Shown here: positions 1 to 42,936 of the stretch, one piece after another
How the letters are laid out: each line of letters begins with the position of its first letter
Numbering within the stretch: position 1 is the first letter of the stretch
DNA from: Polaromonas sp.
Lineage (GTDB): Bacteria; Pseudomonadota; Gammaproteobacteria; Burkholderiales; Burkholderiaceae_C
DNA: 42,936 nt
Direction: 5' to 3'
Assembly: GCA_025352405.1 (NCBI GenBank)
Contig: JANXTM010000267.1
Location: 1-42,936, forward strand
Notes under the pieces: generated by a model
Told to the model about the DNA's origin: nothing
Seen by the model: the letters and a program-made list of their open reading frames with translations, nothing else
Database searches by the model: none
Position numbers and translations under genes: made by a program

Positions 1-826
1 TGACGAACCAGCGCTGCATGAAGACCACCACCACAGTGGGGGGCAGCATGGCCAGAATGACAGTCGCCATGACGATGTTCCATTCGTTGCCACCTTCGCC
101 GCCGGCAATCATGCGCTTGATGCCGATCACCACCGGGTACATGTCTTCACTGGTGGTGGCCAGCAACGGCCAGAGGTATTGGTTCCAGCCATAAATGAAC
201 TGGATAACAAACAGCGCAGCGATCGAGGTTTTCGACAAGGGCAACAAAATATCCCAGAAAAACCGCATCGGCCCGGCGCCGTCCATGCGCGCTGCCTCCA
301 CCATTTCCTCGGGCACGGTCAGAAAAAACTGCCGGAACAAAAAGGTGGCGGTGGCCGAGGCGATAAGGGGAATCGTCAGGCCCGCATAGGTGTTGAGCAT
401 TCCGAGGTCAGACACCACCTGGTAGGTCGGCCCGATACGCACCTCGACCGGCAGCATCAGCGTGACAAAAATCGACCAGAAGAAAAACCCCTTGAACGGA
501 AAGCGGAAATACACAATGGCAAACGCTGACAGCAGCGAAATCGTGATCTTGCCGAAGGTAATCACCAGCGCCGTGACCAGGCTGACCCACATCATGCGGC
601 CGACCGGTGCGTTGGAGCCCGCCCCGCCACCGCTGCCGTTTAAAGCTGCGCTGTAGGTTTGCCAGAAGTTGTGGCCGGGCAGCAGTGGCATGGGGGCCTG
701 GGCAATGTCTTGCGCCGTGTGCGTTGACGCAATGAAGGCCAGGTAGATTGGGAAGGCCACCACCAAAATAGCGATGACCATGATGACGTGGGCCAGGATG
801 CCCAGGGTGGGGCGGCGTTCAACCAT
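1..826 (-). CDS. ugpE: Glycerol-3-phosphate ABC transporter permease UgpE (3' end cut by window edge)
   Basis: Inner-membrane permease subunit of a CUT1-family ABC importer, by family the sn-glycerol-3-phosphate/glycerophosphodiester transporter UgpABCE. My translation from the ATG at 826 is open to base 1, giving 275 residues. E. coli UgpE has 281, so only a few C-terminal residues should be missing. It starts [10 protein letters not shown] with a first membrane segment around residues 12–32. The cytoplasmic EAA loop that docks on the ATPase is visible as [11 protein letters not shown]. It lies 133 bp downstream of ugpA on the same strand, and that gap is largely filled by a dispersed repeat (835–925). 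The ATPase gene ugpC is not in the window and would be expected further left. Substrate specificity is inferred from similarity and from the neighbouring ugpA and ugpB. Confidence 0.9.
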
Positions 827-834
827 GGTGGCGT

Positions 835-925
835 GGCCCCCACGGTTGCTCACTGCGTGTAGCGCCCTGCTCCCCAAGGGGGCCGCTGCGCCTGCGGCCT
901 GGCAAAGCCAGTTCCGCGGCCCCTG
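835..925 (-). repeat. Dispersed 91-bp element, copy A (intergenic)
   Basis: On the minus strand this runs from CAGGGGCCGCGG to CCGTGGGGGCC and matches 83 of 91 bases of the copy at 5924–6014 by hand alignment, with no gaps. It contains a small hairpin with stem CTGGC/GCCAG and a second G/C-rich inverted segment (GGCCCCC…GGGG). It fills most of the ugpA–ugpE gap, so it could form structure in the ugp messenger. It encodes nothing recognisable here. Confidence 0.8.
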
Positions 926-959
926 TTTGATAAAGATACATGTGATTTTTGGAGCTCAC

Positions 960-1844
960 CTAATAGTTCACTTTCTTTTCTACGTAGCGAAATTGCACCA
1001 CCGTCAGTGCAATCACAAGCACCATCAGCACCACCGACTGCGCCGCCGAACCGCCCAGATCCAGCGCCTTGAAGCCGTCGTAATAAACCTTGTAAACCAG
1101 GATGGCGGTGTCCCGGCCGGGGCCGCCGTGGGTGGTCGCGTCGATGATGGCAAAAGTGTCAAAAAAGGCATACACCATATTGATCACCAACAGAAAAAAC
1201 GTGGTCGGTGACAGCAGCGGAAACTGAATGGTCCAGAAACGCCACCAGGGACCGGCACCGTCGATGGCAGCGGCTTCAATCAATGATTTTGGAATTGACT
1301 GCAGGCCGGCTAAAAAGAATAAAAAGTTGTAGGAGATTTGCTTCCATATGGCCGCCGTGACGATCAACGCCATGGCGTGGCTGGCGTTGAGCAGGTAATT
1401 CGCATCAAAGCCGATGGCGTAGCTCAGCCAGTAGGCCACCACACCGATGGAAGGCGAAAACATGAAAATCCACAGTACGCCAGCAACCGCCGGAGCCACG
1501 GCATAGGGCACGATCAGCAAAGTCTTGTAAAACAGCCCACCGCGAATGATGCGATCAGCAAAGATTGCCAGCACCAGCGAAATACTGATGCCCAGCGTGG
1601 CCACCAGCAACGAGAAAACGGCTGTGGTCTTGAATGATTCAAGATAGGACTCGTCGGCAAACAGAGACCTGAAGTTGTCCAGTCCGACCCATTCACGCGA
1701 CAGGCCGAAAGCATCTTGAATCTGAAACGACTGCAACAAGGCCTGACCCGCAGGCCAAAAGAAAAAAATCGAAATAATGGCAACCTGGGGCGCCAACAAA
1801 GCCAATGGCAACCACGACGACCGAAAAAGAACACGTTTTTCCAC
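960..1844 (-). CDS. ugpA: Glycerol-3-phosphate ABC transporter permease UgpA
   Basis: Inner-membrane permease partner of UgpE. The 294-residue product matches the usual length (E. coli 295). About six hydrophobic segments are visible, the first near residues 11–33. The EAA loop reads [10 protein letters not shown] around residue 190, followed by the family's typical THGGPGRDT near residue 240. The start is a GTG at 1844 preceded by GAGG at suitable distance. It follows ugpB by 124 bp, a gap holding two hairpins including a terminator-like one at 1865–1896, so it is probably expressed less than the binding protein. The call rests on sequence resemblance and operon order; another CUT1 substrate such as a sugar cannot be fully excluded. 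Confidence 0.92.
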
Positions 1845-1854
1845 AATGCCTCAC

Positions 1855-1896
1855 GCAATAAAAACAACCTGCCCGAAAAAATCAGCGGGCAGGTTG
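1855..1896 (-). terminator. Terminator/attenuator hairpin between ugpB and ugpA
   Basis: On the minus strand an 11-bp perfect stem (CAACCTGCCCG at 1896–1886 with CGGGCAGGTTG at 1875–1865; 10-base loop) is followed directly by TTTTATTG. This has the form of a Rho-independent terminator. Because ugpA and ugpE lie downstream on the same strand, it more likely acts as a partial terminator that keeps binding-protein mRNA in excess, as in many ABC operons. That role is inferred. Confidence 0.75.
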
Positions 1897-1932
1897 CGGG
1901 ATTATGGGGTCTGGCCAGTCAGGCCATTCGTT

Positions 1933-1955
1933 GGAGCGGCCAAAAAAGTCGCCCC
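1933..1955 (-). repeat. REP-like hairpin just after ugpB
   Basis: On the minus strand GGGGCGAC, a T-rich loop, then GCCGCTCC form an imperfect 8-bp stem about 14 bases past the ugpB stop. It resembles the extragenic palindromes that stabilise 3' ends of binding-protein messages. No second copy was found in this window, so membership in a repeat family is not shown. Confidence 0.4.
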
Positions 1956-1968
1956 TACCGGAGCAGGC

Positions 1969-3282
1969 TCAGGACTTGTTGGCTTTTTCGAATTTTTCGA
2001 GTTGTTCGTTGCCACGTTTGACGGCGGCGTCCAGCGCTTCTTTGGCGGTTTTCTTGCCAGCCCAGATCTGTTCGGTTTCTTCATCAAGAATGGTGCGAAT
2101 TTGTACAAAGTTTCCCAGACGAATGCCGCGCGATTTGTCGGTGGTTTTGCGGATCATCTGCGTCACGGCCACATCGGTACCCGGAAACTGCTTGTAGTAG
2201 CCAGATTTTTCGGTCAGCTCGTACGCTGCAGTGGTGATCGGCAGGTAGCCGGTGCGTTTATGACTGGCTGACTGAACTTCAGGACTCGACAAAAACTTGA
2301 AAAACTGCGCCACGCCTTTGTATTCAGCCGGTTTTTTGCCCGTCATGACCCACAGGCTGGCACCGCCGATGGCAGTGTTTTGTGGTGCGCCCGGCACATC
2401 TGGGTAGTAAGGCAGGGCCGCCAGACCGAAAGCGAATTTGGCCTGTTTGCTGACGTCAGCGTAAGAGCCCGAGGAGCCCGTGAACATGGCGCATTCGCCG
2501 GATACAAAAGACGGTACGGCTACGCTGGCGCGGCCCTTGTACACAAACAGGCCCTGCTTGGACATATTGGCCAGGTTTTCCATGTGACGCAAATGCAGCG
2601 GGGAGTTGAAAGCCAGGCGCGCACCGGAGCCGCCGAAGCCGTTGTTCTGGGTTGCGAACAGGACGTTGTGCCAGGTAGAGAAGCTTTCCAGATGCACCCA
2701 GCTCATCCAGCTGGTGGTGTAAGGGCATTTGCTGCCAGACGCCTTGAGCTTGGCGGCTGCTGCGGCGACTTCAGGCCAGGTCGTGGGTGCTTTTTCAGGG
2801 TCCAGGCCGGCTGCCTTGAACGCATCTTTGTTGTAGTAAAAGATAGTGGTCGAGCTGTTGAACGGAAAGCTCAGCATTTGGCCGTTGGAAGCGGTGTAGT
2901 AGCCCGACACAGCAGGCACGTAGGCCTTGGGGTCAAACGGCACGCCGCTTTCTTTCATGACTTCAGCTACTGGTTTGATCGCACCTTTAGCGGCCATCAT
3001 GCTGGCGGTACCGACTTCAAACACCTGAAGGATATGCGGCGCATTACCGGCGCGAAACGCGGCTATGGCGGTGGTCATCGACTCGTCGTAGTTGCCTTTG
3101 AACGTTGGCACTACCTTGTAGTCTTTCTGGCCCTCGTTGAACTGCTTGGCCTGATCATTGACCCATTCGTTGAGAGAGCCGGTCATGGAATGCCACCACT
3201 GAATTTCGGTTTGCGCATGGCTGGCCAGCGGGGCACAAAAAGTAAGGGCGGCCAAAGCGGCGGCGGCGAAGCGATTCTTCAT
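1969..3282 (-). CDS. ugpB: Glycerol-3-phosphate-binding periplasmic protein UgpB
   Basis: Periplasmic solute-binding protein that delivers glycerol-3-phosphate or glycerophosphodiesters to the UgpAE permease. The 437-residue length fits the family (E. coli 438). A Sec signal peptide is clear: positively charged MKNRF, an alanine-rich core, and probable cleavage after SHAQ near residue 24. The mature protein opens TEIQWWHSM, typical of UgpB, and further family-type stretches such as AFRAGNAPH and FPFNSSTT follow. The ATG at 3282 has AGGAG about seven bases upstream. It is the first gene of the operon. In enterobacteria ugp is under PhoB control, but I could not find a convincing pho box here. 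Confidence 0.93.
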   Translation of the reverse strand: MKNRFAAAALAALTFCAPLASHAQTEIQWWHSMTGSLNEWVNDQAKQFNEGQKDYKVVPTFKGNYDESMTTAIAAFRAGNAPHILQVFEVGTASMMAAKGAIKPVAEVMKESGVPFDPKAYVPAVSGYYTASNGQMLSFPFNSSTTIFYYNKDAFKAAGLDPEKAPTTWPEVAAAAAKLKASGSKCPYTTSWMSWVHLESFSTWHNVLFATQNNGFGGSGARLAFNSPLHLRHMENLANMSKQGLFVYKGRASVAVPSFVSGECAMFTGSSGSYADVSKQAKFAFGLAALPYYPDVPGAPQNTAIGGASLWVMTGKKPAEYKGVAQFFKFLSSPEVQSASHKRTGYLPITTAAYELTEKSGYYKQFPGTDVAVTQMIRKTTDKSRGIRLGNFVQIRTILDEETEQIWAGKKTAKEALDAAVKRGNEQLEKFEKANKS

Positions 3283-3349
3283 GACAACTCCTGGGGATGA
3301 GGGCTAGATTAGCAAGCAGCCGAGGATAACGCCTGTTTGTGACAATTTG

Positions 3350-3378
3350 ATTTAACACAATGGCGGTTTTTTAAACAA
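3350..3378 (-). promoter_or_regulatory. Possible sigma-70 promoter of ugpB
   Basis: On the minus strand TTGTTT (3378–3373) and TTAAAT (3355–3350) are separated by 17 bases and lie about 70 bases upstream of the ugpB start. The hexamers match consensus only partly (3/6 and 4/6), so this is a candidate, not a confirmed promoter. Confidence 0.3.
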
Positions 3379-3496
3379 GCGGGGTTTCCATAAGGTCACC
3401 CTAGCGCACACGCAGTCAAATATGATGCTGCGTTAACATGGGAGTCCAGCGCCAGCGGCGTATTTTGCCCCTGCCAGAGCAGTTAAATTTCCCACG

Positions 3497-6400
3497 ATGA
3501 ACGCCCCTACTACCCTCCAAGAGTTGAATGTTTTTGCCGGTGAGGCAAAGCATGACGAAGCCCGTATTCGCGAAATTCCCTACAACTACACCTCATTTTC
3601 TGACCGGGAGGTCGTCATCCGGTTGCTGGGCGCGCGTGCCTGGGGCCTGCTTAACCAGCTCCGGGGCGAGCGCCGCACTGGCCGGTCTGCCCGCATGCTC
3701 TACGAGGTGCTGGGTGATGTCTGGGTGGTGCAACGCAACCCGTATCTGCAAGACGACATGCTGGACAATCCAAAACGCCGCAAGCTGCTGGTCGAGGCCC
3801 TGCAGCACCGGCTTGGCGAGGTCGAAAAACGCCGTACCCCGGACGCCGATTCCAAGCGCGACACAATTGTCGGCGAACTGCTTGAAGCTGCACGGGGCGC
3901 GGTCAGCCGATTCGCCATCTCGTTTGAAGAAATCTACGACCTGCGCCGTCTGGCCAGCCGCCGCTTGAGCAAGCTGACTCAAAAGGACAACATCAAGTTT
4001 GATGGTCTGTCGCGCGTGTCGCATGTGACGGATGCGACCGACTGGCGCGTCGAATACCCGTTTGTGGTGCTAACGCCCGACACCGAGGTCGAAATGGCCG
4101 GGCTAGTTAGAGGCTGTATTGATCTGGGGCTCACGATTGTGCCGCGTGGCGGCGGTACGGGTTACACCGGCGGCGCGATTCCCCTGACCTGGAAATCTGC
4201 GGTGATCAACACCGAAAAGCTTGAAGCCATGACCGAGGTGGAAATGCGCGTCTTGCCAGGCTTGAGCCAGCCTGTGGCGACGGTGTGGACCGAAGCCGGT
4301 GTTGTCACGCAGCGCGTGGCCGATGCGGCGGAGCGCGGCGGTTTTGTGTTTGCTGTGGACCCGACCTCGGCAGAAGCTTCTTGCATCGGCGGCAATATCG
4401 CCATGAATGCCGGTGGCAAAAAGGCCGTGTTATGGGGCACAGCGCTGGACAACCTGGCCTCCTGGCGCATGGTGACGCCCGATTCTCAGTGGCTTGAAGT
4501 CACGCGTCTGAACCACAACCTCGGCAAGATTCACGATACGGCGCTGGCCAGCTTTGAGCTGAACTATTTTGAAGCTGACGGCAAAACCCCGGTGCGCACC
4601 GAACGGCTCGACATTCCCGGCAAGAGCTTTCGCAAGGAAGGCCTGGGCAAGGACGTCACAGACAAGTTCTTGAGTGGTCTGCCGGGCATTCAAAAAGAGG
4701 GCTGTGACGGCCTGATCACCAGTGCCCGCTGGATTGTGCACCGCATGCCGGTACATACGCGCACGGTGTGCATGGAGTTTTTTGGCAATGCCAAAGACGC
4801 GGTGCCCAGCATTGTCGAGATCAAGGACTTCATGTTTGCCGAGCAAAAGCGCAGCGAGGCTGCTGGCTCGCCGGTGCTGCTGGCGGGGCTTGAACACCTG
4901 GACGACCGCTACCTGCGGGCGGTCGGATACGCCACCAAATCGAAACGCGGCGGTCTGCCCAAAATGGTCTTGATTGGCGACATTGCCGGTGATGACGCCG
5001 ATGCCGTGGCCCGAGCCACCAGCGAAGTCGTGCGCATTGCCAACTCACGCAGCGGCGAAGGCTTTATTGCCATTAGCCCCGAAGCGCGCAAAAAGTTCTG
5101 GCTGGACCGCAAAAAAACCGCCGCCATCTCGCGCCACACCAACGCCTTCAAGATCAACGAAGACGTGGTGATCCCGCTGCCACGCATGGCCGAGTACACC
5201 GATGGCATCGAGCGCATCAACATTGAGCTGAGCCTGGCCAACAAGATCAAATTGTGCGACGCCCTAAGCGCGTTTCTGCGCAAGGGCAACTTGCCGCTCG
5301 GTAAAGCCGAAGATCTAAGTGATGTGCCGTCGCCGGAAATGTTGGAAGAACGGGTATCGCAAGCCCTTGGCCTGGTGGATGAGGTACGTACATTGTGGGC
5401 CGGCTGGCTTGATGGCGTTGAAACGCTTTTTCCTGCGCTGCAGGACCACAGCCTGCGGGCCAGCTGGAAAACGCAGCTGCGTGCGCCGCTGGCGGCGATC
5501 TTCACCGGTGGTGCTTTTTTGCCGGTGCTGGACGAATGCACGGCCATTCACAAACGCGTGCTCAAGGGCCGGGTCTGGGCCGCCTTGCACATGCATGCCG
5601 GTGACGGCAATGTGCACACCAACCTGCCCGTTAACAGCGACAACTACGAGATGCTGCAAACCGCCCGCCATGCGGTCGAGCGCATCATGGTGCTGGCGCG
5701 TTCGCTGGACGGTGTGATTTCTGGCGAGCATGGCATTGGCATCACCAAGCTGGAGTTTTTGACCGATGCCGAGTTGCAGCCCTTTGCGGACTACAAAGCC
5801 CGGGTTGATCCGGAAGGGCGTTTCAACAAAGGCAAGCTGCTACGAAATAAAGAGCACGTAGCCCCCGTAAACGTTGCCGCAGAGGCCGAAAAAGCTTCTA
5901 TTTTTGACGCATCTCCCGCCAAGCAGGGGCCGCGGGACTGGCTTCGCCAGACCGCAGGCGCAGCGCCCCCCCTGGGGAGCAGGGAGCTACACGAAGTGAG
6001 CGACCGTGGGGGCCTTATTTATGCTGACCTGACCAACGCCTACACGCCCAGCTTCGGGCTGATGGGCCACGAGTCGCTGATCATGCAGCAGTCTGACATT
6101 GGCGCGATTGCCGACAGCGTGAAAGACTGCCTGCGCTGCGGCAAGTGCAAGCCGGTGTGCGCCACCCATGTGCCGCGCGCCAACCTGCTGTACAGCCCGC
6201 GTAACAAGATTCTGGCCACCTCGCTGCTGGTCGAAGCCTTTTTGTACGAAGAGCAAACCCGGCGCGGCGTCAGCATCAAACACTGGGAAGAGTTTGAAGA
6301 CGTGGCTGACCACTGCACGGTTTGCCACAAATGCCTGAGCCCGTGCCCGGTGGACATTGACTTCGGCGATGTGTCGATGAACATGCGCAACCTGCTGCGC

Positions 6401-7546
6401 AAGATGGGTAAAAAGAGCTTTCGGCCGGCAGCGGAGTTTCAGTCCTGGTTTATTGGCACCGCCAACCCCCGCGCGATTCGCATGGCGCACACCTTGACGG
6501 GCATCAGCTTCAAGGCGCAGCGCCTGGCCAATGACCTGATGAAGGTGCTGACCCGCAAGCAGACCAAGGCGCCACCCGCCACAGTGGGCACAGCACCGGT
6601 CAAGCAGCAGGTGATTCATTTCATCAACAAAAAAATGCCCGGTAATTTGCCTAAAAAGACGGCACGCGCACTGCTTGATATCGAAGACAAAGATTACCTG
6701 CCGATCATCCGTAACCCGAAAACCACAACAGCCGAAACTGAAGCCGTGTTTTATTTCCCTGGCTGTGGTTCCGAGCGGCTGTTCAGCCAGGTCGGGCTGG
6801 CGACCCAGGCCATGCTGTGGCACGCGGGCGTGCAGACGGTGTTGCCGCCGGGTTATTTGTGCTGCGGCTACCCGCAAAAAGGCAGTGGTCAGTTTGACAA
6901 GGCCGACAAGATCATTACCGACAACCGGGTGCTGTTTCACCGCGTTGCCAATACCCTGAACTACATGGACATCAAAACCGTGGTGGTTAGCTGCGGCACC
7001 TGTTATGACCAGCTGCAAAGCTACGAGTTTGACAAAATTTTCCCCGGTAGCCGTATCATTGACATCCACGAGTACTTGCTTGAAAAAGGCATCACGCTCG
7101 CAGCGGCGGGCGGCGGTGGGGCTTATCTGTACCACGACCCTTGCCACAGCCCCATGAAGCTGCAGGCGCCAATGAAAACCGTGCAGGCGCTGGTTGGCGA
7201 CAAGGTGCTGGAAAGCAAGCGCTGCTGCGGTGAAAGCGGCGGCCTGGCGACGTCACGACCCGACATTTCGACGCAAATCCGCTTTCGCAAAGAAGAGGAA
7301 ATTCGTCTCGGCGAAGCCGCCTTGCGCGATGCAGGCAGCGTGACAGCGCAGGAAGATATTAAAATCCTGACCTCTTGCCCGAGCTGCCTGATGGGTTTGA
7401 ACCGCTACCAGGACGACCTGAAAACCGGCTTGCTGGAGGCCGACTACATCGTCGTCGAAATGGCCAGCCAGATTCTGGGCAAGGACTGGCTGCCAGACTA
7501 TGTCGCTGCTGCCAACCACGGCGGCATTGAGCGGGTTTTGGTCTGA
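3497..7546 (+). CDS. Fused FAD-linked oxidase / iron-sulfur oxidoreductase (DUF3683; GlcD–GlcF-like)
   Basis: A 1349-residue multidomain redox enzyme. In order: an N-terminal DUF3683-type region (about 1–185); a FAD-binding domain of the vanillyl-alcohol-oxidase type (about 190–330, with [11 protein letters not shown]); a FAD-oxidase C-terminal region (about 560–790, with HMHAGDGN near 698 and GEHGIG near 743); two 4Fe-4S motifs, [11 protein letters not shown] from 878 and [11 protein letters not shown] from 940; and two cysteine-rich CCG domains (CCG at 1122 and 1243), as in GlcF and heterodisulfide reductase. The layout implies oxidation of a 2-hydroxyacid (D-lactate, glycolate or D-2-hydroxyglutarate type) with electrons passed through Fe-S clusters, but the substrate is unknown. 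The linker at about residues 781–840 is coded by two dispersed repeats (5837–5876 and 5924–6014). The start ATG at 3497 has no obvious ribosome binding site. Confidence 0.88.
5837..5876 (+). repeat. Short AT-rich dispersed element, in-frame copy in oxidoreductase linker
   Basis: Reads GCTGCTACGAAATAAAGAGC, then the core TAGCCCCCGTA (5859–5869) and AACGTTGC. The same core with flanking GCTA/AATA-type bases occurs on the minus strand at 18549–18593 and 21913–21979. It codes for about residues 781–794 of the oxidoreductase, immediately after the FAD-oxidase C-terminal region. Confidence 0.55.
5924..6014 (+). repeat. Dispersed 91-bp element, copy B (inside a coding region)
   Basis: Matches the intergenic copy at 835–925 in 83 of 91 positions and has the same CTGGC/GCCAG hairpin. 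It is read through in frame as about residues 810–840 (…[18 protein letters not shown]…) of the oxidoreductase, between the FAD-oxidase domain and the first Fe-S motif. The peptide is rich in G, A, P and R and looks like linker, not a folded domain. Confidence 0.8.
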
Positions 7547-7585
7547 CGCCAGTTCATGACTTCACATTTCAAAAAGTAGCCCACC

Positions 7586-7999
7586 ATGGCCGGTCTTCAA
7601 GCTGACTCCCCCACCCCCACGGCACTGACGGTTCACAGCCAGTCGCGCCTGCTGGAAATTGCCTTTTCAGACGGCGCTTCGTTCAAAATTCCGTTTGAGC
7701 TGATGCGTGTCTTTTCGCCCTCGGCTGAAGTGCAGGGCCACGGCCCTGGGCAGGAAGTGCTGCAAACCGGCAAGCGCGAGGTCGGTGTGGTGGCGCTTGA
7801 GCCGATTGGCAACTACGCCGTCAAGCCGGTTTTCTCGGATGGCCATGAAAGTGGCATTTTTTCATGGGACTATCTCTACCATCTTGGCACCGACCAGGAC
7901 CGCCTGTGGGAAGACTACAACCGGCGTCTGCAGGTCGCTGGCGCGCAGCGCGATGCACCCATGGTGGTCGCCGGTGGTCACGGTTGCAGCAGCCATTGA
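7586..7999 (+). CDS. DUF971 (GBBH-like N-terminal domain) protein
   Basis: A 137-residue protein made of a single DUF971 domain, the small zinc-associated beta-rich domain also found at the N terminus of gamma-butyrobetaine hydroxylase. Visible family features are LEIAFSDGASFKIPFELMRV near residues 33–52, EPIGNYAVKPVFSDGHESGI, and FSWDYLYHLG near residue 92. The C terminus GGHGCSSH offers Cys/His ligands. Its biochemical role is not established. It lies 39 bp after the oxidoreductase and 132 bp before ubiE; the same gene commonly precedes ubiE in Burkholderiales. Confidence 0.88.
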   Translation: MAGLQADSPTPTALTVHSQSRLLEIAFSDGASFKIPFELMRVFSPSAEVQGHGPGQEVLQTGKREVGVVALEPIGNYAVKPVFSDGHESGIFSWDYLYHLGTDQDRLWEDYNRRLQVAGAQRDAPMVVAGGHGCSSH

Positions 8000-8131
8000 G
8001 CGGGTCACCGTTGATCAGTCACCATTGCGCTGTTGTTTTTCCAGCATAAAACCCGATATATACGGGTAATGCCCTGAATCAAAAAAGGGTTGTCACTGCC
8101 AATTCGGATTTGACCCTCTAGCATTCACTTT

Positions 8132-8863
8132 ATGACGAGCACCCACTTCGGTTTTCAATCGGTCGATGAACAGGACAAGGCGCGCCGCGTGCGTGGCGTC
8201 TTCGATTCTGTGGCGTCCAGATACGACGTCATGAATGATTTGATGTCTGTGGGCATGCACCGCGCATGGAAGGCCTACACCGTTTTGGTAGCCAACGTGA
8301 AAGAAGGCCAGCAGGTGCTGGACATTGCCGGCGGCACCGGTGATCTGGCGCTGGCATTTGCCCCCAGGGTAGGCGCCAGTGGACGGGTTGTGCACACCGA
8401 CATCAACGAGGCCATGCTGCTCGAAGGGCGCAATCGCCTGCTGGACGCGGGTGTCAGCCTGCCAACCCTGGTTTGTGACGCCGAGCACCTGCCGTTTGCA
8501 GACGGCCATTTTAATGTGGTCACCGTGGCGTTTGGTTTGCGCAACATGACGCACAAAGACGCTGCCCTGCGCGAAATGAACCGCGTGCTCAAGCCCGGCG
8601 GCAAGTTGTTGGTATTGGAGTTTTCCAAGGTAGCCAAGCCGCTTGAGAAGATTTACGACTGGTATTCGTTCAAGGTGCTGCCCAAACTTGGCAAGCTGGT
8701 GGCCAACGACGACTCAAGCTACCAATACCTTGCCGAGTCGATTCGTATGCATCCTGACCAGGAGGCGCTTAAAGCCATGATGCTCAAAGGCGGCTTTGGT
8801 CATGTGGACTATCACAACATGTCTGGCGGGGTGGTGGCATTGCATGTTGGAATCAAGTGTTGA
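8132..8863 (+). CDS. ubiE: Ubiquinone/menaquinone biosynthesis C-methyltransferase UbiE
   Basis: SAM-dependent methyltransferase that C-methylates the 2-polyprenyl-6-methoxy-benzoquinol ring in ubiquinone synthesis (and demethylmenaquinol where menaquinone is made). The 243-residue length fits (E. coli 251). UbiE signatures: [20 protein letters not shown] near the N terminus, SAM motif I as [16 protein letters not shown] near residue 65, and [20 protein letters not shown] near residue 135. It ends with the family pattern [14 protein letters not shown]. It is the first of a ubi gene group with ubiJ and ubiB, separated from them by a Tim44-like gene. Confidence 0.96.
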
Positions 8864-8964
8864 TATGGAAGCGCATGGCGGTTCAGAATTTGATATAGGC
8901 TGATTTTTTTTTGACTGGTATTTCGATATTTATTTAGAGGCAAACAGTTGCTCAAGGAGACTTT

Positions 8965-9924
8965 ATGAAAATGCTCACAATAATTCTTTCCGCCGTGATG
9001 GCGGTGACCCTGACCTTTGCCGGCGCTGAGGCGCAGGCCGCACGCCTGGGGGGGGGCAAGTCGGTGGGCAAGCAGTCGTCCAACGTGACGCAAAAGCAGG
9101 CCGCCCCTGCGACAACCCCGGCAGCGCCCGCTGCACCGGCCGCGGTAGCACCGAAAAAACCATGGGGCGCCATGCTGGGCGGTCTAGCCGCCGGTCTGGG
9201 TCTGGCGTGGTTGGCTTCTTCGCTTGGTCTTGGTGGCGCGTTCAGCCAGATCATCATGTTCGCCTTGCTGGCATTGGTCGTGATGTTGGTGGGCGGATTT
9301 TTGTACCGCAAATTCAAGGGTACGGGCGGCAACGGACAAGCACAAAGCCCCTATGCCCTACAAGGCGCAGGCAACGCGACCACGCCTAGGAATTACAGCC
9401 CTGAAAACGTCGGCAACGATGCTTCGGCGCGTCCATGGGAGCGAAACAGCATGGCATTTGACGCTGGCAAAGCCGACACCGGTGCCGCTGCTGGCTCCAT
9501 GATTGGGTCGTCCCTGTTGGGAGCGCAAGGGTGGGGTGTACCTGCAGATTTTGATGCGGAAGGCTTTTTGAAAGCTTGCAAAGTCAATTTCCTGACCCTG
9601 CAAGACGCCTGGGACCGGTCTGACATCAACAATCTGCGCGCCATGATGACCGACGAGATGCTGGGCCAGATCAAGGTTCAACTCTCCGAGCGTGAGTCGC
9701 ACACCGGTGCTGGTGCGAACAAAACCGACGTGCAGATGCTGGACGCCAAGTTGTTGGGTATTGAGGAGCTGAGCGACGCCTACATGGCCAGCGTGGAGTT
9801 TTCAGGCATGATCCGCGAAGATGTGTCTGCCGGTGCCAGCCCCTTCCGCGAAGTCTGGAACATGACCAAGCCGCGTACCGGTGGCAGTGGCTGGCTGGTT
9901 GCAGGCGTACAAGCGTTGCAATAG
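8965..9924 (+). CDS. Tim44-like domain membrane protein
   Basis: A 319-residue protein with an N-terminal Sec signal or membrane anchor (MKMLTIILSAVMAVTLTFAG, probable cleavage after AEAQA). An Ala/Pro low-complexity stretch (about 45–65) follows, then glycine-rich membrane segments (about 70–112, ending VVMLVGGFLYRKF). The C-terminal Tim44-like domain covers about residues 190–319 (FLKACKVNFLTLQDAWD … GSGWLVAGVQAL). Mitochondrial Tim44 ties the import motor to the membrane; the bacterial family has no settled role. The start has AAGGAG nearby upstream. Its position between ubiE and ubiJ hints at a link to membrane quinone synthesis, which is inference. A run of nine G (9048–9056) falls just past the signal peptide. 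Confidence 0.85.
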   Translation: MKMLTIILSAVMAVTLTFAGAEAQAARLGGGKSVGKQSSNVTQKQAAPATTPAAPAAPAAVAPKKPWGAMLGGLAAGLGLAWLASSLGLGGAFSQIIMFALLALVVMLVGGFLYRKFKGTGGNGQAQSPYALQGAGNATTPRNYSPENVGNDASARPWERNSMAFDAGKADTGAAAGSMIGSSLLGAQGWGVPADFDAEGFLKACKVNFLTLQDAWDRSDINNLRAMMTDEMLGQIKVQLSERESHTGAGANKTDVQMLDAKLLGIEELSDAYMASVEFSGMIREDVSAGASPFREVWNMTKPRTGGSGWLVAGVQALQ

Positions 9925-9971
9925 CCACAACTTGCCCGAGAGGGCAAATAATCCGTCAAAATCGGGGACGT

Positions 9972-10556
9972 ATGAATACCACGTCCCCTTTTTCTTTTCT
10001 GGAATCCATCTCTGCACGTTTTCAGCCACCCGCATGGGTTGTTGCTGAGGCGCAGCAGCGGCTGGTACTGTTCTTGAATCACGTCCTGATGCAGGAAAAA
10101 GAGGCGCAAGATCGCCTGGCCCGAAAAAAAGGCAGCGTGCTGCATGTGCGCTGGGGCTTGTTTGAGATGGATCTGCTCATCACGCCTGCCGGGCTTGTAG
10201 ACCGCGCCCCCCCGGCAGCCAAGCCTGACTTGCTGGTCTCCGTCACGGCAGATTCGCCATTTACGCTGGTGCAATCGGTTCTGGCGGGTAAGTCGCCACC
10301 CGTGAAAATTGAAGGTGATGTGCAGCTTGCCGCTGAACTGGGCTGGCTGGCCGAGAATTTGCGCTGGGATGCAGAAGAAGATTTGTCCCGCGTGTTGGGC
10401 GATATCCCGGCGCATGCGCTGGCTGATGCCGGGCGGCGCTTGCTGGCAGCCCTGAAGCCGTTTCTGGCAAGCGGTCCACCGGCTTTTATGGCCGGTGCGC
10501 CAACAGCTCCAAGCCAGAAGCCGGCGTCGGAAGTCGATGAGAAGGCTGCTCCATGA
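9972..10556 (+). CDS. ubiJ: Ubiquinone biosynthesis accessory factor UbiJ (SCP2 domain)
   Basis: A 194-residue protein with an SCP2/sterol-carrier-type lipid-binding fold over about residues 20–130. UbiJ in E. coli binds the polyprenyl quinone intermediates and, with UbiK, organises the soluble Ubi complex. Visible features are [20 protein letters not shown] near the N terminus, [20 protein letters not shown] near residue 98 and [20 protein letters not shown] near residue 121, all typical of the proteobacterial family. The C terminus is an Ala/Pro-rich tail. Its stop overlaps the ubiB start by four bases (ATGA), indicating translational coupling. Confidence 0.9.
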
Positions 10557-12106
10557 TGCGGATTTTCAGGGGGTTTTTTATTGTCTGGACAGTGCTGCGC
10601 TTTGGTCTTGACGACCTGGTGCTTTCGGGCTTTCAAAAACCGTGGATCAAGCTCATCCGGCGAATCGTCTCGGTGGGCCGTAACCTTCGGGCACCCCGCG
10701 GCGAACGCTTGCGGGAGGCGCTGGAGAGCCTGGGGCCGATATTTGTCAAGTTTGGTCAGGTCATGTCTACGCGCCGGGACCTGTTGCCACCGGACATTGC
10801 TGACGAGCTGGCCAAACTGCAAGACCGCGTACCGCCGTTTGCGTCTGCCCTGGCCGTGAGCACGATTGAAAAATCGTTCGGCCGGCCGCTGGCGCAAATA
10901 TTTGCCAGTTTTGAACGCACGCCTATCGCCAGTGCTTCGATTGCCCAGGTTCACTTTGCCGTTTTGCCAAATGGTCGTGAAGTCGCCGTCAAGGTGCTGC
11001 GCCCGAATATGAAACCGGCGATTGAAAAAGACCTGGCCTTGCTGCACATGATGGCCGGTTGGGTGGAGGGCGCGTCTGGCGATGGCAAGCGCTTGAAGCC
11101 GCGCGAGGTGGTGGCTGAGTTTGACAAATACCTGCACGACGAACTGGACCTGTTGCGCGAGGCCGCCAGCGCTGCACAACTGCGCCGCAACATGGCGGGA
11201 CTTGATCTGGTGATGATTCCCGAAATGATCTGGGACTACTGCATGACGGACGTGATGGTCATGGAGCGCATGAAAGGCGTTCCCATTAGCCAAACCCAGC
11301 GTTTGCGTGATGCAGGTGTCGATATGAAAAAACTCGCACGCGACGGCGTGACGATATTTTTTACCCAGGTGTTTCGGGATGGCTTTTTCCATGGCGACAT
11401 GCACCCGGGCAACATCCAGGTCAGCCTGGAGCCAGCCACGTTTGGACGCTATATCTCACTCGACTTCGGGATTGTCGGCACGCTCACCGAGGTCGACAAG
11501 GAATATCTGGCACAAAATTTCTCGTCGTTTTTTCGGCGTGATTACAAACGCGTGGCCGAGCTGCACATCGAGTCCGGGTGGGTGCCCGCCAACACCCGCG
11601 TTGATGAACTGGAGGCTGCTATTCGCGCCTGCTGTGAGCCCTACTTTGACAGGCCACTCAAGGAAATATCGCTTGGCCTGGTGTTAATGCGGCTGTTCCA
11701 GACGTCGCGCCGCTTTCACGTCGAGATCCAGCCTCAATTGGTGCTGTTGCAAAAAACGCTTCTCAACATCGAGGGCCTGGGCCGTGAACTCGATCCTGAC
11801 CTCGATTTGTGGAGCACTGCCAAACCTTTTCTTGAAAAATGGATGCTCGAGCAGGTCGGTCCCGAAAAACTGCTGGCCCAGCTCAAAGCCGAGGCCCCGA
11901 CCTACGCCAAGCTGCTGCCCGCCCTGCCGCGGCTGCTGACGCAGTTTTTAAAGCATCAACCGAACGCTGGTCGCCGGGAGCTGATCGAGTTACTCGCCGA
12001 GCAAAAGCGCACCAACAAATTGCTGCAAGGCATCATTTATGGTGGCATCGGCTTTTTGCTGGGTCTGGCGGCCATGCAGGTGCTTCTGAGGGTCAGGCTT
12101 TTTTAG
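10553..12106 (+). CDS. ubiB: Ubiquinone biosynthesis regulatory protein kinase UbiB
   Basis: Atypical kinase/ATPase of the UbiB/ADCK family, anchored in the inner membrane and required for ubiquinone synthesis. The length of 517 residues is close to E. coli (546). Motifs in order: the family KxGQ motif in [20 protein letters not shown] near residue 65; the alanine-rich loop [11 protein letters not shown] near 127; VAVKVLRP with the ATP-site lysine near 145; [13 protein letters not shown] near 280; and the metal-binding LDFGIVG near 305. A C-terminal membrane hairpin ([19 protein letters not shown]) ends the protein. It overlaps ubiJ by four bases. Confidence 0.96.
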
Positions 12107-12180
12107 GCAACGCCTATAATTGAAAGCTTTGCATCCTGGCCCAAACCCGGAAGCCCTTACCCGAAAAACCTCCAAAAACC

Positions 12181-12546
12181 ATGCCAATTTACGCTTACAA
12201 ATGCGAAACCTGCGGGCATAGCAAAGATGTTTTGCAAAAAATGTCCGATGCGCCCCTGACCGATTGCCCCCAGTGCGGTGCAGCCACTTTTAAAAAGCAG
12301 CTCACCGCTGCAGGATTTCAGCTCAAGGGTTCTGGCTGGTATGTCACTGATTTTCGCGGGGGGACGCAGGCGGGGGCTCCCGCAGGGCAGGGTGTCGAGT
12401 CAGGCGCTGCGGCGGCGGACTCAAAATCTGGTGGTGCTGCAGCACCCGCCACTGCGCCGGCGGCGCCGGGCACAGCTGCAGCACCTGCTGCAACGCCAGC
12501 TGCGCCAGCCGCCAGTCCGGTAGCACCGGCCAAGAGTGGTACGTGA
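12181..12546 (+). CDS. FmdB-family zinc ribbon protein
   Basis: A 121-residue protein with a single N-terminal zinc ribbon: MPIYAYKCETCGHSKDVLQK, with Cys pairs CETC and CPQC. It belongs to the FmdB/CxxC_CxxC_SSSS family, named after a putative regulator of formamidase; its role is not settled. After about residue 60 the protein becomes an Ala/Pro/Gly/Ser low-complexity tail, which is usual for the family. It sits 74 bp after ubiB and its stop overlaps the next start (TGATG), forming a group with the DUF502 gene and aspS that is common in betaproteobacteria. Confidence 0.9.
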   Translation: MPIYAYKCETCGHSKDVLQKMSDAPLTDCPQCGAATFKKQLTAAGFQLKGSGWYVTDFRGGTQAGAPAGQGVESGAAAADSKSGGAAAPATAPAAPGTAAAPAATPAAPAASPVAPAKSGT

Positions 12547-13166
12547 TGGCTGCGGTACGCAAATGGCTACTGGCAGGTTTGCTGGTGCTGGTGCCCTTGG
12601 GCATCACGGTCTGGGTGCTGGAGTGGATCATTGCAACGCTCGACCAGACGCTTTTGATTCTTCCGGGTTCCTGGCATCCTGACAAGGTTCTCGGCTTTCA
12701 CATCCCTGGATTCGGGGTGTTGCTGGCTCTTTTTATCGTGCTGTTGATCGGTGCCATCGCCAGTAATTTTCTTGGTAAAAGGCTGGTTAGCTGGTGGGAC
12801 TTGCTACTCAACCGCATTCCCATCGTCCGCTCGATTTATTCCAGCGTCAAGCAGGTCTCAGACACGCTTTTTTCAGAGAACGGCAACGCGTTTCGCAAGG
12901 CTTTGCTGGTGCAATGGCCGCGAGAGGGCGTGTGGACCATTGGTTTTCAAACGGGCGCTCCGGGTGGTGATGTCGCCAACCACCTGCAGGGTGACTACCT
13001 CAGTGTTTACGTGCCCACCACGCCTAACCCGACCGGTGGCTATTTTGTAATGCTCCGGCGCGAGCACTGCATCGAGCTCAAGATGAGCGTTGATGAAGCG
13101 CTGACCTATGTGATTTCCATGGGCGTTGTGGTGCCGGGTAGTGCAGCCAACTACAAACCAAAGTAA
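12546..13166 (+). CDS. DUF502 family inner-membrane protein
   Basis: A protein of about 206 residues with two N-terminal membrane segments (WLLAGLLVLVPLGITVWVL near 5–25 and LLALFIVLLIGAIASNFLG near 60–80) and a soluble beta-rich domain. Family signatures include RIPIVRSIYSSVKQVSDTLF near residue 97 and VPTTPNPTGGYFVMLRREHC near residue 157. Function is unknown; distant plant relatives (COV/LCV) affect vascular patterning. I chose the ATG at 12546, overlapping the fmdB stop as TGATG; a GTG one codon upstream (12543) is the alternative. Confidence 0.88.
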   Translation: MAAVRKWLLAGLLVLVPLGITVWVLEWIIATLDQTLLILPGSWHPDKVLGFHIPGFGVLLALFIVLLIGAIASNFLGKRLVSWWDLLLNRIPIVRSIYSSVKQVSDTLFSENGNAFRKALLVQWPREGVWTIGFQTGAPGGDVANHLQGDYLSVYVPTTPNPTGGYFVMLRREHCIELKMSVDEALTYVISMGVVVPGSAANYKPK

Positions 13167-13183
13167 TTTAAAAAACCATATTT

Positions 13184-14983
13184 ATGTCTTCACAAATGCG
13201 TACAAACTATTGCGGTCTGGTGACCGAAGCCCTGCTGGGTCAAACCGTCTCCTTATGCGGTTGGGTCAACCGCAGGCGTGACCACGGCGGCGTGATTTTT
13301 GTAGATCTGCGCGACCGCGAAGGTTATGTGCAGGTGGTTTGTGACCCTGACCGCGCGGACATGTTCACCACCGCTGAAGGCGTGCGCAACGAGTTCTGCA
13401 TTCAGGTCAAGGGTATCGTGCGGGCACGCCCTGAAGGCACCGTTAATGACGGCCTAAAAAGCGGCAAGATTGAGGTACTGTGCCATGAAATGACGGTGCT
13501 GAACCCCAGCGTCACACCGCCGTTTCAGCTCGACGACGACAACCTGTCCGAGACCACGCGTTTGACGCACCGCGTGCTCGACTTGCGCCGCCCGTACATG
13601 CAAAACAACCTGATGCTGCGCTACCGCGTGGCGATGGAAACACGCAAGTTTCTCGATGCCAATGGCTTCATTGACATAGAAACCCCCATGCTGACCAAAA
13701 GCACGCCAGAAGGCGCGCGGGATTACCTGGTGCCAAGCCGCGTCAACGAAGGGATGTTTTTCGCGCTGCCGCAGAGTCCGCAGTTGTTCAAGCAGCTGCT
13801 GATGGTGGCCGGTTTTGACCGCTACTACCAGATCACCAAATGCTTTCGAGACGAAGATCTGCGCGCTGACCGCCAACCCGAATTCACGCAGATTGATATC
13901 GAGACGTCCTTCATGGGCGAGCAGGATATTCGCGATATGTTCCAGGGCATGATTAGTAACATTTTCAAGACCGTTCTTGATACCGATCTTGGCGAATTCC
14001 CCGTCATGGCTTACGGCGACGTGATGCACCGCTACGGATCTGACAAACCTGATTTGCGGGTGAACCTTGAGTTCACCGAGTTGACCGATGTCATGGCCAC
14101 GGTAGATTTCAAGGTCTTCAGCACGCCAGCCACGACAGTCGGCGGCCGTGTGGTGGCACTGCGCGTGCCAGGCGGCTCCGAGATGAGCCGCGGCGAGATC
14201 GACGGCTACACCGAGTTCGTGAAAATTTATGGCGCCAAGGGCCTGGCCTGGATCAAGGTCAATGACGTCAGCAAGGGCCGAGAAGGACTGCAAAGCCCGA
14301 TCGTCAAAAATCTCCATGATGCAGCGCTCGACGAAATCCTCAAGCGCACCAACGCGGCCAATGGCGACCTGATTTTCTTTGGCGCTGACACCGCCAAAGT
14401 TGTCAATGACAGCATCGGTGCGCTGCGCCTGAAGGTCGGCCTGAGCCCGCTGGGCAAAAAGCTCGGCTTGTTCACTGCCGGCTGGAAGCCGCTATGGGTG
14501 GTGGACTTTCCGATGTTTGAACATGACGAAGCCAACAACCGCTGGAGCGCTGTGCACCACCCGTTCACGGCCCCAAAAGACGGCCACGAGGATTGGATGG
14601 ACACCGACCCCGGCAAGTGCATTGCCAAAGCCTATGACATGGTGCTCAACGGCTGGGAACTTGGCGGCGGCTCGGTGCGCATCCACCAGGCAGATGTGCA
14701 GAGCAAGGTCTTCAACGCGCTCAAGATTGGCCCCGAAGAAGCACAGGAAAAGTTCGGCTTTTTGCTTGATGCTCTGCAATATGGCGCGCCACCGCACGGC
14801 GGTCTGGCGTTTGGCCTGGACCGCATCGTGACCATGATGACCGGTGCCGAATCCATCCGGGACGTGATTGCCTTCCCGAAAACCCAGCGCGCCCAGTGTT
14901 TGCTCACGCATGCACCGAGTGCGGTAGACGAAAAGCAGCTCAAAGAGTTGCACATTCGCTTGCGTAATCCGCTGCCGGTTTGA
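13184..14983 (+). CDS. aspS: Aspartyl-tRNA synthetase
   Basis: Class II aminoacyl-tRNA synthetase that charges tRNA-Asp. The length is 599 residues, usual for the bacterial type. The N-terminal OB-fold anticodon-binding domain contains [20 protein letters not shown] near residue 27. The catalytic domain follows with motif 1 near [10 protein letters not shown], motif 2 around [18 protein letters not shown] near residue 220, and motif 3 as [14 protein letters not shown] near residue 540. The bacterial GAD insertion lies between motifs 2 and 3. Many beta- and alphaproteobacterial AspRS also charge tRNA-Asn in the absence of AsnRS; I cannot tell which type this is. It starts 17 bp after the DUF502 gene, with no clear ribosome binding site. 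Confidence 0.97.
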
Positions 14984-14985
14984 AT

Positions 14986-15152
14986 GTGGCCCCCACGGTC
15001 GCTCGCTTCGCGTAGCGTCCTGTACGTGCCAACGCAAGATGCGCAGGCCCTTCGTGCTGTCCAAACCCGCGCAGGCGGGTTTGCAGCCGCAGCGCTCGGT
15101 CCCGAGGGGGCTGCTGCGCCGGCGGGCTGGAGAAGCCAGACCCACGGTCCCC
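14986..15152 (-). repeat. Split copy of the 91-bp dispersed element (copy C) after aspS
   Basis: The first part (14986–15022, GTGGCCCCCACGGTCGCTCG…) matches one end of the 91-bp element in the orientation of copy A. The other end reappears at about 15094–15147 (CCGAGGGGG…GCGCC…CTGG-AGAA-GCCAG). Between them lie about 70 unrelated bases containing a perfect 8-bp hairpin (AAACCCGC/GCGGGTTT, 15063–15082). This stretch fills most of the 222-bp aspS–nudB gap. Confidence 0.6.
15063..15082 (+). terminator. Possible aspS terminator hairpin
   Basis: A perfect 8-bp stem, AAACCCGC–GCAG–GCGGGTTT, lies 80 bases past the aspS stop. There is no proper T run after it, so intrinsic termination is uncertain. 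It sits inside the split repeat. Confidence 0.35.
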
Positions 15153-15205
15153 GCTGGGTCGGAGATGCCCCACACTCTACTGCCGCCGGGTAGCAGGAGC
15201 GGGGG

Positions 15206-15652
15206 ATGAAAACCTTCAAAATCCCCGAATCGGTGCTGGTGGTCATCCACACGCCAGGGCGTGAGGTCTTGCTGATTGAACGCACCGGCAACCCCGGTTT
15301 CTGGCAGAGCGTCACGGGCTCCAGGGATACCCCTGGTGAGCCTTTTCTGCACACTGCGATGCGTGAAGTGCTGGAAGAAACCGGCATTGAGGCGTCCGCA
15401 GCGCACTTCATGGACTGGTCTGTCTCGAACGTTTACGAAATTTACCCGGCTTGGCGCAACCGCTATGCACCGGGAGTGATGCACAACACCGAGCATGTGT
15501 TCAGCCTCTGTGTAGCGGCAAACACACCGGTTCGGTTGTGCCCACGCGAGCACACCGCCTTTCAGTGGTTGCCCTACCTTGAAGCGGCTGACCGTTGCTT
15601 TTCCCCATCGAACGCAGAAGCACTTTTATTGTTGCCGCATTTCATGGCATAA
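15206..15652 (+). CDS. nudB: Dihydroneopterin triphosphate diphosphatase (NudB, Nudix)
   Basis: Nudix hydrolase that removes pyrophosphate from 7,8-dihydroneopterin triphosphate, the second step of folate synthesis after FolE, whose gene lies about 4.2 kb downstream. The length of 148 residues matches E. coli NudB (150). The Nudix box is visible around residues 39–61, ending REVLEETGI. The start KIPESVLVVIHTP and the later NVYEIYPAWRNRYAPGVMHN are typical of NudB. AGGAG lies just upstream of the ATG. It precedes clsB by nine bases and the two are probably cotranscribed. Confidence 0.93.
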   Translation: MKTFKIPESVLVVIHTPGREVLLIERTGNPGFWQSVTGSRDTPGEPFLHTAMREVLEETGIEASAAHFMDWSVSNVYEIYPAWRNRYAPGVMHNTEHVFSLCVAANTPVRLCPREHTAFQWLPYLEAADRCFSPSNAEALLLLPHFMA

Positions 15653-15661
15653 GCTGGGGCC

Positions 15662-16918
15662 ATGAACCCATTGCAACGATCAGAAGGCCTGCAGTTGCTG
15701 CAAGGCGGGCAGGATTATTTTCCTGCGTTGATCCGCGCAGTGGACGCCGCCACGGCCTGGGTGCAATTTGAAACCTATATCTTTGATGTGCACGGCAAGG
15801 GTGCAGACGTCGCCGATGCTCTTTTGCGTGCGGCGCGGCGCGGGGTAACGGTGCAGGTGTTGGTGGATGGCATTGGCTCACCCCCGTTGCCTGGCGCGTG
15901 GCGGCAAAAAATGCGTGAGGCGGGTGTGGAGTGGTGTGTTTACTCGCCTTTGGGCGCTGGACTGGGGGGCTTGTGGCTGTTGATGCCTCACCGGTGGCGC
16001 AGACTGCACCGCAAGCTGTGTGTGGTGGACCAGCGCATTGTTTTTTGCGGCGGTATCAATGTCCTTGATGATTTGTATGACCCCAACCACGGTAACCTGA
16101 AGGCACCGCGTTTTGATTTTGCAGTGGCCGTGACCGGGCCGCTGGCGGTTGACGCGGCAGACGCCGTGGCCCTGCTCTGGTGGCGGGTTCAGGCTGGCTA
16201 CAGTGCGCGCCAGCGCCACCTGGGCGCGGCCTGGGAAAAATTCAAGGCAGCGGGTTATGGGGGTCGTACCAGCGCTGCGGCCCTGGCCACCCCCGCTGGT
16301 GCCCCGGTCAACGCGGCCATTGCCACGCCAAATGTGACACCTGGTGCAAAGGCTGCACTGGTGCTGCGCGACAACCTCAGAAACCGAAGCAGCATTGAAA
16401 AGGCCTACCTCAAGGCCATTGGCAAATCCCGCCGGGAAATCCTGATTGCCAACGCCTATTTTGTGCCGGGCGGAAAACTGCGGCGCGCGCTCACCGGTGC
16501 GGCCCGCCGTGGCGTGAAGGTCACGCTCTTGTTGCAAGGCAAGTACGAGTACTTTATGCAGTACCACGCGGCACGTCCGGTGTATGACGCGCTGTTCAAA
16601 GCAGGCATCGAAATTCATGAATATGAAGGCAGTTTTTTGCATGCCAAGGTGGCCGTGATTGACGGGCACTGGGCCACGGTCGGCTCGTCCAACCTTGACC
16701 CCTTGAGTCTGCTGCTGGCACGGGAGGCGAATGTGGTGATTGAAGACAAGGCCTTTGCCGGGCAGCTGCGCGCGCAGCTGTGTGCAGCCATGGCCAGCCA
16801 CGGCCTCCGCATTGACCCTGCCACTTACGGCAAGCGTCCGTTCGGGCAGCGCCTGCTGGGCCACCTGGCCTATGCCCTGATGCGGCTGGGCATATGGATG
16901 GCCGGCCAGCGTTATTGA
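15662..16918 (+). CDS. clsB: Cardiolipin synthase ClsB (phospholipase D family)
   Basis: Membrane-associated phospholipid synthase of the PLD superfamily, making cardiolipin from phosphatidylglycerol and/or other phospholipids. The length is 418 residues (E. coli ClsB 413). Two HKD motifs are present: HRKLCVVD starting at residue 116 and HAKVAVIDGHWATVGSSNLD starting at residue 327. The N terminus has WVQFETYIFDVHGKGADVAD near residue 32. It has no N-terminal membrane segments, which separates it from ClsA. It lies nine bases after nudB and 24 bases before the exonuclease gene. Confidence 0.92.
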   Translation: MNPLQRSEGLQLLQGGQDYFPALIRAVDAATAWVQFETYIFDVHGKGADVADALLRAARRGVTVQVLVDGIGSPPLPGAWRQKMREAGVEWCVYSPLGAGLGGLWLLMPHRWRRLHRKLCVVDQRIVFCGGINVLDDLYDPNHGNLKAPRFDFAVAVTGPLAVDAADAVALLWWRVQAGYSARQRHLGAAWEKFKAAGYGGRTSAAALATPAGAPVNAAIATPNVTPGAKAALVLRDNLRNRSSIEKAYLKAIGKSRREILIANAYFVPGGKLRRALTGAARRGVKVTLLLQGKYEYFMQYHAARPVYDALFKAGIEIHEYEGSFLHAKVAVIDGHWATVGSSNLDPLSLLLAREANVVIEDKAFAGQLRAQLCAAMASHGLRIDPATYGKRPFGQRLLGHLAYALMRLGIWMAGQRY

Positions 16919-16942
16919 GCGGCGTGCATTAACCTCAAAGCC

Positions 16943-17995
16943 ATGCAGGATTTGATCGTTCAACGGCCCGAGGGCCTGTACTGTCCGCCGGGTGATTTTT
17001 ACATTGACCCGTGGCGGCCCGTTGGTCGCGCGGTGATCACGCACGCGCACGCTGACCATGCGCGCACCGGCCACGGCCACTATCTGGCAGCGGCCCCGGC
17101 TGAAGGCGTGTTGCGTGCCCGGCTGGGCGCCAACATTGCGCTGCAAAGCGTGCAGTACGGGCAGGCCGTCACGCACAACGGCGTGACTGTATCGCTGTAC
17201 CCGGCGGGCCATGTGCTCGGTTCGGCGCAGGTACGCTTGGCCCATGGCGGGCAAACCTGGGTCGCCAGCGGCGACTACAAGGTCGCCCCTGACGCTACCT
17301 GCACGCCGTTCGAGCCGGTGCGCTGCGACGTGTTCATCACCGAGTCGACCTTCGGCCTGCCGATTTACCGTTGGCGGCCAGATGCCGAGGTGTTTGCAGA
17401 GATCAACGCCTGGTGGGCCGCCAACGCGGCGGTGGGGCGAGCCAGCGTGCTGATGTGCTACAGCTTTGGCAAGGCGCAGCGCATCCTGAGCGGCGTCGAT
17501 GCCCGCATTGCGCCCATCATCGTGCACAGCGCCATCCAGACGCTGAACACGGCCTACCGCGATGCGGGTGTTAACTTGCCAGAGACCAGATTGGTCAGTG
17601 AAGTTACAGACCCGACAGATTTCAAGCGCGCCCTGGTGCTGTGCCCACCCAGCGCGGCTGTCGGCCCGTGGATTAAAAGATTCGGGGACTTCAGCGATGC
17701 TTTTGCCAGCGGCTGGATGCAGCTGCGTGGCGCACGCCGGCGTGGCAGCTACGACAAAGGGTTTGTGCTCAGTGACCACGCCGACTGGCCTGGGTTAATG
17801 GGTGCGATTGGTGCCACCGGGGCCAGCCGCGTCATCGTCACGCACGGCAGCATTCCGGTTCTGGTGCGCTACCTTTCAAGCCAGGGCCTGGAAGCAGAAG
17901 CTTTTCAGACCGAATATGGGGATGAGACGGCAGAAGAAAAAGCAGCAGAAAAAACGCAAGAAGCCCCGGTACAGCCCGCAGGGGCTGCGCCATGA
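16943..17995 (+). CDS. Ligase-associated DNA exonuclease (MBL-fold/beta-CASP)
   Basis: A 350-residue metallo-beta-lactamase-fold nuclease of the ligase-associated exonuclease family, related to the SNM1/CPSF group. The metal-binding motif is HAHADHA, with His at residues 34, 36 and 39 and Asp at 38. AGHVLGSAQV near residue 92 supplies a further His, and SGDYKVAPDATCTPFEP follows near 111. The C-terminal LSDHADWPGL near residue 276 is the beta-CASP-side DHxDW-type motif. Its stop overlaps the ATP-dependent ligase start by four bases, which supports a joint role in DNA end processing and sealing. The Lhr-type helicase and phosphoesterase genes that often accompany the pair are not in the window. 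Confidence 0.9.
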   Translation: MQDLIVQRPEGLYCPPGDFYIDPWRPVGRAVITHAHADHARTGHGHYLAAAPAEGVLRARLGANIALQSVQYGQAVTHNGVTVSLYPAGHVLGSAQVRLAHGGQTWVASGDYKVAPDATCTPFEPVRCDVFITESTFGLPIYRWRPDAEVFAEINAWWAANAAVGRASVLMCYSFGKAQRILSGVDARIAPIIVHSAIQTLNTAYRDAGVNLPETRLVSEVTDPTDFKRALVLCPPSAAVGPWIKRFGDFSDAFASGWMQLRGARRRGSYDKGFVLSDHADWPGLMGAIGATGASRVIVTHGSIPVLVRYLSSQGLEAEAFQTEYGDETAEEKAAEKTQEAPVQPAGAAP

Positions 17996-19767
17996 AGCAT
18001 TTCTCCAGACTCTTCACAGAACTGGACAGCACCACCTCGACCAATGCCAAACTGGCCGCCATGCAGCGCTACTTCGCGCTTGCCAGCCCGCAGGATGCCG
18101 CCTGGGCGGTGTATTTTTTGTCAGGTGGCAAACCCCGGCAGGTGGTTAAAACCGCCAGCCTGCGGGCGCTGGCCTGCGCCGCAGCGGGCATTGAAGACTG
18201 GCTGTTTGACGAGTGCTACCAGGCCGTTGGCGACCTGGCCGAAACCATTGCCTACGTGCTGCCGCTTGATTTTTCGGCGTCTGATGTGGGCCTTGCCGTC
18301 TGGGTCGAAGAGCGCCTGCTGCCCCTGCGCGGCTTGAGCGACGGGGAGGTGGCGCACCGGGTGACAGGCTTTTGGCGGGAGCTGGATTCGCAAGGGCGGT
18401 TTCTGCTGATCAAACTGGTCGGTGGCGGGTTTCGGGTGGGGGTCAGCAAACTGCTGGTGCAGCGCGCGCTGGCCGCGCATTCGGGTGTGGACGCCAAACG
18501 CATCGCCCAGCGCATGATGGGCTATCTGGATGCCAAGGTTTTTCCATCTGCTGCTAAATTTATAGCACTTACCGCAATAAATGCGGGGGCTAAAGAAGAT
18601 ATTCTTGATGCCGGTCAACCTTACCCATTTTTTCTGGCGCACCAGCTTGATGCGCCGCTTGAAGATTTTGACGCCCGCCTTGGGCCGGTCGATGACTGGC
18701 AGGTAGAGTGGAAGTACGATGGCATTCGCGGGCAGATCGTCAAACGTGCCGGGCAAGTCTGGCTCTGGTCGCGCGGTGAAGAGCTGGTCACCGAGCGTTT
18801 TCCTGAAATCGTGGCCCTGGCCCAGAGCCTGCCGGATGGCACTGTGCTCGATGGTGAAATTCTGGTCTGGCGGGACGACGCTCCGGCATCGTTTGCGCTG
18901 CTTCAGCAACGCATAGGCCGCAAAACGCTGGGCAAAAAAATACTGCTGGACGCACCGGTCACTTTCTTGGCCTATGACCTGCTCGAAGTCGGCGGCCAAG
19001 ACATGCGTGCCAGAACCCAACGCGTGCGCCGGACCTCGCTCGAACACGTGCTTGCGGCAACAGGCTTCAAGTTGTCACCGGTTGAACGCCTGGCCTCCTG
19101 GGTTGACTTCTCGGTGCTGCGTAGCGAGTCGAGGGCTCGCGGCGTTGAAGGCTTTATGCTTAAACGCGGGGATGCAGCCTACGGCACAGGCCGCACCAAG
19201 GTCGACGGTTTGTGGTGGAAATGGAAGATTGAGCCCATGACCATAGACTGCGTGCTGATCTACGCACAAGCCGGGCATGGGCGTCGCGCATCGCTGTACA
19301 CCGACTACACCTTTGCGGTGTGGAGCCGCCAGCCCGTGGATACCGCCGAGGCCCAGAGTGTCGTAAGGGCCATTGAAGTGCGCGAGCCGGCCAAGGATCG
19401 CGCCGCGACGGGCCGCCCCGAGCAAGCGACGGCCCTCTCGGGGGGCGGCGAACCACACGAAGTGGGGCGCGTGGGGGTCATACCTCTGCAACTCGTCGCC
19501 TTTGCCAAGGCCTACTCCGGCCTGACCGATGAAGAGTTCAAGCAAATCGACAGCGTGATCCGCAAAACCACGCTCGAAAAGTTCGGCCCTGTGCGCAGCG
19601 TCAAGCCCACGCTGGTGTTTGAGCTGGGGTTTGAAGGCATCAACCGGAGTCCGCGACACAAAAGCGGTATCGCGGTGCGTTTTCCGCGTATGCTGCGGAT
19701 TCGTCCTGACAAACCTCTGCATGAAGCCGGTACATTGGATGAGCTCAATTTGCTATTGAATCAGTAG
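17992..19767 (+). CDS. ATP-dependent DNA ligase
   Basis: Seals nicks using ATP; an accessory ligase alongside the NAD-dependent LigA expected elsewhere. Of 591 residues, about 1–200 form the N-terminal DNA-binding domain, about 205–410 the adenylation domain with catalytic Lys241 in the motif KYDGIR, and the rest the OB domain, ending with PRHKSGIAVRFPRMLR. DGEILVW (motif III region) and EGFMLKRGDAAYGTGRTKVD (motif IV/V region) are visible. It overlaps the exonuclease gene by four bases. Two dispersed repeats appear to be read in frame: 18549–18593 (about residues 186–201, between DNA-binding and adenylation domains) and 19410–19480 (about residues 473–497). Confidence 0.93.
   Translation: MKHFSRLFTELDSTTSTNAKLAAMQRYFALASPQDAAWAVYFLSGGKPRQVVKTASLRALACAAAGIEDWLFDECYQAVGDLAETIAYVLPLDFSASDVGLAVWVEERLLPLRGLSDGEVAHRVTGFWRELDSQGRFLLIKLVGGGFRVGVSKLLVQRALAAHSGVDAKRIAQRMMGYLDAKVFPSAAKFIALTAINAGAKEDILDAGQPYPFFLAHQLDAPLEDFDARLGPVDDWQVEWKYDGIRGQIVKRAGQVWLWSRGEELVTERFPEIVALAQSLPDGTVLDGEILVWRDDAPASFALLQQRIGRKTLGKKILLDAPVTFLAYDLLEVGGQDMRARTQRVRRTSLEHVLAATGFKLSPVERLASWVDFSVLRSESRARGVEGFMLKRGDAAYGTGRTKVDGLWWKWKIEPMTIDCVLIYAQAGHGRRASLYTDYTFAVWSRQPVDTAEAQSVVRAIEVREPAKDRAATGRPEQATALSGGGEPHEVGRVGVIPLQLVAFAKAYSGLTDEEFKQIDSVIRKTTLEKFGPVRSVKPTLVFELGFEGINRSPRHKSGIAVRFPRMLRIRPDKPLHEAGTLDELNLLLNQ
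18549..18593 (-). repeat. Short AT-rich dispersed element inside the ligase gene
   Basis: On the minus strand it reads TTAGCCCCCGCATTTATTGC followed by GGTAAGTGCTATAAATTTAG. The 17 bases from AGCCCCCG match the 21913–21979 copy at 14 positions. The segment encodes the ligase peptide AAKFIALTAINAGA, between DNA-binding and adenylation domains, where homologs as I recall them have short variable linkers. Confidence 0.5.
19410..19480 (+). repeat. Diverged relative of the 91-bp element inside the ligase gene (copy D)
   Basis: Contains a near-perfect inverted repeat (GCCGCCCC-GAG with CTCGGGGGGCGGC) followed by CCACACGAAGTGGGGCGCGT and GGGGGTC. The last part resembles the right end of copy B (TACACGAAGTGAGCGACCGT, GGGGGCC). 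It encodes about residues 473–497 (RPEQATALSGGGEPHEVGRV), a low-complexity insert before LQLVAFAKAYSGLTDEE. Confidence 0.55.
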
Positions 19768-19861
19768 CACACAGCCCCCGGATTTGCTTCCGAAGAAATA
19801 TGAAAAGCCTTATATAAATCCAGAAAAAACTGCATTTGGCTCAGACTGGTAACATCTCATA

Positions 19862-20590
19862 ATGTTCATGAAAACCGACACACCTTCACAAGACGCGACA
19901 GACGAGGGTACTCCGGTCTCCGTCAAAATCCGCGAACGTTTGACCGCTGCGCACAAGCGCTTTAACGCCAATGACAACATTGCGCAGTTTATCGAACCGG
20001 GCGAACTCGAAAAGTTGCTCGACGAGGTTGAGGGCAAGATGCAGGGCGTGCTGGACAGCATGGTGATAGACACTGTTCACGACCACAACACCAACAATAC
20101 GGCGCGCCGGGTTGCCAAAATGTACCTGAATGAGGTGTTCAAGGGCCGCTACGTACCCCCGCCCGCCGTCACCGAGTTTCCGAACGCCGAGCATTTGAAC
20201 GAATTGATGATCGTCGGTCCCATCACCGTGCGCAGCGCCTGCTCGCACCACTTTTGCCCGGTGATCGGCAAAGTCTGGATCGGTGTGTTGCCCAACGAGC
20301 ACACCAATGTAATTGGTTTGTCCAAATACGCACGCCTAGCCGAGTGGATCATGGGACGCCCGCAAATTCAGGAAGAAGCCGTGGTGCAGCTGGCCGACCT
20401 GATCATGGATAAAACGGCCCCGGATGGTTTGGCCATCGTGATGGAGGCAACCCATTTCTGCATGGGATGGCGTGGCGTAAAGGATCTTGACAGCAAGATG
20501 ATCAACTCCGTCATGCGGGGCGTGTTTTTGAAAAATCCAAATTTGCGCCGCGAATTTCTGTCATTGATTCCGAAAAATTCCCAGAATTAA
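19862..20590 (+). CDS. folE: GTP cyclohydrolase I
   Basis: Converts GTP to 7,8-dihydroneopterin triphosphate, the first step of folate (and queuosine/biopterin) synthesis. The length is 242 residues. Zinc-site and active-site signatures are visible: RSACSHHFCPVIGKVWIGVL near residue 122 and HFCMGWRGVKD near residue 198. The start may be the ATG at 19862 or 19868 (MFMKTD); neither has a strong ribosome binding site. It stands alone after the ligase, and nudB, the next step in the pathway, lies about 4.2 kb upstream. Confidence 0.95.
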   Translation: MFMKTDTPSQDATDEGTPVSVKIRERLTAAHKRFNANDNIAQFIEPGELEKLLDEVEGKMQGVLDSMVIDTVHDHNTNNTARRVAKMYLNEVFKGRYVPPPAVTEFPNAEHLNELMIVGPITVRSACSHHFCPVIGKVWIGVLPNEHTNVIGLSKYARLAEWIMGRPQIQEEAVVQLADLIMDKTAPDGLAIVMEATHFCMGWRGVKDLDSKMINSVMRGVFLKNPNLRREFLSLIPKNSQN

Positions 20591-20625
20591 TTTTTTTCAT
20601 TCTTAGCAACCCGAGCACCCCCACC

Positions 20626-21051
20626 ATGTTGGTACGCCTTCTTTACGCCAGCCGCGTTGTTGATCCCTCCTCATCGACTGATACCAATTCGATCCTGGCG
20701 CAGTCCCGCAGCCACAACCCGGCCAGTGGTATCACCGGCATCCTTTGCTACGGCGGCGATATTTTTTTGCAGGCTCTTGAAGGGGGTCGCATGCAAGTCA
20801 GCGCGCTCTACGGGCACATCCAAAAAGACACCCGCCACAAAGATGTGGTGCTGCTGCACTACGAGGAAATCTCCGAGCGTCGGTTTGGCGGCTGGACCAT
20901 GGGGCAGGTCAATGTGGCCAAGCTCAATAGTTCCATTTTGCTCAAGTACTCTGAAAAACCGGAACTCGACCCGTATGCGGTATCCGGAAAAATGTCGCTG
21001 GCCTTGCTTGAAGAGTTGATGGCGACTGCATCGATCATTGGCAGATCGTGA
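20626..21051 (+). CDS. BLUF-domain blue-light photoreceptor protein
   Basis: A 141-residue single-domain BLUF protein that should bind FAD and sense blue light. The flavin-contacting residues are present: Tyr7 in LLYAS, Asn31 in SHNPASGITG, Gln49 in FLQALEGG, and Trp90/Met92 in GGWTMG. There is no attached output domain, so signalling would have to run through a partner protein. It lies 35 bp after folE and its end overlaps the proposed DUF429 start, so the genes may be cotranscribed. No partner such as a PixE- or YcgE-type protein is seen nearby. Confidence 0.92.
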   Translation: MLVRLLYASRVVDPSSSTDTNSILAQSRSHNPASGITGILCYGGDIFLQALEGGRMQVSALYGHIQKDTRHKDVVLLHYEEISERRFGGWTMGQVNVAKLNSSILLKYSEKPELDPYAVSGKMSLALLEELMATASIIGRS

Positions 21052-21874
21052 TGTGAGCTGGTTGCTGGGTTGCGATTTTTCCAGTCGTCCAACCCCTACC
21101 AAGCCTATTGTTTTGGCCTTGGGCGGCAGCAATTGCGGGCGCGTAACGCTATCAAAAATAGAGCAGATAGCTTCACTCGAAGCATTTGAAGCCTGGTTGC
21201 GTCAGCCCGCACACTGGCTTGGCGTGTTTGATCTGCCATTCGGTTTGCCACGGGAACTGGTAGAGTATCTCGGCTGGCCGGTGCATTGGCCTGAGCTGAT
21301 GGCGCACTATGCGTCGCTGAGCCGCCTGGAAATTCGCAACACCTTTGCCGCGTTTTGTGATGCCCGGCCTGTGGGGAAAAAATTTGCACATCGGGCTGCC
21401 GACAAACCGGCGGGTTCCAGCCCGTCAATGAAATGGGTCAACCCGCCTGTAGCCTACATGCTGCACGCAGGTGTGCCTTGCCTGCTGGCCGCTGGCGTGC
21501 ATTTGCCAGGCTTGCATGATGGCGACCGTAGCCGCGTGGCGCTGGAAGGCTACCCCGGCTTGCTGGCCCGCGAAGTGCTGGGCAGCCGCTCGTACAAAAG
21601 CGACGACAAAGCCAAACAGACACCCGACCGGCTGATTGCCCGTAAAGACCTGATTCACGCGCTGGAGATGGGCCAGACCCGCCTGCGGTTGCGCCTCAAA
21701 CTTACGCACGCCCAACGCGATGCGTTGGCAGATGACGCCAAAGGCGACAGTTTGGACGCCGTGCTGTGCCTGATGCAGGCCGCCTGGGCACAGGCCCGGC
21801 ATGAGGACGGCGCGCCTGATTACGGCCTGCCTGCAGACATTGACCCGTTGGAAGGTTGGATCATTACCGCCTGA
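21038..21874 (+). CDS. DUF429 domain protein
   Basis: A protein of up to 278 residues with a DUF429 fold, predicted RNase H-like by family knowledge; biochemical role unknown. Visible features: WLLGCDFSSRPTPTKPIVLA near the N terminus (an acidic residue on a first strand), FDLPFGLPRELVEYLGWP near residue 66, and YPGLLAREVLGSRSYKSDDK near residue 172. The start is uncertain: TTG at 21038 overlaps the BLUF gene, and GTG at 21053 just after it gives MSWLLGCDF, which resembles homologs as I recall them. A possible short repeat at 21147–21171 falls inside. Its stop overlaps a potential start of the nuclease gene (TGATG). Confidence 0.8.
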   Translation: MADRDVSWLLGCDFSSRPTPTKPIVLALGGSNCGRVTLSKIEQIASLEAFEAWLRQPAHWLGVFDLPFGLPRELVEYLGWPVHWPELMAHYASLSRLEIRNTFAAFCDARPVGKKFAHRAADKPAGSSPSMKWVNPPVAYMLHAGVPCLLAAGVHLPGLHDGDRSRVALEGYPGLLAREVLGSRSYKSDDKAKQTPDRLIARKDLIHALEMGQTRLRLRLKLTHAQRDALADDAKGDSLDAVLCLMQAAWAQARHEDGAPDYGLPADIDPLEGWIITA

Positions 21875-22473
21875 TGCTTGCACACCTGATGTCATTTAGC
21901 GTGTATTTTTATCTATCGATCAGGGCTTTAAGTCAGCAAATACGGGGGCTATCCGCTATTGAATTAGGAGTTGTAGCAGGGTTGGTATTAATGTCTTTCG
22001 GACTGCCTCGGGAGGCCATAGCAGAAAGTTTGGTGCGCTCGGGCGTGGTAACACGGGTGGTCGATGGCGATACCTTGTGGGTAAGAGACTCGTCGGCTGT
22101 GTCAGGCGGCAAGACTTTGAAGGTTCGTATTGCGGACATTGATGCACCTGAAGTCTGCCAGGCAGGCGGGCCTGAGGCACGTGAGGCACTTCGCCGCCAT
22201 GTGCTGGGACAGCCCGTCACACTGACCAGCCCGTCGTCTCGCAGCCATGACGATTACGGGCGTTTGCTGGCAAGAGTCGACAAGCAGGGCGAGGACGTGG
22301 GTCGCTGGATGGTGCGTCGTGGCCATGCCTGGTCCTACAGTTACCGGCGCAATGCTGGCCCCCACGCCGCCGAACAGGCCCGGGCACAGGCTGCGGGCGC
22401 TGGCCTGTTTGCCCACGCAGAGGCAGAAAATCCGCGCAGTTTTCGTCAACGGTATGGCAGTTGCTACCCTTGA
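21874..22473 (+). CDS. SNase-like (thermonuclease family) nuclease
   Basis: Staphylococcal-nuclease-fold protein, probably secreted or periplasmic. The catalytic core is clear: VTRVVDGDTLWVRD, KVRIADIDAPEVCQ and DDYGRLLARV, with the Arg/Glu/Arg-type positions of the family. The C terminus keeps RRGHAWSYSYRRN and the family's NPRSFRQR-type end. The N terminus is doubtful. The ATG at 21874 overlaps the DUF429 stop and gives about 199 residues, but the first 35 or so codons include a dispersed repeat (21913–21979). The ATG at 21991 just after the repeat gives a shorter protein whose preceding hydrophobic stretch (VVAGLVLMSFGL) would then be only partly used as a signal peptide. Confidence 0.75.
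   Translation: MLAHLMSFSVYFYLSIRALSQQIRGLSAIELGVVAGLVLMSFGLPREAIAESLVRSGVVTRVVDGDTLWVRDSSAVSGGKTLKVRIADIDAPEVCQAGGPEAREALRRHVLGQPVTLTSPSSRSHDDYGRLLARVDKQGEDVGRWMVRRGHAWSYSYRRNAGPHAAEQARAQAAGAGLFAHAEAENPRSFRQRYGSCYP
21913..21979 (-). repeat. Short AT-rich dispersed element at the 5' end of the nuclease gene
   Basis: On the minus strand: GCTACAACTCCTAATTCAAT, AGCGGA, the core TAGCCCCCGTA (21951–21941), then TTTGCTGACTTAAAGCCC. The core and its right flank match the ligase copy (14 of 17), and the core plus left flank resemble the oxidoreductase copy. It lies between the DUF429 stop and the conserved part of the nuclease. Confidence 0.55.
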
Positions 22474-22540
22474 GTTGACAGAAGGCAGTGATTTCCCTGC
22501 GGCTTGTCCCACATCAAAACCAGCATTTTCTCACCTGGGG

Positions 22541-22569
22541 TTGACAGTGAGCGCTTTAAATTCAATGCA
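22541..22569 (+). promoter_or_regulatory. Possible promoter upstream of the CsbD gene
   Basis: A perfect TTGACA (22541–22546) is followed 17 bases later by AATGCA (22564–22569), a poor -10 match, about 75 bases before the CsbD start. A stress sigma factor may be used instead; the assignment is weak. Confidence 0.25.
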
Positions 22570-22644
22570 CGGGGTCTCCTCGCCCTGAGCTCATTGGCCC
22601 GTGCGGCCAAAGCATCGAGTTTTCAATCCTCAAAGGAGTTTTTT

Positions 22645-22842
22645 ATGAACAAGGATCAAGTCAAAGGCCGCGTCGATCAAACCGTCGGCAAAGTCAAAGA
22701 GGCCGCGGGAAAACTGGTCGGTAACGAGAAGCTGCAAGGCGAAGGCATGGCCGAACAGGCCAAAGGAAAAGTGCAAACAGTCTTTGGTGACAGCAAGGAG
22801 CACGCCAAAGACAAGGCCAAAAAGATCATCGACAGTATTTGA
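22645..22842 (+). CDS. CsbD family stress protein
   Basis: A 65-residue hydrophilic, lysine/glycine-rich protein of the CsbD family, which in Bacillus and proteobacteria is induced by general stress; its molecular role is unknown. The sequence begins MNKDQVKGRVDQTVGKVKEA and has the repeated helical pattern GKVKEAAGKLVGNEKLQGEG of the family. I chose the ATG at 22645 because AAAGGAG lies eight bases upstream and the length is normal; upstream extensions are non-conserved. A strong hairpin follows the stop. Confidence 0.92.
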   Translation: MNKDQVKGRVDQTVGKVKEAAGKLVGNEKLQGEGMAEQAKGKVQTVFGDSKEHAKDKAKKIIDSI

Positions 22843-22870
22843 GGCGAAGGTGCCGTACGGCGCCTTCGCC
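22843..22870 (+). terminator. Hairpin after the CsbD gene
   Basis: A 12-bp stem (GGCGAAGGTGCC / GGCGCCTTCGCC, one G·T pair) with loop GTAC starts directly after the CsbD stop. It lacks a T run, so it may stabilise the message 3' end or terminate weakly. Confidence 0.5.
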
Positions 22871-22941
22871 CCACACCATAACTAATCGCGCATCCCATTG
22901 CGCCCCTGCAGATTCCACAGCTGCTTTTCCAGGAGGCTCCC

Positions 22942-23439
22942 ATGAATCCAAACCAACCCCGCCATTTGCCAGCGGTTTCCGGCACCCTTGCCGTGTCGTG
23001 CGCCCTTGTGCTGCTGACAGCTTTGACGGCCTGCAGCAAAAAAAATGAAGATCAGACGGTTGGTCAAAAACTCGACAACGCCGTAGCCAAAACCGAGCAG
23101 GCAGCCACTGATGCCAAGGCTAAAGCTGCAACCTCAATCGGTAAAGCCGAAGATGCCATGAAAGAAGCGGCCAGCAAGGCCGAGGCTTCCGGTAAATCCA
23201 CCGCCGGTAAAGTAGCCAACACCATGGATGACGTGTCCATCACGACTGCGGTATCTGCAGAATTCCTCAGGGATCCGGGTTTGAGTGCCCTCAAAATCGA
23301 CGTCGACACCAAGAATGGCAGCGTGACGCTCAATGGGCCGGCAACCAGTCTGGCGGCCAAGGAAAAAGCCACTACCCTCGCCAAAGGCGTCAAAGGCGTT
23401 GTGTCAGTTGACAACAAACTGGTGGTCAAAGCCAGTTGA
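22942..23439 (+). CDS. BON-domain lipoprotein
   Basis: A 165-residue probable lipoprotein. A signal sequence of about 30 residues ends in the lipobox LTAC, giving a lipidated Cys near residue 31. An Ala/Lys-rich helical stretch (about 45–95, AATDAKAKAATSIGKAEDAM) follows. A C-terminal BON domain covers about residues 96–164 (VSITTAVSAEFLRDPGLSAL … GVVSVDNKLVV). BON domains bind membranes or lipids, as in OsmY. GGAGG lies before the ATG. It is followed by a clean terminator and converges with a second BON lipoprotein gene. Confidence 0.88.
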   Translation: MNPNQPRHLPAVSGTLAVSCALVLLTALTACSKKNEDQTVGQKLDNAVAKTEQAATDAKAKAATSIGKAEDAMKEAASKAEASGKSTAGKVANTMDDVSITTAVSAEFLRDPGLSALKIDVDTKNGSVTLNGPATSLAAKEKATTLAKGVKGVVSVDNKLVVKAS

Positions 23440-23461
23440 TCGGCAACAGTTTCAGTTATAC

Positions 23462-23485
23462 GCCTCCGCAAGGAGGCTTTTCTTT
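23462..23485 (+). terminator. Rho-independent terminator of the BON gene
   Basis: Stem GCCTCC (23462–23467), loop GCAA, stem GGAGGC (23472–23477), followed by TTTTCTTT. It lies 22 bases past the stop at 23439 and is the best-formed terminator in this region. Confidence 0.85.
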
Positions 23486-23540
23486 GACCATTTTTAATGT
23501 GTCCATGGAATGGAATGCAGGAATGTATTTTTTTGGCCAG

Positions 23541-23581
23541 AAAAAAGCAGGTGGCGACTCGAAAAGTCAGCACCTGCTTTT
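23541..23581 (-). terminator. Bidirectional terminator between convergent BON genes
   Basis: Arms AAAAGCAGGTG (23543–23553) and CACCTGCTTTT (23571–23581) pair perfectly over 11 bp, with inner GACT/AGTC pairing. On the minus strand it ends in a run of six T, serving the BON gene at 23613–23939; on the plus strand it ends in TTTTTC and could back up the terminator at 23462. Confidence 0.8.
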
Positions 23582-23612
23582 CTAACAGCCCGCGCGGGCT
23601 TCGAATTGCAGC

Positions 23613-23939
23613 TTAAGGGCGAACGACGATGTCGTTACGCACAGCCCTGACGTTTTTCACGCCGCGTGCGATGGCCTCAGCCTGTGCTTTTTCAGCGCCT
23701 GATTTAGCGAAACCCGAGAGCTGTACCGTACCGTTGAGCGTTTCAACGCTGATGGCCGATGCAGAGACGGTTTTGTCTTCAATGAATTTGGCTTTTACTG
23801 AGGTGGTGATACCGGCGTCGTCGATATACGCGCCGGTTGTCTCCTGCCCACGCCCAACGGCGCAGCCGGTAGACAAAACGGTCATGCCTGCCAGCGCGGC
23901 GAAAGCACAAATAATGGCGGTTGAGCGAGCGTATTTCAT
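23613..23939 (-). CDS. BON-domain lipoprotein (OsmY-like, single domain)
   Basis: A 108-residue probable lipoprotein. The signal sequence MKYARSTAIICAFAALAGMT ends in the lipobox LSTGC, giving a Cys near residue 26. One BON domain occupies about residues 38–108 (DAGITTSVKAKFIEDKTVSA, GTVQLSGFAKSGAEKAQAEA, VKNVRAVRNDIVVRP). It probably sits in the periplasm on a lipid anchor and responds to osmotic or envelope stress, by family analogy. The ATG at 23939 is preceded by AGAGGAA. It is the last gene of a minus-strand run that starts at the DUF1328 gene, 93 bp after the ferritin-like gene. Confidence 0.9.
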   Translation of the reverse strand: MKYARSTAIICAFAALAGMTVLSTGCAVGRGQETTGAYIDDAGITTSVKAKFIEDKTVSASAISVETLNGTVQLSGFAKSGAEKAQAEAIARGVKNVRAVRNDIVVRP

Positions 23940-24032
23940 GGTAATTCCTCTTTGGTTTGTTGGATCTGTTTAGTGCAAGGTTTCAAAAGCCTGCCTGTCA
24001 GCGGCACCACGCTGGCAGACCTGCGGATAGGG

Positions 24033-24602
24033 TCAGCTCTCGAGCCAGTCACTGAGCTCGTCAGCATGCTCTTCTTCGTCAGCCAGAATGTCTTCGAGCA
24101 TGCGGCGCGTGGTGGTGTCCTTGTCGCCAATCAAAGCAATCATCTGATGGTAGGTTTCCACAGCAACGCGCTCTGCGATCAGGTTGACGCGGACCATGGT
24201 TTTCAGATCATTGGACTCGTCGTAGTCAGCGTGGCTGCGTTCGAGCAGCGTACTTGGCGAAAAGTCAGGCTCACCGCCCAGTTGCACAATGCGCTGGGCA
24301 ATGCGGTCAGCGTGGGCAGATTCCTCGTTGGCGTGGACCATGAACTCTTCTGCAATCTTGGGCGAGGCCAGACCCGTCGCCATGAAGTGATGGCGTTTGT
24401 AGCGCAGTACGCACACCAGTTCCGTAGCCAGTGAATCGTTGAGAAGTTTGATGATGGCCTCCCGGTGCGGGCCGTAGGCGGGCGTTACGGCACCGTCGTC
24501 CAGGCTCTTTCGGGCAGCCTGCAAACCGGCTTCGTTGATAACCAGTTCGTCTTTGGCTTGCGCGGCCTGCACCACGGGTTTGAAGTTTGCCTGCTGGGTC
24601 AT
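24033..24602 (-). CDS. Ferritin-like / bacterioferritin-type diiron protein
   Basis: A protein of about 189 residues with a four-helix ferritin-like fold. Expected di-metal ligands are visible: Glu in LATELVCVLRYKRHHF, ExxH in EESAHADRIA, Glu in ERVAVETYHQMIAL, and ExxH in ADEEEHADELSDWLE. Such proteins store iron or detoxify peroxide; no heme ligand is assigned. I chose the start MTQQANFKP at 24602 because AAAGGA lies upstream; an ATG nine codons earlier (24629) would overlap the preceding gene. It follows that gene by ten bases, so cotranslation is likely. Confidence 0.88.
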   Translation of the reverse strand: MTQQANFKPVVQAAQAKDELVINEAGLQAARKSLDDGAVTPAYGPHREAIIKLLNDSLATELVCVLRYKRHHFMATGLASPKIAEEFMVHANEESAHADRIAQRIVQLGGEPDFSPSTLLERSHADYDESNDLKTMVRVNLIAERVAVETYHQMIALIGDKDTTTRRMLEDILADEEEHADELSDWLES

Positions 24603-24612
24603 GGGAAGTCCT

Positions 24613-25065
24613 TTAGTTGTGGTTTTCATGATTCGGAGAAGCGTGGTGTGTCGATAACAGCGAAAGTAGAAGTCCTGAGACTTCCGACGATTTAAGGGCA
24701 GCTACAGCCAGACCCGTGATGGACACCAGCCGCCAAGGGCGTACCAGTGCTACTGCGGCACCTACGCCAGCTGCAATACCCAGCAGCTGAAACGGTTTTT
24801 CTTCGGCGTATTTGCGAACCGCGGGCCTTGCCAGGTCAAAGGCCAACTGTGCTGGATGGTGGTGCCACCACGCGCGCGCCGCGCGCCTGATGGCTTGCCA
24901 TGCGCCGCTGGCATGCTTCGCAGTGCCATCGTCCAACCCTTTGGCGGTGCCGGTGCCGTCATTCTGTCGGGCATAAGTCTCGTCATCGGCGGTCATATGC
25001 CGGATGATGGCTTTGCGACTGGCTGCCAGTCGGTCTTGGGGCGTGGGTTCGCGGCTGCTGGTCAT
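24613..25065 (-). CDS. Hypothetical membrane protein at the YqjK position
   Basis: A 150-residue protein that I do not recognise as a whole. The N-terminal half is hydrophilic (MTSSREPTPQDRLAASRKAI, then a Gly/Asp-rich stretch). The C-terminal half contains YAEEKPFQLLGIAAGVGAAV near residue 86 and a second hydrophobic stretch (SITGLAVAALKSSEVSGLLL). The pattern YxxExP…IAAGVGAxVAL is shared with the C-terminal anchor of the DUF883 protein two genes upstream. It ends with the His/Asn-rich tail SPNHENHN. It lies 21 bp after the YqjE-like gene, where E. coli has yqjK in the yqjDEK group. A membrane stress role is only inferred. Confidence 0.7.
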   Translation of the reverse strand: MTSSREPTPQDRLAASRKAIIRHMTADDETYARQNDGTGTAKGLDDGTAKHASGAWQAIRRAARAWWHHHPAQLAFDLARPAVRKYAEEKPFQLLGIAAGVGAAVALVRPWRLVSITGLAVAALKSSEVSGLLLSLLSTHHASPNHENHN

Positions 25066-25086
25066 GGGGCTTTTCCGATGGGTTCT

Positions 25087-25452
25087 TCAGGCCACCATAC
25101 GCAGGGCGCGGGCGTCACTTTCGATCTGGGCTTTCAGTTCCGGAAAATGTTCTGCTGGCAGCGCCTGCCGTGCATTGGCCAATGCAAGCGCAGTCATCAA
25201 AAGGGCTGTGCCCGGCACGATCACCAGGATCCAGTGAAACTGGTTGTTCAAAAAACCCAGCATCAACGCAATACCTGCAAGCACTACAAACACACATCCA
25301 CAGACCCCAGCCAACGCCCAGGCCACGCTGCGTTTGATCAATTGGGCGCTGGCGACTCTGGCTTCCTGATTGAACAGTGCTGCATACGCCGAGACATGGT
25401 TCATAACCAGGTCGGGGCGCTGAATCAAGGTGGAAAAAAGAGGGTGCAGCAT
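25087..25452 (-). CDS. Phage-holin-family / YqjE-like membrane protein
   Basis: A 121-residue protein with two strong membrane segments (about 45–70, ALAGVCGCVFVVLAGIALML, and about 74–94, WILVIVPGTALLMTALALAN) and an amphipathic N terminus (DLVMNHVSAYAALFNQEARV). It belongs to the group annotated as holin superfamily III / YqjE. Despite that name it is not evidence of a prophage: chromosomal yqjDEK-type groups carry it as a normal gene. It lies between the DUF883 gene (37 bp upstream) and the YqjK-position gene (21 bp downstream). Confidence 0.82.
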   Translation of the reverse strand: MLHPLFSTLIQRPDLVMNHVSAYAALFNQEARVASAQLIKRSVAWALAGVCGCVFVVLAGIALMLGFLNNQFHWILVIVPGTALLMTALALANARQALPAEHFPELKAQIESDARALRMVA

Positions 25453-25489
25453 GGTTTAGGCCGGCAGTTCTAGCTTCGATGCGTGTTAA

Positions 25490-25885
25490 TTAATGGTTTT
25501 TGCGATGGCGTAAAGATGCCACCAACAAGGCCACTACGGCGCCGACGCCGGCTGCAATCAATACGGAGCGCATGGGTTGCTCGGCCACGTAGTGGGTGGT
25601 GGCACTGGCGTAACGTGACAGCGACTGCTGCGCTTTGTCTTTGGCTTCCACTGCCATGTCCAGGCTCTGACGGGCCAACTTTTGTGCTTTGGACGCCAGC
25701 ATATCTACCAGTGGGTCCACGTCGCCACGCAGCTCGCGAACTGTGTTTTCTGCCTTGTCCAGCACGTGGTTGGCATAGTCACGGGTGGCGACGACTGCGC
25801 TGTCGGCGTTTTGCAGCAACTCTTTGGAGGCGTTCCGAATACCGGGTGCAGCGTCACTGGCAAGATTGGAGGTGGTTGAGGTCAT
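25490..25885 (-). CDS. DUF883 / ElaB–YqjD family membrane-anchored protein
   Basis: A 131-residue protein with a long amphipathic helical region (about 20–95, KELLQNADSAVVATRDYANH onward) and a C-terminal membrane anchor (YVAEQPMRSVLIAAGVGAVV near 98–117, then ALLVASLRHRKNH). The glycine-patterned anchor and basic tail are the family signature. E. coli YqjD is an inner-membrane protein reported to bind ribosomes in stationary phase. It heads the tightly spaced run YqjD-like, YqjE-like, YqjK-position, ferritin-like, all on the minus strand, 88 bp after the DUF1328 gene. Confidence 0.88.
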   Translation of the reverse strand: MTSTTSNLASDAAPGIRNASKELLQNADSAVVATRDYANHVLDKAENTVRELRGDVDPLVDMLASKAQKLARQSLDMAVEAKDKAQQSLSRYASATTHYVAEQPMRSVLIAAGVGAVVALLVASLRHRKNH

Positions 25886-25973
25886 GGCAGGTCCTTGGTT
25901 TGTTGAGATGGGAAGGTTTGAATCGTGGATGGATTGGGCGCTGTGCTGTTGCGCTATGAGTAAATCTGCGGCG

Positions 25974-26138
25974 TCAGTTCTTTTTGGCCAGACTCACCAC
26001 AAAACCAACAATGGCCATGATGGCGAAAATGAAGAACAGGATTTTGGCGATCTCAACTGCGCCAGCGGCAATACCGCCAAACCCAAAGACTGCAGCGATC
26101 AAAGCAATAACCAGAAATACGACAGAATAATGCAGCAT
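25974..26138 (-). CDS. DUF1328 small membrane protein (YtjA-like)
   Basis: A 54-residue protein with two membrane helices ([20 protein letters not shown] and [19 protein letters not shown]) and the end KKN. This is the usual size and pattern of DUF1328. I chose MLHYSVVF at 26138 because AAGGAG precedes it at proper spacing; a longer upstream reading adds 20 non-family residues. Function unknown; relatives are stress induced in several proteobacteria. It lies 202 bp downstream of the histidine kinase gene on the same strand. Confidence 0.88.
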
Positions 26139-26340
26139 CAGCAGCTCCTTGAATGCGATTTTTAGGAATGGGTCAACATCCCGAAACACGTGTGTCAAGG
26201 TTAACGAAGTGCGATAGTTTTCTTCATCGGCTGTTGTCGTGCTGCCCTGTAAGCGGGAGCCAGAAGGCCCTGTAGGCGGCCGCTGACACTGAACGCCGGG
26301 CAGTGCGTGTAGTGCGTGCGCCGGCCGGGCTAAAAAAGTT

Positions 26341-27681
26341 CTAATCTATTTTGGGCAATACTGCGGAAATGCGCGTGCCATTACCCTTGGCACTGACCAC
26401 ATTCAAGCGGCCGCCGGCTGCTTCAACCCGGTGGCGCATGCCATCCAGGCCATGGCTGGTGGAAGCCACATCGTCAAGCTCAAATCCCTTGCCGTTGTCG
26501 TTTACCTCGATAGAAATATAGCCTTCGAGATTTTGCAGACTGACCACCGCTTGAGAGGCCTCTGCATATTTGCCGATATTCGTCAGCGATTCCTGCACGA
26601 GCCTGTAAACCGTCAATTGTGCCGCCCCGCCAAGTTCAACAGTTTCCAGGTCGGTGGTGATGGACAAGCCGGAGCGTTCTTCAAACTCACGCGCAAGTAT
26701 TTCAAGCGAGGCCACCAGACCCAGTTGGGACAGTGAAGACGGCCGCAAATCTTCAACGATGCGGCGCGTCATGGCAATCACGCTGTTAAGCGTAGTGGTC
26801 AGGTGTGCCAGGCGTTCTGCTACCTCGGGCAGGCTGCCGGCCAGTCGCGATTTGAGGCGCGCCACATCCAGCTTGGCAGCGGTCAGCAGTGCACCCAGCT
26901 CGTCGTGCAGTTCGCGGGCCAGGAAACCGCGTTCATCTTCGCGCACGTTTTGCAAGTGGGTAGCCAGCTTGGCGAGGTTGGCGGTGCGTTCACGTACCTG
27001 CAGATCAAGCTGGTCGCGCTCGCGCTGCAAAGCTTCTTTTTCGCGTATGCCAGACTCCAGAAGCGCCTGTGTCTGCATCAGATACATGTAGAAGGCCAGC
27101 AAGCCCGCCAGGGCCATGATGGCGATGCCAATGCGCGAGAGTTGCAGGGTCTCATTGATCTGGGTTTGCCCTAGTTCCATCTTGCGAATGCTGCTGGCGG
27201 CCAGCTTGATCGATTGCGCACGAATGGCCAACATCTGGTCTTTGCCTACGTCTGTGGTCAGGACGAACTTCCAGGCCTCTTCTTTGTCTTCCTTGCGCAT
27301 GCGCACGGTCAAATCAATTTCTGCCAGCTTGCGTGATATGTGCCTGGACATGATGCCGAAATCGTCCAGTTCCTGTTTGTAGGGCGTGAACATCAGGCGC
27401 AGGGCGTCGAGGTTCTGGTTGATTTCTTCCAGCGCAGACGTATACGGGTCAAGGTAAGTCTGGTCGCCAGTAAGCAGGTACCCGCGCTGACCGGTTTCAG
27501 CGTCGAGCAGGTTCTGCATCAATCTGTTCAAAGCGCTGCGCGTTTGCTGGGCTTGCTCGATATTCGCTGCTGCGGCAGTGGACTGGCGAAAACTCATCTC
27601 GTTGACTGCGAGCAGGCTGAAAGCGGCCAGCACCGCCAAAGGCAGGCTGATGACCATTCTGGGAAGTGAAATTTTTTTCAC
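26341..27681 (-). CDS. CHASE3-domain sensor histidine kinase (NarL/UhpB type)
   Basis: A membrane sensor kinase of about 446 residues. An N-terminal membrane helix (about 8–27) and a periplasmic CHASE3-type domain (about 30–165, including [20 protein letters not shown]) come first. Next are a second membrane helix (about 180–200), a coiled coil ([20 protein letters not shown]), a HisKA_3 box with phospho-acceptor His259 in [14 protein letters not shown], and an HATPase_c domain ([18 protein letters not shown]). I chose the GTG at 27681 because GTAGGAGA lies just upstream; a TTG 13 codons earlier is less likely. It is divergent from the NarL-type regulator at 27812, its probable partner. Confidence 0.9.
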
Positions 27682-27811
27682 GGGAAATTCTCCTACGTAC
27701 TTTAGGGTGCTATTCGTCAATAATCGAGCACGAATATCAACCCGTTTAGTTATTCTGGCCGGGTTTTACATTTTGCTGCCCAGTATGTGGGCGCTATAGA
27801 AAGACAGCGAC

Positions 27812-28444
27812 ATGATCAAAATTGGAATCGTGGATGACCATGCCATCGTCCGTTCGGGGCTTAAGCAGTTTTTCTCCGATCAGGTGGATTTGCGTGTTGT
27901 CGGTGAGGCCGCCAGCGGTCGCGAGGCGATTGACCTGGTTCGCAATGTAGAACTTGATATTCTTGTCATGGATCTGTCCATGCCGGGGCAAAGCGGTATT
28001 GACGCGCTGGCCATGATCCGGGCCAAAGCGCCTGACGTGGGCATTCTCATTTTGAGTGGCTACCCAGAAGAGCATTACGCCGTTAACCTGATTCGTCAGG
28101 GTGCGAGCGGCTATCTGAACAAGGAGTGCGATCCGGCCGAGATTGTCGACGCGATCCGCGTCATTTCGCTGGGCAAGCGCTACATCACGCCCGCAGTTGC
28201 AGAGCTGCTGGCCCAGCAATTGAACCGGCCCAATGACAAGGCTGCGCATGAACAGTTGTCCGAGCGCGAGTTTCAGGTTTTTCTCAAGCTGGCCAAGGGA
28301 GAAACAGCGGGCGATATTGCCAAGGCGCTGTCGCTGAGCGTTAAAACCGTCAGCACATACAGAACCCGCGTGATGGAAAAAATGAGCTTGGCTTCCAATA
28401 GTGATTTGACTTACTACGCCTTGAAAAACAAGTTGATCGACTGA
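27812..28444 (+). CDS. NarL/FixJ-family response regulator
   Basis: A 210-residue two-domain regulator. The receiver domain (about 1–120) has Asp8/Asp9, phospho-acceptor Asp54 in VMDLSMPG, Ser82 and Lys104 in GYLNKE. The LuxR-type DNA-binding domain (about 145–205) has LSEREFQVFLKLAKGETAGD and then ALSLSVKTVSTYRTRVMEKM. It should bind DNA as a dimer after phosphorylation by the divergent CHASE3 kinase, whose gene starts 130 bp away. Targets are unknown; the nearby stress genes are the obvious candidates. Confidence 0.93.
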   Translation: MIKIGIVDDHAIVRSGLKQFFSDQVDLRVVGEAASGREAIDLVRNVELDILVMDLSMPGQSGIDALAMIRAKAPDVGILILSGYPEEHYAVNLIRQGASGYLNKECDPAEIVDAIRVISLGKRYITPAVAELLAQQLNRPNDKAAHEQLSEREFQVFLKLAKGETAGDIAKALSLSVKTVSTYRTRVMEKMSLASNSDLTYYALKNKLID

Positions 28445-28564
28445 TTGCATTTGTAAATCATCCCTGTTGTTGTCTCGCCTTGCCATGCTGCAGGACTGCC
28501 AGCAACTTTGCACTTAGATCTAGACGATTTAAAAATGGAATAACTTCAATCGCTTGCTACCTGC

Positions 28565-28948
28565 TCATTCATGGGACGGCAGGCTCAAACCAATACAGTA
28601 ATCTACAAGAGCGTCGATCTCATTGGATTTGTCAAAGACCGCATCAACGCCTAACTGCGCGCAGCGTTGGCGGATGTCAGCGGTAGCGTAGTTGCTCAAC
28701 ACCACCATTTTTTGCGTGGGTCGGCGGTTGCGACATGCTGAAAGAACTCCCAACCCACTGCCTTGTTTTAAAAATAGGTCGACTATGGCCAGATCCCAGG
28801 CCTGAGGGTTCTCAATCAACCATGACTTGCCGTCGTTTTCGTTGTCTGACGTTCCGACTGTGTTTACGCCGGCAAGCTCTTCAAGCGTAGCAATCAGATT
28901 TTCGCAAATGGTCGGATTGTCTTCAACAACATAAGTGTTTAGTCTCAC
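28565..28948 (-). CDS. Stand-alone response regulator receiver protein
   Basis: A 127-residue receiver domain with no output domain. Key residues: Glu9/Asp10 in VVEDN, Asp57 in AIVDLFLKQGSG, Ser85 in VVLSNYA, and Lys107 in FDKSNE. It probably acts as a phosphate sink or as a protein-binding switch, possibly for the nearby CHASE3 kinase; this is inference from position. The start is a GTG at 28948 without a strong ribosome binding site. It converges with the NarL-type regulator gene, leaving 120 bp between. Confidence 0.88.
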   Translation of the reverse strand: MRLNTYVVEDNPTICENLIATLEELAGVNTVGTSDNENDGKSWLIENPQAWDLAIVDLFLKQGSGLGVLSACRNRRPTQKMVVLSNYATADIRQRCAQLGVDAVFDKSNEIDALVDYCIGLSLPSHE

Positions 28949-29306
28949 TGATCAGATCCAGGTGGGGACGTACTTCAAGCGGAATGCAAAATATCTTGCA
29001 TCGGCCAGACCGCGAGTGACTCGAAAAGGCGAGGTAGTCATGTGTCTCAATATATTTTCCCTGCCCCCTATTTTGCCAGCGACCGTGGTCATTTTTTGTA
29101 GGAAGTTTCCTACTCTTTTGTCGTAGGCTTGCGCTGACAGACTTTTATCGTCATTGCCGATGGTAGTGGACTGTCTTGTGACTGACATTAACACTAACAA
29201 TCCTCTCGTATTTGTGCGCCATTGCTGAGTTCCGCAGAGCGGCTGTTTGTTGCAGTCTTTGCGCTAACTCCGCCTTTGATGCTTCGAGGCACCTACCGGT
29301 AAATGC
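28949..29306. other. 358-bp intergenic region between receiver gene and AsmA gene
   Basis: No reading frame with family resemblance is seen. It is more AT-rich than its surroundings and holds a 16-bp palindrome at 29098–29113 (GTAGGAA–GT–TTCCTAC), with a partial echo GTAGG shortly after. It must contain the promoters of the divergent receiver and AsmA genes, but I could not place them with confidence. Confidence 0.5.
29098..29113. promoter_or_regulatory. Perfect 7-bp-arm palindrome, possible operator
   Basis: GTAGGAA, two-base spacer, TTCCTAC, in the AT-rich divergent region between the receiver and AsmA genes. The symmetry fits a dimeric regulator such as a NarL-type protein, but no second copy near the other cluster genes was found. 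Confidence 0.3.
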
Positions 29307-31400
29307 ATGAACCAACCCCTGTCTCAATATCCTATTCTTCGACGAATGCTCGTTGGTGCAGCAGCGTTGACTGTGATGGTGATCGTGGTGGTATTTTTCT
29401 TCCCGTGGGATGCGTTGCGCGGCCCGATCAATCGCTATGTGTCAGCTCAGCTCGGTCGCCGGTTTGAAATCACCCAGCACTTGGCAGTTCAATTGCAACC
29501 CTTTCCTTGGGGTAGGACCACAGTGCGGGCCGACGGGCTGGAGTTGGCTAACCCCGAGTGGGCCAATGAACCCTATCTGGTCAAGGCTGCGGCTGCGGAG
29601 TTTGAAATCAAACTCTGGCCGCTGTTTCTCGGCGTTGTGGACATGCCGCGCGTGTCCTTGTTCAAGCCCTCGATCAACCTGCAAATTGAGCCTGACGGAC
29701 GGCGAACCTGGGCGCTTTCGCGCGACACCTCGAACGTCAGTTCGACGCCGACCATCGGCGCTCTGACCATTGACCAGGGCACAGTCAAATATCGAGCCAG
29801 GGCGCGAGGCGCAGACATGACGGTACAGTTCTCCCTTGCATCGGAGGCAGATGCACCCGCTTCAAACACATCAGCGCCAGGCCTGGCATCCACGCTCGTA
29901 CCTTTGCCGTTGAGCTACCAGGTCACAGGTCAATGGAAAAATGAGCCTTTTACGGCCAGAGGACGCGCCGGCGGCGTGCTGCAGCTCAGCCAGAACGTCA
30001 AGGAATCCTTTCCGATCGAAATTAATGCGGTGGCCGGTAAAACCACCCTGAAAGCCAAAGGCTTGATTGAAAACCTGGAGGAACTGGGTGGGTTGGATGC
30101 AAGCTTTGACGTACACGGCAACAACCTTGAAGAACTGTACAAACTTCTCGGCGTTGTGCTGCCGTCTACGCCACCTTACAAGCTTCGCGGGAACCTGCAA
30201 AAACGCGGCAAGGTCTGGTCCGCGAGCAAAATGAATGGCATGCTGGGTGGGTCAGACCTGAGCGGTGATTTGACTTTTGACACGTCGGGTACCACCCCTT
30301 TGCTGACTGGAAAGGTGCAATCCAAACTGCTGGATTTTATTGATTTAAGGCCAGTGATCGGCCTGCCAGTCAAGGCATCAGCAACTTCGACCGCAACGCC
30401 AGCCAATGCTTCACGCAAGGTGTTGCCCACTGCAACACTCGATCTGGTACGACTCAAAGCCATGAATGCCGATGTCACCTACAGCGCGGCAGATATCCGT
30501 CATGTGGAACAACTGCCGCTCGACAAAGGCAGCGTTCATGTCAAGCTCAATAATGGCGTTTTGCAGCTGGCTCCAGTCGCGCTTGGTGTCGCAGGTGGCT
30601 CATTGGCGGGGCGTATCACCATTGATGCCAACGCAGTACCGGCTTCCTTTGAAACAAAGCTGGACTTGGTTGCAGTCAAGTTAAACAAGCTCTTTCCCAC
30701 CATTGAGACCACCAAAAGTAGCCTCGGAAAAATCAGCGGGAAAATTGACCTGAAAGGGCGCGGCAATTCAGCGGCCCAGATGTTGGGCTCCAGCTCCGGA
30801 AGCGTGGCCGTACTGATGGGGAAAGGCGAGATCAGCAAGTTGTTGCTTGAGTTTATAAATTTGAATGGTGGCGAAATTATCAAGCTTTTACTGAGTGGCG
30901 ACCGTAATGTTCAGTTGCGATGTGCGGCCGCTGCATTTGAAGTCAAACAAGGCTTGATGAGGACCAAGACCATCGTGCTTGATGCGACGGATACCGTGAT
31001 CAATGGCAGTGGGCAGATCAGCTTGGCCAATGAAACTCTGGATATCTTGTTGTTTCCGCAACCCAAAGATGAGGGAATTTTGTCGCTGCGCTCACCACTA
31101 AAAATTTCAGGTACATTTGCCGCGCCTACTGCCGGGCCTGACAAGCTGGCATTGGCCGGTCGTGCCGGTCTGACGCTGGCGTTAGGCTTGATCAATCCGC
31201 TGCTGGCACTGGCTGCAACAGTAGAAACAGGGCCCGGCCAAGACGCCGACTGTAGCCGGGTTCTTGCGATTGCCGCAGACCCCAAAGCCAAAGCCCAAAC
31301 GCAAGCACCGGCTAAACCTTCCGTGCCTGCTGCACCTGTTCAACCCCCGCCGTCCGCATTAAAAGCGCCCGTGCCAAGTGACCTGCATACCCGACCTTGA
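29307..31400 (+). CDS. AsmA family envelope protein
   Basis: A 697-residue AsmA-like protein: short cytoplasmic N terminus, one membrane helix (about 14–35, MLVGAAALTVMVIVVVFFFP), then a large periplasmic beta-rich region. AsmA-type features are INRYVSAQLGRRFEITQHLA near residue 40, LANPEWANEPYLVKAAAAEF near residue 79, and the C-terminal DTVINGSGQISLANETLDIL near residue 567. AsmA and its relatives (TamB, YhdP) are linked to phospholipid transport between membranes and outer-membrane homeostasis. A Pro/Ala-rich tail ends the protein. It may belong functionally to the neighbouring envelope-stress cluster. Confidence 0.88.
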   Translation: MNQPLSQYPILRRMLVGAAALTVMVIVVVFFFPWDALRGPINRYVSAQLGRRFEITQHLAVQLQPFPWGRTTVRADGLELANPEWANEPYLVKAAAAEFEIKLWPLFLGVVDMPRVSLFKPSINLQIEPDGRRTWALSRDTSNVSSTPTIGALTIDQGTVKYRARARGADMTVQFSLASEADAPASNTSAPGLASTLVPLPLSYQVTGQWKNEPFTARGRAGGVLQLSQNVKESFPIEINAVAGKTTLKAKGLIENLEELGGLDASFDVHGNNLEELYKLLGVVLPSTPPYKLRGNLQKRGKVWSASKMNGMLGGSDLSGDLTFDTSGTTPLLTGKVQSKLLDFIDLRPVIGLPVKASATSTATPANASRKVLPTATLDLVRLKAMNADVTYSAADIRHVEQLPLDKGSVHVKLNNGVLQLAPVALGVAGGSLAGRITIDANAVPASFETKLDLVAVKLNKLFPTIETTKSSLGKISGKIDLKGRGNSAAQMLGSSSGSVAVLMGKGEISKLLLEFINLNGGEIIKLLLSGDRNVQLRCAAAAFEVKQGLMRTKTIVLDATDTVINGSGQISLANETLDILLFPQPKDEGILSLRSPLKISGTFAAPTAGPDKLALAGRAGLTLALGLINPLLALAATVETGPGQDADCSRVLAIAADPKAKAQTQAPAKPSVPAAPVQPPPSALKAPVPSDLHTRP

Positions 31401-31452
31401 GGCTGCAGGCCCGCCTTTAGCATGACTTGATAAAAAACTTGACTCCGCCAAG

Positions 31453-32202
31453 TCAGTGGCTGCCGCAGACCGCGCAGGCCAGATTGCGCGGCATGCTGAC
31501 TTCTGTCCAAACCATATTTCGCCCGTCCAGCATCAGCAAGCGGCCTGTCAGGCTTTGCCCGATACCGCACAGCAGCTTAAGGGCTTCAGCCGCCTGAACG
31601 CTGCCGATAATACCCACCAGTGGTGCAAAGACTCCCATGGTCGCGCATCTGGTCTCTTCGAAATGTCCTGTGTCCGGAAACACGCAGGCATAACACGGTG
31701 ACAGCACACTGCGCGGGTCATACACCGCCACCTGGCCGTCAAAGCGAATCGCAGCGCCTGACACCAGCGGCTTGCGGTGTTTGGTGGTTGCACGGTTGAT
31801 GGCGTGGCGCGTGGCGAAGTTGTCGGTGCAGTCGAGCACCACGTCCGCTTGCGCCACCAGCACATCGAGCAGCACATCGTCTGCGCGTGCAGCGACAGTG
31901 GTAACTTCGACGTCCGGGTTGATGTCGGCAATTGCGCGCCGGATGGATTCAGCCTTGAATTCGCCCACACTAGCCAGCGTGTGCGCAATTTGCCGCTGTA
32001 AGTTGGTGGCATCCACCTTGTCATGGTCAACCACTGTCAGATGCCCCACGCCTGCGCTGCCCAGGTACAGCGCAACTGGTGAGCCTAACCCGCCCGCACC
32101 CACGATGAGTGCGCGGGAGCCCAGCAGTACTTGCTGACCTTCAATGCCGAGCTCGTCCAGAAGAATATGGCGTGAGTAGCGCAGCAGTTGTGCGTCATTC
32201 AC
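31453..32202 (-). CDS. moeB: Molybdopterin-synthase adenylyltransferase MoeB / ThiF family
   Basis: E1-like enzyme of 249 residues that adenylates the C terminus of a ubiquitin-like sulfur carrier (MoaD for molybdopterin, ThiS for thiazole). The nucleotide-binding loop GAGGLGSPVALYLGSAGVG is near residue 32, followed by DHDKVDATNLQRQIAH near residue 59, DCTDNFATRHAINR near 124, and RCATMGVFAPLVGI near 181. Zinc-site cysteine pairs CYAC and CAVC are present. It lies 22 bp after ctpA on the same strand. MoeB and ThiF cannot be separated by this sequence alone; the symbol follows usage in related genomes. Confidence 0.88.
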   Translation of the reverse strand: MNDAQLLRYSRHILLDELGIEGQQVLLGSRALIVGAGGLGSPVALYLGSAGVGHLTVVDHDKVDATNLQRQIAHTLASVGEFKAESIRRAIADINPDVEVTTVAARADDVLLDVLVAQADVVLDCTDNFATRHAINRATTKHRKPLVSGAAIRFDGQVAVYDPRSVLSPCYACVFPDTGHFEETRCATMGVFAPLVGIIGSVQAAEALKLLCGIGQSLTGRLLMLDGRNMVWTEVSMPRNLACAVCGSH

Positions 32203-32224
32203 GCCTTACACCTCACAAAAAAGA

Positions 32225-33664
32225 TCAATTTTCTTTTTTCTCGTTCTTGTTTTCGACAACCGCCGTTTTGCTGACGATCACCGGACGACCCTTGAGCTGG
32301 TTGATCGCCTGCATGAGCGGGAAGTCCTTGTCGCTGCCCAATTCTGGCGGGCGGCGTTGTTCGGGTGTTTTCCTGGCGTCTTCTTCAAGCTTTTTGAGCG
32401 CTTCATCACGTGCTTTTTCGCGGTTGGCGTCTTTCACTTCGGCGCCCTGACCGCTGCTCAGGTGTTTTTCAAGATCAGCTTCGCGCGTGCGCAGGGCTGC
32501 AAATGGGCTGCCTTCGAGGGTCTCGTCCACCATCACATCGGGAATGATGCCCCTGGCTTGAATAGACTTGCCGCTGGGCGTGTAGTAGCGCGCGGTGGTG
32601 AGCTTGATGCCGGTGTCGGGGCCCAGTGGCCGCACGGTCTGGACCGAACCTTTGCCAAAGGTCTGGTTACCCATGATGATGGCGCGTTTGTGGTCTTGCA
32701 AAGCGCCCGCCACGATCTCGCTGGCTGATGCAGAGCCTTCATTGACAAGCACCACCAATGGCACGGTTTTAAGGGCTGCAGGCAATCTCTTAAGTGGGTC
32801 ATTACCGCTGCGACGCAGGTAAAACTCTGGTGATGCCTTGTAGACAAACTTGCTTTCTGCGAGTTGTCCGTTGGTCGACACCACGGTCACGTTTTCAGGC
32901 AGAAAAGCTGCCGAAATAGCCACGGCTGCGTCGAGCAAGCCGCCTGGGTCATTGCGCAAATCAAGTACCAGGCCCTTGAGATTGGGCTCCTGCTTGTAGA
33001 TGGCTTCAAGCTTGGTGGCAAAGTCGTCAACGGTGCGTTCCTGGAACTGGCTCAGGCGAATCCAGGCATAACCTGGCTCAACCACCCTGCTCCGAACCGA
33101 TTGCGTGCGGATTTCCTCGCGCACGATGGTCACCGGGAAAGTGCGGCTTTCGTCCTTGCGCAAGATCATCAGGACAACCTTGCTCTTGGGCTCGCCACGC
33201 ATTTTTTTCACGGCGTCGTTAAGCGACAGGCCCTTGACCACGGTGTCATCGATTTTGGTAATCAGGTCATTGGGTTTAAGGCCCGCACGGTCAGCTGGCG
33301 ACCCCTCGATCGGGGATACAACCTTGACCAGGCCGTCCTCCTGGGTAATTTCTATGCCGACACCAACAAAGCGTCCGCTGGTGCCTTCGCGAAATTCCTT
33401 AAATGATTTTTTGTCAAAGTACACCGAGTGGGGGTCCAGGCTGGAGACCATGCCACCAATCGCATCGGAGATGAGTTTTTTCTCATCAACGGGCTCAACA
33501 TAGTCAGTTTTGACCATGCCGAACACTGCGGACAATTGCTGCAGCTCCTCAAGCGGCAAGGGACTGAGGCCACCCCGCGCGACCGCTTGCAGTTGCACGG
33601 TAGTGAGGGCACCTGCCACGGCACCAATTGAAATCCAGCCTGCGATCTTGAGCTTTTGACCCAT
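32225..33664 (-). CDS. Carboxyl-terminal processing protease CtpA (peptidase S41)
   Basis: A periplasmic serine protease of 479 residues with an N-terminal signal or anchor (about 6–28). A PDZ domain (about 98–175, with GVGIEITQEDGLVKVVSPIE) precedes the S41 catalytic domain. The catalytic dyad is Ser313 in SASAS and Lys338 in TFGKGSVQTV, spaced 25 residues as in E. coli Prc. The C terminus is a charged, Lys/Glu-rich tail. Such proteases trim periplasmic and lipid-anchored proteins, often peptidoglycan hydrolases. It forms a group with moeB; gpmA lies 196 bp upstream on the same strand. Confidence 0.92.
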   Translation of the reverse strand: MGQKLKIAGWISIGAVAGALTTVQLQAVARGGLSPLPLEELQQLSAVFGMVKTDYVEPVDEKKLISDAIGGMVSSLDPHSVYFDKKSFKEFREGTSGRFVGVGIEITQEDGLVKVVSPIEGSPADRAGLKPNDLITKIDDTVVKGLSLNDAVKKMRGEPKSKVVLMILRKDESRTFPVTIVREEIRTQSVRSRVVEPGYAWIRLSQFQERTVDDFATKLEAIYKQEPNLKGLVLDLRNDPGGLLDAAVAISAAFLPENVTVVSTNGQLAESKFVYKASPEFYLRRSGNDPLKRLPAALKTVPLVVLVNEGSASASEIVAGALQDHKRAIIMGNQTFGKGSVQTVRPLGPDTGIKLTTARYYTPSGKSIQARGIIPDVMVDETLEGSPFAALRTREADLEKHLSSGQGAEVKDANREKARDEALKKLEEDARKTPEQRRPPELGSDKDFPLMQAINQLKGRPVIVSKTAVVENKNEKKEN

Positions 33665-33816
33665 AAAAATACCCCGGTAAACCTGTTGCGCAATCCGTTA
33701 TGCAGCAAACACTGCAAAAGCCTTGAAGAAATATACACCTAGGACAAAGACCTCACGCTACAGTTCCATTGTCAGCACGGGCGTCCGCAGTGAAAAGCGC
33801 TGAAAATACGTTAAAA

Positions 33817-33846
33817 GGCGCCAGAACGCCCGGGTTTTACCGGGCC
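33817..33846 (-). terminator. Possible terminator after gpmA
   Basis: On the minus strand GCCCGG–TAAAAC–CCGGGC (33845–33828) lies just past the gpmA stop, followed within about a dozen bases by GGCGCCTTTT. The stem is short and the T run is offset, so this is only a candidate. Confidence 0.4.
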
Positions 33847-33860
33847 TTTACATAGGCCCC

Positions 33861-34616
33861 CTAAGCCTTGCCTTGTGCGGCCACGGCTGCAGCAGCTTTG
33901 GCTACCGCTTCGCTGTCGCCTAAATAATAGTGGCATATCGGCTTGAGCCCGGCGTCCAGTTCGTACACCAGCGGAATGCCGTTGGGTATGTTCAGACCGA
34001 CGATGTCGCTGTCAGAAATGTTGTCCAGATACTTGACCAGCGCGCGTATCGAGTTGCCGTGGGCGGCCACCACAATTCGTTTACCAGCCCTCATGGCGGG
34101 CGCCATAGCCTCGTTCCAAAACGGCAGCACGCGGTCTACCGTGTCTTTCAGGCATTCGGTCAGGGGCACCTGGCCCGGCTGCAGTCTGGCGTAGCGGGGA
34201 TCGCTTCGCTCGCTGCGTTCGTCGCTGACGCTCAGAGCAGGCGGCGGCGTGTCGTAGCTGCGGCGCCACACCAGCACCTGGTCGTCACCGTATTTTTTAG
34301 CCGTCTCACCCTTGTTCAGACCCTGCAGCGCACCGTAGTGCCGCTCGTTGAGCCGCCAGCTGTGAACCACGGGCAGCCAGGTGCGGTCCATCTCGTCGAG
34401 GGCATGCCACAGGGTGCGCGTGGCACGCTTGAGTACGCTGGTGTAGGCCACATCAAAGTCGTAGCCGCCCGCCTTGAGCAACTGGCCAGCGGTTTTGGCT
34501 TGGGCGATGCCGGTTTCTGTCAGGTCTACATCGGTCCAGCCGGTGAAGCGGTTTTCGAGATTCCAGGTGGACTCGCCGTGGCGAATCAGTACAAGTTTGT
34601 GTGCGGGTTGGGACAT
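33861..34616 (-). CDS. gpmA: 2,3-bisphosphoglycerate-dependent phosphoglycerate mutase
   Basis: Glycolytic enzyme interconverting 3- and 2-phosphoglycerate through a phosphohistidine. Signature [20 protein letters not shown] near the N terminus carries the catalytic His and Arg; [20 protein letters not shown] and [19 protein letters not shown] follow. I chose MSQPAHKLV at 34616, giving 251 residues (E. coli 250); a longer upstream reading adds 27 residues of no family resemblance. It is divergent from the rhodanese gene, with 113 bp between. Confidence 0.94.
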
Positions 34617-34729
34617 GGGAAATACAGTCAAGAAACGGTCTGTGAGGATAAATAAGAACGCTGGATTCGGTTCGTTACCCCAGCATTCTAAAATCAACAG
34701 CTTAGCGAAAAATTCTTAAAAGGTTCAAA

Positions 34730-35140
34730 GTGAAATTTCTGATCGATAACTGGATGCTGATTGCCATTGCCCTTGCCTCGGGCGGCATGCTTGTGTGGCC
34801 CCTGATTGCCGGAGCCATGAACGCGGGCGCGTTGAGCGCCAGCGGGGCCGTGCAGTTGATTAACCGTGAAAAAGCCGTGGTCATAGACGTGAGCGAGGTG
34901 GATGAGTTTGCGGCGGGCCACGTGGGCGGTGCCAAAAACGTGCCTTTTGGCCAGCTTGAAGAAAAATTGTCGGTTGCGGTCAAAAACAAAACGTTGCCGG
35001 TGATTTTGGTATGCGCTACCGGTGCCCGGGCCAACCGTGCCGTTGCAGTGGCAAAGAAACTGGGTTACGAACAGGCCCAAGCGCTGGGCGGCGGACTCAA
35101 AGCGTGGAAAGAGGCTAACCTACCCCTGGAGAAGTCTTGA
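34730..35140 (+). CDS. Membrane-anchored rhodanese-like sulfurtransferase
   Basis: A 136-residue protein with an N-terminal membrane segment (about 8–30) and one rhodanese domain (about 40–134). Visible are VIDVSEVDEFAAGHVGGAKN near residue 48 and the active-site Cys in ILVCATGARANRAV near residue 95. It resembles YibN, the protein usually found before grxC and secB. It starts with GTG at 34730; AAAAGG lies upstream. It is probably the first gene of the group rhodanese–grxC–secB–gpsA. Confidence 0.9.
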   Translation: MKFLIDNWMLIAIALASGGMLVWPLIAGAMNAGALSASGAVQLINREKAVVIDVSEVDEFAAGHVGGAKNVPFGQLEEKLSVAVKNKTLPVILVCATGARANRAVAVAKKLGYEQAQALGGGLKAWKEANLPLEKS

Positions 35141-35167
35141 GCCTTGCTTGCGTGGCAAGGGCTTTTC
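35141..35167 (+). terminator. Hairpin after the rhodanese gene
   Basis: CCTTGC (35142–35147) pairs with GCAAGG (35155–35160), followed by GCTTTTC, directly after the stop. The stem is only six pairs; partial termination before grxC is possible. A second inverted pair CGCGCC/GGCGCG follows in the same gap. Confidence 0.45.
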
Positions 35168-35235
35168 ATCTCCTCGCCCGCGCCATCAAGGCGCGCAGCC
35201 GCGACTTTCTGCCCTCAATTATCTGAAAAGAACCC

Positions 35236-35505
35236 ATGCAAACCGTCAAGATTTACACCACCGGAACCTGTCCTTACTGCATTCACGCCAAACAATTGCT
35301 CCAAGCGCGTGGCGTGACAGAACTCGATGAAATTCGTGTCGACATGGTTCCTGCCGAGCGTCAGACCATGGTGGCTCTCACAGGCCGCCGTACAGTACCG
35401 CAAATTTTTATTGGCCAAACCCATGTGGGTGGCTGTGATGATCTGGTCGCACTGGACGGCAAGGGCGGCCTGCTGCCGCTGCTCAACGGTAACCTGGCGG
35501 CCTGA
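35236..35505 (+). CDS. grxC: Glutaredoxin 3
   Basis: Small thiol-disulfide oxidoreductase of 89 residues using glutathione. The active site CPYC is at residues 12–15 in TGTCPYCIHAKQLL. Downstream, GRRTVPQIFIGQTHVGGCDD supplies the cis-proline and glutathione-binding residues. Length and motifs match GrxC (E. coli 83). It lies between the rhodanese and secB, the usual order in beta- and gammaproteobacteria. Confidence 0.95.
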   Translation: MQTVKIYTTGTCPYCIHAKQLLQARGVTELDEIRVDMVPAERQTMVALTGRRTVPQIFIGQTHVGGCDDLVALDGKGGLLPLLNGNLAA

Positions 35506-35633
35506 ATATCTGTACAGCCCGCTTGCGTCTGTCTGGATTTTTGTCATGGCTGACTGAGATAATGCTGCGTTGTTTGTCCTCCAAGGGCAGGCACATAAAA
35601 ATCATCCCCTCAAAAGCAAACTGAAAGTGCACC

Positions 35634-36110
35634 ATGGCTGAAGCCAACCTCGATCCAATTTTCCAGATTCAGCGTGTTTACCTCAAAGACCTGTCCCTGG
35701 AGCAGCCCAACTCCCCGCAAATCCTGCTGAACCAGGAGCAGCCAGCGGTTGATATCCAGCTCGGCGTCGAAGCCACACCGGTTGCTGATGGCCTGTTTGA
35801 AATCACCGTGACTGCCACCATACACGCCAAGATTGCAGACAATACCGTGTTTCTGGTGGAAGCCAAGCAAGCCGGTATTTTTGAAATCCGCAACATCTCC
35901 GCCGAGCAAATGGGTCCATTGATGGGCATCGCCTGCCCGCAAATCGTTTATCCTTATCTGCGTGGCAACGTGGCCGATGTGATTCAGCGCGGTGGTTTTC
36001 CACCCGTACATTTGGCTGAAATCAACTTTCAGGCCATGTACGACCAACAGCAGGCTGAAGCGGCCGCGATGGCCGCTGCAATACCCACCGCACCGCAAAT
36101 CATCGTCTAG
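35634..36110 (+). CDS. secB: Protein-export chaperone SecB
   Basis: Cytosolic tetrameric chaperone of 158 residues that keeps preproteins unfolded and delivers them to SecA. Family features: [20 protein letters not shown] near residue 9, [20 protein letters not shown] near residue 52, [13 protein letters not shown] near residue 81 and [20 protein letters not shown] near residue 101. It is 128 bp after grxC and 33 bp before gpsA. Confidence 0.97.
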
Positions 36111-36143
36111 GCATCCGGGCCTTACCGCCAGCCCTGTCAATAC

Positions 36144-37166
36144 ATGAAAATCGTTGTTCTTGGCGCCGGTGCCTGGGGCACGGCCCTGGCCATCAACGCG
36201 GCGTCCAACGCCGCTGCAGGCCACCATGTCACGTTGTGGGCGCGCGACGCGGCTCTGGTCAAGGCGTTGCAGGCCGACCGTACCAACTCCCGCTACCTGC
36301 CGGGTATTGCCCTGCCTGACGGCCTGATGCTTGCGGGTGGTTTGCTGGGCGACAGGTCTGAAGTCGGCGACGCGGTGGCAGGGCAAGACCTGGTCATCAT
36401 TGCCACGCCGGTGTCGGGAGCCCGTGCCATGCTTCACGCCTTGCAGCATGTCAGTGTACCGGTGGCTTGGCTCAGCAAAGGGTTTGAAGCCCCTGTTTAT
36501 GCATCTTTTGGCCTGATGGTGCACGAAATACGGGCGCAAGTAGCTATTAATTTAAGAGCAGGTGTGCTCAGCGGCCCAAGCTTTGCGCAAGAAGTTGCGC
36601 GTGGCCAGCCAACGGCACTGGTTGCTGCCAGCGCGCACGATGCCGTGCGCGATGCGCTGGTGGCGGCCTTCCATGGCCCGACGCTGCGGGTATACGCTGC
36701 CAGCGACGTTGTGGGTGTTGAGGTCGGCGCTGCCGTGAAAAATGTTTTGGCCATCGCTACGGGCCTGTGTGACGGTCTGCAGCTGGGCCTCAACGCCCGG
36801 GCTGCGTTGATTACCCGTGGGTTGGCGGAAATGACGCGCCTGGGCGTGGCGTTGGGTGGGCGCGCCGAGACCTTCACCGGCTTGTCGGGTTTGGGTGATC
36901 TGGTGCTCACAGCGACAGGCGACCTCAGCCGAAATCGCAAGGTTGGCCAGGCGCTGGCGCAGGGCCAAACGCTTCAACAAGCAGTGGCCTCGTTGGGCCA
37001 TGTAGCCGAGGGTGTGTACTGTGCCCGCACAGTGGTGCAGCGAGCCTCGGCTATGGGCATTGAAATGCCGATTTCCGAGGGTGTGGTCGCCTTGTTGGAC
37101 GGCAGGATTTCCCCACTTGAGGCAGTGGCGCTGCTAATGGGGCGCAACCCGACTGCAGAGCTTTAG
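36144..37166 (+). CDS. gpsA: NAD(P)-dependent glycerol-3-phosphate dehydrogenase
   Basis: Reduces dihydroxyacetone phosphate to sn-glycerol-3-phosphate for phospholipid synthesis. The length is 340 residues. The Rossmann loop [14 protein letters not shown] starts at residue 4. [20 protein letters not shown] near residue 142, the catalytic Lys in [18 protein letters not shown] near residue 198, and [20 protein letters not shown] near residue 243 are family signatures. It follows secB as in many proteobacteria. An AT-rich patch at 36540–36560, coding for VAINLRA, resembles the short dispersed element. Confidence 0.96.
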
Positions 37167-37233
37167 TCCGGTTGGTAGTGTCTCTTGATGGGATACCAAA
37201 AAGGCCTCTGCGGCAGAAAATTTGGTGGTGATG

Positions 37234-37252
37234 TGCTATCGAAAATATAGCA
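37234..37252. repeat. AT-rich palindrome, probable short dispersed element
   Basis: TGCTAT–CGAAAAT–ATAGCA, a 6-bp perfect inverted repeat. The GCTAT…ATAGC form resembles the ends of the TAGCCCCCG-type elements elsewhere in the window, but it lacks that core. Confidence 0.4.
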
Positions 37253-37303
37253 ATCCAGGCTGTAGAGCTTGTTTGCAACCGTCTATTCCAACAGCCTAGC
37301 GCC

Positions 37304-37417
37304 TCAAACCGATTTGCTGTAGCTCAGGTACACCTCTTCGCGTCCCCAGCCCGGCGACTGGTAAAGCGACTGCACTGCAAGCTTGGTTTGGGCGGTTGTG
37401 AGGTCAATTGACACCAT
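37304..37417 (-). CDS. Possible 37-residue ORF downstream of panC
   Basis: An ATG at 37417 opens a reading frame starting MVSIDLTTAQTKLAVQSLYQ and ending YLSYSKSV. The composition (few Arg/Ala shadow residues, amphipathic pattern) looks protein-like, but there is no clear ribosome binding site and I recognise no family. It may be a remnant of a longer gene or chance. Confidence 0.2.
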   Translation of the reverse strand: MVSIDLTTAQTKLAVQSLYQSPGWGREEVYLSYSKSV

Positions 37418-37496
37418 ACTGGTGGGTGGTGCGCTGTGTCAGTTTGGTACGGTCGTGCCCGGATTTGAGTCAGCAGTTGGACAACAAAGAGATTTT

Positions 37497-38345
37497 TCAG
37501 ATTTCCAGGTTATCGATCAGCCGCGTATTGCCCAGCTTGGCAGCGCCCAGCACCACCAGTGGCTGGTCGGCCACATCGCCCCAGGGCGGCATGAGGTCTG
37601 CGCGGCGGCGTACGGTCAGGTAATCGGGTTTCCAGCCGCGTCGGGCCAAGGCCTGCATGGCTTGGGCTTCAAGCAGCGGCAAATCATGGGGGGGGGCTGC
37701 TTTTGCGGCAATGCCCAGTGCTCTCAAAGCCTGCGACAGTTGCGCGGCTTCGCTGCGTTCGGCGGCGTTCAGGTAGCCATTGCGTGATGACAGCGCCAGG
37801 CCGTCATCGGCACGCTGGGTTTCACCAGCCAAAATCTCAATCGGCAATGCAAACTGCTGCACCATGCGGCGCACCACCATGACCTGCTGGTAATCTTTCT
37901 TGCCAAAGGCCGCCACGCCGCCGGGCATGCCCGCGTAAACGCATGAAAACAGCTTGAGCACCACGGTGCTGACGCCGATAAAAAAGCCAGGCCTGAAATG
38001 GCCTTCCAAAATGTCGCCCAGGTCGGTCGCGGGATGGACTTTGTAGGTTTGGGGCTCGGGGTAAAGTTCTTTTTCGCGCGGAGCAAACAGCACATTGCAA
38101 CCTGCGGCTTCCAGGCGCTGGGCATCGGCGTCCAGCGTGCGGGGATAGCTGTCGAAGTCTTCGTGCGGTGCAAACTGCAGGCGGTTCACAAAAATGCTGG
38201 AGACCGTCACATCTCCCAATGGGTTGGCCTGATTGACCAGTGCAATGTGGCCATCATGCAGGTTGCCCATGGTGGGCACGAACGCTGGGCATTTAAAACC
38301 CGAGAGTTTTTCACGCAGCTCAGCGATGGTGTGGACGATGTGCAT
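37497..38345 (-). CDS. panC: Pantothenate synthetase
   Basis: Joins pantoate and beta-alanine with ATP to make pantothenate. The length is 282 residues. The nucleotide-binding signature [14 protein letters not shown] starts near residue 24; the family-typical [20 protein letters not shown] and [16 protein letters not shown] follow, and ALSSRNGYL near residue 185 is the KMSKS-equivalent region. It lies 30 bp after panB. A run of nine C on the coding strand (37696–37688) falls near residue 217, coding for APPH. Confidence 0.96.
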
Positions 38346-38375
38346 TTTTGTCTTCTCAATATTCTTTATTTTTAA

Positions 38376-39293
38376 TCACCACGCATGCGCGCTATTGACT
38401 GGAAAGCTGCCGTTTTTAACCGCCTGCACGTAGGCTTCCATGGCGCCGCGCACGCTGCCTGCATCCTGCATGAAGTTACGTACAAACTTGGGCATCTTGC
38501 CCAGATTCATGCCCAGCATATCGTGCAGCACCAGTACCTGGCCCGACGTGCCACTGCCTGCGCCTATGCCAATGGTGGGGCAGTGTGTAAGCGTTTGGGT
38601 CAATGCGCTTGCCAGTGCGGCGGGCACCATTTCAAGCACCAGCATGGCGGCTCCTGCGTTTTGCAATTCATGGGCGTCACGCTTGAGCGTGGCAGCGGCT
38701 TCGTCGGATTTGCCTTGCACGCGGTAGCCGCCCAATGCATGCACGGTTTGCGGCGTGAGGCCCAGATGGGCGCACACCGGAATACCTCGCTCGACCAGAA
38801 AACGCACCACCTCCGTGGTCCAACCGCCGCCTTCCAGCTTGACCATGTGCGCCCCGGCCTGCATCAACACCACTGCGCTGCGCAAGGCTTGTTCCCTGGA
38901 TTCGTGATACGCGCCAAAGGGTAAATCACCAATCAGCCAGGCTGCGCTTTGCGAGCGGCGCAGGCCGTTGGCCACGCATTCGGTGTGGTGCCGCATGGCC
39001 TCGAGCGTGACGCCAACGGTACTGGTCAAGCCCTGGCACACCATGCCCAGAGAATCACCAACCAAAATGCAATCAACGCCTGCTGCATCTGCCACGGCTG
39101 CAAAAGTTGCATCGTAAGCCGTGAGCATGGCGATTTTTTCGCCTTGAGCATGCATGTCGCGCAGGCGCGGCAAGCTCAGCGGCTTGCGTTCGGATGGCGG
39201 GGAGGTCGAGCTCAGGTTTCCGTAGGGGCTGGCTGATCCTGTCGCCATTGGCGCGGCGGGAGCTGTAGTGGGTGCGGCGTTATTGGGGGTCAT
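38376..39293 (-). CDS. panB: 3-methyl-2-oxobutanoate hydroxymethyltransferase
   Basis: Adds a hydroxymethyl group from methylene-THF to ketoisovalerate, giving ketopantoate, the first committed step to pantothenate. Of 305 residues, about the first 38 are an Ala/Pro/Ser-rich extension absent from short PanB proteins. The TIM-barrel core has [20 protein letters not shown] near residue 55, [12 protein letters not shown] near 76 (metal-binding Asp), and [20 protein letters not shown] near 174. A start nearer the core is possible. It precedes panC, with which it forms the pantothenate pair. Confidence 0.95.
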
Positions 39294-39362
39294 GGTCCGG
39301 ACAGAGGTTGGTTTTTGGGCAGTCTAACCGTACAGCGGCCTTTAACTGGCCGCGCACGCCTG

Positions 39363-40505
39363 TCAGCTGATGATGCGGCCGCCCACGCCGACAATGCCTA
39401 CATAAACAAAGTTGCCGCCGTTGCGGTTGCCGGCACCAAAACTGACAGTCATGCCGCCCATGTTAAAGCTGGTGATGCTGTCAAGCGCATTGATCAGGGA
39501 TGCGCGCGTGATGTTCGCACCCGCACGCCGCAGGCCCTCAGCCAACACGCGGGCGTTGACGTAGCCTTCGAGCGTCGGGGTTGAATAATCGGTCCAGCCG
39601 CTGGCCGCCATGTGGAGTTGGTAGGTGCGTACCAGCTCGTTTTTTGTTGCAAAAGGTGACGGAACCACCAGCGCAAAACCCATGCCGCGTCCGCTCTCGC
39701 CCATGGCCGTGATGTTGGCTGGGCTGGCGCTAATTGACAGGCCGTAAATCGTGCTGGTGCCGCCGGCCGCCCGCAGTGCCTGCAGAAACAGCGGTGCGAC
39801 ACCCGCCAGCGCCATGACAACCATCTGCGGCTGCACCTTGGCGATTGCCTGCGCTGCCGGCTGCACCTCTGGACTGGTGGTACCTGGTGTGGTGGCAATC
39901 ACTGCCGGTTCAAGCTTGGCGTCTGCCATTGACTTACGGAACGCTGCCAGAACAGACAGACCTAACGGGTCTTTGGGGTGCACGATGCCAATCCTGGTCA
40001 TGCCCAGCGTGACGGCGGTACGGATCAGCTTGTCGACCTCAACGTCATAACTGGCCTTGATCCAAAAGATATTGGGTGGGCTGGTTTTTCGCAGTCCTGC
40101 CGTACCGGTATTGGGCCCCACGACCGCCATGTCCTGCACGGCTTCCATGATGGCTGCGGTCTGGCGTGTGCCCAGAGGGTTCAGCATGGCAAGCACCGAT
40201 TTGTCTGCCTGAAAAGCTAGTGCGTTGGTTTTGGCCATGTCCGGTTTGAACTGGTCATCAGCCTTGATCAGCTCAACCCTGGCGCCGCCTATGCCACCCG
40301 CCTTGTTGAGCGCATTAAAGTAGGCCGATGCACCGCGGTAGTTGCCGTTGCCGTTGGCTTTTTCCACGCTGCTGTCGTCAAAAGAGCTGCCAATGCGCAG
40401 TGTGCGCGACTGCGCCAGAACAGGCGCTGCAACGCTGGCTGCGGTCGCGCCTGCCAATGCAATAAAGTCCCGACGCAGTAAAGTGCTGGTGATCGAAACG
40501 GGCAT
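39363..40505 (-). CDS. ABC transporter substrate-binding protein, branched-chain amino acid (LivK) type
   Basis: A 380-residue periplasmic binding protein of the type I LivK/Peripla_BP_6 family. A signal peptide that may be Tat- or Sec-type begins MPVSITSTLLRRDFIALAGA and ends near AQS. The mature part has TLRIGSSFDDSSVEKANGNG, GGIGGARVELIKADDQFKPD near residue 70 and IGIVHPKDPLGLSVLAAF near residue 150. The RRDFIALAGA stretch is a plausible twin-arginine motif. No permease or ATPase genes lie nearby, so it is an orphan binding protein, a class abundant in Burkholderiales. The ligand is unknown. Confidence 0.87.
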   Translation of the reverse strand: MPVSITSTLLRRDFIALAGATAASVAAPVLAQSRTLRIGSSFDDSSVEKANGNGNYRGASAYFNALNKAGGIGGARVELIKADDQFKPDMAKTNALAFQADKSVLAMLNPLGTRQTAAIMEAVQDMAVVGPNTGTAGLRKTSPPNIFWIKASYDVEVDKLIRTAVTLGMTRIGIVHPKDPLGLSVLAAFRKSMADAKLEPAVIATTPGTTSPEVQPAAQAIAKVQPQMVVMALAGVAPLFLQALRAAGGTSTIYGLSISASPANITAMGESGRGMGFALVVPSPFATKNELVRTYQLHMAASGWTDYSTPTLEGYVNARVLAEGLRRAGANITRASLINALDSITSFNMGGMTVSFGAGNRNGGNFVYVGIVGVGGRIIS

Positions 40506-40543
40506 GATGTGCTAACTGAGGAATCGCATTAAGGGTGGGCTAT

Positions 40544-41545
40544 TTAACGCTGACGGCTCATGCCCAGGCGTTCCAGCAACTGCACGTCTGCATGAATGTC
40601 AGGGTTGCCAGTGGTCAGCAGTTTGTCACCATAAAAAATGGAATTGGCGCCGGCCAGAAAGCACAGCGCCTGCACCGCATCACCCATTTGCTGGCGACCC
40701 GCTGAGAGGCGAACACGGGCGGTCGGCATGGTGATGCGGGCTACCGCAATGGTGCGGACAAATTCAAATGGATCGAGGTCGGCCTGGTTGGCCAGCGGTG
40801 TGCCTTCGATCTTTACCAAGTTGTTGATAGGGACTGATTCAGGGTAAGGCGTGAGGTTGGCCAGCTCGGCGACCAGACCTGCGCGCTGGCGGCGTGTTTC
40901 GCCCATGCCGACGATGCCGCCACAGCAGACCTTGACGCCGGCGCTGCGCACGCGCGCCAGGGTATCGAGCCGGTCCTGGTAGTCGCGGGTAGTGATGATG
41001 TCGCCGTAAAAGTCCGGCGCGCTGTCCAGGTTGTGGTTGTAGTAGTCCAGGCCAGCGTCTTGCAAGGTTTGTGCATGGCCGTCTTCGAGCATGCCCAGCG
41101 TCGCGCAGGTCTCCAGTCCGAGCGCCTTGACGGTGCGGATCAGCTCGGCGACTTTTTCAATGTCTCGGTCTTTCGGGGCGCGCCAGGCGGCACCCATACA
41201 AAAACGAGTGGCGCCCGCGGCTTGCGCACGTTGTGCGGCTAGCAGGACTTCTGCGGGCTCCATCAATTTACTGGCTTCGACGCCGGTGTCGTAGCGCGCA
41301 GCTTGCGGGCAGTAGCCGCAGTCTTCTGAGCAGCCCCCGGTTTTGACCGACAGCAAGGTGGCAAATTCGACGCTGCAGGGGTCAAAGTTTTCACGGTGAA
41401 CTTGTTGGGCGCGGTGCATCAATTCAGGAAATGGCAAATTGAACAGCGCTTCAATCGCATCCACGCTCCAGGCCCCGGGCTCGCGTGCTGGGGCCAGCGA
41501 ACGGGGTGGTTGAAAGGTCAAAGGCTGGGGCGTAACGAGAGACAT
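40544..41545 (-). CDS. bioB: Biotin synthase
   Basis: Radical SAM enzyme that inserts sulfur into dethiobiotin. The length is 333 residues. The radical-SAM cluster motif CxxxCxxC is CSEDCGYC near residue 72, preceded by [51 protein letters not shown] and [19 protein letters not shown] are family-specific and include ligands of the second cluster. AAAGG precedes the ATG. It lies about 200 bp downstream of bioF on the same strand; the gap holds a 10-bp tandem repeat. Confidence 0.97.
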
Positions 41546-41620
41546 GGCGAATGGCCTTTATGAAGCGTGAAAGATTGAACGTGACGCAGCGCGTCGGCGG
41601 GGTTTGCTGCGTAGCAGGCG

Positions 41621-41650
41621 GCCGCTTTGGGCCGCTTTGGGCTGCTTTGG
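41621..41650. repeat. 10-bp tandem repeat between bioF and bioB
   Basis: Three adjacent units, GCCGCTTTGG, GCCGCTTTGG and GCTGCTTTGG (one mismatch in the third), in the intercistronic region. On the coding strand the unit is CCAAAGCRGC. It follows a small inverted stretch (GCTGC-GTA-GCAGG). Confidence 0.8.
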
Positions 41651-41743
41651 ACTGCGCTGTACTGGGCTGAAGGGGGTGGGCGCGGCTGAATCTCGCGGTT
41701 TGCGTTCTAAATTTTACCTAGCCTGGCGCAGCGTCTCTATTTC

Positions 41744-42936
41744 TCACGCGGCGGGCGCATGTGCCAGCTCGGTCAAGGCCAGCACCAGGCGGTCAATGTC
41801 CGCCTCGGAGTGGGCTGCGGACAGGGCAATGCGCAACCGCGCCGTGCCGGGCGCAACGCTGGGCGGGCGAATCGCAGGCACCCATAAACCGCGCTGGCGC
41901 AGGCCCTGCATGGCGGCCAGTGCGGCATCGTTGGAGCCTATCAAAAGCGGTTGAATCGCTGTCGGTGAAGCACCCAGTTGCCATGAGGTGCCTCGCAGGC
42001 CCTGCGCCAAACCAGTCCGCAGGCGGGCAATCAGGCGCTGCAAATGTTCGCGCCGCCATTCGTCCTGCGCGATCAATTGCAGGCTGGCTTGCAAGGCGCT
42101 GGCCAGTAAGGCGGGCGCCGCCGTGGCAAAAATATAACTGCGGGTTTTTTGCAGCAACCACTCCACCAGGGCCTCGCTGCCAGCGACAAACGCACCGGCC
42201 ACGCCGGCGGCTTTGCCGAGTGTGGCCATGTAAAGAATACGCGGCGATGCCTGGCCTGCATGCAGCCCGAAGTGCGCCAGACACCCGCGTCCTTGCGGAC
42301 CCAGCACGCCAAAACCGTGGGCATCGTCCAGCAGCAGCAAGGCGTCGTGGCGTTCACACAGCGCCAGCAGGGCGGGCACATCGGCAACATCGCCATCCAT
42401 GCTGAAGACCGCATCGCTGATGACCAACTTACGCGTTGCGGGGCTACTTTCAAGTTGCCGCGCCAAGTTGGCGAGGTCGTTGTGCGCGTAGCGGTGAATC
42501 TGGGCGCTGGAGAGTCGTGCGCCATCAATCAGGCAGGCGTGGTTCAGCGCATCCGAGAATATTGCGTCGCCTTTGCCCACCAGGGCCGGCACGATGCCAA
42601 TGTTGGTGGCGTAACCGGCATAAAAGTACAGTGCGCGCGGCAGACCGACAAAATCGGCCAGCGCGTGCTCCAGTGCGGCGTTTGCGCCGCTGTGGCCGCT
42701 GACCAGGGGCGAGGCGCCGGCACCCACGCCATAAGCACGCGCACCGTCGCAGGCGGCTTGCACCAGTGCCGGATGGCGGGCCAGCCCGAGGTAGTCGTTG
42801 CTGCAAAAACCCAGCATGCGCTGCCCGTTGACCTGCAGGTAGGCGCCTTCGTCTGGTAGCACCACAGGCCGCTGGCGACGCAGGTGCAAGCTGTCCAGCG
42901 CGTCAAGGCGTGCCGGAAATTCGTCAAGCCAGGAGG
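41744..42936 (-). CDS. bioF: 8-amino-7-oxononanoate synthase (5' end cut by window edge)
   Basis: PLP enzyme condensing pimeloyl-thioester with alanine in biotin synthesis. The frame is open to base 42936 and reads [15 protein letters not shown] before LHLRRQRP, the normal start region of BioF, so the true start lies just outside the window and a TTG at 42889 is not the start. Family features: [51 protein letters not shown], and the PLP-lysine region [17 protein letters not shown]. It is upstream of bioB on the same strand. Confidence 0.94.

Follow-up and report, generated by a model that had tools for sequence, protein, structure and literature searches.

In-frame copies of a dispersed GC-rich repeat in the linker of a fused oxidoreductase and in other genes of Polaromonas

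In the free-living genus Polaromonas, a short GC-rich repeat dispersed through the genome (family A) also lies in frame within the interdomain linker of a fused oxidoreductase gene and within several unrelated enzyme genes. Our preferred explanation, to which we assign a probability of about 0.85, is that family A is a selfish short repeat that persists in genes where linkers or loops tolerate some 30 extra residues, and that it has lengthened the linker of the DUF3683 fusion protein in this way. The repeat family, its in-frame genic copies, their scattered distribution among relatives and a 3' remnant in a sister gene are described below as they appear in assembled genomes. The DNA analysed (the window, 42,936 nt) is the whole of contig JANXTM010000267.1 of a draft Polaromonas sp. 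assembly (GCA_025352405.1; 346 contigs, 3.78 Mb).

The host gene (3497-7546, plus strand; from the ORF list, Pfam and NCBIfam) encodes a 1349-aa fusion of DUF3683, FAD-oxidase, Fe-S (Fer4_8 and CCG) and DUF3400 parts. It contains the short form of family A at 5920-6014 (plus strand), recognized by its genome matches, by the inverted pair that it forms with 835-929 and by a profile made from 150 copies (161 minus 11 in genes). A sequence-only reading of the window had noted that 5924-6014 (+) agrees with 835-925 (-) in 83 of 91 bases (91%), and the genome search returned this pair at E 5.1e-31; the match extends to 95 nt at 91% identity (5920-6014 with 835-929), with the conserved core beginning at CAAG, position 5920. 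With up to three mismatches allowed, the 30-mer at the 3' end is found at two places in the window, and none of 100 shuffles gave any match. The copy corresponds to about residues 810-840, following FAD-oxidase_C (682-781) and preceding Fer4_8 (875-954), so that Pfam domains on both sides place it where the FAD-oxidase part of a GlcD-/GlcF-like fusion joins the Fe-S part; the ORF crosses it with neither frameshift nor stop, both as that reading had described. The 30-residue insert peptide, with 11 Gly, Ala or Pro residues and four Arg, deserves the earlier label of Gly/Ala/Pro-rich to a moderate degree and no more. It is presumably translated and flexible.

At least 46 stretches of the window's genome match family A at E <= 0.01 (40 of 72 candidates scored); in this count the long copies on contigs C1, C99 and C153 are two pieces each, and the long copy in the window is excluded. 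These matches dispel the concern that the genome might hold two chance copies alone and, together with the in-frame position, bear out the proposal of a dispersed repeat that is now part of an interdomain linker. Both other copies in the window are intergenic and on the minus strand. The one at 835-929, found by genome search and as the inverted partner of the linker copy, has its 3' end a few bases ahead of a minus-strand ATG (by eye), and this G-rich end (827-845, minus strand) could be a ribosome-binding site for that gene. The third window copy, at about 14988-15153, is of the long form seen in some members of the family, with about 80 extra bases mid-element; its neighbours are a NUDIX-like gene and the end of an AspS-like gene (names assigned by eye), and this long form recurs at several other places in the genome.

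A 94-nt core is present in 101 of 149 family A copies, outside which there are merely weak T- or A/T-rich preferences; mean GC over 150 copies is 76.6%. Several genomes have tandem copies about 84-105 bp apart. Family A has matches (E <= 1e-5) in 31 of the 36 other Polaromonas genomes searched and, at E <= 1e-10, in 91 of 299 genomes of the same taxonomic family; 24 genomes of the order's other families gave none, and no plasmid matched. Polaromonas G032, whose DUF3683 gene sequence is common to Polaromonas sp. JS666, has at least 16 matches (14 of 109 candidates scored). In other genera, many of the matches listed span positions 44-94 or 27-94 alone, i.e. the 3' half. Most of 20 hand-picked loci read in these genera join the 3' half to a different 5' hairpin (by eye), which suggests a modular repeat superfamily.

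Three helices, picked by eye after the alignment had been viewed, have standard pairs in 93.7% of cells among 41 diverse copies taken as non-genic. Changes on both sides of a pair occurred in 32 cells, whereas shuffles averaged 8.3 such cells and slid versions gave 2-20. This covariation comes from helices 2 and 3, with no contribution from helix 1. In the consensus fold that RNAalifold itself proposed, covariation was slight, both sides having changed in 1 of 17 pairs, and the RNA stability of a single copy was not unusual (z -0.74). No terminal inverted repeats were found in family A, 888 of 1000 shuffles being equally good. Target duplications of at least 6 nt flank 8 of 108 copies, a weak excess over 200 permutations (mean 2.5, maximum 7). 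As a candidate RAYT transposase gene, such as the repeat would flank in a REP system, one Y1_Tnp match lies at G000:C1:108-434 near a contig end, 13 kb from the nearest listed A copy there. The family is probably mobile now, or was formerly. Of the six frames, 4.19 are open on average in observed copies and 4.21 in simulated ones; open frames thus match composition, and the repeat itself is not shaped for coding. The window gave three Rfam matches, all under their gathering scores, among them Rp_sR47 at 32599-32959 (plus strand; 33.8 bits against a gathering score of 60).

The sequence-only reading was right that repeat DNA had been recruited as a linker, but the linker copy is no singular event: it is one among many in-frame copies. 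In the window's own genome, at least seven of 41 loci (the long window copy and 40 loci that take in the listed stretches; in-frame copies alone were tallied in genes) have family A in frame inside a Pfam-matched ORF, in both orientations and four strand/frame combinations. Besides the DUF3683 fusion, Pfam identifies these as a GT9 gene (PDB support weak, E 8.7e-6), XdhA (PDB 1jro), an APH-like kinase (PDB 3csv), MetX (PDB 2pl5), a FemAB-like gene, and an ORF with FAD_binding_3 before and Oxidored_FMN after the insert, which we take to be a salicylyl-CoA-hydroxylase-like fusion and whose listed PDB matches miss the insert. Alignments to structures place several inserts at interruptions of the matched chain: MetX aligns with 2pl5 up to 241 and resumes at 249, leaving query residues 260-313 unmatched; chain positions 83 and 85 of 1jro border query residues 126-164 of XdhA; and positions 196 and 200 of 3csv border query residues 308-340 of the kinase. 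AlphaFold modelling of MetX and of the window protein from residue 481 to 1349 gave mean pLDDT values of 47 and 53, too low for the insert to be located or judged.

Among 100 loci surveyed in ten other Polaromonas genomes, four more were in-frame cases with some Pfam support; fractions from this survey are biased because its loci come from ten genomes and are the copies most like the window's. The four are a GT9 gene of G019 whose insert site is that of the GT9 copy in the window's genome, a MoCF/CinA-like gene of G011 with Pfam matches on both sides, a YheT-like alpha/beta hydrolase of G019 with a Pfam match downstream of the insert alone, and a PriA-like gene of G035, likewise matched downstream alone, with 30 residues visible upstream. 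Within the YheT-like ORF, a full copy and a partial one follow each other in frame. An acetoacetyl-CoA-synthetase-like ORF (ACAS_N, AMP-binding) from another genus has two tandem in-frame copies of a related repeat that resembles the 3' part of A. Thirteen further long ORFs through copies of A or related repeats had no Pfam match (3 of 10, 6 of 10 and 4 of 5) and were not accepted as genes, and at one locus (L143) the copy is apparently upstream of an ADH gene and not within it.

Orthologues of two of these genes differ in whether they carry the repeat. Twelve of 29 Polaromonas MetX rows have a loop matched by the A profile; the repeat is antisense to the gene in every one of them and doubled in tandem in one. 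Of the other rows, 12 have short loops and five (L340-L344) have long loops that we rejected as carriers, there being no significant A match. The short loop of one row (L350) contains a peptide that is a possible A remnant. In two rows (L336 and L337), the second half of the insert peptide reads as if the frame shifts within the element, with the net frame kept (by eye), an alteration that favours a role as spacer over a conserved peptide. GT9 has family A in five of 15 genomes, in one of them the 3' half alone. All insert regions extracted from MetX, GT9 and the DUF3683 linker are multiples of three, and out-of-frame insertions have presumably been weeded out.

Fused homologues of the DUF3683 protein are widespread. 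In other families of the order, 16 of 24 genomes gave matches at E <= 1e-50, and in 109 homologue rows other than the window's (some genomes twice) the linker is 1-46 aa long and contains no full A copy. The suggestion that the element helped to keep GlcD-like and GlcF-like parts together is thus unsupported, since fusion without A is so common. Over all homologues examined, the linker ranges from 1 to 63 aa. As to whether distant homologues have the insert peptide at the same place, none of 80 loci from named genomes had it. Within Polaromonas, 82 of 87 genomes match the region (some partly), and the alignment runs through the linker in five of them, among these the window's genome; family A is there at full length in four genomes and as its 3' half in G377, with profile E-values down to 6e-26. 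Strand, frame and 3' junction are identical in the five linker copies.

A gene tree of 53 rows with the linker excluded requires at least five changes of the A label; it is a sample of loci from 30 of the 87 genus genomes, with six rows and five duplicates left out. An AU test on a quick tree rejected a single clade of the five carriers and G011 (p 0.00037), for a group defined by the insert after a FastTree had been viewed. The G011 gene is sister to that of the window's species with full SH-aLRT support, and its linker keeps 15 nt of the 3' end of A, a length that none of 300 simulated linkers reached (highest 13). Each of the four full-length linker copies resembles dispersed copies (94-97% identity) more closely than it does the other three (87-90%). 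For the half copy of G377, identity is 100% with dispersed copies and 91-98% with the other linker copies over 46-49 nt. The most likely history of the linker, as these alignments and trees suggest it, is that A inserted repeatedly and was later deleted at least once.

Two other repeats have apparently entered the same linker. Of the 93 homologue gene rows that could be cut out, 24 (two of them from one genome) have a linker match at E <= 0.005 to a family B profile built from 30 dispersed copies; the best match reaches 6e-16. Elsewhere in 360 kb of these rows, no sense-strand match fell below E 0.5, and the best antisense match (0.09) lay over the linker itself. The window's own row misses the threshold; its 5838-5899 (plus strand), the left part of the linker, is probably an older, eroded family B copy, because it aligns as DNA to the orthologous segment of relatives that do match. 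Family B is dispersed in nine of ten genomes searched (Rhodoferax, Acidovorax, Giesbergeria and Polaromonas), one Rhodoferax MAG being without it. Family C, a palindromic repeat, forms the linker of a Rubrivivax MAG, which has 65 matching pieces, some of them the same palindrome on both strands; the linker of Polaromonas G396 is also family C, sharing 83% identity across 90 nt with a copy dispersed in Rubrivivax. A Ramlibacter linker tried as a further repeat matched only itself in its own genome, and the corresponding 43-aa linker of another Polaromonas MAG matches neither A nor B.

We propose that family A, with its GC-rich 94-bp core and conserved hairpins, has multiplied across Polaromonas genomes and sometimes enters genes, where the copies that are seen keep the frame, are free of stops and lie in a linker or loop. 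In the DUF3683 gene, A would extend the pre-existing, length-variable linker of a widespread fused oxidoreductase by a spacer of about 30 residues. This linker most likely took A several times in separate Polaromonas lineages; B would have arrived earlier, and palindromic C in two other lineages. The insert is probably tolerated rather than useful. Plain random insertion with tolerance does not predict the orientation, frame and 3' junction shared by all five copies. These shared features could instead stem from a single old insertion of A in an ancestral Polaromonas linker followed by many losses and by gene conversion from dispersed copies. This is the main rival, and it opposes only the "several times" part of our proposal. 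The remnant in G011 suggests that losses do occur, gene conversion too would make linker copies resemble dispersed ones, and the half copy of G377 is 98% identical to the G390 copy over 49 nt. The scattered carriers, the minimum of five changes and the rejected single clade would nevertheless demand many losses, and in the 15-row tree group that includes G390 all other linkers measure 33 or 54 nt; we regard the old insertion as a serious but doubtful alternative.

Recurrence might also reflect targeting rather than tolerance, the insertion machinery preferring the site: the five DUF3683 genes agree in 3' junction and orientation, and the 12 MetX rows in orientation. The alignments show no common target motif (by eye), however, and conserved protein beside the junction would equally confine survivors to one place, which makes targeting unlikely in our judgement. 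That the insert was selected as a useful linker, giving spacing or flexibility between the flavin and Fe-S parts, could explain why three different repeats occur in one linker and why the frame is retained; it fits poorly with a linker of such variable length among homologues, with alignment through the insert in just five of the 82 matching Polaromonas genomes, with the mere remnant in the sister G011 and with the same repeat inside unrelated enzymes, and we think it quite improbable. Chance similarity or an assembly artefact might be feared in a draft of so many contigs, yet the same arrangement is found in other assemblies, with the strong profile matches given above, and orthologous insertions refute this explanation almost completely.

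Among known systems, the closest by description are the Beta-proteobacterial repeat elements (BREs), which the relevant section of PMC3110155 describes as about 90 bp long with partial forms of 40-60 bp, often in tandem, with most copies in Polaromonas sp. JS666 (29) and others in further Comamonadaceae and in Bordetella, some of them wholly inside coding sequences. Family A resembles these elements in its length, shortened forms and tandem arrangement, and also in its hosts and in having copies inside coding sequences. By this likeness in description, family A is probably a BRE subfamily. At 76.6% GC, its copies lie above the 69.0% mean of the Bordetella copies, inside their range of 63.7-78.9%. 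A search for a LexA pattern, a marker of a published BRE locus, found none beside A copies. The BRE section of PMC3110155 is silent on the frame, gene identity and recurrence of copies in genes.

Repeats that add peptide are described for Rickettsia, where the pertinent part of PMC10969869 presents the RPEs as short repeats in frame in unrelated metabolic genes, and for Wolbachia, where in-frame copies like the Wolbachia palindromic elements (WPE) in addA, addB and priA are given in an excerpt of PMC4224334. Family A also enters unrelated protein genes in frame, and by analogy, drawn from these descriptions, would work like the Rickettsia palindromic elements. It differs in that in-frame genic copies are a minority (the seven of 41 own loci, a minimum), in its use of several frames and both orientations, and in that one linker holds three repeats across lineages. 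The PriA-like gene of G035 recalls the priA copies by description, although Wolbachia is an endosymbiont. MITEs such as the QMITE of Coxiella are likewise short non-autonomous repeats that are sometimes in frame (PMC5896051, in part); most bacterial MITEs, unlike family A, have terminal inverted repeats. It seems unlikely, if conceivable, that A, B and C together are a recurrent source of linkers in Comamonadaceae, with various short repeats entering the same linkers and loops again and again, A always at one junction and in one orientation and frame, so that such repeats or their machinery would seek these positions and generate linker diversity in a free-living bacterium.

We found no account of in-frame repeats in Polaromonas in the literature searched, and the sections seen of PMC11907789 and PMC4921121 hold nothing on repeats. 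Within that literature, the recurrent in-frame use of a repeat in Polaromonas and the entry of several repeats into one linker appear to be new. Repeats read as protein are best known from the intracellular Rickettsia and Wolbachia (portions of PMC10969869 and PMC4224334), and a 2024 review, in the corresponding part, calls a similar mechanism in other prokaryotes just "conceivable" (PMC10969869). Family A would add a free-living bacterium in which proteins evolve by repeats in the manner of Rickettsia and Wolbachia. Its orthologous sites are polymorphic (with the repeat, without it, in tandem or apparently partly deleted), so that gain, loss and tolerance become directly testable in assayable enzymes such as MetX.
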